A stretch of 64,000 bases of DNA from positions 558,001-622,000 of the forward strand of contig NZ_CP019082.1 in the NCBI RefSeq assembly GCF_001956985.1, in the 5' to 3' direction. The position numbers were made by a program, and so were the translations under genes. This stretch comes from Paludisphaera borealis. Its GTDB lineage: Bacteria; Planctomycetota; Planctomycetia; Isosphaerales; Isosphaeraceae. Of this stretch, positions 1-64,000 are shown piece by piece (position 1 is the first letter of the stretch; each line of letters begins with the position of its first letter). The notes below the pieces were generated by a model. That model saw nothing but the letters and a program-made list of their open reading frames with translations, was not told where the DNA came from and ran no database searches.

Positions 1-1276
1 CCCCGCCGTGGGTGGCGTGGATGTAAGACCGGACGTTCTCGGCCGGGATCGCCACGTTGCGGCGGATCACGACGTCGTTGACGTAGGCCGTCCCCTCGGG
101 GTTGACCGCGACCACCCCCAGGCTGTGCGACATCACGTCGGTCACCCGTCGCGCCGTCGTCGCCGTGCCGGTCCCGCCTCCTCCGAGCGTGAATTTGGGC
201 GTGGCGTCGCCGATCGACTGGCCGGCTTCCATCGCGGCCTGGACCGCCGCGCCGAGCGCCACGACCTCGTCGACGTTGACCCCGGTGCGTGGGGCCTTGC
301 CGGCCGTCCTGGTCACGTACGACCGGACCATCGGCATCCGGGTCGAGCCGCCGACGAGCAAGACGCCGTCGAGCCTGTGCCACGAGAGACCGGCCTCGTC
401 GAGCGCCTCCTCGGTCAGCCTTCGGGTCCGATCCATCAGCGGGGAGGTCATGGCCTCGAACTCTTCGCGCGAGATCTCATAGGTCTTGCGCTGGGCGCCG
501 AGTTGAAGGGTGACGCGGGTCGAGGATCGTTCCGAGAGCGCCCACTTGGCCTGTTCGCTGCGGACGAGGACTTCGTTCAAGGCGACGGGGTCGTCGAGCG
601 GGTCGAAGCCGGTCTCGGCCGCGAACTGCTCGGCCAGGAAGGTGGCGATGCGGTCGTCCCAGTTCTTGCCTCCCAGGTCGTGGTCGCCGGCCGTGGCCAG
701 CACGGCGATGTCGTCGGCCGTGATCCGGGCGACGGTGACGTCGAACGTGCCGCCGCCGAGGTCGTAGATCAGGACCGTCTCGTCCTCGGCGCCAGGCTTG
801 TTCAGACCGTAGGCGAGGGTCGCCGCGGTGGGCTCGTTGATGATCCGCAGCACTTCGAGCCCGGCGGCGTTCCCGGCGGCGATGGTCGCCTTCCGCTGGG
901 CGTCGCCGAAGTACGCCGGCACGGTGATCACGGCCCGGTCGATCTCGTCGCCGATCGCCGCTTCCGCGTCGTCCTTGAGCTTCTTGAGCACGATCGCCGC
1001 GAGGTCGGCCGCCGAGTAAGTCTTGCCGTGGAACTCAAGCTGGTAGAGCGGGCTCCCCATGTGCGGCTTGAAGAAGCTGGCGATCTCGGCGTCCCCCAGC
1101 CGCGCCCATTCCTTGGCCTCCTGCCCGACCACCGGCGGATCGACGCCGAAGTAGATCACCGACGGCGTGATGTTCGCCCCCTCGCGATTGGCGATCACCT
1201 CCGGCCTGCCATACGCATTCCGACGCGCCACCACCGAGTTGGTCGTCCCCAGGTCGATCCCGACGAAGCTCGCCAT
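1..1276 (-). CDS. Hsp70/DnaK-family chaperone, C-terminus beyond the window
   Basis: ATP-dependent Hsp70-type chaperone. About 425 residues are visible; the gene runs off the left edge. The N-terminal phosphate-1 motif GIDLGTTNS (residues 6-14), the DLGGGTFDV phosphate-2 motif and the adenosine motif VGGSTRMP are all present, so the ATPase domain is complete, and the visible end lies in the start of the substrate-binding domain. The ATG at 1276 follows a GAGG-like site that sits in the end of the upstream Uma2 gene (stop at 1286), so it is the last gene of a four-gene minus-strand operon that begins with another Hsp70 at 4313. It is not a recent copy of that one. No J-domain or GrpE partner lies nearby. 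Confidence 0.9.
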
Positions 1277-1285
1277 GTCGCGTCC

Positions 1286-1960
1286 TCACTCGCCCTCGCG
1301 GTCGTTTTGAACACGCGGCAGAATCGTCTCGCGGAACCACTCTTGGAAGGCTACGGCCCAAGGGGTGTCGTCGCCGATCGAATATTGACGGAGGAATCGC
1401 CCGATTTCCTCCATGGGCACGAACGGGAAGATCCCGCTTCGCGGAACGACCTGGTAAGTCCCTGGATCTTGAAGCTGGAGCACGTCCTGGCGGTCGCCGT
1501 CGAATCGCCAGACTTCGGGGATCTTCAAGGCGGCGCAAATGCCAAGGCGATGCCGCGAGTCGCTGGTGACGTCGATCTCGATCGCCAGGTCGGGAGGCGG
1601 GTCGACGTCGAGATCGACCCGCGCCCAGTCGGCGACTTTGCCGGCGTTGGAAAAGTAATAGCACTGATCGGGCTCTAGACCGCGCTTCAATCGCTTGCGG
1701 TTGAGCGTCGTTGACCCCACACCTACAACGCTTGTTCTCGATTCCAAGGTCATGATATCGATCATCCGACCGATCAAGGTTTTGTAGCGTTCGTGAAGGG
1801 AGAGGGGCGTCATCAGTTCCAACGTCCCTTGATCGTAAGTCAGGCGGATCGGGCGATCTTCCAGGACTTTCAAGAAGGTCTGATAGTCCTCCCAGGAAAT
1901 GTCATGAAGCACGAATCTCTGGGCGGTTCCCTGAAGCTTCGCAGGTGCGGCCGTGGTCAT
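1286..1960 (-). CDS. Uma2-family (DUF820) PD-(D/E)XK nuclease-like protein, copy 2
   Basis: A 224-residue Uma2 protein, a restriction-endonuclease-fold family much expanded in planctomycetes and cyanobacteria whose biological target is unknown. The core is visible as PPDLAIEIDVTSDS, with the acidic pair and VEI-type strand, followed by KIPEVWRFDG. The ATG at 1960 overlaps the stop of the upstream Uma2 copy by four bases (ATGA) and follows GAGGAGG. Residues 1-57 are almost identical to the upstream copy, while the rest is clearly diverged, so the 5' part looks homogenised by gene conversion. It lies between two Hsp70 genes in one operon. Nuclease activity is inferred from family only. Confidence 0.85.
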   Translation of the reverse strand: MTTAAPAKLQGTAQRFVLHDISWEDYQTFLKVLEDRPIRLTYDQGTLELMTPLSLHERYKTLIGRMIDIMTLESRTSVVGVGSTTLNRKRLKRGLEPDQCYYFSNAGKVADWARVDLDVDPPPDLAIEIDVTSDSRHRLGICAALKIPEVWRFDGDRQDVLQLQDPGTYQVVPRSGIFPFVPMEEIGRFLRQYSIGDDTPWAVAFQEWFRETILPRVQNDREGE

Positions 1961-2634
1961 GTCGCATCCTCCTCGCGATCGTTCGGAACCCGTGGCAGAA
2001 TCGTCTCGCGGACCCAGCTTCGGAACGCCTTGGCCCAGGCCCTGTCCGTGCCGTCGCCGTAGTTTTGAACGAACCCGGCGAGTGCGTCCGTCGGCACGAG
2101 GGGGAAGGAGAGGCTCTTTTTGGAAGGGACGTATTTGTCGTTTCGAAGGATCAGCACCGAGAGCTTCTCGCCGTCGAATCGCCAGACTTCGGGAATCTTC
2201 AGCGCCGTGTAGATTCCCAGTCGAGGTCGCGAGTCGCTCGTCACGTCGATCTCCACGGCGAGGTCGGGAGGGGGGCCGACTTCCGCATCGTACTGCTTCC
2301 AGTCGCCCACCTTGCCGGCGCTGGCGATGTGGAAGCAGGCGTCGGGCTCGAGACCGCATTCGAGGAGTTTGCTCGGAAGCGTCATCGACCCGAAGCTGTA
2401 ATAGTCGATCTCCAATTCATCCGCGAGACTCTCGATCATCCGGGTGAATAAGGATTTATACCGCTCGTGAATCGGGAGTGGCGTCATCAGTTCCAGCGTC
2501 CCATGATCGTAAGTCAAGCGGATCGGGCGATCTTCCAAGACTTTCAAGAAGGTCTGATAGTCCTCCCAGGAAATGTCGTGAAGCACGAACCTCTGGGCGG
2601 TTCCCTGAAGCTTCGCAGGTGCGGCCGTGGCCAT
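1957..2634 (-). CDS. Uma2-family (DUF820) PD-(D/E)XK nuclease-like protein, copy 1
   Basis: A 225-residue Uma2 protein, paralogous to the next gene. The nuclease-fold core reads PPDLAVEIDVTSDS then KIPEVWRFDGEK. The start is placed at 2634 because AAGGAGGA lies six bases before that ATG; an in-frame ATG at 2652 would overlap the upstream Hsp70 stop but would put the Shine-Dalgarno inside the gene. It is coupled to copy 2 by an ATGA overlap. The C-terminal ends of both copies again agree (RETILPRV-NDRE) although the middle has diverged, giving a mosaic pattern. Function unknown beyond the fold; the operon suggests some link with protein folding or DNA handling by Hsp70. Confidence 0.85.
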   Translation of the reverse strand: MATAAPAKLQGTAQRFVLHDISWEDYQTFLKVLEDRPIRLTYDHGTLELMTPLPIHERYKSLFTRMIESLADELEIDYYSFGSMTLPSKLLECGLEPDACFHIASAGKVGDWKQYDAEVGPPPDLAVEIDVTSDSRPRLGIYTALKIPEVWRFDGEKLSVLILRNDKYVPSKKSLSFPLVPTDALAGFVQNYGDGTDRAWAKAFRSWVRETILPRVPNDREEDAT

Positions 2635-2648
2635 CTTGCGTCCTCCTT

Positions 2649-4313
2649 TCACGACACGGTCAAGAGCCGGAGCGCCGTCGAGCGTTCGTCGACTTCGGCG
2701 GAGTCCATGACGGCTTCGGTCTGGAATTCGACGTCGATCGAGCCGCCGGCGGTCAGGTCGACGGCGGTGACGTTGAGGCGGCCGTCGCGGTTGATGGCGA
2801 ACTTGACGCGGATCGGGCTGCGGGCCGGCAGCTTCTCGGGGAGGTTGAGCGTGGCGACGCCGACTTCCTGGCAGTCGGTCGGCTCGGCGCTGTCGCGCTC
2901 GCCGGCCATCACGCGGATGTCGACGGCCGCCTGGTCGTTGGAGTCGGTGCCGAAATCGGTCGCGCGTTCGAACGGCACTTCGGTGTTGCGCGGCAGCATG
3001 TAGACGACGACCTCGCGGCTGGCCTCGTCGCGGGCGACGACGCCGAGGCTCTTGGACAGGACGTTGACGATCCGCGTGCCGACCAGCTCGCGCACCGGCC
3101 CGGTGAGGGTGAAGCCGAGCTGCCGCTCCAGGCTGTCGAGGGCCAACGCGACCTCTTCCTCGGGGACCGCGCTCAGGTCGAAGGGGCGGTCGTCGTCGTC
3201 CGATTCGCCGTCGCGGCCGGCGAGCATCTCCTGCACGCCTTCCTGAAGCGATTCCTTGAGGCCGAAGAGCGCCGCGCCTTTGGCCACGGCCTCGTCGGGG
3301 TCGAAGGTCTCGGGTTCGAGGTTGAACTCGGCCACGAGGCGGCTGTGGACTTGCGGCATGCGGGTCGAGCCGCCGACCAGGATGATCTTGTCGAACCGGT
3401 CGTGCCCCTTGGCCCGGGCGTCGGTCAGCATCTCATGCGTCAATTCGAGCGTGCGGTCGATCAGGTGCTTGGTGACTTCCTCGAACTTGGCCCGGTCGAG
3501 TTCGACGCGGGCCTGCTTGCCGGCGTGGGTCACGCGGAACGGCGCCTTCTCACGCTGGGTGAGCGTCTTCTTGCCGCGCTCGGCCTGGAGGAACAGGTCG
3601 TTTAGCACCTCGGGGTCGTCGAGCGGGTCGGACGTTTCGCCGGTCTGCTCGCGGAATTGCTCGGCGAGGTACATCACGATCGCCTCGTCCCAGAGCGTCC
3701 CCCCCAGGCGATGGTCGCCGCCGGTGCAGATGACGCGGATCAGGCGGTCCTTGATGTCGATCATGGTGACGTCGAACGTGCCGCCGCCGAGGTCGTAGAC
3801 CAGAACCGTCTGATCTTCGCCCTGTTCGAGCCCGTAGGCGACGGCGGCGGCGGTCGGCTCGTTGAGGATCGCCCGGACGTTGAGACCGGCGAGCCGGCCG
3901 GCGTTGGCCGTCGCCTCGCGCTCGGGCGTGCCGAAGTACGCCGGGCAGGTGACGACGACGTCGGTGATCGTCTCGCCCAGCGCCAGCTCGGCGTCGCCCA
4001 CGATCTTGCGGAGGATGAACGACGAGATGTCTTCCGGACTGTACGATTGGCCGTCGTGATCGAAGACGAAATTCGGATCGCCCATGTGCTGCTTGATCCG
4101 CGAGACCACGCGGTGGGGCTCGATCTTCGACGACTCCTTCGCCGTGTTGCCGACGATGACGGACTCGCCGTCGAACAGGACCACCGACGGCGTGATCCGC
4201 TCGCTCTCCTGGTTCGGTACGACGACCGATTTGCCGTGCTCGTCCACGTACGCGATCGCCGAGTACGTCGTGCCCAGGTCGATCCCGTAGACGCGTTTCA
4301 GACCTTCAGACAT
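2649..4313 (-). CDS. Hsp70/DnaK-family chaperone, short form with acidic linker insert
   Basis: A 554-residue Hsp70 protein. The ATPase domain spans about residues 9-385: IDLGTTYS (11-18), [12 protein letters not shown] and [12 protein letters not shown]. It is shorter than housekeeping DnaK (about 640): after the ATPase domain comes an insert of some 60 residues with an acidic run (ESDDDD), then a beta-type substrate-binding domain with RVKFAINRDGRLNVTA, and the protein ends without the helical lid or an EEVD-like tail. The ATG at 4313 has GGGAG seven bases upstream. It heads the operon with two Uma2 genes and a second Hsp70. It is more likely a specialised Hsp70 than the cell's main DnaK. 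Confidence 0.9.
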   Translation of the reverse strand: MSEGLKRVYGIDLGTTYSAIAYVDEHGKSVVVPNQESERITPSVVLFDGESVIVGNTAKESSKIEPHRVVSRIKQHMGDPNFVFDHDGQSYSPEDISSFILRKIVGDAELALGETITDVVVTCPAYFGTPEREATANAGRLAGLNVRAILNEPTAAAVAYGLEQGEDQTVLVYDLGGGTFDVTMIDIKDRLIRVICTGGDHRLGGTLWDEAIVMYLAEQFREQTGETSDPLDDPEVLNDLFLQAERGKKTLTQREKAPFRVTHAGKQARVELDRAKFEEVTKHLIDRTLELTHEMLTDARAKGHDRFDKIILVGGSTRMPQVHSRLVAEFNLEPETFDPDEAVAKGAALFGLKESLQEGVQEMLAGRDGESDDDDRPFDLSAVPEEEVALALDSLERQLGFTLTGPVRELVGTRIVNVLSKSLGVVARDEASREVVVYMLPRNTEVPFERATDFGTDSNDQAAVDIRVMAGERDSAEPTDCQEVGVATLNLPEKLPARSPIRVKFAINRDGRLNVTAVDLTAGGSIDVEFQTEAVMDSAEVDERSTALRLLTVS

Positions 4314-4677
4314 GTCAACAGCTCCCGATGCTCGCGATCCGCGCGGGGCGACGACCGTCGATCCGGACCCCGATCCGGCCCGATTTCCGTTCCGCATGAT
4401 GAGGGCTCGTCGGGATCTTCGTCCGATCGACGCTTTTATTTATTATGGAAGCGATTCCGCCCGGTGGGAAGCCGCTCAACCACCCTCCGCCGGATCGTCC
4501 TCCGCGCGAGGGAAAATCAAAGCGGCGGGGTGCGTGTTCCAAGCTTGTGGCCGAACGGCTTGTACCCTAGGATGGTAGGAAATCCAACGCCGGCCACGTG
4601 CATCCATCGACGGATTAAGACCGAACTTCACGCGGCGCGGGGCGAACGAAAAAATACGGGTCTTGGGAGGAACGATC
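4314..4677. other. Divergent intergenic region between the Hsp70 operon and cysK
   Basis: No gene is seen in these 364 bases. An AT-rich stretch at about 4433-4449 stands out from the GC-rich surroundings and, read on the minus strand, contains a TAATAAATA run that could serve as the -10 region of the Hsp70 operon, about 120 bases before its start. No CIRCE element (TTAGCACTC/GAGTGCTAA) is present. The Shine-Dalgarno of cysK (GGAGG) ends the region. Confidence 0.4.
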
Positions 4678-5652
4678 ATGAAAGATGGGTCGGATGTGGC
4701 GTCGCGCGGTCGGATCTACGACGACATCACGCAGACGATCGGCGGCACGCCCCTGATCCGTCTCCGAAAAGTCACCGACGGCAGCAAGGCCGAGGTGGTG
4801 GCGAAGATGGAGAATTTCAATCCGCTCTGGTCGGTGAAGGACCGGATCGGAGTGGCGATGATCGACGCGGCCGAGGCTGAAGGCAAGGTCACGAAAGACA
4901 CCGTCGTGATCGAGGCGACCAGCGGCAACACGGGCATCGCGCTGGCCTTCACCTGCGCCGCTCGAGGGTACCGGCTCGTCGTCACCATGCCGGAAAGCAT
5001 GAGCCTCGAGCGCCGCCGGTTGATCAAGGCGTTCGGCGCCGAGATCATCCTGACCCCCGCCGCCGAGGGCATGCCGGGCGCGGTCCGCAAGGCCGAGGAG
5101 CTGCTCAAGAGCACGCCTAACTCGTTCATGCCCCAGCAGTTCAAGAACCCCGCCAACCCCGCGATCCACCGCCGCACCACGGCCGAGGAAATCTGGCGCG
5201 ACACCGACGGCAAGGTCGACGTCTTCGTCGCCGGCGTGGGGACGGGCGGAACGATCACCGGCGTCGGCGAGGTGCTCAAGAGCCGCAAGCCATCGGTCCA
5301 GATCATCGCCGTCGAGCCGACCAACTCGCCGGTCATCGAACAGAAGCGGCGGCACGAGCCGCTCCGTCCGGGGCAGCACAAGATCCAGGGCCTTGGCGCG
5401 GGGTTCATCCCCGACGCCCTCAACATGGACGTCATTGACGACGTGGTCGCCGTCCGCGACGACGACGCGTTCGAGATGACGCGCCGCCTCGCCCGCGAAG
5501 AAGGCATGCTCTGCGGGATCTCCAGCGGCGCCGCCGCGTTCGGAGCGATCGCCGTGGCGCGGCGTCCCGAGAACGCCGGCAAGCTCGTCGTGGTCCTCCT
5601 GCCCGACCTCGGCGAACGCTACCTCTCGACCCCTCTCTTCCCCGAGGCCTGA
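4678..5652 (+). CDS. cysK: Cysteine synthase (O-acetylserine sulfhydrylase)
   Basis: A 324-residue PLP enzyme that makes cysteine from O-acetylserine (or O-phosphoserine) and sulfide. The PLP lysine is in [10 protein letters not shown], the substrate/cofactor loop is [11 protein letters not shown], the phosphate-binding loop [11 protein letters not shown], and SGISSG-type C-terminal residues appear as CGISSGAA. Length matches CysK/CysM. The ATG at 4678 follows GGAGG by seven bases; an in-frame codon 15 bases upstream would lie on top of that site. The TTG of the next gene, a JAMM peptidase, begins six bases after the stop, so the two are surely co-transcribed, recalling the mycobacterial cysM-cysO-mec cluster. 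CysK versus CysM cannot be settled by eye. Confidence 0.93.
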
Positions 5653-5657
5653 GCCCG

Positions 5658-6134
5658 TTGGGAACGCCCTCGTATCGCCCTGAAGGCTTCGCGGCGCCGC
5701 TGGAGATCCCCGCCGACGTCGTCGAAGCCATGGTCGCGCACTGCCAGCGCGAGGCCCCCCTCGAATGCTGCGGCCTGCTGGGGGGCGAGCCCCCGCGCGT
5801 CTCGTCGTTCCACCCGCTCCGCAACGCCGCCGCCAGCCCGACCCGCTACGACGCCGACCCCCGCGACCTGATCGCCGCGGTCGTCGACCTCCGCCGGCGC
5901 GGGGCCGAGATCCTGGCCATCTATCACTCCCACCCGCGGTGGGCGGCCGTCCCGAGCGCCACCGATCTTCGCGAGAACCACTACGGGGCCGTCCCCCGGA
6001 TCATCGTCTCGCTGCTCACCGAGCCGCCGGACGTCCGGGTCTGGCGGCTCGAACCCGAATCGTACGAGGAACTCGCCTGGTCCGTCGTTCAGCCGGCGGG
6101 GACGGCGTTGCACGATCCGCATCGGGCCGAATAG
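5658..6134 (+). CDS. JAMM/Mov34-type (Mec-like) zinc metallopeptidase
   Basis: A 158-residue protein of the JAB/MPN fold. The JAMM zinc motif is complete: the glutamate in APLECCGLLGG (about residue 35), then HSHPRWAAVPSATD, which fits HxHx7Sx2D. Bacterial members remove a C-terminal cysteine or peptide from ubiquitin-like sulfur-carrier proteins; in mycobacteria Mec releases cysteine from CysO made by CysM. The tight linkage to cysK supports that role here, but no CysO/ThiS-like carrier gene is in the window. The start is a TTG six bases after the cysK stop; the next ATG (about 5730) would remove part of the fold. Confidence 0.85.
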   Translation: MGTPSYRPEGFAAPLEIPADVVEAMVAHCQREAPLECCGLLGGEPPRVSSFHPLRNAAASPTRYDADPRDLIAAVVDLRRRGAEILAIYHSHPRWAAVPSATDLRENHYGAVPRIIVSLLTEPPDVRVWRLEPESYEELAWSVVQPAGTALHDPHRAE

Positions 6135-6260
6135 ACTACGACACGGAAAAAAGCGACGACGGCGGGCCGGAACGGCGGGCGATGTGGTCCGACATCGGCC
6201 CTCGGCCTCGGTTTCAACTTCAATTTCAACGCATCCCGCTACGAGTACGAGTTTCCTTTC

Positions 6261-6716
6261 ATGCAGAAAACTTTGATCATCCTTAAGCCCGATTGCGTTC
6301 AACGACGGCTGGCCGGCGAGATCATCGCCCGGTTCGAGGCCAAGGGCCTGCGGATCGCCGCGCTCAAGCTGATCCAGGTCGATCGGGCGCTGGGCGAGAA
6401 GCACTACGCCGAGCACGCGGGCAAGCCGTTCTTCGAGGGGCTGATCGACTTCATCACGGGCGGGCCGGTCGTGGTCGGCGTGCTCGAAGGCAACGAAGCG
6501 ATCAGCGTCGTGCGGTCGATGCTCGGAGCGACCAACGGCGTCGCCGCCGCGCCCGGGACGATCCGCGGCGATTTCTCGATCAGCAAGCAGAACAACCTCG
6601 TCCACGGCAGCGACAGCCCCGAGTCGGCCACGCGCGAGATCGCCCTCTGGTTCAAGCCCGGCGAGGTCGTCGACTACACCGTGGCCGGTGCCCAGTGGGT
6701 CTTCGACGGCGCCTGA
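6261..6716 (+). CDS. ndk: Nucleoside diphosphate kinase
   Basis: A 151-residue NDK, which transfers the gamma phosphate of ATP to nucleoside diphosphates through a phosphohistidine. The catalytic histidine is in NLVHGSDSPESA (His115), the N-terminal strand KTLIILKPD and the TIRGDF loop are intact, and the length is that of the family. The ATG at 6261 lies after a 126-base gap from the previous gene, in a stretch with a run of TTCAA-type triplets. It is followed 37 bases later by a small membrane protein. Confidence 0.96.
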   Translation: MQKTLIILKPDCVQRRLAGEIIARFEAKGLRIAALKLIQVDRALGEKHYAEHAGKPFFEGLIDFITGGPVVVGVLEGNEAISVVRSMLGATNGVAAAPGTIRGDFSISKQNNLVHGSDSPESATREIALWFKPGEVVDYTVAGAQWVFDGA

Positions 6717-6753
6717 GCGCGCTCCGCATCTCTTCTCCGACGATCGTGATCCC

Positions 6754-7047
6754 ATGGCTCGAACGTATCGCAGGAACGAGATCCTCACGAACCCGTTCTA
6801 TCTGGCCCTGGTGGCCGTGAGCACGATCTTCGTGGTCACGGCCCTGGCCTACCTGGTGAGCGGCTTCGCCCTGGATCCGGCGAACGTCCCGGCGAGCGAA
6901 CGCTCACGCCGGGTCGCGCTGTGGTTCGACCGTAACGGGCCGCTCGTGATGACCATCGAATTCCTCGTCATGTTCGCCACCGGCGTCGTGATGATGGCCA
7001 CCGACCGCTGGTACACGGAACGACGCAAGCGCGGCGGGCGCGGCTAG
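6754..7047 (+). CDS. Small two-helix membrane protein
   Basis: A 97-residue protein not recognised as any named family. Two hydrophobic segments are plain: about residues 13-36 (YLALVAVSTIFVVTALAYLV) and 66-86 (VMTIEFLVMFATGVVMMATD), separated by a charged loop, and the tail is rich in Arg/Lys (ERRKRGGRG), so it is probably an inner-membrane hairpin with the basic tail in the cytoplasm. It sits between ndk and ligA in the same direction. The ATG at 6754 was chosen because the upstream part of the frame overlaps the end of ndk. Confidence 0.7.
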   Translation: MARTYRRNEILTNPFYLALVAVSTIFVVTALAYLVSGFALDPANVPASERSRRVALWFDRNGPLVMTIEFLVMFATGVVMMATDRWYTERRKRGGRG

Positions 7048-7134
7048 CGCGCGGCCGCGTCAAGTCGGAGGCCGACCGCGCGACCCGACCGAAAACCGCG
7101 ATTGAGAGCTGATCCACGGAAGGGAGGCCCGCCG

Positions 7135-9156
7135 ATGGCTTCAAAGGATCTGAGCAAAGAGATCGAGAACCTCCGCGCCGAGATCGAGCGGCACAACCGG
7201 CTTTACTATCTCGAAGCCGCCCCCGAGATCAGCGACCGCGAGTTCGACCGACTGATGGCTCGGCTGACCGAGATCGAGGCCGAACACCCCGAGCTGGTCA
7301 CGCCCGACAGCCCCACCCAGCGCGTCGGCGGCTCGCCGCTCGCCCAGTTCGAGACCGTGGCGCACACCGTGCCCATGCTCTCGATCGACAACACCTACAG
7401 CTACGACGAGATCCGCGAGTGGGACGCCCGCGTTCGTCGCGGGTTGAACGCCGACGAGGTCGTGAAGTACGTCGTCGAGTTGAAGGTCGACGGCGTCGCG
7501 GTCTCGGTCCGCTACGAGCACGGCAAGTTCGTCCAGGGCGCGACCCGGGGCGACGGTGAGCGCGGCGACGACGTCACCGCCAACCTCCGTACTGTCCGCG
7601 AGATCCCCCTGGCCTTGAAAGGCGACGCGCCCGACCTGCTCGAAGTCCGCGGCGAGGTCTTCATGACCAATGCCGAGCTGGCCCGCATCAACGCGCTGCG
7701 CAAGGAGGCCGGGGAGAAGCCGTTCGAGAACCCGAGGAACTCCACGGCCGGCTCGCTCAAGCTGCTCGACCCGAAGATCTGCGGCCAGCGCCGGCTCCGG
7801 TTCGTGTCGCACGGCCTCGGCGAGTATCAAGGCATCGACGACCCCTCGTATTTCGATCTCGTCAAGAAGGTCAAGGCGCTGGGAATCCCCGTCAGCTCCC
7901 ACATGAAGCGGTACGACGCGATCGACCAGGTCATCGAGCACGCCCAGGAATGGGAGACGAAGCGGAACACGCTCGACTTCCAGACCGACGGCCTGGTGAT
8001 CAAGGTCGACGACCTCAACCAGCGGCGGCGGCTGGGGGCGCGGACCAAGAGCCCGAGGTGGTCGATCGCCTTCAAGTACGAGGCCGAGCAGGCGATCACG
8101 AAGATTGTGGCGATCACCGTGCAGGTCGGCAAGACCGGCAAGCTGACGCCCGTCGCCGAGCTGGTCCCGGTCCGGCTCGCCGGCACGACGGTCAAGCGGG
8201 CGACGCTCCACAACGCCGACGAGATCGCCCGCAAGGACGTCCGGGTCGGCGACGCCGTGGTCGTCCAGAAGGCCGGCGAGATCATCCCCCAGGTCGTCCG
8301 CGTCGAGAAGGACGCCCGCACCGGCGACGAGGTCCCGTACTACTTCCCCGAGCACTGCCCGAACTGCGGCGCGCCGGTCGTCCGCGACCCCGGCGAGGTC
8401 GACTACCGTTGCTCGAACCCCCCTTCCGCTTGCACCGAGCAGCTCAAGGGGAGGCTTCGCCAGTACGCGCACCGCGACTCGCTCGACATCGACGGCCTGG
8501 GCGAAAAGCTCGTCGAGCAGCTCGTGTCGTCGGGGCTCGTTCGCTCTTTCGTCGACCTGTACCGGCTCGACGCGCCGACGCTGGCGGACCTCGAACGCAT
8601 GGGCGAGAAGTCGGCCGAGAACCTGATCGCGGGGATCGAGCGGAGCAAGAGCCGGACGCTCGACCGCTTCCTCACCGGGCTGGCGATCCGCCACGTCGGC
8701 GTGCGGACGGCCGAACTGCTGGCGGCCCGCTTCCCGACGCTCGCCGACGTCCGCAACGCGACGCTCGCCGACCTGGAGGCGATCCCCGGGCTCGGCCAGG
8801 TCGTCGCGGCCAGCGTCCACGAGTTCTTCCAGGACCCTGACCATCATCAGCTTCTCGACCAGCTTGGCGCTGTGGGCGTCGACCCCCAGCCGTACCAGCC
8901 GCCGACCGCGAACTCCGCCGATTTGCCGTTCGCCGGCAAGACGTTCGTGCTGACCGGAACCCTCCCCAAACGCACCCGGCCGGAAGCCGAGGTCTTGATC
9001 AAGAGCCTCGGCGGCAAGGTCACCGGCTCGGTCTCCAAGTCGACGACCTACGTCCTCGCCGGCGCCGACGCGGGGAAGAAGCTCGACAACGCCCGGAAGC
9101 TCGGCGTCACGATCCTCGACGAACCCGAATTCGAGCGCCTCGCCGGCGCGTCGTGA
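7135..9156 (+). CDS. ligA: NAD-dependent DNA ligase
   Basis: A 673-residue LigA, which seals nicks in replication and repair using NAD+. Domain Ia (NRLYYLEAAPEISDREFD, contacting NMN) is followed by the adenylation domain with the nucleotidyl lysine in ELKVDG (Lys117), the OB fold, a four-cysteine zinc finger (CPNCGAP and CSNPPSAC), helix-hairpin-helix repeats, and a C-terminal BRCT domain (FAGKTFVLTGTLP onward). Length is standard. AGGGAGG lies seven bases before the ATG at 7135, which excludes the in-frame codon at 7102. It ends eight bases before the convergent uracil-DNA glycosylase gene. Confidence 0.97.
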   Translation: MASKDLSKEIENLRAEIERHNRLYYLEAAPEISDREFDRLMARLTEIEAEHPELVTPDSPTQRVGGSPLAQFETVAHTVPMLSIDNTYSYDEIREWDARVRRGLNADEVVKYVVELKVDGVAVSVRYEHGKFVQGATRGDGERGDDVTANLRTVREIPLALKGDAPDLLEVRGEVFMTNAELARINALRKEAGEKPFENPRNSTAGSLKLLDPKICGQRRLRFVSHGLGEYQGIDDPSYFDLVKKVKALGIPVSSHMKRYDAIDQVIEHAQEWETKRNTLDFQTDGLVIKVDDLNQRRRLGARTKSPRWSIAFKYEAEQAITKIVAITVQVGKTGKLTPVAELVPVRLAGTTVKRATLHNADEIARKDVRVGDAVVVQKAGEIIPQVVRVEKDARTGDEVPYYFPEHCPNCGAPVVRDPGEVDYRCSNPPSACTEQLKGRLRQYAHRDSLDIDGLGEKLVEQLVSSGLVRSFVDLYRLDAPTLADLERMGEKSAENLIAGIERSKSRTLDRFLTGLAIRHVGVRTAELLAARFPTLADVRNATLADLEAIPGLGQVVAASVHEFFQDPDHHQLLDQLGAVGVDPQPYQPPTANSADLPFAGKTFVLTGTLPKRTRPEAEVLIKSLGGKVTGSVSKSTTYVLAGADAGKKLDNARKLGVTILDEPEFERLAGAS

Positions 9157-9163
9157 CCGCCGC

Positions 9164-10141
9164 TCACTCGGCCGGACCTTTCCGCTTCGGGACAGCCAAC
9201 CCCATGGCTCGCATGAGCATTTGCAAGTCTTCCCAGGCGTCTTTCTTGGCGGCCGGGTTGCGGAGCAGGTATGCGGGGTGATACGTGGCGATCGTCGGCA
9301 CGCCATGGACGCGATGCCACCTGCCGCGCAGTCGGCTCATGCTCAGGGCGGTGTGCAGGAGGGTGCTCGTGGCGATCCGCCCCAGCAGGCAGATGAACTC
9401 GGGCCGGACGATCTCGATCTGGCGTTCGAGGTAAGGGAAGCAGTTCGCCGACTCCTCGGGGGTCGGGTCGCGGTTCTCGGGCGGCCGGCACTTGAGGATG
9501 TTGGCGATGTAGACGTCCTGGCGACCCAGGCCCATCCCCTTGGTGATCATGTCGGTGAGCAACTGCCCGGCCTTGCCGATGAACGGGACGCCGGTCCGGT
9601 CCTCGTCGGCGCCGGGGGCCTCGCCGATGAACATCAGCCGGGCCGTCGGGCTGCCGTCGGCGAAGACCGTCTGGGTCCGCGTCGCCGCCAGGTGCGGGCA
9701 CTTGCGACAGCCGGCCACCTGCTCGGCGAGGGCCGCCAGCAGCGCGGGACGCTCCTCCGGCGGAACCACCGGCGCGGCGAGCCCCGAATCGTCGAACAAC
9801 GACCGCGCCGGCAAGACCGGAAGCGGCTTCGGCGCCGGCGGCGGACTCGGCTTGGGCGCCGCGACCGGCTCGATCGGCCGGGGCCGGGCGATCGGCGGGC
9901 TCTCGACGGCGACGGCGACGACCGCCGCCGGAGCCGGCGCTTCGCGTTCGCGGACGACGGTCGAGACGACCTCGACCTCGACTCGCGGCAGGTTCGTGGC
10001 TCCGGCCCTGGCCAGCGATTCCAGCCGCTGGCGCACCTCGCGAATCAGTCGTCCTCGCTCGGCGTCGAAATCCCTTTCCGCCTCGGTCAACGCATCACTC
10101 CCGGCGATAGGCCTGCAAATTTCGTCTCGAAGAATCGTCAC
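9164..10141 (-). CDS. Family 4 (4Fe-4S) uracil-DNA glycosylase
   Basis: Excises uracil from DNA to start base-excision repair. The catalytic-site motif is [15 protein letters not shown], the second motif is [10 protein letters not shown], and four cysteines (CRKC, then KCRPP and NCFPYL) are arranged for the iron-sulfur cluster of family 4. The protein of up to 325 residues is longer than usual because of a proline/alanine-rich segment (about residues 65-115) before the catalytic domain; such tails occur in planctomycete members. The GTG at 10141 begins seven bases after the upstream gene's stop but has no clear Shine-Dalgarno; a TTG at 10090 preceded by GGGAG is an equally good start. Confidence 0.9.
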
Positions 10142-10148
10142 GATCGGA

Positions 10149-11570
10149 TCAGGGCTGGGGGACTCGGCGGACCGGGTTGGGCCGGGGGTTGAACGACCGG
10201 GCCACCCACTGCCGCCACTGGTCGACGTCGTAGCCGAAGTCCTGCTCGGTCAGCTTGACGAGGGCGCCCAGGACCTCGACGTTCTGGTACGTGAAGGTCA
10301 TCAGCCGCGGGGTGGGCCCGCGGTTGCCCCCCATCGACCCGGGGTAATCCCCGCCTCCCAGGGTTGGTCCCAGCGGGACTCCGGGGTTGTAGGGATCGAG
10401 TGCGAACACGCCGGGGACGACGGTCGCGCCGAAGGCGACCGAGCCGGCTCCCACGGCCGGTGGGATCATATAGGCGGCCGAGTTCCCGTTCCAGGCCATC
10501 AGGATGGGCGGAAAGCCGGGGCCTTGTCCCCCGGTGGGGGGCGGGACCAGGACCAGCCGTTCCTCGCTCGTCACCAGGACGTTCAGCAGCCGGGGCACGG
10601 CCCCGACGGCGTCCAGATTTCCGAGCGTCCAGGCCGCGCGATTGACCACCCTCAAGTCGTTGGAGCCGAGCGCCCGCACGAGCTGGGGCTGGATGCCGGG
10701 ATCGTCGCTCTTCTTGAGGCGGTCGAGCACCACGCCGCGGACCACGTCCTCTTCCTCGGCCAGAATCAGCCGCACCAGCGCCTGCGCCGATTCTTTGCCC
10801 GGGATCTCGCCGAGCGTCTGCGCCAGCAAGATCCGGAGGTCGGTTTCGGCTCCCCCCATGACCTTCACCAGCGGCCACACCGCTTCCGGGTCGCGGATCT
10901 GCATGAACTGCGTTTCCGCCTCGCGCCGGCGGTCCGGGGCGCCCGAGAGAACCCCCTGGACCATCAGCTTGATCCGCCGGACCCACGCGGCTTGCCCGGC
11001 GGTCGTCAGGGCCTGCTCGTCTTGCTTGGTTTTTTCGTCCTCGGTGATCCAACGCCCCTTATGCTTGGTCAGCCCCTGCGCCTTGCGCAGCTCGTCGCGC
11101 GAGACCCACTGGCCGGCGTGCTCGACGTGGCCGAGCTTCTGATGCGCCGCGACGAGCGTCTTGTCGTGTTCGAGGGCCGCCTCATAGTGAACCCGGGCCA
11201 GGTCGCCGAGCTTGTTGCTCTCGCACCACTGGCCAAGCTCGAACTGGGCCGGGGCCGTCGCCGCCGCCTTCTCGCGCTTCACCAGGTATTCGTCCAGCGG
11301 ACTCGCCTTGGGGACGATCTCGAGAATCTGCTCCTTGCGCAGCATCAGGGGGGTCTTGCTCTTGAGCAGCAAGATCTCGACGCGACTGTCTTTGGACTTC
11401 GATTTGGACTGGGCGGAAACAGAAGCGGGGACCACCTTGCCCTCGACCTGCCCGCCGCCTCGCAAGACGATCACGTCGGCCCTCGCAGTCGCGACCGGCC
11501 CGACCGTGCCCGATCCCAGGGCGCCCATCAAGCACCCCAGCGCCACCCTCCTGAGCGATGCGCGACTCAT
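10149..11570 (-). CDS. Exported protein with HEAT-like repeats
   Basis: A 473-residue protein of unknown function. It has an N-terminal signal peptide (cleavage probably after ATARA, about residue 31), a region [15 protein letters not shown] that resembles planctomycete DNA/RNA-independent 'variant of SH3' modules, a TPR-like pair ([20 protein letters not shown]), and HEAT-like helical repeats at about 215-340 ([41 protein letters not shown]). The C-terminal third is rich in Gly and Pro. GGCGAGG precedes the ATG at 11570. It is followed by the uracil glycosylase seven bases downstream. Likely a periplasmic scaffold; that is inference. Confidence 0.7.
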
Positions 11571-11934
11571 CTCGGCCTCGCCTTCGTCATCAGAGTTGGA
11601 CCGACTCCCATCTCTATTGATACGTCGACACGTATTGTAGAGGACGTCGGCAAGACCCTGCAATCGCCGATTTCAGGCGGAGCGCCGGCTCTGTTTGCGG
11701 CGTCTGATTGCGCTGGCTGGTGCGTCTTCGTGGTTCGGGTGAATTGGGTTGCCTGGGAGGGGGCCGCCGCTCTCCCCTTGGCTGGGGGAAGTCGGAAGCA
11801 TTCAGGGCGAACTCCTGGTCGCTCGACACGTGGCGAGCCGTCGGAGGGAACCTAGCGCCGCAGGGAGGCCGGACGCCGATCCACGGTCATACCGGGATCA
11901 GCGACCCGAGCCCCAACGCTGCGGCTTCGCGCTT
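11571..11934. other. Intergenic region upstream of the HEAT-like gene
   Basis: These 364 bases lie between two minus-strand genes. Frames are open here but have no supported start or plausible protein. It presumably carries the promoter of the gene starting at 11570; no confident -35/-10 pair was found. Confidence 0.3.
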
Positions 11935-12495
11935 TCAGTCCGTCATCAGGATGGTCAACCCGCCTTGGGGCGCTTCACTCTCAAGGAATTGTACGCCGTC
12001 GTCGGTCACCGCGTAGGTCTCCAGGTAGGAGGCCGTGGTCGACGTAACCGCGCCCGCCTCGCTAGCCAGGTGGGGGAGGACCTGCACGCGGACCAGCGTC
12101 CGGTCGTCTTCCTGAACGACGTTCTTGATCGTGCCGTACCAGCCGTTGATCCGCACGCCCGGACGGTCGAGCCAGGCGAAGTGGGCCAGCCGGGCCGGCG
12201 GCGCCGGCGGGTCGTGCAACGCGAAGAGCCGGCCGATCCGGCTCTGCAGTTCGATGTTTGGGCCGCCGGCATCGGGGTGGGGACGGATCTCAGTTCCCCG
12301 ATACCGCATCACGTCCTGTTCCCGCAACACGGCTTGGGCCTCCGCGTCGGGCGCGATGAAAGCCTTTTCCACCGTCTGTCGTAACGGCTGCGCAGCAGCG
12401 CCGGCCGCTCTCCTCCGGACGGCGGTCCCGGCCGCGAGCCCGATAGGGATGCAGGTCGCGAGAACCAACGCCGTCATGGCGAGGGATTTCTTCAT
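11935..12495 (-). CDS. Exported hypothetical protein
   Basis: A 186-residue protein not recognised. It begins with a classical signal peptide (MKKSLAMTALVLATCIPIGLAAGTA) and the mature part contains HFAWLDRPGVRINGWYGTIKNV and DDRTLVRVQVLP, a beta-rich pattern that suggests a small extracytoplasmic domain. The ATG at 12495 is set by GGAGGGAGGATTG just upstream; codons further upstream would sit on that site. Transcribed alone or ahead of the gene at 11570. Confidence 0.65.
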   Translation of the reverse strand: MKKSLAMTALVLATCIPIGLAAGTAVRRRAAGAAAQPLRQTVEKAFIAPDAEAQAVLREQDVMRYRGTEIRPHPDAGGPNIELQSRIGRLFALHDPPAPPARLAHFAWLDRPGVRINGWYGTIKNVVQEDDRTLVRVQVLPHLASEAGAVTSTTASYLETYAVTDDGVQFLESEAPQGGLTILMTD

Positions 12496-12884
12496 CGTCA
12501 ATCCTCCCTCCACTTGGAATGCGCCACTTGAGCGAGGCGATCAGTTACTCGACAAGCGGCCACTGCCCAGTCCCCGACTTCATCTTAGTGAAGTGGTGTT
12601 CCGTCAGATACATCATTACCACATGGTCTGAGCAGGAGACCACCGTGACGATTCGGAACCGCTGGTAGAAGTCGTCGAGGGTGCGGGCGTCTGCGGTCGC
12701 GACGATTACGGCCGGCATGAGCCTCCGGCGTCTATGCTCCGACCCTCTGTTAAGTGTCAGAGTCGACGAAGGGGCCCATCCACTCTGCGCGGCACGGTCG
12801 CGACGTATTGCGAAAACCCCCGAAGATGCGGAGATGGTATCTGGAAGTGGACTGAATCCAAGATGGTTCGCTCGAAAGCGGAAC
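12496..12884. other. Intergenic region containing a possible 57-codon ORF
   Basis: Between the exported protein (minus) and the GntR gene (minus). Apart from the small ORF at 12545-12718 listed separately, nothing is seen. The region downstream of the GntR stop (12719-12884) holds no clear terminator hairpin with a T-run. Confidence 0.3.
12545..12718 (-). CDS. Possible small protein, 57 residues
   Basis: A short frame beginning MPAVIVATADARTLDDFYQR and ending SGTGQWPLVE. It has an ATG with GGAGG three bases upstream (closer than usual) and a normal amino-acid mix including Tyr, His, Phe and Met that shadow frames in this GC-rich DNA lack. No family recognised. It could be a real small protein or the remnant of a longer one. 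Confidence 0.35.
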   Translation of the reverse strand: MPAVIVATADARTLDDFYQRFRIVTVVSCSDHVVMMYLTEHHFTKMKSGTGQWPLVE

Positions 12885-13502
12885 CTAGCCGATCTTCTCC
12901 TTCAAGAGCCGCGTGGCGGCGGCGAGGTCGCGGCCGCGGAACGATTCGAGGATGGCGCGGTGCTCGTCGTAGATCTCCATGGCGTCCGGGAATCGCCGCT
13001 GCGTGCTCTGGAAGTGCGAGCGGATGCGGCCCACGAGCGTTTCCCAGATGACGATCAAGTCGGGCTGGCCGGCGCGTTCGAGCAACGCGCGGTGAAAGGC
13101 GATGTCGGCCTCGGCGACAGCCTGGAAATCGCGGCGCTCGCAGGCGTCGCGCATCCGGAGCAGGATCGTCTCCCAGACGGCGAAGTCGGCTTCGCGGAGT
13201 TCGTCGAAGACGAGTTGCAAGGCGTAAACCTCGAGCGTGCGGCGGATCGGGACGATAAGACTGCGGATCGCGCGCGGAGCCTCGGGCGCGACTACCGCCC
13301 CGCGATTCGGACGGCTGATCAGCAGCCCCTGGAGCGAAAGCCGCTGCACCGCCTCGCGGACGAGACCACGCCCTACCCCGAACCGGCTGGCGATCTCGGC
13401 CTCGGTCAGCCGAGAACCGGCTTCGAGCCGCCCGGTGAGGATCTCTTCACGCAGCGTGTGGGCCACGCGCGAACCCGGCGAACCCGTAGCTTCGGCCGTC
13501 AT
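12885..13502 (-). CDS. GntR-family (FadR/FCD subfamily) transcriptional regulator
   Basis: A 205-residue repressor-type regulator. The N-terminal winged helix is HTLREEILTGRLEAGSRLTE then ASRFGVGRGLVREAVQRLSLQGLL, and the C-terminal FCD all-helical ligand domain carries the metal-binding pattern (Asp and His in EADIAFHRALL, later His in YDEHRAIL). It is divergent from the PSD1-DUF1501-deacylase-MFS-MoaB operon, and a perfect 35-base inverted repeat made of two FadR-like operators (13572-13606) lies 70 bases upstream, so it very probably controls that operon and itself. Ligand unknown; FCD members usually sense organic acids. Start at 13502 is the first ATG giving a normal N-terminus; its ribosome site is weak. 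Confidence 0.88.
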   Translation of the reverse strand: MTAEATGSPGSRVAHTLREEILTGRLEAGSRLTEAEIASRFGVGRGLVREAVQRLSLQGLLISRPNRGAVVAPEAPRAIRSLIVPIRRTLEVYALQLVFDELREADFAVWETILLRMRDACERRDFQAVAEADIAFHRALLERAGQPDLIVIWETLVGRIRSHFQSTQRRFPDAMEIYDEHRAILESFRGRDLAAATRLLKEKIG

Positions 13503-13571
13503 GAAAACAATCTCATTCAAAGAAAGGCCGTGATCTCGACGATGTGGCGGAGGTCCCGATCGACCTCGGAA

Positions 13572-13606
13572 GATTGTAGACAATCCGGCGCGGATTGTCT
13601 ACAATC
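13572..13606. promoter_or_regulatory. Double GntR/FadR-type operator
   Basis: A perfect inverted repeat: 16 bases (GATTGTAGACAATCCG) then GCG then the exact reverse complement. Each arm is itself a small dyad, ATTGT-AG-ACAAT, matching the FadR-subfamily consensus TNGT-N-ACNA. The two dyad centres (13578.5 and 13599.5) are 21 bases apart, two helical turns, so two dimers would bind on the same DNA face. It lies between gntR and the operon it likely represses. Confidence 0.8.
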
Positions 13607-13723
13607 TCGATCGCCTCGAAGCTTCCTTCCGAGTGGACGACCGAGCCGTCGTCGTCTACCATTCACCATCGGCGGCCCTCCTTCCGCCGGTTCCATCCCG
13701 CCCGCGTCCGAGCGAGGTTGCCC

Positions 13724-16700
13724 ATGCCCGACGATCGGCTGAGATTCACCGGAACGACCGCGCTGCTCGCGATTGCTTTCGCAGTCTCGTTCTCGTCCGT
13801 CGCGGCGCGGGCCGAATCGCCGGCCGATGTCGAAGACTTCGAGAAGCACGTTCGGCCGCTCCTGGTCGAGCACTGCCAGTCGTGCCACGGTCCGGAGAAG
13901 CAGAAGGGGGGCCTGCGGCTCGACTCGCGACCGATGATGGTCGAAGGGGGCGATACGGGGCCGGCGCTTGAGCCGGGGAAGCCGGATGAGAGCCTATTGA
14001 TCCAGGCGGTTCGGCGGACGGGCGACCTGAAGATGCCGCCGAAGAAAGCCCTGTCGAAGGAGCAAGTCGCCGTCCTCGAACGCTGGATCGCCGCGGGCGC
14101 GCCGTGGCCGCAAGCGTCGACTCCGGCGGCCGCCACGCGTAAGGAGATCTGGGCGCGGCACTGGGCGTTTCAGCCCGTGGCCGATCCCAAGCCGCCCGCC
14201 GTCGGCTCGGATTGGGGCCGCAACCCGATCGACGCGTTCATCAAGGCGAAGCTCGACGCCGCAGGCCTGTCGCCGTCGCCCGCCGCCGACCGGCCGACGC
14301 TGATCCGCCGCGCGTCGTACGACCTGACCGGCTTGCCGCCGACCGCCGAGGAGGTCGCGGCCTTCGTCGCCGACCCCGATCCGGACGCTTTCGCCAAGCT
14401 CGTCGACCGCCTGCTGGCTTCGAAGGCGTACGGCGAGCAGTGGGCGCGGCACTGGCTGGACGTCGCCCGCTACTCCGACACCAAGGGGTACGTCTACGGC
14501 CGCGAGGAGCGGTTCTTCGTGCAGTCGGCCGCCTACCGCGACTGGGTGGTGAACGCGTTCAACAAGGATCTCCCCTACAACCGGTTCTTGCTCGATCAGA
14601 TCGCCGCCGATCAGGCCGACCCCGACGATCCCTCGGCCCTGGCGGCGATGGGCTTCCTGACGCTCGGCCGGCGGTTCCTCGGCGTAACTCCCGACGTCAT
14701 CGACGACCGGATCGACGTCGTCACCCGGGGAACGATGGGGATGACGGTCGGCTGCGCCCGGTGTCACGACCACAAGTTCGACCCGATCCCGACCGCCGAC
14801 TACTATTCGCTCTACGGCGTCTTCATGAACTGCACCGAACGCACGGTCCCGCTCGCCGAGCCGGCCGTCAAGGACGAGGCGTTTGAGAAGGAGCTGAAGA
14901 AACGCCGCGACGCGCTCCGCGACGGCACGGCCGCCAGCCGGGAGGAAGCGTCGAAGCGGGTTCGAGGCCGCATCGCCGAGTACCTGCTTGTGCAGCAGGA
15001 TCTGTCGAGCGTCCCTGCGGAGGGGTTCGACACGGTCCTCTATGAGAAGGACCTGATCCCGGGGTTCGTCCGCCGCTGGAATGCGTACCTGGACAAGCTC
15101 GCCAAGGCGGACGATCCGATCTTCCGCCCCTGGCGCCGCTTCGCCGCGCTCGCGCCGGCCGAGTTCGCGGCCAAGGCGGCGGAAGTGACGCGCGATCTGA
15201 CCCGCGACGGGGTGCCGCCGCTGAATCCGCTTGTGGCCTCGGCCTTCGCAAAGCCCCCCGCGACGATCCGCGAGGCGGCCGAGCGCTACGGCAAGCTGTT
15301 CGCCGAGGTCGACCGGCTGTGGGGAGAGGCCCGGAAGGCCAAGCCCGACGCGGCGACGCTGCCCGAACCGGCCGTCGAGGCGCTTCGGCGCGTCCTCTAC
15401 GCCGCCGACGAGTCGCCGTGCTACGTGCCCGACGAGCCGATCGTCACGACGGAATGGTTCTTCGACTCGGCCAACGTCGTCAAGCTGTGGACCCTTCAGG
15501 GCGAGGTCGACCGCTGGCTGATCAACTCGCCGCAGGCGCCGCCTCACGCGGTGGCCGTCGTCGACCGCGCCGAGCTTCGCGAGCCCCGGATCTTCAAGCG
15601 CGGCAGTTCGGCGAACCTGGGCGACGAGGTCCCACGGCGGTTCTTGCAGGTCGTCGCCGGCCCCGACCGCAAGCCGTTCGCCAACGGCAGTGGCCGGCTG
15701 GAGCTGGCCGAAGCGATTGTCGACCCCGGCAACCCGCTCACGGCGCGCGTCTGGGTCAATCGGATCTGGACGCACCATTTCGGCGCGGGGCTGGTGCGCA
15801 CGCCCTCCGATTTCGGAATCCGGTCCGAGCCGCCGAGCCATCCCGAGCTGCTCGACTGGCTGGCCCGCCGCCTCGTGTCCGAGGGCTGGAGCACGAAGGC
15901 GATCCACCGCCTCATCCTCCTCACGTCCGCCTATCAGCAGCGTTCCAACGGCCCCGACGACCTCGCCGCCCGCGCCCGGTCGGAGGACAAGGACCCCGAG
16001 AACCGCCTGCTCTGGAGGATGAACCCGCACCGGCTGAGCTTCGAGGAGGCCCGCGATTCAGTCCTCGCCGTCAGCGGCGAGCTGGACCCACGCATGGGGG
16101 GCCGGGCGGTCGATCTGTTCGCCGCTCCGAACGTCCGTCGCACGCTCTACGGCCTGGTCGATCGCCAGTTCCTGCCGGGGGTGCTTCGGGTCTTCGACTT
16201 CGCCAACCCGGACCTCCACATTCCGACCCGGAGCGAGACGACCGTCCCCCAGCAGGCGCTGTTCGCGATGAACCACGCGTTCTTCGCCGACCGCGCCCGC
16301 GTCCTGGCCGCCCGGCTGCCGTCCGACGATCCCGACGCGGCGGTCGGCTTCCTCTATCGGTCAATCTATCAGCGCGATCCGACCCCGGACCAGGCGAGTG
16401 CGGCCCGCGCGTTCGTGGCCTCGGCCGCCGCCGAGCTGGCCCCGGTCGCTCCCCCCGCGACGCTCGCCTGGAGCTACGGCTACGGGCCGGTCGATCCCAA
16501 GTCGGGACCTTCCAAGGTGTTCAAGCCCCTGCCCCACTACGACGGCAAGGGATGGGGAGGCGGCCCGCAATGGCCCGACCCGACGCTCGGCTGGGCGCGG
16601 ATCACGGCCGAAGGAGGGCATCCGGGCGACGATCTGGCCCGCTCCACCTTCCGGCGGTGGACGGCTCCGATCCGTGGTGAAGTCGCCGTCGATTCGACGT

Positions 16701-17062
16701 TGGTTCACGACGTGGCCGGCGGCGACGGCGTTCGCGCCTGGGTGGTCTCCAGCCGGCACGGCGTCCTCAAGACGGCGGTCGTGCACAACGCGAAGGTCGA
16801 TTTCCACGTCGCGAAGGTCGCCGTCGAGCCCGGCGACACGATCGACTTCGTGGTCGACATCCGCGACGGCCTGAACAGCGACCAGCATCTCTGGTCGCCC
16901 AAGATCCGGCTCGTCGCCCCCGCCGACGTCAAGGCGACCTCGGAGACGTCCGAATGGGACGCCTCACGCGACTTCACCGGACCTCCGACGCGCCAGTTGA
17001 AACCCTGGGAGCAGCTCGCCCAGGTGTTGCTGATGTCCAACGAATTCTTGTTCGTCGATTGA
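13724..17062 (+). CDS. PSD1 / DUF1549-DUF1553 exported cytochrome c-like protein
   Basis: A 1112-residue secreted planctomycete protein. A signal peptide (cleavage after about residue 30, AARA) is followed by a single class-I heme site CQSCH (51-55) in a cytochrome-c-like domain, the DUF1549 domain (about 175-385, with the WARHWLDVARYSDTKG signature) and the C-terminal DUF1553 domain (about 680-950, including WVNRIWTHHFGAGLVRTPSDFG). A further beta-type segment follows to the end. The family is nearly always paired with a DUF1501 gene, as here (24 bases downstream), and is thought to act in extracytoplasmic polysaccharide or organic-matter oxidation, though biochemistry is lacking. GAGG precedes the ATG at 13724. 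Confidence 0.93.
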   Translation: MPDDRLRFTGTTALLAIAFAVSFSSVAARAESPADVEDFEKHVRPLLVEHCQSCHGPEKQKGGLRLDSRPMMVEGGDTGPALEPGKPDESLLIQAVRRTGDLKMPPKKALSKEQVAVLERWIAAGAPWPQASTPAAATRKEIWARHWAFQPVADPKPPAVGSDWGRNPIDAFIKAKLDAAGLSPSPAADRPTLIRRASYDLTGLPPTAEEVAAFVADPDPDAFAKLVDRLLASKAYGEQWARHWLDVARYSDTKGYVYGREERFFVQSAAYRDWVVNAFNKDLPYNRFLLDQIAADQADPDDPSALAAMGFLTLGRRFLGVTPDVIDDRIDVVTRGTMGMTVGCARCHDHKFDPIPTADYYSLYGVFMNCTERTVPLAEPAVKDEAFEKELKKRRDALRDGTAASREEASKRVRGRIAEYLLVQQDLSSVPAEGFDTVLYEKDLIPGFVRRWNAYLDKLAKADDPIFRPWRRFAALAPAEFAAKAAEVTRDLTRDGVPPLNPLVASAFAKPPATIREAAERYGKLFAEVDRLWGEARKAKPDAATLPEPAVEALRRVLYAADESPCYVPDEPIVTTEWFFDSANVVKLWTLQGEVDRWLINSPQAPPHAVAVVDRAELREPRIFKRGSSANLGDEVPRRFLQVVAGPDRKPFANGSGRLELAEAIVDPGNPLTARVWVNRIWTHHFGAGLVRTPSDFGIRSEPPSHPELLDWLARRLVSEGWSTKAIHRLILLTSAYQQRSNGPDDLAARARSEDKDPENRLLWRMNPHRLSFEEARDSVLAVSGELDPRMGGRAVDLFAAPNVRRTLYGLVDRQFLPGVLRVFDFANPDLHIPTRSETTVPQQALFAMNHAFFADRARVLAARLPSDDPDAAVGFLYRSIYQRDPTPDQASAARAFVASAAAELAPVAPPATLAWSYGYGPVDPKSGPSKVFKPLPHYDGKGWGGGPQWPDPTLGWARITAEGGHPGDDLARSTFRRWTAPIRGEVAVDSTLVHDVAGGDGVRAWVVSSRHGVLKTAVVHNAKVDFHVAKVAVEPGDTIDFVVDIRDGLNSDQHLWSPKIRLVAPADVKATSETSEWDASRDFTGPPTRQLKPWEQLAQVLLMSNEFLFVD

Positions 17063-17086
17063 CGATCGATCCGAGGGGCCTTCGCC

Positions 17087-18526
17087 ATGCGAGACGTCTT
17101 CCCCGACCGGTTCCCGATCAGCCGCAGGTCGTTGCTCCAGCGGTCCGCGCTGGGCCTCGGCGCGCTGGGACTCAGCAGCATCCTGAGCGATGAGCGGGCC
17201 TACGCCGACGTCGCCGCCTCGGCCGGTAATCCCGCCGCCGACGCGCTCGGGGTGAAGCCGCCGCATTTCCCGGGCAAGGCTAAGCGGGTGATCCACTTCT
17301 TCCTCAACGGCGGTCCGAGCCAGGTCGATACGTTCGACCCCAAGCCCGCGTTGTTGAAGTACGCCGGCAAGCCGGTTCCGCAAAACCTGACCACCGAGCG
17401 GAAGACCGGAGCGGCGTTCCCGTCGCCGTTCAAGTTCCGGCGGTACGGCGAGAGCGGCATCGAGGTCAGCGAGCTGTTCGAGAAGACCGCCGCGCACATC
17501 GACGACATCGCCGTGATCCGGTCGATGGTCGCCCAGGTGCCTAATCACGAGCCGTCGCTGATGCTCATGAACTGCGGCGACTCGGTGCTCCCTCGGCCGA
17601 GCGTCGGGGCGTGGGTGATGTACGGGCTCGGCACCGAGAACCGCAACCTTCCCGGTTTCGTCGCCATGTGCCCCAGCGGCTTCCCGGTCAAGGACGCCGA
17701 GAACTGGGGCTCGGCCTTTCTGCCCGGGGTCTACCAGGGGACGTTCGTCGACCCCCAGTTCACCGAGGTCGACAAGCTGATCGAGAACATCCGCAGTCCG
17801 CACGCCTCGACGATCACTCAGCGCCGGCAGCTCGACCTGCTGCGGACTCTGAACGCCGAGCACCATCAGCATCGGCCCGACGCCCGGCTCGACGCCCGCA
17901 TCCAGTCGTTCGAGATGGCCTTCCGGATGCAGATGGAGGCCGCCGACGCTTTCGACGTGAAGCGCGAGCCCGAGATGATCCGCGAAATGTACGGCGAGAC
18001 CGTCCACGGTCGCCAAACGCTCATCGCGCGTCGGCTGCTGGAGCGCGGCGTCCGCTATGTGCAGCTCTGGCACGGCGCGGGGCAGCCCTGGGACAACCAC
18101 GCCCAGATCGAGTCGAACCACCGCAAGTTGGCCGCCGAGATCGACCAGCCGATCGCCGCCCTGTTGACCGACCTCAAGCAGCGCGGGATGCTCGAAGACA
18201 CGCTCGTCCTCTGGGGGGGCGAGTTCGGCCGGACGCCGACCGTCGAGCTGGGCGGCAACGGCGAGTCGCAGCTCGGCCGCGACCACAACCACTACGGCTT
18301 CACCGTCTGGATGGCCGGCGGCGGCGTCAAGGGGGGGACGGTCCACGGCGCGACCGACGACTTCGGCTTCAAGGCCGTCCAGGACCCGGTCACCGTCCAC
18401 GACTTCCACGCGACGATCCTCCACCTGCTCGGCTTCGACCACGAGCGTCTGACCTACCGCTACGCCGGTCGAGACTTCCGCCTTACCGACGTCCACGGCC
18501 AGGTGATCCGGCCGGTCGTCGCCTGA
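17087..18526 (+). CDS. DUF1501 Tat-exported protein
   Basis: A 479-residue member of the DUF1501 family, distant relatives of sulfatase/alkaline-phosphatase-fold enzymes. The N-terminus has a twin-arginine signal (SRRSLLQ, residues 12-18, then a long hydrophobic GLGALGLSSIL stretch), implying folding and perhaps metal loading before export. The conserved FLNGGPSQVDTFDPKP, GGEFGRTP and HNHYGFTVWMAGGG (as DHNHYGF) segments are present. It follows the PSD1 gene by 24 bases, the standard pairing, and precedes a deacylase. Confidence 0.92.
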   Translation: MRDVFPDRFPISRRSLLQRSALGLGALGLSSILSDERAYADVAASAGNPAADALGVKPPHFPGKAKRVIHFFLNGGPSQVDTFDPKPALLKYAGKPVPQNLTTERKTGAAFPSPFKFRRYGESGIEVSELFEKTAAHIDDIAVIRSMVAQVPNHEPSLMLMNCGDSVLPRPSVGAWVMYGLGTENRNLPGFVAMCPSGFPVKDAENWGSAFLPGVYQGTFVDPQFTEVDKLIENIRSPHASTITQRRQLDLLRTLNAEHHQHRPDARLDARIQSFEMAFRMQMEAADAFDVKREPEMIREMYGETVHGRQTLIARRLLERGVRYVQLWHGAGQPWDNHAQIESNHRKLAAEIDQPIAALLTDLKQRGMLEDTLVLWGGEFGRTPTVELGGNGESQLGRDHNHYGFTVWMAGGGVKGGTVHGATDDFGFKAVQDPVTVHDFHATILHLLGFDHERLTYRYAGRDFRLTDVHGQVIRPVVA

Positions 18527-18569
18527 GTTTCTTCTCAACATCCCTCGACGAAAACACGGACCCAACCGC

Positions 18570-19601
18570 ATGACGCGCGTCGTAGCCCGCCCCGACCGAC
18601 TCGACCTCGACTCCCCCGGCCGCCGCGACTACTGGGTCGCCCTTGAGCACGACAGCATCTGGGGTGATCACCTGATCCCCCTGACCGTCTGGGTCGGGTC
18701 CGAGGCCGTCCCCGACCGCGGCCTCGTCGCCTTCGGGTCGAACCACGGCAACGAGTACGAAGGCCCGGTCGCCCTCAAGCATTTGATGAAGCGGATCCGC
18801 CTGGAGGACGTGCGCGGGCGGATCATCTTCATCCCCGTGCTCAACCCGTCGGCGTTCCGCTCGGGGACCCGCGAGAGCCAGCCCGACGACGGCGTGAACT
18901 TGAACCGGGCGTTCGTCGAGGGCGCCGGCGTGACCCCCGCTCTGGCCGGGATCACGCACCGGATCGCGGCGTTCGTCCGCCAGTTCATCTGGCCCCGCGT
19001 CCACACGGTGATCGACCTTCACGCCGGCGGCGACGTCGCCCGCTTCGCCCTCTGCGCGAATTACCATCCCGTGGACGATCCCAAGCTCGCCGCCGAGATC
19101 GAGAAGACGGCCCGGTGGTTCGGCACGCCCTGCCTGATGGTCTATCAGAACGTCACGCCGGGGCTGCTGCCGAGCGAGGCCGAGCGGCTGGGCAAGATCA
19201 CCGTGGGGACCGAACTGGGCTGGGGCCGCTCGGTGAACGTGGACGGCGTCCGCTACGGCACGCAGGGGGTCCTCGCGGCGGCGATCCACCAGGGCCAGCT
19301 CAAGGGGGAAATCGAGCCCATCGACTACCACAAGGCTGGCACTCAGCGGGTCGTCGAGATGGTCGATCGCGACTGCTTCACCGTCGCCCCGTTCGACGGC
19401 CACTACGAGCCGCTGATGGAATGCGGGACGGCAGTCCGCCGCGGCGAGACCGTCGGCCTGCTCCACGATTTCGACCACATCGACATGGACCCCTGGCCGT
19501 GTGTGGCGGGGGTCGATGGCGTGGTGCTGGCCCAGGCGTGGGCGGCGGCCGTGCCGCGCGGGCAGCACATCGTCGTGGTCGCCCGGAACGCTGCCCGATG
19601 A
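18570..19601 (+). CDS. M14-family zinc deacylase (AstE/aspartoacylase/DoeB-like)
   Basis: A 343-residue member of the succinylglutamate desuccinylase/aspartoacylase family. The zinc ligands are visible as HGNE (His59, Glu62) and the later histidine in VIDLHAGGD (His151), and the substrate asparagine/arginine pair as GVNLNRAF. The family hydrolyses N-acyl amino acids, e.g. N-acetyl-diaminobutyrate or N-succinylglutamate. Its ATGA overlap with the MFS transporter and the GntR operator upstream point to uptake and deacylation of a small acylated acid. Which substrate cannot be told from sequence. Confidence 0.82.
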   Translation: MTRVVARPDRLDLDSPGRRDYWVALEHDSIWGDHLIPLTVWVGSEAVPDRGLVAFGSNHGNEYEGPVALKHLMKRIRLEDVRGRIIFIPVLNPSAFRSGTRESQPDDGVNLNRAFVEGAGVTPALAGITHRIAAFVRQFIWPRVHTVIDLHAGGDVARFALCANYHPVDDPKLAAEIEKTARWFGTPCLMVYQNVTPGLLPSEAERLGKITVGTELGWGRSVNVDGVRYGTQGVLAAAIHQGQLKGEIEPIDYHKAGTQRVVEMVDRDCFTVAPFDGHYEPLMECGTAVRRGETVGLLHDFDHIDMDPWPCVAGVDGVVLAQAWAAAVPRGQHIVVVARNAAR

Positions 19602-21022
19602 GTCTCGAAGCCGCTGCGCGACCGTCGCGCGTGCGCTATCGGGTCCTCGGATTCGCCTGTTCGCTGTCGATGATCACGTATCTCGACCGGGCCTGCTTCA
19701 GCACCGCCGCGCCGTCGATCGCGGCGGAGCTGGGGCTCACCGACGTGTCGCAGCTCAAGTGGACGATGACGTCGTTCGCCATCGCCTACGCCGCGTTCGA
19801 GATCCCCGCCGGGGCGATGGGCGACCGCATCGGCCCGCGCGCCATGCTGATGCGGATCGTGCTCTGGTGGTCGGCCTGCACGGCCTTGACCGGCGTGGTC
19901 GGCCTCCGCGTCGGCGCGACGGCTCTCGGCGGGCTCGGCACGCTCGTCGCCCTCCGGTTCCTCTTCGGCGCCGGCGAGGCGGGCGCGTATCCGAACATCA
20001 CCCGGGCGCTGCACAACTGGTTCCCGTCGCGAAGCTGGGAGACGGCCCAAGGGCTGGTCTTCATGTCGGGACGGCTGATGGGAGGGGTGACGCCGCTGAT
20101 CTGGGCGATCCTCGTCGGCGGCACCGCCGCATCGGCGCCGCTGATGGGCTGGCGAGGGGCGTTCCTCCTCTTCGGCCTCGTCGGCGTGGTCTGGGCGGTC
20201 GCCTTTTCCCTCTGGTTCCGCGACCGTCCCGACGACCACCCGGACGTCAACGCCGCCGAGCGCGCCCTGATCGGCTCCGAACCAATACCTACCGCCAGCC
20301 ATGCGAACGTCCCCTGGAAGGCGATTCTCACGAGTCGCAGCCTGTGTGCGCTTTGCATCATGTATTGTGCGATCAATTATGCGTGGGCGTTCAACATGAC
20401 GTATCTCCCCTCCTACCTTGAGGAGCGGTTCGGCGTCACGCAGGGCGACCGCGTGGGGGCGATCTACAAGGGGGCCCCGCTCTGGGTCGGCGCGGCGGGA
20501 TGCTTTCTGGGCGGCGTGTTCGTCAACGGCTTGGCCCGGTTTCTGGGCGACCGCCGCCGGGCGCGCCAGGCGCTCGGCGTCTCGGCCCTGTCGCTGGGCG
20601 CGGTCTGCTGGTGGGGGGCGGTCCGAGCCGAGAACATCCACCAGTTCAGCATTCTGATCTCGCTGGCCGCCTTCACGGTCGACCTGACCCTTGGCGCGGC
20701 GTGGGCGACCTGCCAGGACCTCGGCCGCGCGCACGCCGCCGTCACCGCCGCCTGCATGAACACGATCGGCACCCTCGGCAACGCCCTGGCCGGCTGGCTG
20801 ATCGGTGCCCTGGTCGAGCAGTCGATCGTGGCGCGAGCCAAGTCCCTCGACGTCGCCGTCGCACAGTTCTCGTCGGCCGACAAGCATTTCGCGGTTCTCG
20901 ACGGCTATCAATCGGCCTTCGGCACGTTCATGTTCGCCTTCATCCTGGCCGCCGCCTGCTGGATCCTGATCCACCCGAAGGCCCCCCTCGGCTATGATGA
21001 GCCGTCGCCGACCGTCGCCTAG
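19598..21022 (+). CDS. MFS transporter, anion:cation symporter (ACS) type
   Basis: A 474-residue major-facilitator permease with about 12 membrane segments. Motifs of the ACS (hexuronate, tartrate, glucarate, phthalate) branch are present: YLDRACFSTAAPSI in helix 1, GDRIGPR between helices 2 and 3, and FGAGEAGAYPNITRAL in helix 4. It overlaps the deacylase by four bases, so the two are translationally coupled; together with the GntR regulator this looks like uptake of an organic anion followed by deacylation. Helix 7-12 continues normally with a longer central loop. Confidence 0.88.
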   Translation: MSLEAAARPSRVRYRVLGFACSLSMITYLDRACFSTAAPSIAAELGLTDVSQLKWTMTSFAIAYAAFEIPAGAMGDRIGPRAMLMRIVLWWSACTALTGVVGLRVGATALGGLGTLVALRFLFGAGEAGAYPNITRALHNWFPSRSWETAQGLVFMSGRLMGGVTPLIWAILVGGTAASAPLMGWRGAFLLFGLVGVVWAVAFSLWFRDRPDDHPDVNAAERALIGSEPIPTASHANVPWKAILTSRSLCALCIMYCAINYAWAFNMTYLPSYLEERFGVTQGDRVGAIYKGAPLWVGAAGCFLGGVFVNGLARFLGDRRRARQALGVSALSLGAVCWWGAVRAENIHQFSILISLAAFTVDLTLGAAWATCQDLGRAHAAVTAACMNTIGTLGNALAGWLIGALVEQSIVARAKSLDVAVAQFSSADKHFAVLDGYQSAFGTFMFAFILAAACWILIHPKAPLGYDEPSPTVA

Positions 21023-21045
21023 CCGACCACCGCGGAGCCTTCGTC

Positions 21046-21558
21046 ATGGACAATCCCGTCGCCGAACACCGAACCGCCGCGCCCGTTTCGCTCAACCTCG
21101 CGGTGCTGACCGTCTCCGACACCCGGACCGTTGAGACCGACATCTCGGGGGCGCTCATCATCGCGCTGGCCGAGGCCGCCGGGCATCGCGTCGCCGACCG
21201 GGCGATCCTCCCCGACGAGCCGGTGGCGATGCGGTCGTTCCTTCAGTCGTGCGCGGCGAACGTCGACCTGCACGCGGTCCTTGTGACCGGCGGAACGGGC
21301 GTGAGCGCCCGCGACCAGACGTTCGAGACCGTCTCGACGCTTTTGACCAAGCCGCTGCCCGGCTATGGCGAGCTGTTCCGGATGCTCAGCTACGCCCAGA
21401 TCGGCCCGGCCTGCATGCTGAGCCGAGCCGTCGGCGGCCTGATGGGGAAGCTGGCGGTCCTGGTCATGCCCGGCTCACGAGCGGCCGTCGAACTGGCCAT
21501 GACCAAGATCATCCTGCCCGAGCTTCCCCATTTGGTCCGGGAAGCCCGCAAGCACTGA
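21046..21558 (+). CDS. moaB: MoaB/MogA-type molybdopterin adenylyltransferase family
   Basis: A 170-residue protein of the molybdenum-cofactor MoCF domain. The strand LAVLTVSDTR and the loop VTGGTGVSARDQT (substrate/AMP binding) are clear, as is the PGSRAAVE tail motif. It probably adenylates molybdopterin before Mo insertion. It lies 24 bases after the MFS gene, apparently the last gene of the GntR-linked operon, which could mean the pathway needs a molybdoenzyme; no such enzyme is in the window. MoaB versus MogA is uncertain. Confidence 0.85.
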   Translation: MDNPVAEHRTAAPVSLNLAVLTVSDTRTVETDISGALIIALAEAAGHRVADRAILPDEPVAMRSFLQSCAANVDLHAVLVTGGTGVSARDQTFETVSTLLTKPLPGYGELFRMLSYAQIGPACMLSRAVGGLMGKLAVLVMPGSRAAVELAMTKIILPELPHLVREARKH

Positions 21559-21605
21559 GGCGAGCGAAGCGGTGATAGGAAAGAGAAATTCGTACGATGG
21601 GTCAA

Positions 21606-21688
21606 GGGTGCCACGGGTCGTACTCGCCCCGTGCCCGACAGCCTCAGCCATCCCTCACGGGTTCGGAGTACCGAACCGCGTGGCACCC
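21606..21688. repeat. Palindromic intergenic element
   Basis: An 83-base element bounded by GGGTGCCACG (21606-21615) and its reverse complement CGTGGCACCC (21679-21688). Inside it is a smaller hairpin, GGTTCGG-AGTA-CCGAACC. It lies between two convergent genes (moaB and the RsmG-TrmH fusion). It could be a two-way terminator-like structure, but there is no T-run; a dispersed repeat is as likely. Confidence 0.5.
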
Positions 21689-21708
21689 GGCGCATACTGA
21701 GCCTCGCG

Positions 21709-23154
21709 TCAGCCGCCGCCCCGCCGCGACCAGACGTAAAGCGCGACGGCCGCCGAGGTCGCCGCGTTGAGCGATTCGACGCCCGGCGCCATGGCGATCC
21801 GCCTCCGCTCGCCGCGTCGAAGTTGCTGCGGCAGGCCGGGGCCTTCCAGGCCGACGACCAGGCCGAAGGTCGGCGGGAACGGGCTCGCGCCGACGTCGTC
21901 GCCCGAGGCGTCGAGCGAGATCAACGGATAACGACTCGATTCAAGCGCATGGACAGACGGCCCGGCCATGAGCTGCGTCTGGAACAGCGCCGGGCCGGCG
22001 GCGCGGCTGCTCCGGGGGTGGAACGGATGCGCGGCTTCTTGCAGCAAGACCACGCGCGGGACGCCGAACGCCGCCGCCGAGCGGATCACCGCACCGACGT
22101 TCTCCGGGTCCTGGAACGGCACGAACAGCGTGCAGCCTTCCGGCCAGGGGGCGTCGTCGGACCACGCGGGCGTCTCGGGCGTCGCGACCAGCAACAGCGG
22201 CGCGCGCGTCCCGGCCACGTCGAGCGTCTTGAACAGCGGCGGGCTCAGCCGGTACCAGGTCCACGAGGCGTCGGCCGGCGCGGGGCCGGACGCGTCGGTG
22301 ATCCAGCCGACCACGCGGTCGGCGAATTTCTCCTGGACCTCGCTCGTGATCCGCAGCCCCGCGAGGATCGCCTGCCCGTGCTTGCGGACGCCGCGCCCGG
22401 TTAGAAGATCGCTCAGGAGCCGGTACGTCGGATTCGATTCGCTGGTGATCTCGCGGACCGGGCCGTCGAAGGCGCGCGAGGCCCGCGCTTCGGCGGCCCC
22501 TCGGGGCGCGTCGGTGTCGAGCCGTTCGTAGACGACCAGCCGTCGGTCGTGCGTCGTCCCGGGGATCGTGTAGGCGTGGTCGCTCGCGAGCCGGAAGTGA
22601 TCGCTCCACGTTCGCTCGGCCTCGGCGATCTCGGGATCGCACCCCGGCCCCTTCATGAAGATCATCCGGCCGCCGGGTTCGAGGCAGGCGGCCACGCGCT
22701 CGAGGGTCTCGGGGATCGCGGCGACGGCCCGGCTGATCACCCCCTTGACCCGCCCGGGGTAGTCGGCGCCCAGCTTGCGGCCGTAGACCTCGACGTCCTT
22801 CAGCCCGAGCCGCTCGCAGACCTGCCCCAGGAACTCGACCCGCGCGGCTCTCGGCTCGGCCAAAATCATGTGGGTTTCGGGACGCGCTATCTTGAGCGGA
22901 ACCCCCGGCAGACCCGGCCCCGAGCCCATATCGATGAGCGGCGAGGGCAGCTCGACGAACCGCAGCGTCAGCAGGCTGTCGACGTAATGCTTCAAGACCA
23001 TGTTTTCAAAATTGTGAATTCGTGTAAGGTTCAAGATCGGGTTTGCCGCGCGGAGCATCTGGTGGTACGCCCAGAGGGCGTCGAGCTGTTCGGACGACAG
23101 CGTGATTCCGCACTGGGTCATGAGAACTTCGAGAGCGCTTCGTCCGGGTCTCAA
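21709..23154 (-). CDS. Fusion of 16S rRNA m7G methyltransferase RsmG and a TrmH/SpoU rRNA methyltransferase
   Basis: One frame of 481 residues joins two RNA methyltransferases. Residues 1 to about 215 are RsmG/GidB (NLTRIHNFENMVLKHYVDS, then the SAM motif LIDMGSGPGLPGVPLKI), which methylates G527 of 16S rRNA. After a linker comes a SPOUT enzyme: an N-terminal substrate segment (NPTYRLLSDLLTGRGVRK), then knot motifs 1-3, PENVGAVIRSAAAFG, LVVGLEGPGLP and MAPGVESLNAATSAAVALY. No stop or frameshift separates them. The start is probably the TTG at 23154 behind GAGGAGGAG; GTG at about 23217 or ATG at 23121 are alternatives. Read-through fusion of this pair is unusual. Confidence 0.85.
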   Translation of the reverse strand: MRPGRSALEVLMTQCGITLSSEQLDALWAYHQMLRAANPILNLTRIHNFENMVLKHYVDSLLTLRFVELPSPLIDMGSGPGLPGVPLKIARPETHMILAEPRAARVEFLGQVCERLGLKDVEVYGRKLGADYPGRVKGVISRAVAAIPETLERVAACLEPGGRMIFMKGPGCDPEIAEAERTWSDHFRLASDHAYTIPGTTHDRRLVVYERLDTDAPRGAAEARASRAFDGPVREITSESNPTYRLLSDLLTGRGVRKHGQAILAGLRITSEVQEKFADRVVGWITDASGPAPADASWTWYRLSPPLFKTLDVAGTRAPLLLVATPETPAWSDDAPWPEGCTLFVPFQDPENVGAVIRSAAAFGVPRVVLLQEAAHPFHPRSSRAAGPALFQTQLMAGPSVHALESSRYPLISLDASGDDVGASPFPPTFGLVVGLEGPGLPQQLRRGERRRIAMAPGVESLNAATSAAVALYVWSRRGGG

Positions 23155-23445
23155 CGACTCCTCCTCGTCGACGACGACGTCGACCTGACGGCTGAACGGT
23201 CCAAAGAATGACACGGTTGATTTCGAGCCTGGTTCGGGGATAATCCGGAGTGTTGCACGCACGCAGGCGGCCGACGGGCTTCGACCTCGCGCGTGGTTGT
23301 CCGGGTACCCCCTGATCTTTCGGCGAATGTACGTTACAATTTCACTGAGCGCTTGTCGGCTGACGCCGCCCGGCTCCCATCGGGATGGGTGGGAGGATTT
23401 CGCCGAGTTTCCCACGTGCCGCCTTGGTAAATAGAGTGAGACCGC

Positions 23446-25461
23446 ATGGAGAACCGACCTCAACCGCAAGAACCCCCACGCAAGCCGACGCCCGTTCCGC
23501 GCAAAACGAACGGTTCCGGCGGGTCGCCGACGCCCCCGTGGCTTTGGCTTCTCCTGATCGGGGGCTTTGCGATCATCTTCTGGCAGTTCAAGCCCAAGCC
23601 CGAAACTCCGGTCGTCTACAGTCCATGGTTCCTTGACCAGGTCGATCAAGACAATATCAAGAGCCTGGCGATTCTGGGGACCGAGGCGCGCGGCGAGCTT
23701 CGCGACTCTCAGCCCTACCAGAGTACCAGCTCGACCAACAGCGTGCCGATCAAGACGTTCATCACCAACTTCCCGACCGAGCAATCGATCGACCCGATCG
23801 TGCAGAAGCTGCGCGACGGGAAGCCGAAGGACGGGGGCAAGAAGGCGACCCACGATCCGGTCCGGATCGACGTCAGCCCGGCCAACACGCCCAACGGCCT
23901 GGTCTGGCTGATGCTGCTCTTGCCGACGTTTTTGATCCTCGGCTTCATCTACCTGATGATGCGCCGGGCGCGCGACCAGTTCGACGGCGGAATTTTGGGG
24001 AGCTTCGTCAAGAGCCCGGCCAAGCGGCACGACAAGTCGAAGCAGCGGACCACGTTCGAGGAGGTCGCCGGCCTCGAGAACGCCAAGGCCGAGCTTCAAG
24101 AGATCGTCGAGTTCCTCAAGAACCCCGAGAAGTTCCAGCGGCTGGGGGGGCGGATTCCCAAGGGCGTGCTGCTGGTCGGCCCCCCCGGAACCGGCAAGAC
24201 CCTACTGGGCCGCGCGGTGGCCGGCGAGGCCGGCGTGCCGTTCTACTCGATCTCGGGCTCCGAGTTCATCCAGATGTTCGTGGGCGTCGGCGCCAGCCGG
24301 GTCCGCGACATGTTCAAGACCGCCAAGGAAAACAGCCCCTGCATCCTGTTCATCGATGAGATCGACGCCGTCGGTCGGATTCGAGGCGCGGGGCTCGGCG
24401 GCGGGCATGACGAGCGCGAGCAGACGCTCAACCAGATCCTCACCGAGATGGACGGCTTCTCGCCGAGCGAGAGCGTCATCGTGCTGGCGGCCACCAACCG
24501 GCCCGATGTGCTCGACCCCGCGCTGCTGCGTCCCGGCCGCTTCGACCGCCACGTCACGGTCGACCTGCCGACCAAGAAGGGCCGGCTCGAAATCCTCAAG
24601 GTCCACACCCGCAACGTCCCCTTGTCGGCCGACGTCGATCTCGACAAGATCGCCCGCAACACCGTGGGGATGAGCGGCGCCGACCTGGCCAACCTCGTGA
24701 ACGAGGCGGCCTTGCTGGCGACCCGCGAGGACAAGACGGCCGTTGACAACCGCGACCTCGACGCGGCGCTCGACAAAGTCATCCTCGGCGCCAAGCGCGA
24801 GGAGGTCATCACCGACCGCGACAAGCGGGCGACCGCTTACCACGAGGTCGGCCATGCCCTCGTCGGCTGGCTCACGCCGCGCTCCGACCCGGTCCACAAG
24901 GTGACGATCATCCCCCGCGGCCGGGCCCTGGGCGTCACCCAGTTCATGCCCGAGGAAGATCGCGTCAGCCACAACGAGAGCCAGATCAAGGCCAAGCTGT
25001 ACACCCTCATGGGGGGCCGCGCCGCCGAACGTCTGGTCTACGACGACCTCAGCACCGGCGCCGCCCAGGACCTGGAACAGGCCACCCGCCTGGTCCGCAA
25101 GATGGTCATGCAGTGGGGCATGAGCGAGCGCGTCGGACCCGTCTCGTTCCGGTCGATGTCGGAGCACCCGTTCCTCGGCCGCGAGATGTCCGAGCCGCGC
25201 GACCACTCCGAGCACATGCAGCAGCTCATCGACGAGGAGGTCGCGCGGATCTTGCGCGAGGCCGACGAGCACGCCTACCGGCTGCTTGAAGAGCATCGCG
25301 ACGAGCTTGAACGCGTGACCGAGGCGCTGATTGAACGCGAGGTGCTCACCGAGCCGGAGCTCACCCAGCTCATCGGCAAGCGCACGGGCACCGTGCCCGA
25401 GCCGACCAACTCGCATCCCCGGGGCGACGAAGTGGTGGCCTCGCTCGACCAACCGCACTGA
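23446..25461 (+). CDS. ftsH: ATP-dependent zinc metalloprotease FtsH
   Basis: A 671-residue membrane-anchored AAA+ protease that degrades damaged and regulatory membrane proteins as a hexamer. Two membrane segments (about 31-47 and 152-172) flank the periplasmic domain; then the AAA module with Walker A GPPGTGKT (245-252), Walker [30 protein letters not shown], and the M41 protease with HEVGH (466-470). Proline-rich cytoplasmic N-terminus as in many planctomycetes. The upstream 290-base region has TACAAT at 23335-23340 as a possible -10. Confidence 0.96.
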
Positions 25462-25517
25462 CGACCGCCGCTTGCCGCGCCGTCCAAGAGGTGTATTTCG
25501 CCAACGTGCCGATTCGG

Positions 25518-25564
25518 CGTCGTCGAGCGGCGAGCGGGGATTCCCGGCTCGCCGCTCGACGACG
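25518..25564. terminator. Long perfect hairpin between ftsH and the PfkB kinase
   Basis: An 18-base perfect inverted repeat (CGTCGTCGAGCGGCGAGC, 25518-25535, and its complement, 25547-25564) with an 11-base loop that can pair further. It starts 56 bases after the ftsH stop and ends 30 bases before the next GTG. No T-run follows, so it may be a processing or attenuation structure rather than a simple terminator. Confidence 0.5.
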
Positions 25565-25594
25565 ATTCGCCCGCCTTGTTAGGGATCTCGTGCC

Positions 25595-26584
25595 GTGTCC
25601 AACCCTCCCGCCTCTCCCTCGTCTTTCCCGTCCCCGGTCGTCTGCGCGGGGATGATCGTCGTCGATCACCTGACGCCGCCGATCGATCGCCTCCCCAAGT
25701 CGGGCGAGCTGATCGCCGTCGACGGCCTGGTGCTGAACATCGGCGGCGGGGCCGCTAATACGGCGATGGCTCTGTCGCGGCTGAGCGTGCCGGCCTCGAT
25801 CTGCGCCCGAGTCGGCGACGACGCCTTCGGCCGGTTCGCCACCGAGACGCTCCAGGCCGCCGGCGTCGAGAGCAGCGCCGTGAAGATCGACGGCCGCCGC
25901 GCGACCAGCCAGACCCTGATCCTCAACGTCAAGGGGGAGGACCGCCGGTTCATCCACAGCGTCGGCGCCAACCTCGGCTTCGTCCCGGCCGACATGGACG
26001 AAGCTCTTGCGACGTCCCCGCGCGTCCTCCACATCGGCTACTTCCTGATCCTGCCCGAGCTGGACGCCGACGGCCTGGCCGAGCGGTTCGCCCGCGTTCG
26101 CAAGGCCGGCGGCCAGACCCTTCTGGACGTCGTCACGCCGGGGCCGGGCGCGTATATCGAGCCGCTCCGCAAGGTCTTGCCCCACACCGACGTCTTCGTC
26201 CCCAACACCGACGAGGCGGCCTTGATCCTGGGCGAGACCGACCCGCTTCGCCAGGCCCGGATCTTCCACGAGATGGGCGCCCGCCGCGTGGTCGTCACCC
26301 GGGGCGAGCACGGCCTGGTCTCGTACTCCGGCGAGAACCGCCTCCAGATGGGCGCCTACCCCGTTGACTTCGTGGACGGATCCGGCGGCGGAGACGCCTT
26401 CAACGCCGGCTACATCCTCGGCCTGCTCGAAAACCGCTGCGAGATCGACTGCCTCAAGCTCGCCAGCGCCGTGGGGGCCAGTTGCGTCCGCGCCGTGGGG
26501 ACCACGGCGGGCGTCTTCAGCCGCCCCGAGGCCGAAGAGTTCCTGCGACGGCATCCGATCACCCTTGAGCCGGTCGACGCCTGA
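25595..26584 (+). CDS. PfkB/ribokinase-family sugar or nucleoside kinase
   Basis: A 329-residue ATP-dependent kinase of the PfkB family. The N-terminal signature GGGAANTAMALSRL (about residues 49-62), the substrate lid region VGDDAFGRF and the C-terminal signature DGSGGGDAFNAGYILGL with the catalytic Asp are present; the last differs from the usual DTTGAGD in the anion-hole residues (GSGGGD). Substrate cannot be named. It starts with GTG at 25595, 30 bases after a strong hairpin that might influence its translation. It converges on the archease gene. Confidence 0.88.
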   Translation: MSNPPASPSSFPSPVVCAGMIVVDHLTPPIDRLPKSGELIAVDGLVLNIGGGAANTAMALSRLSVPASICARVGDDAFGRFATETLQAAGVESSAVKIDGRRATSQTLILNVKGEDRRFIHSVGANLGFVPADMDEALATSPRVLHIGYFLILPELDADGLAERFARVRKAGGQTLLDVVTPGPGAYIEPLRKVLPHTDVFVPNTDEAALILGETDPLRQARIFHEMGARRVVVTRGEHGLVSYSGENRLQMGAYPVDFVDGSGGGDAFNAGYILGLLENRCEIDCLKLASAVGASCVRAVGTTAGVFSRPEAEEFLRRHPITLEPVDA

Positions 26585-26592
26585 TTCTTCGA

Positions 26593-27021
26593 TCAGATAT
26601 CGACGATCACCTCCGCGAGCCAACCCTCGGGGCCTTCCCGCAAGACCACCGCGTGATGGGTCGCGGCCTTCACCTCGTGGTCGAGGATGTGGCGGTCGGC
26701 GTCGATGGGCTCGCCCCAGATCGTTCCCGTCAGGCGGGGCCGGTCGGCGGCGGCGTCCACCGCGACCTCGAACCGGCCGTAAAGCCGATGCCCGGTCTCG
26801 CTCCGGAAGATCAGCTCGTTGAGCCAGTCGATCAGCAGCAGTTCGAGCGATTCGGCTTCGATCGCCACCGGTTCGGCGTCCCGGGGCTCGATCCCGCCGC
26901 GGTCGGCGGTGACGACGTCGAAAAGTCCCTCGGCGGCCGTCTGAAACAGGTCGTCGAGATCGCTCGCCGTCACTCGCAAGCCGAGGTCGGCCGTGTGATC
27001 GAAGACTTCCACGCGTCCCAC
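26593..27021 (-). CDS. Archease family protein
   Basis: A 142-residue archease. FDHTADLGLRVTA at the N-terminus is the family signature with the calcium/metal-binding Asp, and the segment ESLELLLIDWLNELIF and the C-terminal VKAATHHAV are typical. Archease activates the RNA ligase RtcB during tRNA splicing or repair; rtcB is usually adjacent but is not in this window. The start is the GTG at 27021, six bases after GGGAGGG; a TTG at 27027 would abut that site. Confidence 0.85.
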   Translation of the reverse strand: MGRVEVFDHTADLGLRVTASDLDDLFQTAAEGLFDVVTADRGGIEPRDAEPVAIEAESLELLLIDWLNELIFRSETGHRLYGRFEVAVDAAADRPRLTGTIWGEPIDADRHILDHEVKAATHHAVVLREGPEGWLAEVIVDI

Positions 27022-27153
27022 GAGCAACCCTCCCCTTGTTCCGCCGGCGCGGCTCCTACTCTCAAGTTACCGCAAGGCGGCCTTCTCGAAATCGAACGGG
27101 CGAATTAGAACATCAGGGTGAACCGTCCGCCGTCGTCTCCTGGAGCTTTTTCG

Positions 27154-27618
27154 ATGCTGGAACCTGGACAACCCGCCCCCGACTTCACCCTGCCCGATCA
27201 GGACGGCAATGAAGTGACCCTGTCGAAGCTCAAAGGTTCGCCGGTGGTCCTCTACTTTTACCCCAAGGACGACACCTCGGGCTGCACCAAGGAAGCCTGC
27301 GACTTCCGCGACGGCTTCGCCGACTACGAGAAGGCCGGGGCGAAGATCCTCGGCGTCAGCCCCGACCCGGTGAAGTCGCACGCCAAGTTCGCCGGCAAGT
27401 ACGAGCTTCCCTTCACGCTGCTGGCCGACGTCGAGAAGGCGGTCAGCCAGGCGTACGACGTCTGGAAGGAGAAGAGCATGTACGGCCGGAAGTATATGGG
27501 GATCGAGCGGACGACCTTCGTGATCGACGCCCGGGGGATCGTCTGCCGGGTCTTCCCCAAGGTCAAGGTCACCGGCCACAGCGAGGCCGTGCTTGAAGCC
27601 GTCAAGGCGGCGAAGTGA
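27154..27618 (+). CDS. bcp: Thioredoxin-dependent peroxiredoxin (Bcp/PrxQ)
   Basis: A 154-residue 2-Cys peroxiredoxin that reduces hydroperoxides. The peroxidatic and resolving cysteines lie five residues apart in TSGCTKEACDFRD (Cys44, Cys49), the PrxQ pattern, within FYPKDDTSGCT. GVSPDPVKSHAKF and the IERTTFVID strand complete the fold. TGGAGC lies before the ATG at 27154. It is divergent from archease and ends 58 bases before the convergent sigma-factor gene. Confidence 0.95.
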   Translation: MLEPGQPAPDFTLPDQDGNEVTLSKLKGSPVVLYFYPKDDTSGCTKEACDFRDGFADYEKAGAKILGVSPDPVKSHAKFAGKYELPFTLLADVEKAVSQAYDVWKEKSMYGRKYMGIERTTFVIDARGIVCRVFPKVKVTGHSEAVLEAVKAAK

Positions 27619-27675
27619 GCGGGACATCGCATCGGGGGCGGCCGGGATGTGCCGAACCGCCCTCGCGAACGCTCG

Positions 27676-28383
27676 TCAGGCGATCTCGCGCTGGGGCTGG
27701 GAGTTCTGGGTCTTCGCCTTCTGGGTGAAGATCTCCAGCTCGTCGTGCTGGTTGCGGAGGTGGAGTTCCAGCTTGCGGAGCGCCTTGTATTTCTCGTCGC
27801 TGACCCGGTTGACCGGGATGTCGAGGTCGGCGCTGATCTCCGGGACCGACCAGCCGCGCATCCAGAGTTCCAGGATGCGGTCCTGGCGGGTCGAGAGGAC
27901 CGCGCGGCGGGCGGATTCAAGGATCTCGCCGAGTTCGAGCCGGTCGCGATGGCGCTGGTCGCAATCGGGGGCCGGTAAGGCGAGGGCGTCGATGGGCTGG
28001 TATCGCTTGGCTCGCTGGACCCGCTTGCGGACCATGTCGATGGCGCGGACCAGCTCGCGGCGCTCGGAGGTGTCCTCGGCAAGGACCTGGGCCAGGTTGA
28101 GCTGGCCGTCGCGGGCCTTGGTGAGCAGCCGGCAGCAGACTTCCTGCGTGCAGTCGTCCCACAGCCGAGGATCGAGCCGGGCGTTCCGCCAGCAGACCGT
28201 GCAATACCGCTGGATGTCGCGGACCAGGTCGGATTCGGAGGCCTGGGCCGTCAGCGCGGCCAGACCGATGACCAGGGCCATGGCCGCCGGACCCGCCTTG
28301 CAGGTTCGCGCGATGACGCCCGGAGCGCCCTCGGAAACCGCGTGGGAGCCGGGCTTTGCGTTGATCTTCGTGTGTTCCTTCAT
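27676..28383 (-). CDS. ECF-like RNA polymerase sigma factor
   Basis: A 235-residue sigma-70-family protein. Region 2 is seen at about residues 65-110 (WDDCTQEVCCRLLTKARDG), and region 4 as a helix-turn-helix, LSTRQDRILELWMRGWSVPEISADLDIPVNRVSD. The N-terminal 55 residues are unusual: a basic stretch followed by a hydrophobic AAMALVIGLAALTAQ, which could be a membrane-proximal helix. No anti-sigma gene is adjacent; the divergent neighbour is the HlyD/MFS/TolC export operon, a plausible target. Two alternative ATG starts upstream exist (to 28431), but the chosen one is first behind a spaced purine site. Confidence 0.75.
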   Translation of the reverse strand: MKEHTKINAKPGSHAVSEGAPGVIARTCKAGPAAMALVIGLAALTAQASESDLVRDIQRYCTVCWRNARLDPRLWDDCTQEVCCRLLTKARDGQLNLAQVLAEDTSERRELVRAIDMVRKRVQRAKRYQPIDALALPAPDCDQRHRDRLELGEILESARRAVLSTRQDRILELWMRGWSVPEISADLDIPVNRVSDEKYKALRKLELHLRNQHDELEIFTQKAKTQNSQPQREIA

Positions 28384-28691
28384 GATCGCCACGGATTGTG
28401 CTTCTTGCTGGTGGTCCGGAATTCCCGCCATCTACCAACAGACGATTGTCGGGCCGATCCTCGCCGAAAATCAACCCGATCCGTCATTATCCTTTCGTGC
28501 GTTTTACCTAAACCTTGGCGGAATCGCAAGTTGAAAAACGATGCGGTGATTTCTCGCTTTCTCCCAACGACGGATTCCCGCGACACGGAAAATGGAACCG
28601 ACGCGTCTACAATGTAAAGAGCAGACGACGTCCGGCCGCGTCCGTCGCGGGTGAGAACGGTCGAGTGGCGCGATTCCAGGAGAATCGACGG
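28384..28691. other. Divergent control region between the sigma factor and the exporter operon
   Basis: No gene is seen in these 308 bases. TACAAT at 28608-28613 is a possible -10 for the HlyD operon with a leader of about 70 bases, and a GGAA-type -35 for an ECF sigma factor lies nearby (28588 onward), but spacing is not decisive. The AT-richest part (about 28470-28520) probably holds the sigma gene's promoter. Confidence 0.35.
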
Positions 28692-30329
28692 ATGGGCGGC
28701 GGAAGCGATACGACCACGAGCAAGGCGGCTGCGAAGACGGAATCGGACGAAGGCCTTGGTGGGGACGGCCACGACCGGGGGACGGTCGAACTCGATCCGG
28801 CGATACGACCGGGGGCGGGAACCGAGTCGTCGGACGTGGGCGCGATGGACGTCGTCATCGAAGGCTCCCCCCCATCAGGATTGGCTCCATCGCCGCCGCC
28901 GGCGCGGAGGACCCTGGTCGATAATCGCCGGTTGGCGCGTTGGGGGATCTGGTTCGTCGGCGCGCTCGGCGTCCTGGTCGGGGCGGCTGTCCTGGCCGAG
29001 GTCGTCTACTATCGCTTCACCATGTCGATGACCAACGACGCCTTCGTGGAGTCGCACATCGTCCACCTGGCGTTTCAGGAATCGGGGATCGTGACCAAGG
29101 TCCTGGTCGAGGAGCACGACGAGGTCAAGGCCGGTCAGATCCTCGCGGAGATCGATCTCGTGCCGTTGACCCGGAGCGTCGAGGAGGCGACCGCGAAACG
29201 CAAGGTGGCCGAGGCGACCTTGAGGTTCGAGGAGGCGACCCTCGACCGACTTGAAAAATTACACCCGCGCCTGGTCGCGGTGGCTGAGAAAGAACTGGCC
29301 TCGGCCGAGGCGGCCTGCGGGGAAGCGCGGGCGATGCTCAAGATGACCACTCTCGACGTCGAGAAGGCCGTCAACGAGGCGAAAGCCGACGCCGCGGGGG
29401 CCAAGGCGGCCTTCGCCAACGCCCAGGAAGAATACGATCGCTCCTCCACGCTCCTCGCGACCGGCGCCACGACCGAGCAGAAGTTCCAGGACAAGACCCG
29501 CGAGTTGCGCACGGCGAAGGCGAAGACCGAGGCGGCGCAGGCCAAGGTCGAGCGGGCCGAGGCCGATCGCGAGCAGGTCGAGATCGCCAGGCTGTCGCTC
29601 GACCAGAAGATTCGAGCCCTGGAGAAGGCCTTCGAGTCGTTACGCCTGGCGGAGATGGGCGACCTGGAGATCGAGATCCAGAAGCATCAGGTGGAGCTTC
29701 GACGGGACGAGGTGGCCCAGGCCGCCCGAGTCGAGGCGACCGTCAAGACGCGACGGCAGAACGCGCGGATCGTGGCTCCATTCGACGGCGTGGTCGTGCG
29801 GCGGTATCGCAACCCGGGCGATCACGCGCCGCTCGGTTCGCCGGTGCTCAGCATTTACGACCCGGAACTGATTTACGTCACGGCGTATCTCGAGGAAGAT
29901 CGGCTGGAAGGGGTTGCGCCGGGGAACAAGGTGAAGATCTGGGTCGACGCCTTTTCAGGGACTCTTGAAGGTCGGGTCGTCTGGATCGGCCAGGCGACCG
30001 GCGCGAACTTCTCGCTGTTGCCCCGCGACGTCACCGCCGGTGAATTCACGAAGGTGACTCAGCGGGTGCCGGTCCGGATCGCGGTGGATCGCGGTCCTCG
30101 ATGGAAGCAGCTTCGTCCCGGCCTGTCCGTCACGGTCGCCATCTCGCATCAACCGGGCGATCCCGAGTGGGCGAAGGCCGAGGCCGAGCGTCAACGGGCG
30201 CGTGGCGAGTTCGGCGTCAGCGCCACGTCGATCCCCGAAGCGATGATCGGCGAGCCGGGCGTGGCGCCCGTGGTCTTTCCTGAGGGGGAAAAGGCGTTCG
30301 TACCCGACTCCGGAGGATCGAAGCCGTGA
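28692..30329 (+). CDS. HlyD/EmrA-type membrane fusion protein of a tripartite exporter
   Basis: A 545-residue periplasmic adaptor. Following a variable cytoplasmic N-terminus (about 80 residues rich in Gly, Ser, Pro) is one membrane helix (about 84-106), a lipoyl-like half (SMTNDAFVESHIVHLAFQE, then VKAGQILAEID), a long alpha-helical coiled coil (about 145-345, rich in Ala/Glu/Lys), the second lipoyl half (ARIVAPFDGVVVRRYRNPGD) and a beta-barrel domain. It joins an inner-membrane transporter (ATG/GTG overlap of four bases) to a TolC-type channel (31974-33743). AGGAGA precedes the ATG at 28692. Confidence 0.88.
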   Translation: MGGGSDTTTSKAAAKTESDEGLGGDGHDRGTVELDPAIRPGAGTESSDVGAMDVVIEGSPPSGLAPSPPPARRTLVDNRRLARWGIWFVGALGVLVGAAVLAEVVYYRFTMSMTNDAFVESHIVHLAFQESGIVTKVLVEEHDEVKAGQILAEIDLVPLTRSVEEATAKRKVAEATLRFEEATLDRLEKLHPRLVAVAEKELASAEAACGEARAMLKMTTLDVEKAVNEAKADAAGAKAAFANAQEEYDRSSTLLATGATTEQKFQDKTRELRTAKAKTEAAQAKVERAEADREQVEIARLSLDQKIRALEKAFESLRLAEMGDLEIEIQKHQVELRRDEVAQAARVEATVKTRRQNARIVAPFDGVVVRRYRNPGDHAPLGSPVLSIYDPELIYVTAYLEEDRLEGVAPGNKVKIWVDAFSGTLEGRVVWIGQATGANFSLLPRDVTAGEFTKVTQRVPVRIAVDRGPRWKQLRPGLSVTVAISHQPGDPEWAKAEAERQRARGEFGVSATSIPEAMIGEPGVAPVVFPEGEKAFVPDSGGSKP

Positions 30330-31933
30330 ATGTGTTGAGTCGCGCGGTGCATCGACCGGCGAAGGACCCGGTCCATCCCCAGGTTCTGCCGTGGCGCGGC
30401 GTCCAGCGCCGCGAGTGGATCGTCCTGGCGATCATGCCCACGCTCCTGCTCGCCGGGATGAACTCGACGTTCACGGACCTGGCGAGGCCGTTCGTCGTCA
30501 ATGAACTGTCGTCGGACCGGTATCGCTATCAGTGGGTGCCCGGCTGCACCTTGCTGGGCTCGGTCGCCGGCATGTCGTTGATCGCCTGGGCTCGCAATCA
30601 TTTCGGACTCAAGAAGGCCTATATCACCGGCCTGATCCTTTTCATGTTTGGAAGCTTGGCCTGCGGTCTGGCTCCGAACATGGAACTGCTGGGGGGCGCC
30701 CGGTTCGTTCAGGGTTGGGGGAACGGCATGGTCGTGACGACCGTGCTGGCGGTGTTCTGGCGGGAGTTCCCCGACCATCGCGACGGCGCCATCGCCGCGT
30801 ACGTGCTCGGGCTGTACTTCGGTCGGATCGTCGCGCCGAGCGTCAGCGGCTACCTGATGAACCTCCCGACGTGGCGAACGATCTTCTTCTTCATGGTGCC
30901 GATCACATCCACATGCACGGTGCTGACGTCGCATCTGCTCCAGCCGGACGAACCCCGGGAAGAGGCGCTCGAGCCGTTCGACTTCGAGGGGCTGCTCCTG
31001 CTTCTCGGCTGGGTCGTCTGCCTGATGTTCGGGCTCTTCCGCTTCCAAAAATGGGGATGGTGGACGGCCAACGAGTTCTGGATCGTGAGCACCATCGGCG
31101 GCGGCCTGTTCGTCTGGTTCTTGCTCCACGAATGGTTTTGCCCTCACCCGTTGCTGGATCTCCGTCTCTTCGGGCGGCTGCGATTCGCGTTGAGCGTTGT
31201 GATCAAAGCGCTGGCCGATCTGACGTTTTTCAGCGTCATCTCCGTCCTCGTTCGTTACATGGCGGTGACCCGCGACTACGAGCGCGTGACGACGGGAATG
31301 GTGCTGCTGCCGGCGGTCGTGACGATGGCTTCGACCCTGGCTCTCACCGCCTGGCTGGGCACGCGGTCCGACCGGAAGCTCCGACTGATCCTCGGACTGA
31401 CCGGCATGGTCGTCGGCACGTGGACTCTCTCGTCGATCGACCTCTACACGGACAAATTCTGGACGGCCGTTTACACGGCGCTCTGGTCGGCCTCGGCGGG
31501 GCTGGTCGCGTCGCCTCTGATCTGTATTTCGCAAGAGGACATGAGCCCCGCGGAGGTCGCTTCGTCGGCGGGCATCAAGAACCTGATGCTGGTCTTGCCG
31601 GCGTTCGTGGGGGGCAATCTGCTGACGATCTTCATCGAGCGGCGGAGCGACGCCCACTTCGACGCGATGCGTCAAAGCGTGACCTCGAATCGTCCCCCGC
31701 TCGACGACGTCCGGCGCGACGTGGTCGATTACTTCATGCTGAACGGTCTGGATGTGAGCGATGCGACCGGTCAGGCGAGGCGGCTGCTGGCGAGCTACAC
31801 CCACGACTATGCGACGGTGTTCGCGTACCAGTCGGCCTTTCAGATCCTGGCCGTGACGCTGGCGCTCGCGATACCGCTGGCGTTCTTGCTCAGGCCGCTG
31901 CCCGCCGATGCGACCGGGCCGCAACGTGGGTGA
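30326..31933 (+). CDS. DHA2-type (EmrB/QacA) MFS drug transporter
   Basis: A 535-residue inner-membrane pump with about 14 predicted helices, as in EmrB-type DHA2 transporters. Helix-2/3 loop WARNHFGLKKAY corresponds to the MFS motif A, and RFVQGWGNGMVVTT is the family motif in helix 4/5. The GTG start at 30326 overlaps the HlyD stop (GTGA), with GGAGG nearby. With the HlyD adaptor and the TolC-like protein on the opposite strand it makes a complete three-part export system, presumably for a lipophilic toxin or secondary metabolite; substrate unknown. Confidence 0.87.
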   Translation: MNVLSRAVHRPAKDPVHPQVLPWRGVQRREWIVLAIMPTLLLAGMNSTFTDLARPFVVNELSSDRYRYQWVPGCTLLGSVAGMSLIAWARNHFGLKKAYITGLILFMFGSLACGLAPNMELLGGARFVQGWGNGMVVTTVLAVFWREFPDHRDGAIAAYVLGLYFGRIVAPSVSGYLMNLPTWRTIFFFMVPITSTCTVLTSHLLQPDEPREEALEPFDFEGLLLLLGWVVCLMFGLFRFQKWGWWTANEFWIVSTIGGGLFVWFLLHEWFCPHPLLDLRLFGRLRFALSVVIKALADLTFFSVISVLVRYMAVTRDYERVTTGMVLLPAVVTMASTLALTAWLGTRSDRKLRLILGLTGMVVGTWTLSSIDLYTDKFWTAVYTALWSASAGLVASPLICISQEDMSPAEVASSAGIKNLMLVLPAFVGGNLLTIFIERRSDAHFDAMRQSVTSNRPPLDDVRRDVVDYFMLNGLDVSDATGQARRLLASYTHDYATVFAYQSAFQILAVTLALAIPLAFLLRPLPADATGPQRG

Positions 31934-31973
31934 TGGGGGCGACCTTCCGGCTCGTCCGCCCCGATCGCACGCC

Positions 31974-33743
31974 TCAGGGCTTCGGCCCGAAGGGTGAAGT
32001 CGACTCGTAGGGCGGTCGAGACAGGGCGGGCGGGCCGAAAAGGCCCGGTGCGGTCGACGACTCAGGTTGCAACGGCCTCGGAACGCCCGGTATTTGCGGT
32101 TGGTTGATCCTCGGCGCACCGAAATCCGGGGCCGCCGGCAGTCCTGGCATCGCGGCTTCCGGACGCAATCGGAATGGAGACGGCTCGCCTGGAGGCGGCG
32201 GTGCGACGTTCTCCCCCTTCGGCTCCCGCGTCGTGGTGGGGATCTCCTCGGCCGACGTCGGCAGCGGGCCGCCGACAGCGAACTCAAGCCGGGCGAGGGC
32301 CCGCTGGTACTGGTAGACGGCGGCGTTGAGGGTCTGTTCGGACTTCGTGTCCGAGGCGCGGGCCTCGATCACCTCGGCCGGGGTGGCCCCTCCCGCACTG
32401 TACCGGCTCTTCACCAGCCGGAGGTTCTCCCTCGCCTGGTCGAAGACCGCCCGGGCTGACTTGATTCGCTCGCGGGCGTCCTCGAATCCTCGATACGCGG
32501 CGTTGACCTCGAACGCGACCAGGTCGCAGACCTGCTGAGCCTGCGCCTCGGCCGCTCGCAACCCCGCCTGAGCGGTGCGGAGCTGGCCGCGCCGCTTCCC
32601 GCCCGCATACAGATCCTGACTGATGAAGATCCCGCCGGCCCCGACGTTCGCGTTCTGGACGCCTGTGCCCGTGACGTTCGAGTAGCCGGCCTGGATGGAG
32701 ACGCTCGGCAGAAACTCGGTGCGAGCGACGTCGACGTCTCCTCGGGCGATCGCGATCCCTCTCATGACGACGGGGATCTCGCGCCGGTTGGCCACGGCCA
32801 GTTGCAGCGCTTCCTTCAGCGGCATCTCAAGTTTGGGGGCGGCCTTGCGCTCGGCGACGCGAGTCGGCGTGTTGACGTTGATTCCCATGGTCTGATTCAG
32901 CGCGGCGACGGCGACCTCTTCCTCGCTCTTGGCGTCGGCTTGGAGCTGTCGCACGCTGGCCAGGCCGGCGTCGACCCGGAGGAATTCCTCGCGGGTGATC
33001 GAGCCCCGCCGGAGCAGGTCGCCGGCCTCCGACCTGTACGCCTCGGCTTGTCCCACGGCCTTCTCGGCGATCTCGAACGCCGACTTCGCCTCGAGAACCT
33101 GGAAGTAGGTCCGGGCGACCGCATACCCGACGGTTTGATGAGACCGCTCCAGCTCCAGCCTGGCGACGTCGGTCTTGAATTCCGCCTGGCTTTGCTTGGT
33201 GAGGAGTCTGCCGAACTGGAAGATCGTCCATTTCATCTGGACTTCGGCCACGTTGAAGTCCTGCGTTCCGGGGCCGAAGCCTCGCACCGGCAGGACCGGG
33301 AAGCGTCCTCGGGTGCCGGCGAAGCCGACCTGCGACGAGAACGCCTGGAAGCCGTAGTTCCCTTGGAATGACGGCAGGAAGGCGGAGTCGACGACCTGGA
33401 GATTCCCCAGCGCCGCGTCGATGGACGCCTCGGAGAGCTTGAGGATCGGGCTGTGGCGTAACGCCAGGCGATTGGCCTCTTCGAGGGTCAGGGGGCCGGT
33501 CGACTGGGCCTCGTCCGACCGCTCGTCCCGGTCTAGAGGAGCCTCGAACGAGACGCGTTGGAGGCGCGGGTCGGCTCCGGGCTTCCCATCCCCGTTGGAG
33601 CCAGGCGCCGCCAATCCCGCCTCGGGCCCGGTCACTCGGGCGATCAGATCATGGCGAGGGCTCGGGTCGGGACGCTGGGCGCAACCGACCGAGATCGCCA
33701 GCAGCCCAGCCAAAAGACCCGTGGTTCGGTGCCACATGTGCAT
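31974..33743 (-). CDS. TolC-type outer membrane channel
   Basis: A 589-residue outer-membrane efflux protein. It starts with a signal region MHMWHRTTGLLAGLLAISVGC, possibly a lipoprotein signal though the box SVGC is atypical. Two repeated TolC halves of long Ala/Glu-rich helices are seen (EANRLALRHSPILKLSEASID and PLKEALQLAVANRREIPVVM), with the outer-membrane strand segments between. The C-terminal 90 residues are Pro/Gly-rich and outside the channel fold. It converges on the HlyD/MFS operon (40 bases apart) and most likely completes that exporter. The start upstream at 33821 lacks support. Confidence 0.85.
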   Translation of the reverse strand: MHMWHRTTGLLAGLLAISVGCAQRPDPSPRHDLIARVTGPEAGLAAPGSNGDGKPGADPRLQRVSFEAPLDRDERSDEAQSTGPLTLEEANRLALRHSPILKLSEASIDAALGNLQVVDSAFLPSFQGNYGFQAFSSQVGFAGTRGRFPVLPVRGFGPGTQDFNVAEVQMKWTIFQFGRLLTKQSQAEFKTDVARLELERSHQTVGYAVARTYFQVLEAKSAFEIAEKAVGQAEAYRSEAGDLLRRGSITREEFLRVDAGLASVRQLQADAKSEEEVAVAALNQTMGINVNTPTRVAERKAAPKLEMPLKEALQLAVANRREIPVVMRGIAIARGDVDVARTEFLPSVSIQAGYSNVTGTGVQNANVGAGGIFISQDLYAGGKRRGQLRTAQAGLRAAEAQAQQVCDLVAFEVNAAYRGFEDARERIKSARAVFDQARENLRLVKSRYSAGGATPAEVIEARASDTKSEQTLNAAVYQYQRALARLEFAVGGPLPTSAEEIPTTTREPKGENVAPPPPGEPSPFRLRPEAAMPGLPAAPDFGAPRINQPQIPGVPRPLQPESSTAPGLFGPPALSRPPYESTSPFGPKP

Positions 33744-33870
33744 GGTATTCGGATCGCTGGGACGCGGCGCGGGTCCGACTTCCTGTCGGAATCCCGCACG
33801 CAGTCCGAGGTTCTCCGGCAATCGACGCCCTGCGTCAAGGCCACCTCATCTGGACGGATCTCGAAGCTGG

Positions 33871-34617
33871 CTAGCGAGACACCCCGCGAGGGTTGGCGCG
33901 GCGGCGGGCGGGCCGGGGCGGACGGACGACGTCCCAGCCGCGTTCCTTGGCGAGCCGGAGCAGTCGGGAACGCGGGTGCACGACCACGGCCCGGCCCGCG
34001 CGCTCGAGCAGCGACCGGTCGCTCCAGTTGTCGGCGTAGGCGACGGCGTCGCTCATCGCGATCCCGTGCTGGGCGGCCCATTCCTCGGCCCAGAACAGCT
34101 TGCCCTCGCCGTAGCACGGCGGCCCCGTCCCCATGCCGACCAGACGTCCGCGGTTGATCACGACTTTCGTGGTCAGCGTATCGGCGCAGTTCAGGTAGAT
34201 GCTCAGGGGCTCGATCACCAGGCCCGGCGATGACGAGACTAGCACCAATGGCGTCCCGGCCATCCGGATGGCGTTGAAGTGGTCGACCACCCCCGGGTAG
34301 AGCCTCGGCCGCACGTGCTCGACGAAGTTTTCATAGGCGATCCGCTCCAGCTCGACAACCGGGATCGAGGCGATGTTCTTGAGGCCGTAGCCGATCAGAG
34401 TGCCGTAATCGAGCCGGCCGAACCGGTGCTGGAGCCCGTGGTACAGGGCTCGGAGCAGGAACGACCGCCTGATCAGACCTCTCTGGAGCAAGATCCTGGC
34501 GAACAAGAAGGTCGTCGTTTCGGCGAGCAGCGTTCCGTCCACGTCGATGAAGGCCACGGACGGGGGGCGGTCGTAGGTCGGCCAGGCGTGCTGGGTTTCG
34601 GTGTTGGTGCTGGTCAT
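33871..34617 (-). CDS. HAD-IB family phosphatase
   Basis: A 248-residue haloacid-dehalogenase hydrolase. Motif I is FIDVDGTLL with Asp25 and Asp27, motif II is the VLVSSSPG segment, and motif III is YADNWSDRSLL. The arrangement is that of the SerB-like HAD-IB subfamily, which often acts on small phosphate esters. Its ATG at 34617 overlaps the stop of the upstream mutase by four bases, so the two are coupled; a role in sugar-phosphate turnover is a reasonable guess. The last 20 residues are a basic Arg/Pro tail. Confidence 0.8.
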   Translation of the reverse strand: MTSTNTETQHAWPTYDRPPSVAFIDVDGTLLAETTTFLFARILLQRGLIRRSFLLRALYHGLQHRFGRLDYGTLIGYGLKNIASIPVVELERIAYENFVEHVRPRLYPGVVDHFNAIRMAGTPLVLVSSSPGLVIEPLSIYLNCADTLTTKVVINRGRLVGMGTGPPCYGEGKLFWAEEWAAQHGIAMSDAVAYADNWSDRSLLERAGRAVVVHPRSRLLRLAKERGWDVVRPPRPARRRANPRGVSR

Positions 34618-35990
34618 GGCCGGACGTCCTCGGTTCCGCTCACCCAACGGCCGACCTGGCCCGACAGCCGGCGCGCCTCGTCGTGGGTTTTGGCCTCGGC
34701 GATGACCCTCACGATCGGCTCGGTGTTGCTCGCCCGGACATGGACCCAGCGGTCGTCCCAGGCCAGCCGCAGGCCGTCGCGGCGGTCGGCGTCGGCCTCG
34801 TTGTGGGCCTCGGCGATTCGGTCCCAGAGGGCCGCCGCCTCGGCCGGCCCGCCGCCGCCGGCTTTCAGAGGGTACTGATCCTTGACCATCGCGTACCGCG
34901 GCAGCTCGTCCACCCAGCTCGAAAGCGGCCGGTCGGCGGTCGCCAGCAGGTCGAGGACCAGGGCCATCCCGACGAAGCTGTCGCGGACCAGGCCGACCCT
35001 CGGGTCGATCACCCCGCCGTTCCCCTCGCCGCCCAGCACGGCCTTCTTCGTGAGCATCGCCTCGACCACGTTGATCTCCCCGACGGCCGTGCGGATTACG
35101 GGGCAGCCGTGGCGGATCGCCAGGTCCTCGGTGGCTCGCGAGGTCGAGAGGTTGAGCACGACCGGCCCGCGCTCCTGGCCGAGTCGTCGCACGGCGGCCA
35201 GGGCGAGCGTCAGCTCCTCGCCGATGTACCTCCCCTGCTCGTCGACGATCGCCAGCCGGTCGGCGTCGGGGTCCTGGGCGAATCCGACCGCCGCGCCGAC
35301 CGCCGGGACGATCTTGGCGAAGCCCGCCAGGTTCGTCTCGGTGGGTTCGGGGGGGTGGTCGTAGCGGCCGTCGGGCTCGCCCCCCAGGACGATCGGTCGG
35401 CAGCCGAGCCGCCAGAGCAGCTCGCGGCCCATCCGTCCCCCCGCGCCGTGGCAGGCGTCCAGGGCCACCACGAACCGCCGGGCGCGGATGGCCTCGACGT
35501 CGACCACGCCGAGCACCCGCCGGAGGTGCGTCTCGTCGGGATCTTCAAGCCGGCGGATCTTACCCAGGCCGTCGTAGGCCGCCCAGCCGAACTCCTTGTC
35601 CTGCCAGCGTTTAAGGACTGATCGTCCGGCGGCCGGGCTGAGCACCATGCCGCCGGGCTGGAAGAACTTGAGCCCGTTGTACTCGGGCGGGTTGTGCGAG
35701 GCCGAGATCTGCACGCCCCCCGCCGCCTTGTGCTCGCGGACCAGTACGCCCACCGTCGGAGTCGCCGTGGCGCCCACGGACAGAACGTCGCGGCCCATGC
35801 CCGTCACACCGGCCGTGACCGCCGCCTCGAAGACCGACGACGAGACCCGGCCGTCGTGGCTCACCACGATCGCCCCCGGCCCGCACTGGCTGGCGTAGGC
35901 CGCGGCGAATTCCACGGCCGTCACCGGGTCGATCCCATCGCCCACCCATCCCCGAAGCCCGGAGATGCTCGCGATCCGCGTTCCCTTCAC
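34614..35990 (-). CDS. Alpha-D-phosphohexomutase (phosphoglucosamine/phosphomannomutase type)
   Basis: Interconverts hexose-6- and hexose-1-phosphates for cell-wall or polysaccharide precursors. The four family sites are visible: the phosphoserine loop QISASHNPPEYNG (serine near residue 98-101), the metal loop DPDADRLAIVD, the sugar-specificity loop GGEGNGG and the phosphate-binding loop RASNTEPIVRV. Length (about 458 residues) is normal. The start is set to GTG 35990, nine bases after AGGAGG; the ATG at 35999 directly abuts that site. GlmM, ManB and Pgm members cannot be separated by eye; GEGNGG is seen in GlmM-like enzymes. Confidence 0.85.
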   Translation of the reverse strand: MKGTRIASISGLRGWVGDGIDPVTAVEFAAAYASQCGPGAIVVSHDGRVSSSVFEAAVTAGVTGMGRDVLSVGATATPTVGVLVREHKAAGGVQISASHNPPEYNGLKFFQPGGMVLSPAAGRSVLKRWQDKEFGWAAYDGLGKIRRLEDPDETHLRRVLGVVDVEAIRARRFVVALDACHGAGGRMGRELLWRLGCRPIVLGGEPDGRYDHPPEPTETNLAGFAKIVPAVGAAVGFAQDPDADRLAIVDEQGRYIGEELTLALAAVRRLGQERGPVVLNLSTSRATEDLAIRHGCPVIRTAVGEINVVEAMLTKKAVLGGEGNGGVIDPRVGLVRDSFVGMALVLDLLATADRPLSSWVDELPRYAMVKDQYPLKAGGGGPAEAAALWDRIAEAHNEADADRRDGLRLAWDDRWVHVRASNTEPIVRVIAEAKTHDEARRLSGQVGRWVSGTEDVRP

Positions 35991-36129
35991 GTCGTCCATC
36001 CTCCTGCGCGTCCCGGTAATCTCTCCTCTAGATCCTAGTCTACCCACCAAGCGGCGAGCACGCACGAGGATCGCGTGAGAGACGAATCGGCCGGGGCGAA
36101 AGACGACCAGGAATTGGCTCTAAACCGGC

Positions 36130-36333
36130 TCAAGCGGCGTGGAGCGAGACCCCCAGGACGATGAACCGAAGCGCCTCCCGCTGCTCGGGGGTGATCTGGT
36201 CGGCGGTCCGCAGAGCGTCGATGTCTTCCAGGCACTGGTTCAACGTCTGCTCGACGCCCGGATAATAGGCGTGGCGGGCGATCCGGCCGACCGAGGCGAC
36301 CAGACGGTCGTAATAGGAGAGGCTCGGGGTCAT
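36130..36333 (-). CDS. Small hypothetical protein, 67 residues
   Basis: A short protein, helix-rich, beginning MTPSLSYYDRLVASVGRIAR and containing YYPGVEQTLNQCLEDIDALR, with no recognised family and no signal peptide. It is supported by GGAGGAG five bases before the ATG and by balanced amino-acid use. It stands alone between the mutase gene and the repeat island. Confidence 0.6.
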   Translation of the reverse strand: MTPSLSYYDRLVASVGRIARHAYYPGVEQTLNQCLEDIDALRTADQITPEQREALRFIVLGVSLHAA

Positions 36334-36489
36334 CGTTTCTCCTCCCTGAGAAATCGGTATTCGTCGATCGGTAGGATGACCCGATGAGCAACCGGCGTCA
36401 AGCGGATTTTCGCTCGATTCGGCAAAGTCGGAAATCTCGTTGCGGCCCGCCGAAGGCCTCCGATCCCCGACCCCGCCGACCGGTCCGTC

Positions 36490-36592
36490 GAAATTGGGTT
36501 CGTTCGCCGCCGCATTCGGTTCGTTCTGGCGTCTTAAAGCCCTGGTTTATAGCGACTTACGCAAGACGGCTGACTGGCTTCGATCGGCGAGA
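36490..36592. repeat. 103-base extragenic repeat, copy 1
   Basis: Starts with GAAATTGGGTTCGTTCGCC and ends TTCGATCGGCGAG, with a CTTAA...GGTTTA motif in the middle. Copy 2 starts 260 bases later and has the same length and the same three landmarks; the bases between have drifted. A third partial match to its first half (GGATTGGGTTTGTTCGCGCG) is at 36933. Confidence 0.6.
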
Positions 36593-36749
36593 AACACCGC
36601 CTGTTGCAACCGACCCGGCATGTTTCCTTGCTGTGTCGTGGCTTCTCGCCGATTGGCTTGGTTCGCGCCGTTTTCGAGGCAAACCACGAGGCCGAGCGAG
36701 CCTCTTACCGGGCGTTTTTCAGGCTTCCGGCTTGCGAACAGAGGTCCCC

Positions 36750-36852
36750 GAAATTGGGTTCGTTCGCCACCGCCGGATCAGGTTTCATGGAGGTGAAACC
36801 CAGTGTCCTTAAGTGGTTTACGTCAATCCGGTGTTTGGGTTCGATCGGTGAG
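36750..36852. repeat. 103-base extragenic repeat, copy 2
   Basis: Same start (GAAATTGGGTTCGTTCGCC), same CTTAA...GGTTTA core, same end (TTCGATCGGTGAG) and same length as the copy at 36490-36592. Not coding: no frame is open with a ribosome site. Confidence 0.6.
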
Positions 36853-37066
36853 GAAAGCCGGGTTCTCGGTGCCGGGGCCGGGAGATCCCAACGCCCTGAC
36901 GACCTCCGCCGGCTCCCTCGTCGTCGTCCAGGCGGATTGGGTTTGTTCGCGCGTTTTTTGACGCTGGCGAAGTCGGCGGACCGCCCTCTTCCTCCTCTGG
37001 CGTTACCGCGTCCGAATTGAAAAGGAGCGAGGCCGGCTTTCAATGGCTAGCCTTCTCTTCTTTAAT

Positions 37067-37186
37067 TTACTCCACGACGACGGGAACGACGAGTTCTGGG
37101 AAGAGATCGTCGGGAAGGGGCGCCTTGAAATCGAGGGCGAAGCGGGTGACCGTCTCGCCGTACTCGACCTGCTCTGAAAATTCCGG
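37067..37186 (-). pseudogene. C-terminal remnant of a protein-coding gene
   Basis: The last 40 codons of an open frame read like a real protein (FSEQVEYGETVTRFALDF then KAPLPDDLFPELVVPVVVE and a stop), with normal Asp/Glu/Val/Phe use. Immediately upstream the frame runs into the palindromic repeat at 37200-37285, with no start or domain, so the gene appears to have lost its 5' part by insertion or deletion at that repeat. Confidence 0.5.
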
Positions 37187-37199
37187 TCCGTGGTTCGCC

Positions 37200-37285
37200 G
37201 TAGGGGCGCCCCTTGTGGGCGCCCGATCGCCGAGCATGAGCGGTCGACGTGAAACGAACCGGGCACCCACAAGGGGCGCCCCTAC
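37200..37285. repeat. Palindromic dispersed-type repeat
   Basis: Two 25-base arms (37200-37224 and 37261-37285) are inverted copies with one mismatch: GTAGGGGCGCCCCTTGTGGG... and its complement, with a 36-base loop. The arm sequence is of the GTAGGGGC-type seen as a mobile palindrome in many bacterial genomes. It abuts a truncated gene. Confidence 0.65.
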
Positions 37286-37325
37286 CAGCCCCGGTCGTGA
37301 CGCCATGCGAAAAGCCCCCCCTTTT

Positions 37326-37373
37326 CATGAGACTGGGCGTCCCGGCGGCGTCATGGTGGTTTGTATTGGGAGG
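37326..37373. repeat. 48-base dispersed repeat, copy 1
   Basis: Begins CATGAGACTGGGCGTC and includes GGCGTCATGGTGGTTTGT; a close copy lies at 39422-39469 with about ten changes. Both copies are in intergenic DNA, one before ParD/ParE and one after the GH43 gene, so they flank a two-kilobase block. A third, partial copy of the first ten bases (CATGAGGTCG) is at about 37404. Confidence 0.5.
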
Positions 37374-37667
37374 CCGATCGCGGCGCGACCCAGAGCCCCT
37401 TTTCATGAGGTCGGGGGCCCCAGACTGGGGCATGACGATTCGTGTGCCATTGTTACTCACGCCCCGTATACTGGCGTCCAGAGGACGGGCGGTATTGGCG
37501 TCATGGTACAATCACATGGGTGGCGAAAGGATTGTCGTGGCGACCGCCGGCCGGGCCGCCAATCGGTCGGCCGGCTCCGGTCGAATCGATCAGACCGTGG
37601 CCCGCGATGCTCGGGAGATCGGTGTAACCGGTTCGCCGTCGGACCGGACGACTTGAGGAGCAGTCAG

Positions 37668-37934
37668 ATGACGACCTTGAAGGTGTCGATCCCGGACGAC
37701 CTGATGAAGTTGGTCGAGGCGCAGGTCGCCGAGGGCCGCTACGGCTCGCCCGACGAGTATCTCGGGGAGTTGGTGCGGCGCGACGATCGGAAGCGGCAGG
37801 CCAAGCGGGCGTTGGAGGACAAGCTCCAGGAGGCTCTGGACGGCGGCCCGGCAGAGCTCATGACCCGCGAGGAATGGGATTCGATGCGCCAGGAGGCGCT
37901 CGACGGCCTGGCCGGTGAGGACATCCGGCCATGA
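37668..37934 (+). CDS. parD: ParD-type ribbon-helix-helix antitoxin
   Basis: An 88-residue antitoxin. The N-terminal TLKVSIPDDLMKLVEAQV is a ribbon-helix-helix DNA-binding start, followed by the ParD segment GRYGSPDEYLGELVRRDDR and an acidic C-terminal tail that would wrap the toxin. GAGGAG precedes the ATG at 37668, and the ATG of parE overlaps its stop by four bases (ATGA). As in other ParDE pairs it presumably represses its own operon. It lies at the end of a repeat island. Confidence 0.88.
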   Translation: MTTLKVSIPDDLMKLVEAQVAEGRYGSPDEYLGELVRRDDRKRQAKRALEDKLQEALDGGPAELMTREEWDSMRQEALDGLAGEDIRP

Positions 37935-38254
37935 GCCGGATCGTCCGGAGGATCGCCGCGAGGCTGGACATGGTCGAGGCGTACCGCTACTACGCCCGGA
38001 AGGCCGGCCGCCGGACCGCCGATCGCTTCTTCGCCCGCGCCGAGGCGACGTTCCAAAGGCTTGCCACATTTCCGGGCGCGGGGACGGTCTACAATCCCGA
38101 CCGGCCGGCGCTTGCGGACCTGCGGTATTTTCCCATCGCCAGATTCCCCAATCAGATCGTCTTCTGCAAGCCGATCCCGGACGGTGTCGAGGTCTACCGC
38201 GTTCTGCACGGGGCCCGCGACCTTGAGGGCGTCTTTGATTTGGAGTTCGATTGA
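37931..38254 (+). CDS. parE: ParE/RelE-family toxin
   Basis: A 107-residue toxin of the ParE/RelE fold. The start IVRRIAARLDMVEAYRYYAR, the central ADRFFARAEATFQRLATFPGAG and the strand pair LRYFPIARFPNQIVFCK and GVEVYRVLHGARDL are the family's landmarks. ParE members poison gyrase; RelE-like cleave mRNA; the lack of conserved RelE catalytic Arg/Lys/Tyr set and the HGARDL ending favour ParE. Translation is coupled to parD. Confidence 0.87.
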   Translation: MSRIVRRIAARLDMVEAYRYYARKAGRRTADRFFARAEATFQRLATFPGAGTVYNPDRPALADLRYFPIARFPNQIVFCKPIPDGVEVYRVLHGARDLEGVFDLEFD

Positions 38255-38311
38255 CCCGGCGCGAGAGCGTCGGAGTTCATCCGGCGGCGGGACGTTGATC
38301 GAGGAAAGCCC

Positions 38312-39388
38312 ATGATGCGACGCGAGTGGAGCGACGGAACGAAATTGGTCCTGGCGTCGATCCTCGTCATCCTGGTCGCCGGGCGGGCCTCGGCGCAGAC
38401 GGTGACGACCGCCGAGAGCCCGGACGGCTCGTTTCGGAATCCGCTGAAAGTTCACGGCGCCGATCCGTGGTTGATGCATCACGACGGCTGGTATTACCTG
38501 ACGGCGACGACCGGCGTCGACGTCCAGATGCGCAAGGCGCGGCGGCTGGGCGAGTTGAAGGACGCCGTCGACCAGGTGGTTTGGAAGGACGACGACCCGT
38601 GCCGCAACCGCGACGTCTGGGCACCGGAATTTCATCGGCTCGACGGCGGAACCGGGATCGGCCCGCGCTGGTATCTGTACTTCACGGCGTCGGACGGCCG
38701 GGAGCCCCACCACCGGATGTACGTGGCCGAGTCGGCCGGCGACGACCCGATGGGACCGTACACCTTCAAGGCCAAGTTGCTCACCGACCCCAAGGACGAG
38801 TTCTACGCGATCGACGGCACCGTGCTGACCATGCCCGACGGCGCGCGGTACTTCGTGTGGTGCGGTCGCCCGAGCACGGCCGGGCAGGGTCTCTACATCA
38901 GCCGGATGACGAATCCCTGGACGCTGACCGGCCCTCGGGTCTATCTGGAGGTCGACGGCTTCGGCTGCGAACACGTCCGCGAAGGGCCCGTCGCGCTGCG
39001 GCAGGACGGCCACGACCGGACCTTCTTGATCTACTCGGCCTGCGGGGCCGACACGCCCGATTACAAGCTCGGCATGCTCTCGATCGCGGCCGGCGACGAC
39101 CCGATGGACCCGGCCGGCTGGAAGCAGCACACCGAGCCGGTCTTCACGCGGAACGACGCGGCCAAGGTCTACGGGCCCGGTCACAACGCGTTCTTCCGCT
39201 CGCCCGACGGCCGGGAAGACTGGATCGCCTACCACGCCAAGACCGAGACGACCCGAGGCTACGCCGACCGATCCGCCCGCGCCCAGAAGTTCACCTGGAA
39301 CGCCGACGGCACGCCCAACTTCGGCAAGCCGGTCGGCACGGAAGTTGACGTCGCGCTTCCTTCCGGCGAACCGAAGCCGGGAAGGTAG
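38312..39388 (+). CDS. Exported glycoside hydrolase family 43 enzyme
   Basis: A 358-residue five-bladed beta-propeller of the GH43 type (arabinanase, xylosidase or galactosidase activities). Signal peptide ends about residue 29 (GRASA-QT). The catalytic base Asp is in GADPWLMHHDGWYYLTAT (Asp51), the pKa modulator Asp in the AIDGTVLT segment, and the general acid Glu in HVREGPVAL. It degrades plant-type polysaccharide side chains outside the cytoplasm. It follows ParE by 57 bases. Confidence 0.88.
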   Translation: MMRREWSDGTKLVLASILVILVAGRASAQTVTTAESPDGSFRNPLKVHGADPWLMHHDGWYYLTATTGVDVQMRKARRLGELKDAVDQVVWKDDDPCRNRDVWAPEFHRLDGGTGIGPRWYLYFTASDGREPHHRMYVAESAGDDPMGPYTFKAKLLTDPKDEFYAIDGTVLTMPDGARYFVWCGRPSTAGQGLYISRMTNPWTLTGPRVYLEVDGFGCEHVREGPVALRQDGHDRTFLIYSACGADTPDYKLGMLSIAAGDDPMDPAGWKQHTEPVFTRNDAAKVYGPGHNAFFRSPDGREDWIAYHAKTETTRGYADRSARAQKFTWNADGTPNFGKPVGTEVDVALPSGEPKPGR

Positions 39389-39421
39389 CCATCAAGGTCG
39401 GCTGGCGCGATACCCCATCTT

Positions 39422-39469
39422 CATGAGGCCGGGTGTCGCCGTGGCGTCATGGTGGTTTGTGTCGGGCGG
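39422..39469. repeat. 48-base dispersed repeat, copy 2
   Basis: CATGAGGCCGGGTGTC then GGCGTCATGGTGGTTTGT; matches the copy at 37326-37373 at about four of five positions. It lies in the 294-base gap between the GH43 gene and a membrane protein, in which nothing else is seen. Confidence 0.5.
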
Positions 39470-39682
39470 AATCAGGGCGGCGGAGCTCACCGGCGCTCCG
39501 GCTCGGCCGTCGCCGTTCCACTTCGTAACCGTGGCGGTGAAGCCCGGCGTGGGCCTGAAAATCGAGGATGCGCTCGATTTCGTCTCCGCTTGTGGCGGCG
39601 CGCGGGGGTCGTCATGATGGGCGCGGTCGATCCTGTCGATCGACGTCGATTCTCGCTCGGAAAACCGCGAGGAGCCAGGACG

Positions 39683-40462
39683 ATGAGCACGATCGAGCCC
39701 ACCGGGGAGATCTACGGGACGCAACCGGCCGGCGTTGGATTTCGGCGACTCGCGGTCCTGGCGATCGCGGCCGGCGTGGTCGCGGGAGTGGTTTCCTGGC
39801 TGATCGGCGAGCGGATCGTCGAGGCCTACCGGGGCGAGCTTTTTCCCAAGCTGCGGATCTCGCCGTCGCTGGAGGAGATCGCCCGTTTGGGCCAGGCGCG
39901 GCTTCTCAGCGCGCTGGCGACTTACACGGTGATGGGGGCGGTGTTGGGCCTGGCGCTCGGCGCGGCGGGGGGCCTGGCGCGCGGTTCGGCCTCGGCCGCC
40001 GCTCGAGCGGCGCTGGTGGGGGGCGTGCTGGGCGGCATCGCGGGAGGCGTCCCGGCGGCGATCGCGACGCCGCTGTTCTACGGCTGGCGCGACTCGCAAT
40101 CGACCGACTTGCTCGCGCCGCTGTTGATGCACGCCGCCATCTGGTCGGCCGTCGGCGGGGCGGCCGGCGCGGCGCTCGGCTTTGGTCTGGGAGACCGGCG
40201 CCGGCGCGTCGAGACCCTGGTCGGAGGCTTGGCCGGCGCGCTGGCGGCGGCGGTCGTCTACGAGATCGTCGGCGCGCTCGCGTTTCCGGTCGACCACACC
40301 GATCTGCCGGTGTCGAGGTCGAGCGTCACCCGAGCGGCGGCCCATGTGCTGGTCGCGGCTTGGACGGCCGCCGGCGCGGCCTGGGGGGCGTCGATCGCCG
40401 AAACGCAAAAGGGGCCGGCCGCGACGACCGACCCCTCGCCAGGCGAAGTCGAAGATCAGTAA
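39683..40462 (+). CDS. Glycine/alanine-rich multi-pass membrane protein
   Basis: A 259-residue protein with about six hydrophobic segments, several very rich in Gly and Ala ([46 protein letters not shown]), of unknown function and no recognised family. AGGAGCC precedes the ATG at 39683. Its last seven bases overlap the convergent DUF1559 gene. Confidence 0.7.
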
Positions 40463-41568
40463 GCGTCGGCGCTGACGACCTCGCCGCCGGATCGCGTGCC
40501 GAGCGCCTGGTAGGTCATCATATCGACCGAATCCTTGATGAAGCGGACGCTGCCGTCGCTCATGGCGAAGTTCGCGCCGCCGGGGTGGTTGCTGCTGGCG
40601 TTGATATAGCTCGACCCTTCCATGGCGCAGTCGAAGCAGGCGGACGTCCGGCAACTGTGCCAGGGATATTGCTTGGAATTGGGCGGGACCACCGTGTTGA
40701 ACAGGGTGTACCCGCGCTCGCCGAGGGCCCAGGTCTGGCCGAGGTATTGCTTGAGCCCCGAGCCGTCGCAGCCGATGGGGCCTCCCGCGCACTGCGAGGT
40801 GATCTGAGCGGTGTTGTTCCAGAACGTGTTGCAGGCTTGCAACTCCTGGACGACGGCCGCGGGGGCGGACCGGGCGTCGAGGACCTCGGCCGCCGTGATC
40901 TGGTTGGCGCCCGACATGCCGTTGCCCCGGTAGTTGTTCAACTTGCCATAGTCGCCGACCAGGCCCTCGCCGAAGGCGATGGTGTTTGAGGATCCGTCGG
41001 TCAACCCGGCGATCGTCACCGACGCCGTCTGGTTGAGGTTGTTGTAGAGCCGGAAGATGCCGGTGGTGTTGCCGTCGCCGGGGTACTGCTGGGTCGAGTC
41101 GCCGATGCTGCCGTAGTAGTTGTTGATATTTTGCACGCCGGCGACGCCGTCGGACGGGCAGAGGAATGCGGCGATCCGCGACAGGTAGACCGTCGAATTG
41201 ATGGCGTCGGCCTGAGGCGAGTCGTAACAACAATTCCAGTTGAAATTGGCCGCGTTGTAGAGCGGGGTCTGCTCGACGTATGACAACAGCAACGCCTGCG
41301 GGCTCCAGGCCGTCCAGGTGGCGAGCTGACCTGGAGAAGCCGAGCCCGGGTAGCCGACGGTCGTGTCGATGCCCGGGGGGAAGGCCCCCGTGGCCGAAAG
41401 GTAATTATGGAGCCCCAGCGCCAACTGCTTGAGGTTGTTGGTGCACTGGATGCGCCGGGCCGCCTCGCGGGCGGACTGGACCGCCGGCAAGAGCAGCGCG
41501 ATCAACACCGCGATGATCGCGATCACCACCAGAAGCTCGATCAGAGTAAAACCTCGACGAATTCTCAT
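40456..41568 (-). CDS. DUF1559 protein with type IV pilin-like N-terminus
   Basis: A 370-residue DUF1559 protein, a planctomycete-specific family. The N-terminus is a prepilin signal: [25 protein letters not shown] with cleavage after Gly before Phe, then [23 protein letters not shown], the DUF1559 signature; the C-terminal H-X9-DG motif region appears as [20 protein letters not shown]. It is probably processed by prepilin peptidase and assembled as a pseudopilin. AAGGAG precedes the ATG. The small lipoprotein upstream is in the same orientation, the common pairing. Confidence 0.93.
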
Positions 41569-41736
41569 GATACCGTGCTCCTTGCGTGAGCATGCATTCG
41601 AGACGGACGAGATGGGATGCGCTGTCCATGGGGGTCGAAGACCCGAAGCCGGCCCGGAGAGGTGAGACGCGGAGCCGCTGCGTGTCTCAGTACGGAGCCT
41701 GAGCGCAAGTGGAGAGAGGAGAGAGGTTGCGCTCGA

Positions 41737-41946
41737 TTATCGCTTCTTCAGCGACTTGGGATGTTCCTTGGCCCGAGCGTTGTACATGTCGCGCTTGGAA
41801 TTGAGCTGGGCCTTCTGTTCCTCGCTGACCTGGACCTGGGTCCCTGATTGCTTCGATTCGTCGCTGCAGCCGGACATCAGCGAGGGAGATCCGAGAAACA
41901 AGCAAAGCAAGATTGCGCGTCCAACAGGACGACACGCCGATCGCAT
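41737..41946 (-). CDS. Small lipoprotein beside DUF1559
   Basis: A 69-residue protein with a lipoprotein signal ending LMSGC (Cys about residue 27) and a short charged mature part (SEEQKAQLNSKRDMYNARAK). Such tiny lipoproteins often accompany DUF1559 genes in planctomycetes; function unknown. GGGAGG precedes the ATG at 41946, 168 bases before the DUF1559 start. Confidence 0.7.
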   Translation of the reverse strand: MRSACRPVGRAILLCLFLGSPSLMSGCSDESKQSGTQVQVSEEQKAQLNSKRDMYNARAKEHPKSLKKR

Positions 41947-42272
41947 CGGAAAACGCCTCCCGGTAAAGAGCCGCCTACGACTGAGGAACCGAGGGGGCTG
42001 AAACCACTCGGCATGCGAATCTGGTGTGAATGCAATTTATCATGTTGCGGGCGCGTCGCAAGAGTCGGCATTCCCGAGTCGCCGGTGTAAGGGTCGGTCC
42101 GCATTCTTGTAGGCCGGCGTGAACTATAGCGGCGGCGGGCCGATCTCTTCTTGTCCCTCTGCGGCAGTTTTTGGAACAGAAGCGGCTGCGCGGCCTGGCG
42201 CATGTTCATCGCCGAGAGCTTGCGATCACACTGGCGTGTTGATCCGTTGCGCGGTCGAACAGCCGGTCCACG
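41947..42272. other. Intergenic region
   Basis: These 326 bases separate the lipoprotein gene from the end of the glycosyltransferase gene, both on the minus strand. It is a little less GC-rich around 42020-42045 (AATTTATCATG). No gene, hairpin or repeat is supported; the region presumably contains the lipoprotein promoter. Confidence 0.3.
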
Positions 42273-43583
42273 TCAGCGAGAGGGGGGCGGCGAATCGGCC
42301 AGGGGGGTCGCCTGGGAAGCCCGCGCCGCGATGACCCGGCGATAAATGCCGAGCATGTCGTCGATCTTGGTTTCCCAGTTGAACTCGTGCTCGACGCGCT
42401 GGCGGCCGGCGCGGCCGAGGCGGGCGCGAAGTTCGGGATCGGCGGCCAGCCGCGACATCCCCTCGGCGATCCCGGCGATGAGCGCTTCGCGGGAGTCGGG
42501 GGGCACGAGGATGCCGCACGAGTCGTCGAGGTAGTCGGTCGGCCCGCCCCAGGCGGTGGCGACGACGGGGAGGCCGCAGGCCATGGCTTCCAGCACGACC
42601 GCGCCGCCGCATTCGTAAAGGCTGGGTAGCACCAGGGCGTCGGCCTCGCGGAGCCGACGGGCGCATTCCACCTGAGTCTGCCACCCCGAGAACCGGACGC
42701 GGTCCTGGAGCCCGAGCCGTCCCACCTGTTCTTCCAGCGACGCGCGCATCGGCCCGTTTCCCAAGATCTCCAGCACCGGCGGCGGATTGGTCTGGACCCT
42801 CGCGAACGCTTCAAGTAGCAGGTCGACGGCCTTCCAGTCGACGAGGCGGCCGAGGAAGATGAACCGCGTGGGGCCGTCGCGGGGAGCCCGGTCTTCAGGA
42901 GGAGACCAGATCTCGAGATCGACGCCGTTCTCGATCAGCGTGATCACTTCGCCCCGGGCGCCGGCGGGCAAAGCCTGGCGCGTCCGCTCATTGGCGACCA
43001 GGAGGGCCGCTGCTTGCAGTTTGCCCGGCGACAGGCGGTTCACGAAGTTGGTCGCCCTGCGAGAGAGACGGAGGACGGCGGCGTCGACTCTCTTGGCGAA
43101 AGCCGGCGGGTACGTCATGTTGCCGTTCATGGGGCCCATGACGACCGGAACCTCCAGGCCGTACAACAACGACGGCTCGCGCGGCGAGACCAGGATCGGC
43201 TGGTGGACGACGTTGATGCGATGCTCGGCGATCAGGCGGCGGGCCGTCGCGCGGGCGGCCCGCTGGGTGCTCAGGCGGCTGGCGTAGGCGACCGTGAAGT
43301 GTGAGATCCGGCCGGGGAGCCGTCGGCCGATTTGATACGCCCGTTTATTGAGCGCGGTGTCGGGCAGGAAGTGCATCCGGTCAGCCTCGCCCGGCAGCAG
43401 GCCGATCAACTCGTCGCGCGTCCGCGAATGGACGACCAGCCACGCCTCGACCCCGCGCCGTCGCAGAAACCGGAAGTAGTGCCAGGGGAGAATCGCCTCG
43501 CCGCCGAATCGCACCGAGGCGTGCTCGCTGACGATCAAGACGCGGGGCGCGTCGTCGGTCTCGGTCGTCGTCGAGTCAGCCAT
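42273..43583 (-). CDS. GT4-family glycosyltransferase
   Basis: A 436-residue GT-B glycosyltransferase of family 4. The N-terminal acceptor half starts RVLIVSEHASVRFGGEAILPW, and the donor half has FLGRLVDWKAVDLLLEAF, GNGPMRASLEEQ and the E-x7-E motif region ECGGAVVLEAMACGLPVV. It transfers an activated sugar, probably to a surface glycan, in the cytoplasm. A GTG directly upstream (43586) is an equally good start. It follows the unknown gene at 43649-44395 by 65 bases. Confidence 0.87.
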   Translation of the reverse strand: MADSTTTETDDAPRVLIVSEHASVRFGGEAILPWHYFRFLRRRGVEAWLVVHSRTRDELIGLLPGEADRMHFLPDTALNKRAYQIGRRLPGRISHFTVAYASRLSTQRAARATARRLIAEHRINVVHQPILVSPREPSLLYGLEVPVVMGPMNGNMTYPPAFAKRVDAAVLRLSRRATNFVNRLSPGKLQAAALLVANERTRQALPAGARGEVITLIENGVDLEIWSPPEDRAPRDGPTRFIFLGRLVDWKAVDLLLEAFARVQTNPPPVLEILGNGPMRASLEEQVGRLGLQDRVRFSGWQTQVECARRLREADALVLPSLYECGGAVVLEAMACGLPVVATAWGGPTDYLDDSCGILVPPDSREALIAGIAEGMSRLAADPELRARLGRAGRQRVEHEFNWETKIDDMLGIYRRVIAARASQATPLADSPPPSR

Positions 43584-43648
43584 CACGGCGTGCTCCGCGC
43601 GGGGAGCCTGTTCTTCGGGACATGCGGAACACCTCTAAGGAAGGGGAG

Positions 43649-44395
43649 TCAGATCCAGAGCCAGGGAGCCAGCTTCAACGCCACGGCCCGGACCAGGGCC
43701 TTCCGATCCTGGTACGGCTTGTTGTCCCAGCCTCGATATCCCTCGATCCGAGGGACGCGCCGGAACCGAGGCGTGATTTTCAGGACGCTCGAACGCTCGT
43801 CCATCAGGTGGCGGAACTTCTCCTCCGCGCATTGACCATCTTCCCGGGTCGCCTCCGAGAGCCTGTGGCAGCAGTCCTTGATCACGCCCTGGTAGCCTTT
43901 TATGTTCCAGGCCAAGAGATACAGATCACACCACAAGATCGGGCGATTGCGATAGTTGCAATAGACGTCGAATTCGCTCGGCCGGTTCTGAACCAACTGT
44001 TCCATGTTGCGGATGATGTAGCGGCCGGTGCATTTCCAGACGACCAGGTCGTCGGTCGGCTGCAAGAACCGCGCGTGCTTCATCGCATGGTCGACGAGCT
44101 TGAACTCGCCGAAGCCTCGACCGTAGTTCGGCGGAAAGTCGAGCCCCTGGAACGAGACGAACTCGACCCGGCCGCCGGCGCCCGCCTCTTCCGCGACGTT
44201 CTCGAGCGGCCTCAGATCGGCCCCCGAATTTTCGCAGAAGACGATCGAATCGAAGCTCCGTGCCAGCAATCCCATGTAGAAGCGCAAAGCCCGTTCGTAG
44301 TCCTTCAGCCGCATCGCCGGGTCGGTGCGGGTCATCGACTTGATCCCGGTGAGCGGGATGATCGTCGCGCTCAGCAGCAGCACGTTCCGGGGCAT
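43649..44395 (-). CDS. Putative glycan-biosynthesis protein of unknown family
   Basis: A 248-residue protein not assigned to a named family. It has a strand-helix start (VLLLSATIIPLTGIKS), a region FDSIVFCENSGADL and KCTGRYIIRNMEQL, which look like a GT-A-type Rossmann part with a KCTGRY box, and five cysteines. The neighbour is a GT4 enzyme, so a transferase or sugar-modification role is likely but is inference. The ATG at 44395 follows GAGAGG. Confidence 0.55.
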   Translation of the reverse strand: MPRNVLLLSATIIPLTGIKSMTRTDPAMRLKDYERALRFYMGLLARSFDSIVFCENSGADLRPLENVAEEAGAGGRVEFVSFQGLDFPPNYGRGFGEFKLVDHAMKHARFLQPTDDLVVWKCTGRYIIRNMEQLVQNRPSEFDVYCNYRNRPILWCDLYLLAWNIKGYQGVIKDCCHRLSEATREDGQCAEEKFRHLMDERSSVLKITPRFRRVPRIEGYRGWDNKPYQDRKALVRAVALKLAPWLWI

Positions 44396-44564
44396 CGCGT
44401 GTCATCCTCTCGAACCGTTTTCGATCCGTAATATGCTGAATTGCTGACGTTCGATGATTTGCAAGTGAAGACGTTCGCGCCCCCTCCCCGTATGCTTTGG
44501 ATATGGTACTGGACTCTCCCACGTCCTTTCAATACGCCTTGCGGGCTTCGGCTGGGACGTCGGC

Positions 44565-47006
44565 TCACGGCATCTCGAGAATCGCCAGATCGCCGCTTTC
44601 GAGCATCACGGTCGTCCGGCCGTCCTTCCACGAAACGTTCCGGCCGCCGACCAGTTCGCGAGACGTTCCGGATACGGGCTTGTCGAGCGTGATCGTCTCT
44701 GATCGTTTTTCGGGGCCGTCGTTGAAGACGGTCAGGTAGCGAGGGCCGAGGTCGCCGTACCGCTCGACGTGGACGTGGTCGTCGCTCGACCGCGCCAGGG
44801 TGATCGGCTCCCAGCCGGCCTCGGCGATGGTTTTGCAGAGCGGCAGGTACTTGCGAAACAGCGGGCGGTCGCGGTCGTAGAGTTCGGGACGCGTGAAGTA
44901 GGCGCCGTCGGCCGCGTTGGGGCTGAAGAATCCTGGGAACATGCCGTATGCGACGGCCCGCTTCATGTACTTCTCAACCTTGTCGGCGCCGAACCGGTCG
45001 AAATCGGTGTTCATCAGGAAGCAGAACGGCTTCCCCTTGCACAGGGCGCGGCGGTACAGCAGGTCGGCGTCGGACATCGGCCGCCACGCGCCTTGCGGGT
45101 TCCAGTCGGTCTCGGTCCCCATCACGTCGAGCATTGGGGCGAGCCACCAGAGCCGGTCGGGCGTCGCGTTGGCCATCATGAGCTTGTCCGCGGCGTGGAC
45201 GTCGCGTGCGATCCCGCGCGCGTATTCGAACGCGATCGTCCCGCGGAAGACGGCGGGCCGGCGGTCGTCGATCGAGTAGACCAGCGGCGCTTCGGAGGTC
45301 GCGAAGTGGCTGCGGCGGAAGTCGAGTTCGTCGGTCACGTAGCCTTCGCTCGAATCGATGTACTCGCCGTCGAGGTCCCCCTTGCGGTTCGGTCCGTAGA
45401 ATCGCTCGCGGACCCGGGGGTTCCATTTGACCTGGAAGTCGTTGAGGTCGCCCGCGACGCCGGGCGCCGAGTTCATGCTCCACACGACCCCCTTGTTCCA
45501 GGGCGCTTCGATGAGCCGGCCGACGTACTGGCCGTCGCGGTCGTGATAGACGCTCGAGAGCCAGGCGCGGGCCTCAGCCTTGCCGGTCGCGGCGAGCCGC
45601 TCGGCCTCGGCCTTGGCGGCGTCGATCGTCCGGGGCATCTTCGGCGGCATCGGCATCCACCAGGTCATCGGCTCGGTGTAGCGGAACGTAATGATCCCGT
45701 GCGCGTCGTCCCAGGCGGTCTCGTCGGCGCCCTCCTTGAACCGGAAGCCGAAATCCTCCCAGCCCGGAATCGTGCTGATCTTGCTGAACGGCATCCAGAG
45801 CCCTTGCTTGGGGACGCGGCGGACGAAGGCTGCGGGGAACCGCCGATAATAAGCGTCGAGGGCTGCGCGGAAGCCCCACGCGGGATCGAAGCCGAACCGA
45901 CGGAAGTGGAGCGAGGCGCGATTCTTTTCGGGGGTCAACGCGACGTCGAAGGCGAGGAACAGCTCGCCGGTCCCCGCGTTGTAGCCGATCCGAGAGAAGG
46001 CGGGGCGATCGGGATCGAGGCCCAGGGCGAACCCCTGGCCGTCACGGGTCACGGCGCCCAGCGGGTAGAGCGACATCCGGCCGTTCGCGCCGGCGTGGAA
46101 CGTCTTGGCCTGCATGTACTCGGTCCCCGGCGTCGCGGGCGACGACCGCCGCAGGTCGTCGAGCCATCGGGCGCCGTCGGCCGGGACGGGGATCGTGTAA
46201 AGCAACGTCACCGCCCGGTCGCGGCCGGTCGCGTCGCTGAGCGTAACGTCGAAGACCTCGCCCCCCTGCTCCTTCGTCCGCTTGACTTCGAGCCCGAGAC
46301 CCAGCGCCTGCTTGTCGATGTGGACGAAGTCGCCGGCCGCCGCGACGTCGCGAACCAGGAAGCCGTCGCGCGACGGCCCGCGCGGGACGACGGGCTCGCC
46401 GTCGAACACGACGCCCGACGAGCCGGTGTCAAGGACGGTCAGCTTGGGATCGCGGAACGTCGCCTTGCCGGCGTGGCCGCGAAACAAGAGGCTGACCGTC
46501 AGCTCCTTGACGGGCCGCTCAGGGACGAAGACCACCCGCGCCTCCTGGTCGCCGTGCGAGCCCGTCTTGAACGGGGTCGACTGCCCCCAAACCTGCGAGC
46601 CGTCGTCATAGACGAGGTCGAGATAGAGCGCGTAATCGGGGTCGGGCGTTCCCGAGACCCCCTCGGCCGCGCTCCAGGCCGAGGCGACGATCGGCGCGGG
46701 GCGCTTCTGGTTGAGCACGACGTGCTGCGAGAGCCCGCGCCGGGCGTGGGCATCGCCACCGTTGTCGCAGACGAACCGAGCGCCTTCGACCTGAAAGCCC
46801 AGGTCCCAGGGTCGCCAGGCCTTGGGGTCGAGCACGTTCCGGCCGCCGTCGGCTGGTTTGACGACCGCCTTGGCGACCGCGCCGTCGAGTTCCACAGCGT
46901 CGGCGCGCTGGCTGATCGGGAACAAGGCGGCGGACAAGACGACGAAGACGCGCAGCGCGAAGGCCGCGGCGTTTCGTCTGCGTTGGCGGGCGTCAGGAAT
47001 TTTCAC
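44565..47006 (-). CDS. Large exported hydrolase-like protein
   Basis: An 813-residue secreted protein. The signal peptide (AAAFALRVFVVLSAALFPIS) follows the GTG start at 47006, which has GGAG upstream. The first 400 residues are beta-rich carbohydrate-binding-like; the second half has features of a TIM-barrel glycosidase (WEDFGFRFKEGADETAWDD, DGEYIDSSEGYVTDELDF, with paired acidic residues, and FCFLMNTDFDRF) and a C-terminal beta domain. I cannot name a GH family. Aromatic and Asp/Glu density suggests polysaccharide as substrate. Three hairpins separate it from the next upstream gene. Confidence 0.7.
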   Translation of the reverse strand: MKIPDARQRRRNAAAFALRVFVVLSAALFPISQRADAVELDGAVAKAVVKPADGGRNVLDPKAWRPWDLGFQVEGARFVCDNGGDAHARRGLSQHVVLNQKRPAPIVASAWSAAEGVSGTPDPDYALYLDLVYDDGSQVWGQSTPFKTGSHGDQEARVVFVPERPVKELTVSLLFRGHAGKATFRDPKLTVLDTGSSGVVFDGEPVVPRGPSRDGFLVRDVAAAGDFVHIDKQALGLGLEVKRTKEQGGEVFDVTLSDATGRDRAVTLLYTIPVPADGARWLDDLRRSSPATPGTEYMQAKTFHAGANGRMSLYPLGAVTRDGQGFALGLDPDRPAFSRIGYNAGTGELFLAFDVALTPEKNRASLHFRRFGFDPAWGFRAALDAYYRRFPAAFVRRVPKQGLWMPFSKISTIPGWEDFGFRFKEGADETAWDDAHGIITFRYTEPMTWWMPMPPKMPRTIDAAKAEAERLAATGKAEARAWLSSVYHDRDGQYVGRLIEAPWNKGVVWSMNSAPGVAGDLNDFQVKWNPRVRERFYGPNRKGDLDGEYIDSSEGYVTDELDFRRSHFATSEAPLVYSIDDRRPAVFRGTIAFEYARGIARDVHAADKLMMANATPDRLWWLAPMLDVMGTETDWNPQGAWRPMSDADLLYRRALCKGKPFCFLMNTDFDRFGADKVEKYMKRAVAYGMFPGFFSPNAADGAYFTRPELYDRDRPLFRKYLPLCKTIAEAGWEPITLARSSDDHVHVERYGDLGPRYLTVFNDGPEKRSETITLDKPVSGTSRELVGGRNVSWKDGRTTVMLESGDLAILEMP

Positions 47007-47110
47007 GGCAAGGGGCTCCGGAGGAAACGAGTCGGGTGCTCGTCTACCATCCTGATCCGATCCGTGATCGGCGGCAACCCGTGGTTGGGCGAGGACGATC
47101 CGTGAGAGCG

Positions 47111-47266
47111 GGCGGGCCTTCCCCCCTTGCTTGGGAAGGCCCGCCGCGGAGGGCGGGATCGAGAATGTGGGCGGGTCTCCCCCCCTTTGCATGGGGAGAC
47201 ACGCCGCGAAAGGAGTTTCGGGAGGGGTGGGCGGGCCTTCCCCCCTTGCATTGGGAAGGCCCGCCC
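47111..47266. repeat. Three tandem hairpin repeats
   Basis: Three copies, about 60 bases apart, of a hairpin: arms at 47111-47123/47133-47145, 47171-47182/47193-47204 and 47229-47242/47253-47266. The arms are GGCGGGCCTTCCC-like with perfect complement in copies 1 and 3 and one mismatch in copy 2; loops are 9-10 bases with CTTGC. They lie between the 114-residue gene's stop and the GH-like gene's start. Confidence 0.75.
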
Positions 47267-47280
47267 GCGAGGCGGGGGAA

Positions 47281-47625
47281 TCAATACCGGCCGACCAGCT
47301 CCGGCTCCCGTTCGAGGGCCGTCGAGGCCCGCTCGTGGATCGGCAGGAGGCGTTCGGTTCGGCGGTGGTCGCGCGAGGCCTGTTGGACCGGACTGTTGGG
47401 ATGGAACGAGCTTTGCTTGGTCAGGAAATCGGCGTTAAGCCGAAGCCAGCGAAGAACCTCGCCGGCTTGATCACCGACCAGCCGGAGGTCGCTGCGGCCG
47501 CCGGTCTGGGTCGCGAAACCCAACCGAAGCACCACGCCTTCAGGCCCCGGGCCGTCGACGACCGCGTAAGCCAGCAGGTCGGGATTGATCAACGTGTCGC
47601 CGACGGACAGGAATTTCTTGCTCAT
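47281..47625 (-). CDS. Hypothetical protein downstream of the polycysteine leader
   Basis: A 114-residue cytoplasmic protein, not recognised. It contains VVDGPGPEGVVLRLGFATQ and LRLVGDQAGEVLRWLRLNAD, an alpha/beta pattern, and a charged C-terminal tail. There are no cysteines. It is the first gene after the 13-codon leader ORF (47819-47860), 195 bases downstream, and thus the candidate target of any leader-based regulation. Its own ribosome site (GACGAGATC) is weak, which would suit control at translation. Confidence 0.6.
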   Translation of the reverse strand: MSKKFLSVGDTLINPDLLAYAVVDGPGPEGVVLRLGFATQTGGRSDLRLVGDQAGEVLRWLRLNADFLTKQSSFHPNSPVQQASRDHRRTERLLPIHERASTALEREPELVGRY

Positions 47626-47818
47626 GTCGGATCTCGTCTCGCTTTGCGTGATCGGGTGTTCTTGTATCCGACCGCTCGCGGAAATCTCACGCGGCGATCT
47701 TCGATGAAAGGAACGTGTCGTCGTTTCGGGCGAACCGTCGAGGATCGTGGACCGCTCTCGACCCCCGTTCGCTCGCGGTTGCGGCTCCCGCGTCGTCCGC
47801 CGAGCCGGGAAGGCCGCG

Positions 47819-47860
47819 TCAACAGCAGCAACAACAACATCGCCCTGATCGAATGAACAT
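47819..47860 (-). CDS. Polycysteine leader ORF (MFIRSGR followed by six Cys and stop)
   Basis: Thirteen codons: ATG, six ordinary codons, then TGT TGT TGT TGC TGC TGT and TGA. AGGAG sits seven bases before the ATG, and a well-formed promoter (47938-47966) gives a transcript start about 70 bases upstream. Runs of cysteine codons at the end of short leader ORFs are known in mycobacteria as sensors of charged tRNA-Cys, where stalling controls downstream genes. Here the next gene is an unknown 114-residue protein 195 bases on. No rho-independent terminator is obvious in between, so the mode of control is open. Confidence 0.65.
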   Translation of the reverse strand: MFIRSGRCCCCCC

Positions 47861-47937
47861 GCCGAGACTCCTGGGGCCGCCGTGGCCCGCTTGAATTCCG
47901 TCCGCTTTCAAGCACCGACGACGACTGTGATGACAGA

Positions 47938-47966
47938 ACAATACCTGGACCCGGCGGGCAAGTCAA
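47938..47966 (-). promoter_or_regulatory. Sigma-70-type promoter of the polycysteine leader
   Basis: On the minus strand TTGACT (47966-47961), a 17-base spacer and TATTGT (47943-47938) form a good -35/-10 pair. The surroundings are notably AT-richer than average. Transcription would begin about 47931, leaving a leader of about 70 bases to the leader-ORF start. Confidence 0.65.
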
Positions 47967-48249
47967 GATTTTGTCGATAGAATTAGTATGAATTGATTGT
48001 GGAGCCCGACGCTGGTGGTTGCGCGGCTGCTTTTTTGACTTGGGCGATTAGGCAGGATGGCGCGATAAAATCGTCGGATGCGAAACTGTGTGGGGTTATG
48101 CGGATGACGGGGTCTTTACGGGGTCTTGGCGATTCGGGAAGAATAGATGGCATGGAGAACCAGGAATCCCGATGCAAAGGAGTGTGTTCTCGGTGGCTGG
48201 ATGGGCTTCGGCGCCGACGCCTGGTCCAGTGGGCTGGAGAGGAGAGGGC

Positions 48250-49551
48250 ATGAGCGTCTCAGAGGTGGTCGTCCGTCCCGCGTTTGACGATGTCGTCCTT
48301 CAGCGGCGGATCATGCGGCTGCGACAGGCTGACAACGTCACCAATTTGCTGTACCTCGCCCGCGAGTACGCCTGCCTGATCGTGGCGATCGGAACGACGG
48401 TGGCGTTCGCGGAATCGCGGGCGGCGTGGGGGTTGTCGTGGTTGTGGAACATTCCCATCTTCGCGGCGGCGATCGTCGTGGTGGGGGCGTTGCAGCATCG
48501 GCTGGCCGGGCTGGGTCATGAGTCGTCGCATTACACGTTCCTCAAGAACCGGTTCCTCAACGACCTGATCCCCGACCTGTTCTGCATGTTCCCGCTCATG
48601 ACGTCGGTGCACTTCTACCGCGTCTTCCACATGGCCCATCACCAGTACACCAACGACCCCGAGCGCGATCCCGACCTGCTGAACCTGGGCCGTGGCAAGC
48701 GGGCGTTCGAGTTCCCGATGAGCCGCAGCCGGTTCATCGCGGTGGTCTACTTCTGCATGTTCGTCGCGCCGTTGCGGTTCGCGGAGTACCAGTTCGCGTA
48801 CATGACCGTGAACACGCTGGGCAAGGGCAAAAGCATCTACCGACGCCGCGACGGCGCCGACCACGGCCGGTTCGAGATCTACATCCCGAGGCTGGCGACG
48901 GCTTTAGGGGTGCTTTACGTCGTCGGGCTGAACATTCTGTTCGGCTGGATGCGGACGACCCACCAGCCGGGCTGGATCGTGCCGGCGGGCCTACTGGCGG
49001 GAACCCTCGCCACACTGATCCTTCGGGCGCTGCCGGACTGGGCCGTCTTCCAGTCGCCGTTCCGCCAGGTTTATTCGACCCGGTTCTCGGGCGCGGCGAG
49101 GCTCTGGTTCTTCACGGTCGCCTTCATCGTGCTGTCGCTCTTGCGATACCAGACCGACGGACGGTCGGCGATGTACGTGATCTTGCTCTGGTTCGTGCCG
49201 ATGCTGACGACGTTCCCGTTCTTCATGCTGCTCCGCGACGTCTACCAGCACTCGAACGCCGACACCGGGCGGCTGACGAACTCGCGGGTCTTCTTCGCCG
49301 ACCCGTTCACGCGGTGGGCGGTGTTCGTCTACGGGCAGGATATGCACATCCCCCACCACCTGTTCCCGGCCATCCCGCACTACCGGCTCGCCGAGCTGCA
49401 CGAGCTGCTCAAGGAGACCCACGACGCCTACGGCGCGCAGGTCGTGGAATGCCACGGCACGTTCGTCGGCGACGACGCCCACCCGACGATCCTCGACGAG
49501 ATGACCAAACCGAGAGCCCCATTCGGCCGTGGCGAGCCCGTGACGTCCTGA
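48250..49551 (+). CDS. Membrane fatty-acid desaturase
   Basis: A 433-residue di-iron acyl-lipid desaturase/hydroxylase. The three histidine boxes are present: HESSH (90-94), HMAHH (127-131) and HIPHH (366-370), and about four to six membrane helices between them. It introduces double bonds or hydroxyls into membrane lipids, or modifies carotenoids (CrtW/CrtR-like members share this fold). GGAGAGG before the ATG at 48250 decides the start; an open frame extends 160 bases upstream but is unlikely to be translated. Confidence 0.88.
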   Translation: MSVSEVVVRPAFDDVVLQRRIMRLRQADNVTNLLYLAREYACLIVAIGTTVAFAESRAAWGLSWLWNIPIFAAAIVVVGALQHRLAGLGHESSHYTFLKNRFLNDLIPDLFCMFPLMTSVHFYRVFHMAHHQYTNDPERDPDLLNLGRGKRAFEFPMSRSRFIAVVYFCMFVAPLRFAEYQFAYMTVNTLGKGKSIYRRRDGADHGRFEIYIPRLATALGVLYVVGLNILFGWMRTTHQPGWIVPAGLLAGTLATLILRALPDWAVFQSPFRQVYSTRFSGAARLWFFTVAFIVLSLLRYQTDGRSAMYVILLWFVPMLTTFPFFMLLRDVYQHSNADTGRLTNSRVFFADPFTRWAVFVYGQDMHIPHHLFPAIPHYRLAELHELLKETHDAYGAQVVECHGTFVGDDAHPTILDEMTKPRAPFGRGEPVTS

Positions 49552-49610
49552 ATCAACCTGAGCCGGTCCGACTGACAAGCGGGCCGGCTCGTCGGTTAGA
49601 GTGGACGATC

Positions 49611-50093
49611 ATGTTCAAACGAAGCTTGATGGTCCTCATTGCTTTCGTCGCTTGCGTCGTCTTGGCGATGACGTACCCGGTGCGGAGCATCTCCACCTGG
49701 ATCGATCCCGTCTCCGGGTCCGTGAAGTTCGAGACTTCCTGGTTGTTCATCCCGACAAGGACCAGGATCGAGACCTCGGAGCTTGAGCGCTGGATCGTCG
49801 CGCACGAAGGATGCCACAATCCCCAATGGCACTTCCTGAATGAGAATTACCGGCTGATCTCCGGCCGGTTCGCGGGATGTGGAGTCGGCCGAACGCCGAA
49901 GATCTTTCCCATTCATGCGGGCGATTCCAATACGCGTTTCGTCCACGTCGCGACGGATGCCGAGATCGTTGAGTTCGTGCGCGCCATGAGGAGCGGTACG
50001 CCTGACGAACAGGAGCGCGCCGTCGATGAGGCGGGGAAGATCCTCGAAAGAGGCTACGGAAGCCCGACCGCGGCCCCCGCCGGCCCGTCCTGA
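49611..50093 (+). CDS. Small exported protein, paralogue A of a tandem duplication
   Basis: A 160-residue protein with an N-terminal membrane/signal segment (MVLIAFVACVVLAM) and a mature domain starting WIDPVSGSVKFETSWLFIP, including IVAHEGCHNPQWHFL and a C-terminal helix AEIVEFVRAMRSGTPDEQ. The conserved HEG.H element is suggestive of a metal site but is not a known motif. The next gene is its duplicate. Family not recognised. Confidence 0.65.
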   Translation: MFKRSLMVLIAFVACVVLAMTYPVRSISTWIDPVSGSVKFETSWLFIPTRTRIETSELERWIVAHEGCHNPQWHFLNENYRLISGRFAGCGVGRTPKIFPIHAGDSNTRFVHVATDAEIVEFVRAMRSGTPDEQERAVDEAGKILERGYGSPTAAPAGPS

Positions 50094-50106
50094 CGAACGG
50101 GCCGGC
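50079..50106. other. Hairpin spanning a stop codon within the duplicated unit
   Basis: GCCGGCCCGT (50079-50088) and ACGGGCCGGC (50097-50106) form a perfect ten-base stem around the TGA of the first paralogue. A weaker version (GAGCCGG/CCGGCTC at 49560-49590) precedes the first paralogue. The following CGTCGGTTAGA.TGGA..ATCATG is almost identical before both genes. No T-run follows. Confidence 0.5.
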
Positions 50107-50128
50107 TCGTCGGTTAGAATGGATAATC

Positions 50129-50578
50129 ATGCGACCTCGAACCCGGGCTTGCCTCATCGCAATTCCAGTTTGCACCATCCTGGCGTTTGTGCTGCCTGTA
50201 CGGAGCGACCACGACTGGATCGATCCCGTCAGCGGTTCGATGAAGTTCCGGACCTCCTTGTTGTTCATCCCAGTAAAGACCAGGATCGAGCAGTCGGAAC
50301 TCGAGCGCTGGATCGTAGCGCATGAAGGGGCCCACGTTTCTCAGTGGCGCTCTCTCAGCGATGTTGCATCGACGATCAGCGGCCAGGTGATCGCACGCGG
50401 ATGCAACTTGTCGCCGGCGATCCATCAATTCCACGTGCGCGACCTCAATACGCGCTTCGTTCGCAACGCCACGGATGCGGAGATCGCGGAATTCGTCCGT
50501 GTCATGAGACATGGGACGCGCGACGAACAGGCGCAAGCCGTCGATGAGGCGTCGAAGATCCTCGACAGACGCGACTGA
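50129..50578 (+). CDS. Small exported protein, paralogue B of a tandem duplication
   Basis: A 149-residue paralogue of the gene just upstream: WIDPVSGSMKFRTSLLFIP, IVAHEGAHVSQW, NTRFVRNATDAEIAEFVRVM and the C-terminal DEQAQAVDEASKILDR correspond position by position. A short hydrophobic N-terminus (CLIAIPVCTILAFVLP) is the likely signal. About half of the residues match paralogue A, so the duplication is not recent, although the leader before each ATG is nearly unchanged. Function unknown. Confidence 0.65.
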   Translation: MRPRTRACLIAIPVCTILAFVLPVRSDHDWIDPVSGSMKFRTSLLFIPVKTRIEQSELERWIVAHEGAHVSQWRSLSDVASTISGQVIARGCNLSPAIHQFHVRDLNTRFVRNATDAEIAEFVRVMRHGTRDEQAQAVDEASKILDRRD

Positions 50579-50632
50579 GTCCCGAGGGCGACGGCGACGG
50601 CGACGACCGATCGGTCGACTTGCTCGACGTCC

Positions 50633-51706
50633 TCAGGACCGGGATTCTTGCGGCCGAAGCGACGTCGTTTCCGGCGGCCTTCGCAGGTGGTTGACGACGT
50701 CTTCGAGCGAGCCCAGGCTCATGGGGAAGTGGGGCCGGTTGACGGCCTGACGGGCCAGGCCGGCGCGGACTTTCCGACGCTCTTGAAGGTGGCGGATTTC
50801 GCGGACGGCGTCGATCTTTCCCAGGAAGAAGGGGAGGAACCGTAATCGGAGCATCCGCCAGCCGCCCTGGGCGACGAGCAGGCCGAGGTGCGGCACGAGG
50901 GCCGTCGCCAGCTTGCCGGCCGGCAGGTTCGACCAGAAGACCAGCTCGGCGTTGCGTGCGATCCGCCGTTGAAGGCCGGGGCGGCGGTGGTCGTAGGTCG
51001 CGGAGATCTCGTGCAAGATCCGGCAGTGCGGCGTGAACAGCACGCGGTAGCCGGCCCACCGGAGCCGGAAGCCGAGATCGACGTCTTCGTAGTACGAGAC
51101 CAGCGACGGGTCGAAGCCGCCGCCGACGCGCTGGAGGGCCTCGGCCCGGTAGAACGAGCTGGACCCGCTGGCTCCGAAGACTTCTTCCACGGGCCGTGCC
51201 GACCAGCGCTCGACGGGCTGGCCGTGGCCGCGCTTGGTGGGCCAGCCGGCCAGGCTGTAGGAATCGCCGGCCGAGTCGACGCGGTTCGGCGTCGACCGCA
51301 CGAGCACCAGCGGCGTCACCGCGCCGACCGTCGGGTCGCGAAACGGTTCGAGGCCCGCCTCGATCCAGCCGGACGTCACCTCGGTGTCGTCGTTGAGCAC
51401 CTGGATGAACCGCCCGCGCGCCGCCGCGATGCCAGTGTTGGCGGCCACGCAGAAGCCACGGTTGGGGTCGAGACGGACCACCCGGACCTGGGGATAGGCG
51501 CGGGCGAGCCAGTCGTGCGTGCCGTCGATCGAGCCGTTGTCGACGACCACGACTTCGCAAGGCAGCGCGGGATCGCACGGCAGGTGTCGGTAGATGCTGG
51601 CGAGGCACGTTTCGAGCAGCGCACGGCCGTTGTAGGTGGGGATCACCACCGAGCAGAGGGGCCGATCGTCGTGGTCGACGTCGAGGAAAGGCCCGGCCGG
51701 CGTCAC
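50633..51706 (-). CDS. GT2-family glycosyltransferase
   Basis: A 357-residue GT-A transferase. CSVVIPTYNGRALLETCLASIY starts the domain; the metal motif is VLNDDTEV, and later GASGSSSFYRAEALQRVGGFD-like (as VGGGFDPSLVSYYEDVDLGFR) is the acceptor-site ED motif. Rhamnosyl- or similar transferases of exopolysaccharide clusters have this form. The GTG start overlaps the stop of the sugar transferase (GTGA), so the two are coupled in the exopolysaccharide operon. Confidence 0.85.
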   Translation of the reverse strand: MTPAGPFLDVDHDDRPLCSVVIPTYNGRALLETCLASIYRHLPCDPALPCEVVVVDNGSIDGTHDWLARAYPQVRVVRLDPNRGFCVAANTGIAAARGRFIQVLNDDTEVTSGWIEAGLEPFRDPTVGAVTPLVLVRSTPNRVDSAGDSYSLAGWPTKRGHGQPVERWSARPVEEVFGASGSSSFYRAEALQRVGGGFDPSLVSYYEDVDLGFRLRWAGYRVLFTPHCRILHEISATYDHRRPGLQRRIARNAELVFWSNLPAGKLATALVPHLGLLVAQGGWRMLRLRFLPFFLGKIDAVREIRHLQERRKVRAGLARQAVNRPHFPMSLGSLEDVVNHLRRPPETTSLRPQESRS

Positions 51707-52824
51707 GCTTCCGGCTTTTTCGCCGTTCGAGAGAGATTCCACGATGTTTTTCCCCACGCGACGTGCTGGAGGGTCATGAACAGAATCTGGAAGTCGAGCA
51801 AGAACGACCAGCGGTTGATGTAGTCGAGGTCGTACTGGATTCGCTTGCGGAGCGAGGTCCGCCCGCGCCAGCCATGCACCTGGGCCCAGCCGGTCATGCC
51901 GCTGGGGACCGCGTGGCGGAGGTTGTAGTCGGGCATCTCGTGGGAGAACTGGTCGACGAAGACCGGGCGCTCGGGGCGCGGCCCGACCAGGCTCATCTCG
52001 CCCTTGAGGACGTTGAAAAGCTGGGGAAGCTCGTCGACGTTCGTGCTCCGGAGCCAGTCGCCGATGCGGGTGCAGCGAGTGTCGTGGTCCGAGGCCCAGA
52101 TCGGCCCGGTCACATCCTCGGCGTCGCTCTTCATGCTCCGGAACTTGATGATCCGGAACCGCCGTCCCCCCTGCCCCACGCGTTCCTGGGTGTAGAAGAT
52201 CGGCCTCCCGGATTGCAGCAGGATGGCGACCGCGACGATCAGGAACAGGGGCGCGAGCAGGGTCAGGATCATCACGGAGACGACGATGTCGGCGATCCGC
52301 TTGGCCAGCCTTGCCCCATCCGAGCGAGCCCATTTACGCAGTCGGACGATCGGCCATGACCAGTCGCCGAACGGGGAACGGCGCTCCGGGGTCTCGCCGT
52401 CGAGGTCGAGGCCGGACAGATCGAGGCCGCCCGACGCTGCCGAGATCCAGTGGACGCGGACCCGCGAGTTGGTGAGCTTGGCAAGCCGGGGCCGGAGATG
52501 CTTCTTCGGCTTTCTGGAGAGGGCGACCACGACGTGCGTGGCCCGGGCCTGGTCGACCAGCTCGTCGACGCGGTTGATGTTGCCGAGCACGGGGAGCGGG
52601 CTGGTCCGCTGGTTGACGGCGAGGTGCCGGCTGCGGAACCGCGGGCTCGACTTGTGGTCGTGGCCGGTGTCGATGAAGCCGATGATCGGGACCGGACCGG
52701 CGTCCATGTCGCGGAGCAGCCTCCGCGCGTCGCGACGTGCGCCGACGAGGACGATCCGCTTTCGCGACGCTCCCGCGACGGCTTCCGATCGTTTTCGTCC
52801 CACGATCTCCAGGGAATCATTCAT
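51703..52824 (-). CDS. Undecaprenyl-phosphate sugar phosphotransferase, soluble-N-terminus form
   Basis: A 373-residue polyprenyl glycosylphosphotransferase that starts repeat-unit synthesis by moving a sugar-phosphate to the lipid carrier. The C-terminal bacterial sugar transferase domain is complete: AKRIADIVVSVMILTLLAPLFLIVAVAILLQ (membrane hairpin), FRIIKFRSMKSDAE, DELPQLFNVLKGEMSLVGPRPERP, and GMTGWAQVHGWRG. The N-terminal half is only a nucleotide-binding-like domain (IVLVGARRDARRLLRDM, IIGFIDTG) with none of the four to five N-terminal membrane helices of WbaP/CpsE types. Start at 52824 is the ATG before that domain; its ribosome site is weak. Confidence 0.85.
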   Translation of the reverse strand: MNDSLEIVGRKRSEAVAGASRKRIVLVGARRDARRLLRDMDAGPVPIIGFIDTGHDHKSSPRFRSRHLAVNQRTSPLPVLGNINRVDELVDQARATHVVVALSRKPKKHLRPRLAKLTNSRVRVHWISAASGGLDLSGLDLDGETPERRSPFGDWSWPIVRLRKWARSDGARLAKRIADIVVSVMILTLLAPLFLIVAVAILLQSGRPIFYTQERVGQGGRRFRIIKFRSMKSDAEDVTGPIWASDHDTRCTRIGDWLRSTNVDELPQLFNVLKGEMSLVGPRPERPVFVDQFSHEMPDYNLRHAVPSGMTGWAQVHGWRGRTSLRKRIQYDLDYINRWSFLLDFQILFMTLQHVAWGKTSWNLSRTAKKPEA

Positions 52825-53054
52825 GAGGCGCCACCGATCCATCGGCTGAGCTGCAAGAGACCGCCATCCCGGCGTCGGTCGTCCGATTGGCCTTTGCGGA
52901 TCTCCGTCGTTCCCCGTACCATCCTTGGCATGCAGTGCCCCGAGCGGTTTTGGTTCAAGCTTTTCCATCGGTCCATCCGACGGAATTGTCCAGTGAATCC
53001 GAAAAACCGTCGGATTGCGTAAGCCCGAGAGCCTTGTCTGTCGAGGTCGATTTC

Positions 53055-54179
53055 GTGGACGCATCCTCCCGCCGATCGCCGACTTCCGGCCGACCGGAAC
53101 CGAAGTTGACGGTGATCGTCGTCAACTACGACGGCTGGCCCGACGTGCTCAGCCTGGTCTCCAGGCTTGAGGATGAGCCCGAATTCCTTTCGGGCGCGTG
53201 CCAGGTCGTGGTCGTCGATAATGCGTCCCTCGGCCCGCTTCCGGAGTCGCCCGCGCTTCATCGGCCGGGACTCCAGCTCGTGCTTCGGCCCGATAATGGC
53301 GGATTCGGCGTCGGTGTCAACGCGGGTTGGCGACAGTCGCGCGGTCGCTGGCTGCTTTTGCTCAATCCCGACGTCGACGTCGAGCCCGGGACGCTCGGCC
53401 GGATCTTCGATCGCATCGACGCGCTCGACGCCCTTCCCGGCGACCCGCCCGGCGTCGTCGGCTTCGGCCTTCGCAACTCGGACGGCAGCTCCCAGGGCTC
53501 GGTCGGCGTCTTTCCGAGCCTGGCGCGGACCGTCTTCGAGCAGTTCCTCCCCAGGAGTCGGCGCAAGTATCAGGTGGACGGGCGAATCCGCTTCGGACCG
53601 GTCGACTGGGTGACGGGCGCCTGCATGCTCGTGAACACTCGGATGATGACCGAGCTGGGGGGCTTCGACGAGGACTTTTTCCTCTACCACGAAGAGGTTG
53701 CCCTCTGCCGGACGGCCCGCGACCGGGGCTGGCGAATCGAGTACGATCCGACCGTCAGCGTGATTCACCGACATCCCTTGCAGAATCGGCCGGTTTCGCC
53801 CAAGATGCGGGTCGTCATCCGGCATAGCAAGCTGCTCTATTTTCGGAAGCACACGCCACGGTGGCAGTTTCTCGCCCTGGCGTGGGTGGTCGCTCTGGAA
53901 GCGGCGGCCAAGGGGGCCTGGGCGGCTCTTAGGGGGCGGCCGGTGGAGCGCCGGGCCTGGCGCACGATCGGCCATATCGCCCAGCGACTTCGCCGAGGAC
54001 GTGGCCCGCGCGGTCGCCGCGTCCTCGCCCTGGCGGAGGAAGCGGAGCGTGGCCCGAGCGAGCCTGCCAGGGTGCCCGAACCGAGCAGAAGGCTCGCCCG
54101 GAACGCCGCCAGCCGGCCGGCGGGGGGCGGCGTCTTGCGACGAGAAAGCCGGGCGTCGGCGTCCCGTGATCGGGCCTGA
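53055..54179 (+). CDS. GT2-family glycosyltransferase
   Basis: A transferase of about 374 residues. LTVIVVNYDGWPDVLSLVSRL opens the nucleotide-binding domain; LLLLNPDVDVEPGTL is the metal motif and ELGGFDEDFFLYHEEVALCRTARDRGW the ED motif. The C-terminal 80 residues are basic, Arg/Ala/Pro rich and unstructured. Divergent from the sugar transferase; GTG at 53055 with GAGG eight bases upstream is preferred to TTG at 53034. Confidence 0.85.
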   Translation: MDASSRRSPTSGRPEPKLTVIVVNYDGWPDVLSLVSRLEDEPEFLSGACQVVVVDNASLGPLPESPALHRPGLQLVLRPDNGGFGVGVNAGWRQSRGRWLLLLNPDVDVEPGTLGRIFDRIDALDALPGDPPGVVGFGLRNSDGSSQGSVGVFPSLARTVFEQFLPRSRRKYQVDGRIRFGPVDWVTGACMLVNTRMMTELGGFDEDFFLYHEEVALCRTARDRGWRIEYDPTVSVIHRHPLQNRPVSPKMRVVIRHSKLLYFRKHTPRWQFLALAWVVALEAAAKGAWAALRGRPVERRAWRTIGHIAQRLRRGRGPRGRRVLALAEEAERGPSEPARVPEPSRRLARNAASRPAGGGVLRRESRASASRDRA

Positions 54180-54246
54180 CGCCGGGTGAGGAAACGGGCA
54201 AGGATTCGCCCGTTATGGATCGAACGGCGAAAGGACGGAACCGCTT

Positions 54247-55815
54247 TTGACCACCTCGCAACACGCAACACGGATTGCGCTGCTGACGGCCTTCGCCGCC
54301 GCCCTCCTGGGATGGTTGGCCGCCCACACCGAGGTCATGTACGCCGACGGCCTGCGGTACGTCGCCGGGGCCCAGGCGGTCGAGCGCGGCGACTGGAAGG
54401 CGACGATCGCCCGCGCCGTCGATCATCCGGTCTATCCACTCGCGGTCGCCGCCGCCCATCGCCTGCTCGGAGGAGGCGATCGGCCGCAGGACTGGCAGAC
54501 CGCCGCGCAGGTGGTTTCGGTCGGGGCCGGCGTCCTGCTGGTGGTCCCGCTCTACCTTGTGGCCCTCGAACTGTATGGCCCGGCCGTCGCCTGGCTCGCC
54601 TGCCTGCTGACTTACATGGTCCCGATCACCGGCCATGTGCTGGCCGACGTTCTGTCCGAGGGCGTCTTCTTGCTCTTCTGGACCTGGGGATGCTGGTTCG
54701 CGTTGCGGTTCTTCCGCCGTGGGGGCATGGCCTGGCTGCTGGCGACGCTCGGCGCGGCGGGCCTGGCCTACATGACCCGTCCCGAGGGCCTGCTCTTGCC
54801 CGCGGCCCTCGCCGCGACGCTCGGCCTGATGGTCGTCCGGCCCTCGATTCGGTTCGCCCGGCCGGTCTGGCTGCGGGCGACGGCCCTGATCGTCGTCGGC
54901 CCGCTGGTGCTTCTTGGGCCGTACATCGCGCTCAAGGGTGGGATCGGCACCAAGCCAGCCGTCGCCCGGCTGTTCGGCCTGGCACCGAAGTCGACGGCGA
55001 TGGCGATCGAGCGTGAACGGCCGCTCGACCCCGACCAGTCGGCCGCCAAGGCGTTCGCGACCGCCTGCCGGGGGATGTTCCGAGCCGTCCAGGGAGCCGC
55101 CACCACGCCGTTGCTGGCGCTCGCGGTCCTCGGCCTCTTCTTGCGATCGCCCGGCCGCGATTCCGGCCAGGCGCGCGACCGGCTGTTCGTGGGGATCGTC
55201 TGCGTCGCCTGGACCTTGGCCCTCGTCCGCCTGTACGCGACGGGAGGCTACTGCACGCCTCGGCACGCCTTGATTCTGGCCCTGCCCGTGGTCGCCGCCG
55301 CCGCCAGCGCGCTCGTCCGGCTCTCGGAGCTGACCGCGCGCCGGTTCGCGGCCGACGCGACCGAGGGACGACGGCGGTTCGTCCAGGCGACGGTTTGCGC
55401 GGCGTGTCTGCTGGTCGGCGGTTCGCTCTGGGGCAAGGCGACGCTGGCCCCGGTGAACGAGAGCTACGCCGGCTATCGCCAGGCCGGGGAGTGGCTGTCG
55501 GCCCACACGGCTCCGGGGGCGAAGGTGCTCGACCTCAAGGGCTGGGCGTTGTTCTATGGTCAGCGTCCCGGCTATTCGTTCGGCGATCTCGGCCAGGCGC
55601 CGGGCGACGCCGGCCTTGGCTGGGTCGTCGCGCACGACGCTTTCCTGGTCGGCCCCTGGTCGTACTGCCAGACGGTTCGCGACCTCGTCGGCGGCCGGAC
55701 CCCGGTCCGTTCGTTTCCCGAAACGCGGCGCAAAGGGGTGTCGCAAGTTCACGTCTTCGAGCTTTCGCCCGATATGGCCCGGTCCGAACCCACCGACTCG
55801 ACGACGAGACATTGA
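54247..55815 (+). CDS. GT39/PMT-like membrane glycosyltransferase, paralogue 1
   Basis: A 522-residue inner-membrane protein with about 10-12 helices and a DG-type first loop (ADGLRYVAGAQAVERGDW) that replaces the usual DE/DD of ArnT/PMT proteins, then HPVYPLAVAAAHRLL and RPEGLLLPAALAATL, shared with the next gene. A C-terminal periplasmic domain (GYRQAGEWLSAHTAPGAKVLDLKGWALFY) may bind the acceptor. It likely uses a polyprenyl-linked sugar. TTG start with AAGGACGG nearby. Next paralogue starts 20 bases after its stop. Confidence 0.75.
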   Translation: MTTSQHATRIALLTAFAAALLGWLAAHTEVMYADGLRYVAGAQAVERGDWKATIARAVDHPVYPLAVAAAHRLLGGGDRPQDWQTAAQVVSVGAGVLLVVPLYLVALELYGPAVAWLACLLTYMVPITGHVLADVLSEGVFLLFWTWGCWFALRFFRRGGMAWLLATLGAAGLAYMTRPEGLLLPAALAATLGLMVVRPSIRFARPVWLRATALIVVGPLVLLGPYIALKGGIGTKPAVARLFGLAPKSTAMAIERERPLDPDQSAAKAFATACRGMFRAVQGAATTPLLALAVLGLFLRSPGRDSGQARDRLFVGIVCVAWTLALVRLYATGGYCTPRHALILALPVVAAAASALVRLSELTARRFAADATEGRRRFVQATVCAACLLVGGSLWGKATLAPVNESYAGYRQAGEWLSAHTAPGAKVLDLKGWALFYGQRPGYSFGDLGQAPGDAGLGWVVAHDAFLVGPWSYCQTVRDLVGGRTPVRSFPETRRKGVSQVHVFELSPDMARSEPTDSTTRH

Positions 55816-55834
55816 AACATAAGGGAGTGCCGAC

Positions 55835-57445
55835 ATGGACGTCGCAGCGCCTGAACGAGAGCCCGTGCTCGAACCCGACGCGATCGGCCCGGCGCGGCAC
55901 GCCTGGCGGATCGTCCTGCTCATGGCCGTCGCGGCCCTGTTTCTGAGCTGGACGCTCCGTCATTCCGAGGCCCAGATTCGCGACGGCCTGCGGTCGATCC
56001 AGCTCGCGCAGCGGATCGACGAAGGCGCGTGGCGCGACGGACTCGTCGGGGGGATGGACCATCCGTTGCATCCGCTGGGGATCGTCGCGATGCACCGGCT
56101 GATCGGCGGCGAAGGCCCCGAGTGGTGGCAGCGCGCGGCCGTCGCGCTCGGCTACGCGGCGATCGTCCTGCTCGTGATCCCGCTCTACCTCCTGACCCGC
56201 GACCTCTTCGGCGACCGCGCCGCGTGGCTGGGCTGCGTCCTGTTCATCGTCAACCCGGTGGTCGGATCGGTCGTCGTCAACGTGCTCAGCGAGTCGACGT
56301 TCTTGTTGTTCTGGACCTGGGGCCTGTGGGCGGCCGTGCGGTTCCTGCGCGAGGGGCGGTTCTTCTGGCTGCCGTTGGCCCTCGGTTTCGGCGTGCTCGC
56401 CTACCTGGGCCGTCCTGAAGGGCTGCTCTTGCCGGCGAGCGTGGTGGCGACGCTGGCGCTCTTGCCGATGCATCCGGTGACGCGGATCAACTGGCCGCGA
56501 TGGTGGCGCGCGATCGCGTTTCTGGCCGTCGGCTCTCTGCTGCTCGCGGGTCCGTACATGGCCGCGAAGGGGACGTTCGCCACTCGTCCGGGCCTGGCGC
56601 GCGTGCTGGGTCTCGAAGCCCATTCGTCGCCGGTCGCCCTGGAGCGTGAAGCGCCGCTGCCGGCCGGTCAGACGCCGTTCGAGACGTATCGGCTGGCGAG
56701 TGTTCAGATGTTCGAATCCGTGAACGCCAACGTCCCGCTCGCGGTCCTGGCGCTGGCGGTCCTGGGCCTGGCGACGGCCCGGTCGGGCGCCGCCCCGGCG
56801 CGGACGTGGCTGTTCCTCGGCGTCTTGCTGGCGACGTCCGCGATGGCCCTGGTCCGGCTCCACGCCACGGCCGGTTACTGCTCGCCGCGCAACGCTCTGG
56901 TGCCGGGGATGATCCTGACGTTGATCGCGGCCCACGGGCTGTCGTGGGTGATGAAGCATGTGTCGTTCAACGGTCGTCTGGTCGGCCTGCCTGGCGAGCG
57001 ACTGCAACCGGGGCCCGCGGTATGGGCCGGCGCGATGGCTCTCGGAATCGTGTTCCCCCGATTTCACGAGCCCCTCGTGAGCACGCCCGGGCCGTTCAAC
57101 GTCTACTGGGACGCCGGGCTCTGGCTGGCGAACGCGTCGAAGGACGACGCCCAGGTTCTCGACCTCACCGACTGGTCGCTCTACTTCAGCCAGCGCAAGG
57201 GGTCATCGTTCGCGCAGATCCACGAAGCCGCCGTCGATCCGAACATCCGGTGGGTCGTCGCGCTCAAGTCGCAGGCCGAAGGAGCGTCGACCTACGCGCC
57301 GGCTCTCCGCGAGCTGATCGGCGACCGGCCCCCCGTCGTCGTCGTTCCCGCCTCACCTCAGCCGGGGCAAGTGCAGGTCCAGATCTTCGAACGCGTGGCC
57401 GCCCCTCAGATCGCCCGGGGCGAGACCTCGGGGACGCGGCGCTGA
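55835..57445 (+). CDS. GT39/PMT-like membrane glycosyltransferase, paralogue 2
   Basis: A 536-residue paralogue of the gene upstream: IRDGLRSIQLAQRIDEGAW, HPLHPLGIVAMHRLIGG, RPEGLLLPASVVATL, and DLTDWSLYFSQRKG correspond. GGGAG precedes the ATG at 55835. Its final 93 bases are shared, in antisense, with the C-terminal codons of the convergent gene 57353-59110, and the matching ending of the two paralogues (QVQIFERV / QVHVFELS) shows this end is genuine. Acceptor and sugar are unknown. Confidence 0.75.
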   Translation: MDVAAPEREPVLEPDAIGPARHAWRIVLLMAVAALFLSWTLRHSEAQIRDGLRSIQLAQRIDEGAWRDGLVGGMDHPLHPLGIVAMHRLIGGEGPEWWQRAAVALGYAAIVLLVIPLYLLTRDLFGDRAAWLGCVLFIVNPVVGSVVVNVLSESTFLLFWTWGLWAAVRFLREGRFFWLPLALGFGVLAYLGRPEGLLLPASVVATLALLPMHPVTRINWPRWWRAIAFLAVGSLLLAGPYMAAKGTFATRPGLARVLGLEAHSSPVALEREAPLPAGQTPFETYRLASVQMFESVNANVPLAVLALAVLGLATARSGAAPARTWLFLGVLLATSAMALVRLHATAGYCSPRNALVPGMILTLIAAHGLSWVMKHVSFNGRLVGLPGERLQPGPAVWAGAMALGIVFPRFHEPLVSTPGPFNVYWDAGLWLANASKDDAQVLDLTDWSLYFSQRKGSSFAQIHEAAVDPNIRWVVALKSQAEGASTYAPALRELIGDRPPVVVVPASPQPGQVQVQIFERVAAPQIARGETSGTRR

Positions 57446-59110
57446 GCCGCCGCGCTCGCTCCGAACGTCGTCGCGCCAGACCAGGGCGAGAGCGGCGAGC
57501 GTGGCGACCTCGACGGCCGCCGCCGCGATCAGGGTCGGCGAGCCGAGCCACCAAGGCTGCAACCACGACAGCCGAGCGAAGGCGACGGTCCATGAGGCGT
57601 AGCCGGTGTAGGCCGGGACCATCTGGCCGAACAACCCGATGAATTCGGCCGCGAGCGACGCGGCGACGAGGGCCAGCGGCAAGGCCGGTCGGAGCCGGTC
57701 GCCGAGCGGCCACCGCAGGCCGCCGACGATCACCAGGGTCAGGAACCAGGGCAACGCCGGGCTGGCGTACCAGGGGCCCGTGGACGACGCGCCCCAGGCC
57801 AGTTTCGACTGGACCATGTGGTACGCGAGGGCCGCCGTATACGACGCGACCAGCACCGCGCAGGCCGGCGCCGCGCCGGGGTTGGCGAACAGTCGGCCTC
57901 CGCCTCGCCGCCGACCGGCGACCCACACGAGCCCTCCCCAGGCCCAGCCGAACAGGCCGATCGCGACGACGTCGCGGTACGCGCCGACCGCCCGGGGATG
58001 GGAGTGGAGGAAGCTCCACCCGCCCGCGAAGAACATCCGGCGATCCCAGAGCTGCGTGATCGTCTTGCTCCAGGGGATGCTCGCCGCCGTCTTCAAAAGG
58101 TCGGCCGGGCCGAGGCCTCGGCGATGGTTGACGGCGGCTTCCTGCATCGCGCTCAGCGAGCCGTAGTGTTCGAGGTTGAACCGGATCTCCGATTGCATGA
58201 CCGCGACGAAGCCCAGCGCCAAGGCGACCCCGGCGATCAATGACCGCTTCAGGTCGGCCTTCGCTCGGATCGCCAGCATCAACACGCAGAAGCCGGCGAA
58301 GGGGACGAGCGCGAAGTTGGTCGCCTTCGCCAGCACGGCCATCCCGGTGAGGACGCCCGTCGCCAGCCAGGCCATCGTAAGCCGGCTGCGCCGCAGGTTC
58401 GCGGCGGTCGACGACAGCGAAAGCCCGAGCCAGACGGTGAGCGTGGCCAGGAATACGCCGAGGGCGTCGTTCGCGACCCGGACGCCGTTGAGCAGGAACA
58501 GCGGGTGAGTCGCGAGCGCCAGGCCGATCAGGGCCGCGTCGCGGCGTCGCAAGAGTTGGCGTCGCAGGCAGGCGACGGCCAGCCCGACGGCTCCCGCCGT
58601 CAGCAGCAGGTTGATGAGCCTCATCCCGGCGATCGACGACCGCAACGACCCGACCCCGCCGAGCGCCGAGAACGCCGGCTGGAGCACGCGATAGCTCAAC
58701 GGCCCGTGCTGAGCCTGATAGAGCGAGACCGGCAGGTCGCGGAAGTTCGGCGCCGCGTGCGCCTGGTGCAACGCCCAGAACGAGCCGTAGCCGACGGCCC
58801 CGACGCCGCCGAGCAGGTCGCGCACGGCCGCTTCGGGATGGGGGAACTTCACGGCCTCGGCCAGAAGGGCCGGCGAAACCACCGATTGGCCGGCGACCGG
58901 AGCGCGGCCGGCGTCGCGGAGGTGCTGGACGTAGGCGACGTGCTGGTACTCGTCCCAGCCTTCGAAGGGGGGCAAGACGCACATCAGCACGACGCCCCGG
59001 ACCACGACGAGGGCGAACAAGAGGACGCCGAACCGGCGCCTGAACCGGGACCGGGAAGTTCGAGCTTCGACGCCGCCGGCGAGGTCGGCCCTGATCGTCG
59101 TTTGCGGCAC
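57353..59110 (-). CDS. GT39-like multi-pass membrane protein
   Basis: A 585-residue protein with about 12 helices. The first loop has PPFEGWDEYQHVAYVQHLRD, with the WDE acidic pair expected of PMT/ArnT-like transferases, then ALATHPLFLLNGVRVANDALG. After the last helix the final 35 residues (RPRGLAPGDLRGGHAFED...) are encoded on the strand opposite the 3' end of the neighbouring gene. GTG at 59110 with GAGAAAGAAC upstream is the start; a longer open frame to 59302 lacks a ribosome site. Function in exopolysaccharide or glycolipid assembly inferred. Confidence 0.75.
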   Translation of the reverse strand: MPQTTIRADLAGGVEARTSRSRFRRRFGVLLFALVVVRGVVLMCVLPPFEGWDEYQHVAYVQHLRDAGRAPVAGQSVVSPALLAEAVKFPHPEAAVRDLLGGVGAVGYGSFWALHQAHAAPNFRDLPVSLYQAQHGPLSYRVLQPAFSALGGVGSLRSSIAGMRLINLLLTAGAVGLAVACLRRQLLRRRDAALIGLALATHPLFLLNGVRVANDALGVFLATLTVWLGLSLSSTAANLRRSRLTMAWLATGVLTGMAVLAKATNFALVPFAGFCVLMLAIRAKADLKRSLIAGVALALGFVAVMQSEIRFNLEHYGSLSAMQEAAVNHRRGLGPADLLKTAASIPWSKTITQLWDRRMFFAGGWSFLHSHPRAVGAYRDVVAIGLFGWAWGGLVWVAGRRRGGGRLFANPGAAPACAVLVASYTAALAYHMVQSKLAWGASSTGPWYASPALPWFLTLVIVGGLRWPLGDRLRPALPLALVAASLAAEFIGLFGQMVPAYTGYASWTVAFARLSWLQPWWLGSPTLIAAAAVEVATLAALALVWRDDVRSERGGSAPRPRGLAPGDLRGGHAFEDLDLHLPRLR

Positions 59111-59619
59111 GTTCTTTCTCTCGTTGGGAAAGACGCGCAGGCGCGGATCGCGACCATCGGGCGGCGACGTCCCGCGGCGATTCGGTCCGAGCGCGTCGAG
59201 ACGAACCCGCCTCGTGGCAACGGGTTTATCGATTGCGCGGTCGGGCTCGGTCCACGCAAAGCCGAGGCGTTGCGCGCGTAGTGGATGGGCCAGCCGGCGC
59301 AATCGTCGCGGCCGTCAAGCTCGGGGCGTGAGGGGGGACGCGAAGAACATGTTCACCACGGAGGACAGGGGGCGGCCTTTGGCCGCAACCAAAGAGGAAG
59401 AGATGATCGAGGGAGCATCAGCCTGGCCCGCCCATCGGAAGAAGATTTCACCACGGAGGACAGGAGGGGCATGGAGGAGAGAGGGCGAAGAAGGTTCGGG
59501 CTTCTCCTCTGCGGCCCTCGTCTCCTCCGTGACCCTCCGAGTCCTCCGTGGTGAGTCGTTCCGGCGTCCAAGGTTTGGGCGGCCCCAATGAGCGAGCGGC
59601 CGGGAGTTGTCAGGTTCGC
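59111..59619. other. Intergenic region with CACCACGGAGGA repeats
   Basis: No gene in these 509 bases. TCACCACGGAGGAC occurs at 59353-59366 and 59448-59461, and its reverse complement GTCCTCCGTGGTGA at 59539-59552, so two direct and one inverted copy. This motif is a frequent dispersed repeat in planctomycete and other genomes. The two outer copies could fold as a long hairpin. Confidence 0.55.
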
Positions 59620-59970
59620 TCAGGACTTGAGCTTCGCCAGGGCCGCGGCGCGGTTTTCGACGATGTCGAGAACCTTGTGCAAGTTCATCGTCCGGAAAAT
59701 GTCCATGATGTAGGGCGAGACGCCGTAGATCACGGTCTGCCCCTTGCGGCGATCGATCCGCCGCTTGATCGTGACCAGGAAGCCGATCTCGGAGCTGGCG
59801 AGGTAATTGACGTCGGTCAGGTCGATGGCGAACCGGCCGTCCTCGCGCGACTCGAGGAGCTTATATAGCCAGTCGCGCTGGCTGAGCTGCCAGTCGTAAT
59901 TCTCTTCTTCGGTGGGCTCGAAGTTGATGATCATGACGTCGCTCACCTCGCTGGTCGTGAAGTTCAGCAT
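59620..59970 (-). CDS. STAS-domain (anti-sigma factor antagonist) protein
   Basis: A 116-residue single-domain STAS protein. The strand ILINFEP-like (as VMIINFEPTEEENYDW), the helix-loop DGRFAIDLTDVNYLASSEIGFLVTIKRRI with the usual phosphoserine replaced in LASSEIG (serines present), and VSPYIMDIFRTMNL match SpoIIAA/RsbV-like proteins. It probably takes part in partner switching with a serine kinase and regulator not in the window. GGAGGG seven bases before the ATG at 59970. Confidence 0.85.
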   Translation of the reverse strand: MLNFTTSEVSDVMIINFEPTEEENYDWQLSQRDWLYKLLESREDGRFAIDLTDVNYLASSEIGFLVTIKRRIDRRKGQTVIYGVSPYIMDIFRTMNLHKVLDIVENRAAALAKLKS

Positions 59971-60279
59971 GCGAAGTCCCTCCAGGACCCCAGGTGAGTG
60001 AATCGGCCAAATAATCACGGCGTCTCGCCACGACGTCGGAGCAAGACTGGCCTTATATGTCGAATGTATTGGGTGGGCCAGAACCGGCCCCGTGGAGTCT
60101 CCGGATGGATTCTAACGGACTCTTCATTTGAATCAAGAAAGATTGATTTTGATTCGCCGAGCGCGCGGAGCGACCGTCCTCGATCGAGATCGGGACGGCC
60201 GGCGCTCAACGACCTTGGGGAATCGCTCGGCGGAGGTTGCCGTCGCCGAGCGCTTCATGTCCTGTTCGCCGCGTTGACG
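59971..60279. other. Intergenic region with an AT-rich dyad
   Basis: In these 309 bases no gene is seen. GAATCAA (60130-60136) and TTGATTC (60149-60155) form a dyad in the AT-richest part, about 165 bases before the STAS start, possibly its promoter or an operator. The remainder is ordinary. Confidence 0.35.
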
Positions 60280-62478
60280 TTAATGCGATCGCGCGAATGA
60301 GAGCCCTGGATCGCCGGCGCCGCCGCCTCCGGCCAAGGTGAACGTGAAGTGGTCGTCGTCTTTCCAGGAGAGCCTGCCGACCATCGGCGGCTGGGGATCG
60401 GCGCCCGTCTGGGCGAGGGTCAGCAGGCCGTTGCCGTTGGTCCGCACGCCCTGGAACTGTCGCGACTTGCCGTGGTCCGTCACCTTCCAGGTGAACTTGC
60501 CCGCTTCGCTCAGATCGAGGGTGATCGTCGTGTCGGGCGTGGGTTCGGCGGTCCACGTCCCTTCGATGTTCCCCTCCTTGACCGCGACGTCCGGCAACGC
60601 TTCGACCACCGGGACGCCGAGTCCCGGCCGGGCGTTCCTCGGCGCGGGCGGGTTCTCGTTCGCGGCGGCGGGCGCGGCCTGGCCGCCGAGCGCCTCGCGC
60701 TTCGACTTTTCGAGCTGCTGGAGCAACTGGGCCGAAATCTTGTCGCGGGGCTGAAGCTGCGTCGCCGCCCGAAGCTGACCGAGGGCCGCCTCGCCGTGCC
60801 CCTGGGTCATGTAGTGGTACGCGAGCAAGAAATGCCCGGGCGCCGAATCGGGATTGTCGGTCACGTAGGCTTCCAGCGCGCGGAGCTGGGTCGTGTACGT
60901 CTCGGGCTGCTCATAGAGTCCGATCAAGGTCGCCCAGTCCCATCCAGGGCCGATCGAAAGCACCGGGTAGAGGGCCGCCGCGGCCTCGGGGTAACGCTTC
61001 AGGGCGAACAGCGTCAGGGCGCGGAATTCATGCAGCGCCGGATCGTTGGGAAGCTGCCGAAGCGCCTGGTCATCGAAATCGAGGGCCGCCGTGTACAGAC
61101 CTTGCTTGAAGGCTTCACGCCCCTTGTCGAAGAGTCCCACGGCCTGATCCGCGACCGATGCATCGGGCGCGGCGGCCGTGGGATTGATCGGCTGCGCGTA
61201 GTCGTACACACCGGGCTGCGAAACGACGACGTAATAGGGGTTGTAGTAGTTCGAGTACCCCCAGTCGTAGAGCATCGGCCCGTACAGCCACGACGACATG
61301 CCGAGGCCGCCGTAACCCCAGCCGCCGTAGCCCCAGCCGCCGTAGCCACCCCAACCGCCGTAGCCGCCCCAGCCCCAGCCGCCAAGTCCCCAGCCGAGTC
61401 CGTATCCCAGGCCCCAGCCGAGTCCGCTGCCGAATCCCCAACCAAACCCAGGAAAACCGAAGCCTCCCCAACCCCACCCCAGACCGCCGCCTCCCCAACC
61501 CCATCCGCGACGGCCCCAGCCGCCGCCACCCCATCCACCGCCACCCCAACCGCCACCGCCCCAACCGCCGCCACCCCAGTTGCGGCCACCACCCCAGTTG
61601 CCGTGGAAGCCGGCGTAGTTGTTGCGCCATCCCATGCCCTGGCCGCCGAAGTTGTTGACGTTGACGTTGCGGTTGAAGCTCGTCTGGTTGAAGTTCCCCC
61701 GGTTCACGCCGCCGCCGGTACGACCACCCATGCCAGGACCGCCGCCGGTACGACCGCCCAAGCCAGGGCCGCCGCCGGGACGACCGCCGACGCTGGCCAT
61801 CGAGCCGCCACCCCGGTTGCCCCAGTTGATCGATCCCCCATTATTCATCCCCGGACGACCGCCCAGGCTCGGGCCGCCCATGCCGGGGCGGCCGGCGCCG
61901 GCCATGGAGCCGCGATTGCCGAAGTTGATCCCCCCCTGGCTGTTCATGCCGGGTCGGCCCGCGTTGCCGAAGCCGCCGCTGCCCATGCCGGGGCGGCCGG
62001 CGCCGGCCATGGTGCCGCGATTGCCGAAGTTGATCCCCCCCTGGCTGTTCATGCCGGGCCGGCCCGCGTTGCCGAAGCCGCCACCCATGCTCGGCCCTCT
62101 CATCCCCCCGTTGAAGCCGCCAGGCATTCCACCGCGCATTCCTCCGCCCACCATTCCGCCGGGCATTCCCCCTCGGAACCCGCCGGGCATTCCACCTCGG
62201 AACCCGCCGCCCATTCCGCCGGGCATCCCACCTCGGAACCCGCCGGGCATTCCGCCTCGAAATCCGCCGCCCATGCCGCCGGGCATTCCACCTCGGAATC
62301 CGCCGCCGCCCATTCCGCCTCGAAATCCGCCGCCCATGCCGCCGCCACCGCGCATTCCACCACCACCGCCGCCGCGTCCGCCGCCACCGCCGCCACGGGC
62401 CAGAACAGGAGCCGTCGATGCGAGAGCGAAAAGCATCGCCAACCCGGTCGACGCCAGGAGTACCATTCGCCGTCCCAT
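60280..62478 (-). CDS. Exported glycine-rich, TPR-containing protein
   Basis: A 732-residue secreted protein. Signal peptide (residues 1-28, ending VLARG). Residues 29-280 are Gly-rich with Met/Arg/Pro/Asn repeats such as GGFRGGMPGG and GRPGMNSQGGINFGNRG; the latter unit is an exact-length 35-residue tandem duplication. Residues about 295-395 are Gly/Trp/Tyr-rich (GGWGGGGWGG, YGGWGYGG). From about 440 are TPR helices (AVGLFDKGREAFKQGLYTAALD, FLLAYHYMTQGHGEAALGQL) and the end, about 640-732, is a beta domain (NIEGTWTAEPTPDTTITLDL). Perhaps surface- or wall-associated scaffold; function unknown. Confidence 0.8.
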   Translation of the reverse strand: MGRRMVLLASTGLAMLFALASTAPVLARGGGGGGRGGGGGGMRGGGGMGGGFRGGMGGGGFRGGMPGGMGGGFRGGMPGGFRGGMPGGMGGGFRGGMPGGFRGGMPGGMVGGGMRGGMPGGFNGGMRGPSMGGGFGNAGRPGMNSQGGINFGNRGTMAGAGRPGMGSGGFGNAGRPGMNSQGGINFGNRGSMAGAGRPGMGGPSLGGRPGMNNGGSINWGNRGGGSMASVGGRPGGGPGLGGRTGGGPGMGGRTGGGVNRGNFNQTSFNRNVNVNNFGGQGMGWRNNYAGFHGNWGGGRNWGGGGWGGGGWGGGGWGGGGWGRRGWGWGGGGLGWGWGGFGFPGFGWGFGSGLGWGLGYGLGWGLGGWGWGGYGGWGGYGGWGYGGWGYGGLGMSSWLYGPMLYDWGYSNYYNPYYVVVSQPGVYDYAQPINPTAAAPDASVADQAVGLFDKGREAFKQGLYTAALDFDDQALRQLPNDPALHEFRALTLFALKRYPEAAAALYPVLSIGPGWDWATLIGLYEQPETYTTQLRALEAYVTDNPDSAPGHFLLAYHYMTQGHGEAALGQLRAATQLQPRDKISAQLLQQLEKSKREALGGQAAPAAANENPPAPRNARPGLGVPVVEALPDVAVKEGNIEGTWTAEPTPDTTITLDLSEAGKFTWKVTDHGKSRQFQGVRTNGNGLLTLAQTGADPQPPMVGRLSWKDDDHFTFTLAGGGGAGDPGLSFARSH
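61876..62085. repeat. 105-base tandem duplication in the glycine-rich gene
   Basis: Two adjacent units, 61876-61980 and 61981-62085, start GCCCATGCCGGGGCGGCCGG and differ at only a handful of bases. Each encodes 35 residues with NSQGGINFGNRG. A multiple of three keeps the frame, so the protein can expand or contract by slippage. Confidence 0.8.
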
Positions 62479-62813
62479 GACCCGCCCCCTTTCTCATCCC
62501 GTCGCGCTACGTACTGTCGGCACCCTAATTCTATGCCCGACGAGGCGCGAGTGTTCATCGTTCGGGCTGGTTTTCTCAAAAGACCACGAAACATATACCG
62601 GCGCATTCCGAATCCAACGATTCGATGGGCATCCGAGTGGACGCCCAGCCGTCGCGCGGTGGGAGTGGTCGTGCTCGTCGCCAGCCTCACCGTCGTCGTC
62701 ACGATCGGTATGCGCGGAGGCCTGAGCGTCTGAGCCTCGCAGTTCGCTTGACCGACCTCGGGGTTTTCGTACGATATCAATAGAGACTGAACGACTTGTT
62801 CTGGGAGATTCGC
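62479..62813. other. Divergent region between the glycine-rich gene and the cysteine-rich gene
   Basis: No gene in 335 bases. The last part (62760-62790) is AT-rich (ACGATATCAATAGAG) and could carry the plus-strand promoter. No repeat or hairpin was found. Confidence 0.3.
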
Positions 62814-63287
62814 TTGGTCGCGTCCGCTCGTCGGCTCCGCTCCTGGCTCTTGCTGACCGCCTGCACGGCTGCCGTGGGAGTGCTCTGGACGGAGCCCGAG
62901 GCTCGGGCGTGTTCTGAATCGCCTTCCGCGGCCCGGAAGGCCGGTTCGTGCTGCAAGTCGGCGGCCGACGCGGCATGCTGCTGCCTCGGTTCTGAGGATC
63001 GGCAGCCGACCCCAGTTCAGCATCCCGACGCTTTGAAGTCGGCTTGCTCGACGGCGGGTCTCACCGGTCCGTCCTCCTGCATCTGCGTCGGGGACGAATC
63101 GAGCCCGGCCGATCGGTCGTCGCGGCCCTCGGGCTCGACGTCCGACTCGCGATCGTTGGGCGACGTCGCCGGCACGGCGATCCTTGAAGCCGACGTTTCC
63201 TCACGGTCCTTCGCCGCACTTCGAACAACGCCGTTCGATCCGCCCGGACCGCACATCCTGCTGCGCACTTCACGACTCCGCTTCTGA
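62814..63287 (+). CDS. Cysteine-rich exported protein next to a CusB-like adaptor
   Basis: A 157-residue protein. TTG at 62814 follows GGGAG; the signal peptide LRSWLLLTACTAAVGVLWT is followed by a Cys-rich region (ACSESPSAARKAGSCCKSAADAACCC, then SACSTAG and SSCICVG), nine or more cysteines in 75 residues, and a Ser/Asp-rich tail. It precedes the CusB-like metal-efflux adaptor gene, so it may be a periplasmic metal-binding protein. No family recognised. Confidence 0.6.
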   Translation: MVASARRLRSWLLLTACTAAVGVLWTEPEARACSESPSAARKAGSCCKSAADAACCCLGSEDRQPTPVQHPDALKSACSTAGLTGPSSCICVGDESSPADRSSRPSGSTSDSRSLGDVAGTAILEADVSSRSFAALRTTPFDPPGPHILLRTSRLRF

Positions 63288-63430
63288 CGTTGCTCCTCCG
63301 GCTCGACCGTCCGCGCCTGGAGTCCGTCCACGGTTCCCGGCTCGGCGTCCCCATCGCGGGGATTCCCCCGCTTTCTCTTTGCGAATCCGAACGAGCCTGG
63401 CCGTAAGGCCCAGACGAGGAGAGCGATCAT

Positions 63431-64000
63431 GTCGGCGTCGTCGAACGATCGAGCGAACGCCCATTCCGAGGGTGCCCCGCCCACGCGCTGGGAGAAGGTT
63501 CGACTGGTGATCAAGGTCGTCGAGCTGCGGCTGCGGTTCGTCGCTCTGATGGCCGTCACCGGGCTGACGTTCGCCTACTGGGACGAGTTGTGGAACTACT
63601 ATGACAAGTGGACCCGGCCGGCCGCCGAGCGGGTCGTCGCGGACGCCGAGCACGAGCACGAATACTACTGCCCGATGCACCCGAGCGTCGTCCAGGCCGA
63701 GCCGGGCAACTGCCCGATCTGCGGGATGCCGCTGTCGAAGCGCAAGAGAGGCCGCGCCGAGGCGCTTCCCAAGGGGGTCGTCGCGCGGCTTCAGCTCTCC
63801 CCCATGCGGGTGGCGCAGGCGGGGATTCGGACGGCCGAGATCGGCTACGAGCCGCTGGCTGAGACGGTCTCGACGGTCGGCTTCGTGGCGTTCGACGAGC
63901 GGAACCTGAAGCGGATCTCGTCGCGGACCAAGGGCCTGGCGCGGGTCGAGAAGCTGATGGTCGACTTCACCGGGACGCGCGTGACCGCCGGCCAACCCCT
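63431..64000 (+). CDS. CusB-like RND efflux adaptor with heavy-metal-binding domain, C-terminus beyond the window
   Basis: The first 190 residues of a periplasmic adaptor for heavy-metal (Cu/Ag/Co/Zn) RND efflux. One membrane helix (about 33-50) is followed by the heavy-metal-binding domain YYCPMHPSVVQAEPGNCPIC with GMPL, then the start of the CusB-like barrel (RLQLSPMRVAQAGIRTAEIG, VGFVAFDERNLKRI). GAGGAG lies seven bases before the ATG at 63431. The gene runs off the right edge; a CusA-type pump is likely next. The upstream Cys-rich exported protein may belong to the same system. Confidence 0.88.

Follow-up and report, generated by a model that had tools for sequence, protein, structure and literature searches.

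The window considered here is a 64,000-nt stretch of the Paludisphaera borealis genome (contig NZ_CP019082.1, positions 558,001 to 622,000). On its minus strand lies a gene for a 114-aa protein (47281..47625) that is preceded by a leader ORF of 13 codons, MFIRSGRCCCCCC, at 47860-47819. The leader reads ATG TTC ATT CGA TCA GGG CGA TGT TGT TGT TGC TGC TGT TGA, the last six sense codons (47839-47822) all specifying cysteine and the TGA stop (47821-47819) coming immediately after them; a Shine-Dalgarno sequence, AGGAG (47872..47868, minus strand), lies 7 nt 5' of the ATG. Upstream is a predicted sigma-70-like promoter, TTGACT-17-TATTGT (47966..47938, minus strand), which matches the consensus at 9 of 12 positions, ends about 78 nt ahead of the leader ATG and is the sole sigma-70-like match in 46500-49000 (shuffle mean 0.3); relatives have a -35-like TTG at the equal place. 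Directly 5' of the -35 box is an operator-like motif, CATACTAATTCTATCGACAAAAT (47968..47990, minus strand), whose consensus is common to A2 and A3. The leader stop and the gene are separated by an untranslated spacer of 193 nt (47626..47818, minus strand) in which no terminator-like site and no conserved fold was found; the two terminator-like matches in 46500-49000 both lie outside the interval between leader and gene (47819-47626), leaving no intrinsic terminator there. In these respects (the six terminal Cys codons, AGGAG at the proper distance, a -35/-10 pair with 17-base spacing and no Rho-independent terminator ahead of the gene) the initial annotation of the locus was accurate. No known riboswitch was found: a search of 47000-48400 against the Rfam families gave no match at E up to 1.

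Several other features adjoin this unit. A fatty acid desaturase gene (48250-49551, plus strand; Pfam E 5.7e-32) is transcribed away from the leader, and by eye a desaturase-like gene is also a neighbour of the 114-aa gene in both G028 and G032. Further along, two adjoining ORFs (about 49600-50575, plus strand) have the look of tandem paralogues (WIDPVSGS...SELERWIVAHEG) and gave no Pfam match. On the 3' side of the 114-aa gene, three direct repeats of 48 nt occupy 47110-47276 at spacings of 60 and 59, two of them with perfect inverted arms, and similar palindromes are visible 3' of the gene in the four genus relatives that carry it. In G008 the gene is followed, differently from the genus, by a 206-aa ORF that by eye has a P-loop look (L041:4650-5270, plus strand).

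The 114-aa protein contains no Cys and a single Met. The window protein had no Pfam match, and the nine family members gave only weak ones (best E 0.095, each found with one member); the family had no sequence match in NCBIfam or the PDB, and no plasmid match was found for the gene. A low-confidence AlphaFold model computed from nine rows (pLDDT 66.8) shows an N-terminal beta/helix region followed by a disordered tail, and its best structural match in the PDB, a PH domain, was not significant (E 0.097).

A run of cysteine codons before a stop is not by itself beyond chance in this genome, since five Cys codons followed by TRR occur once in its 7.65 Mb, as often as the reversed control pattern. 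We therefore judged the leader by its conservation among orthologues rather than by the rarity of the run. At E up to 1e-5 the 114-aa gene is present in nine of 45 genomes of the family Isosphaeraceae, including five of the six genus genomes; these orthologues span five genera, four of which have the leader. Searching 397 class genomes with a profile brought in two further, weak matches (G022 and G341, E about 7e-6), neither with a leader visible by eye. Within the region from about +1 to the gene start of each orthologue, an ATG..Cys-Cys-stop ORF of 5-20 codons was recovered in seven of nine cases (six of eight without the window). Dinucleotide shuffling of each sequence gave such an ORF in 0-6 of 5000 trials; the orthologues are not independent of one another. 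Besides that of the window, these leaders are MPSRTNRGCC (G028), MPARPARGCCC (G030), MPTRSSRCCC (G029), MSRRCC (G027), MATHLHHYFCC (G008) and MKTVHVAGCC (G010). They are unlike each other apart from the cysteines, and most have a purine-rich, Shine-Dalgarno-like stretch 5' of the ORF. In G032 the ORF reads MPDRDRLCC, has CGA in place of the stop and continues to RRLV before terminating; this genome (locus L003) is a MAG, and an assembly error may account for the missing stop. In G011 (L007) the gene sits close behind its promoter with no leader. The expectation that the leader would be kept with the gene in relatives thus stood for eight of the nine orthologues, G032 having lost the stop only, and failed for G011. 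At the level of sequence comparison, the leader ORF is confirmed as real and conserved.

The same kind of leader precedes two other kinds of gene. In a group of rhodanese orthologues from G037, G038, G013 and G011 (100, 90, 71 and 51% identity), the leaders are MIAIRPFCCC, MIAIRLSCCC, MVIPSHGCCC and MSHAHRFCCC, respectively. Among 28 rhodanese loci examined, three of these leaders were found by script and that of G013, whose locus ends at a contig end, was seen separately; the other 24 loci, some of them short, showed no Cys-Cys leader. Two DUF1559 genes are preceded by MRMILCCCHEITCLTECPFQS (G037) and MRMILCCSHSNTCLTECLYPS (G038). We also looked more broadly, and the pattern GGAG-ATG-CysCysCys-stop has matches in 163 of 397 class genomes. 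When 13 such stretches were examined by eye, regulon context was seen only in L161 (G037), and no motif or leader context was visible in the remaining 12 (four from the genus, eight from beyond the family), so that the leader is likely confined to the family.

Leaders of this kind favour a cysteine codon, TGT, that is otherwise rare. The 11 leaders that end in Cys-stop (seven before the 114-aa gene and four before rhodanese genes) contain 25 TGT and 7 TGC codons, as against 75 TGT and 620 TGC in long ORFs from stretches of 12 family genomes. Ten of the 11 end in TGT TGT TGA, and that of the window in TGC TGC TGT TGA; the two DUF1559 leaders have 5 TGT and 4 TGC. The use of rare synonymous codons suggests that the codons rather than the peptide are read.

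We built a sequence-only model (R1) from the nine upstream regions of the 114-aa gene and ran it on the 45 family genomes. The window, one of its nine training rows, matches at 47995-47930 (E 2.5e-9). Outside the training sites R1 found 18 sites at E up to 0.01, and the genes downstream are DUF2292-like at ten, DUF1559 first at six, a rhodanese at one (L083) and none of these at one (L098). The DUF2292-like assignment was confirmed by Pfam in five cases (L084, L087, L088, L090 and L094) and made by motif in the other five; DUF1559 was assigned at the six sites by an N-terminal motif, with Pfam confirmation only at other sites (L101 and L238), and downstream of most motif sites it was recognised by eye. 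Sulfatase genes lie further along at L084 and L092 (Pfam E 1e-126 and 9e-68), and in the P. borealis genome itself a PSCyt1/PSCyt2/PSD1 protein is encoded further along at L103 (R1 E 0.2). The DUF2292 protein of L103 passes the Pfam DUF2292 cut-off (54.7 bits against 22); as the one DUF2292 protein scored against the NCBIfam model for OscA (NF033785, sulfur starvation response), it matched at E 5e-8 with 32.8 bits, below the cut-off of 85.

A second model, R2, was built from 35 sites with the consensus AATCTCTATnAATTCGATCGAnATTGTCGATATTnnTCTTGAC and run on 15 genomes, where it gave 92 matches, 60 of them with loci; many matches of either model above E 0.01 look like chance. Thirteen of the 60 sites have a Cys-Cys ORF of 5-25 codons whose ATG is 132-157 nt away from where the motif match begins, and these precede the 114-aa gene (8), rhodanese (3) and DUF1559 (2). 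In a stricter rerun with fixed offsets, 12 of 60 sites passed, as did 19 of 1200 shuffles; the reverse strand and the upstream side each gave 0 of 60. Most R2 sites (47 of 60) are without a leader, and none was found at 14 DUF2292-type sites. At two places R2 matched on both strands (G000:C1:6634331 and 6634381; G030:C114:59901 and 59940), as would be expected of an operator that is near-palindromic or works in both directions.

These results bear on the statement of the initial annotation that the downstream gene has no known link to sulfur. This needs correcting, as the promoter motif is common to genes for OscA-like proteins, sulfatases, a rhodanese and a CymR-like regulator. By virtue of that motif, the 114-aa gene appears to belong to a sulfur-limitation regulon, and its regulation, as read from sequence, points to sulfur limitation. 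The tie of the 114-aa and DUF1559 genes to sulfur runs only through the shared motif; leaders before rhodanese genes occur in four genomes.

The motif also suggests which regulator may bind it. Homologues of Rrf2 are present in all 45 family genomes, and in six of six genus genomes an R2 match lies 5' of an Rrf2-family gene (E 0.27 to 6e-8, G029 being weakest), as judged from coordinates and with G028 and G031 among the R2 training sites. Further R2 matches lie 5' of Rrf2 genes in G002 (5.8e-5), G001 (0.036) and G038 (3.2e-4), and a small ORF usually sits between motif and gene. R1 found the motif at two of 30 Rrf2 loci; R2, whose training set included both of these, finds more, and most Rrf2 homologues of the 45 genomes were not seen with the motif. 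The Rrf2 protein scores 97.5 bits against the Rrf2 superfamily cut-off of 73.3, which it passes (98.7 bits for the copy in the P. borealis genome, C1:404659-405066), and its best specific match is CymR (NF047409) at 88.9 bits, far under the cut-off of 195. In G002 the motif is followed by the small ORF, the Rrf2 gene, a gene for a cystathionine beta-synthase-like protein (505.5 bits, cut-off 510.25) and one for cystathionine gamma-synthase (542.6 bits, cut-off 513). As the motif precedes the Rrf2 gene itself, which would fit autoregulation, the motif 5' of the -35 box is probably where a CymR-like Rrf2 regulator acts. Adjoining the Rrf2 genes in the P. borealis genome (L287:5351-5821, plus strand; G000:C1 about 405850-406320, outside the window) and in G031 (L109:365-835, minus strand) is a gene whose 157-aa product has 38-39 Met and 24-26 Cys residues and no Pfam match, possibly a sulfur store or metal binder.

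We searched the RNA downstream of the leader for a conserved switch and found none: across 12 leader units there was neither a consistent fold nor consistent masking of the gene start. Leader stop and gene are 175-284 nt apart in these units. Folding z values range from -2.1 to +1.1 for the 69 nt that follow the stop, and for the spacer as a whole they fall below -2 in three units. Masking by a stalled ribosome raised the predicted accessibility of the start by more than 0.1 in three of 12 units, the window not among them. A stem, GACGCC..GGCGTC, is visible starting in the stop codon in G028 and G029 and, at the corresponding position, in G032; in the window it is not seen in this form. Immediately past the stop, 20 nt are rich in C and poor in G, as Rho might use, in five of 12 units, which include neither the window nor the genus.

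Given the conserved Cys codons and a control sequence shared with sulfur-scavenging genes, the leader probably senses cysteine shortage. We consider it likely, in full, that the ORF is a translated leader which senses the supply of charged cysteine tRNA within a sulfur-limitation regulon under a CymR-like operator, and that stalling relieves the 114-aa gene. A CymR-like Rrf2 regulator would act at the operator 5' of the -35 box, as autoregulation suggests. When cysteine is short, a ribosome would stall on the Cys codons beside the stop, which would relieve the 114-aa gene at the level of transcription or translation. When cysteine is ample, the ribosome would complete the leader and release, and expression might then drop off across the 193-nt spacer, perhaps, as a guess, through Rho. 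The initial annotation had seen in the tandem Cys codons the hallmark of cysteine-responsive attenuation; the leader type was borne out by Cys-Cys-stop ORFs in seven of nine orthologues and leaders before two other gene kinds, whereas cysteine-driven attenuation is what we infer.

Several other readings of the leader deserve consideration. That cysteine is the sole conserved feature of the peptide, and that in the two DUF1559 leaders Cys is spread beyond the first pair, is what one would expect if the peptide itself were sensor or product, the nascent Cys-Cys end meeting a metal, oxidant or thiol and arresting the ribosome, or the freed peptide binding metal. We regard this as unlikely, for such a peptide has no need of a rare codon, yet TGT outnumbers TGC by 25 to 7, the remaining peptide is free to vary, and the company of the motif is sulfur genes, not metal genes. 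Alternatively, what is conserved could be the nucleotide string TGTTGTTGA as a binding site in RNA or DNA, with an incidental reading frame, and this string is indeed present in 10 of 11 Cys-stop leaders, mostly followed by C. It is, however, in frame with an upstream ATG in 11 of 11 (partly through selection, as the leaders were found as ORFs), it is broken in the window (TGCTGCTGTTGA) where Cys is kept, and the DUF1559 leaders, which do not have the string at the stop, retain Cys nonetheless; we think a bound nucleotide motif quite improbable.

Slightly less probable still is a constant role, in which the leader helps or damps translation by standby or reinitiation, the operator alone regulates and cysteine is not a signal. 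Most regulon genes do lack a leader, and the part of PMC4833913 available describes leader genes as common in bacteria and able to raise translation by reinitiation; the same source gives a reinitiation spacing of 10-11 bp, against 175-284 nt from stop to gene here, and no amino acid besides cysteine is conserved in the leaders. Finally, the Cys run might be a chance by-product of CTG/TTG-rich DNA, its count equalling the control in the P. borealis genome, or the true frame might encode Leu. In the window a Leu frame (MLLLLLLTRP...) is open from its ATG through to the gene, and, among the matches listed in the 397 class genomes, most pattern matches are Leu-frame by eye. We dismissed the Leu frame, as five of 12 units have no ATG in it, its ORFs run on for 14 to 197 nt beyond the stop of the leader and it has no conserved product, whereas the Cys frame has an ATG in 12 of 12 units and a stop directly after Cys in 11 of 12; chance or a Leu frame is the least credible of these readings, with scarcely any probability.

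The preferred reading, a leader that senses charged cysteine tRNA, has counterparts among known systems. In the trp and leu attenuators, a run of regulatory codons lies in a leader peptide and uses rare synonymous codons. The leaders described here share both traits and differ in that neither a terminator nor a conserved pair of alternative hairpins was found. The CymR regulon of Firmicutes ties an Rrf2-superfamily regulator to genes for cysteine synthesis. Here, too, a regulator of this superfamily occurs with such genes, but its score is far under the CymR cut-off, the motif lies 5' of the -35 box, and the targets include sulfatases and DUF1559 proteins. Rho-dependent leader control of the tnaC type is named in the accessible part of Seliverstov et al. 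2005 (PMC1262725). As in tnaC, the regulatory codons are near the stop, so that the RNA immediately 3' of the stop would be covered by a ribosome stalled on them; unlike in tnaC, the signal would be a lack of Cys rather than Trp, and a C-rich stretch follows the stop in only five of 12 units.

A close likeness is to leaders from Actinobacteria. As far as its available text goes, PMC1262725 describes leaders whose Cys runs lie close to the stop and which precede cys operons in Mycobacterium and Propionibacterium and cbs in Bifidobacterium, without terminators and with Rho suggested, and excerpts of PMC9031893, PMC9094748 and PMC13236596 cite Canestrari et al. 2020 for leaderless poly-Cys ORFs in mycobacteria. 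Like these, our leaders are short ORFs with a Cys run near the stop and no intrinsic terminator before the gene; those of Actinobacteria precede sulfur genes, with Rho or translational control proposed in the text available. Unlike these, our leaders occur in another phylum, are led by a Shine-Dalgarno sequence with, going by the predicted promoter, about 70 nt before the ATG rather than being leaderless, place rare TGT codons beside the stop, precede an orphan gene, rhodanese or DUF1559 genes rather than cys operons, and are combined with an Rrf2-type operator. The leader thus most likely resembles actinobacterial poly-Cys leaders and differs from them in build. Planctomycete leader genes receive only general mention in the accessible text of PMC4833913, and we found no report of a cysteine leader in planctomycetes in the titles and abstract openings of a partially covered open-licence literature.

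Taken as a whole, these observations lead us to propose, tentatively and at somewhat less than even odds, a two-layer sulfur-starvation circuit in Isosphaeraceae, in which a CymR-like Rrf2 regulator would act at the operator 5' of the -35 box and selected genes would in addition have a Shine-Dalgarno-led UGU-UGU-stop leader that reads charged Cys-tRNA through rare codons, with no terminator and perhaps with Rho. Such a circuit would control scavenging and orphan genes and not cysteine synthesis enzymes alone, and would link the supply of sulfur to the expanded sulfatase, PSCyt1/PSD1 and DUF1559 genes of planctomycetes. If this is true, cysteine-reading leader peptides exist beyond Actinobacteria, where they are built differently, and the orphan 114-aa gene would gain a testable context in sulfur limitation. 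The placement of some planctomycete sulfatase, PSCyt1/PSD1 and DUF1559 genes would then be explained by a promoter motif that they have in common with OscA-like and CymR-like genes.
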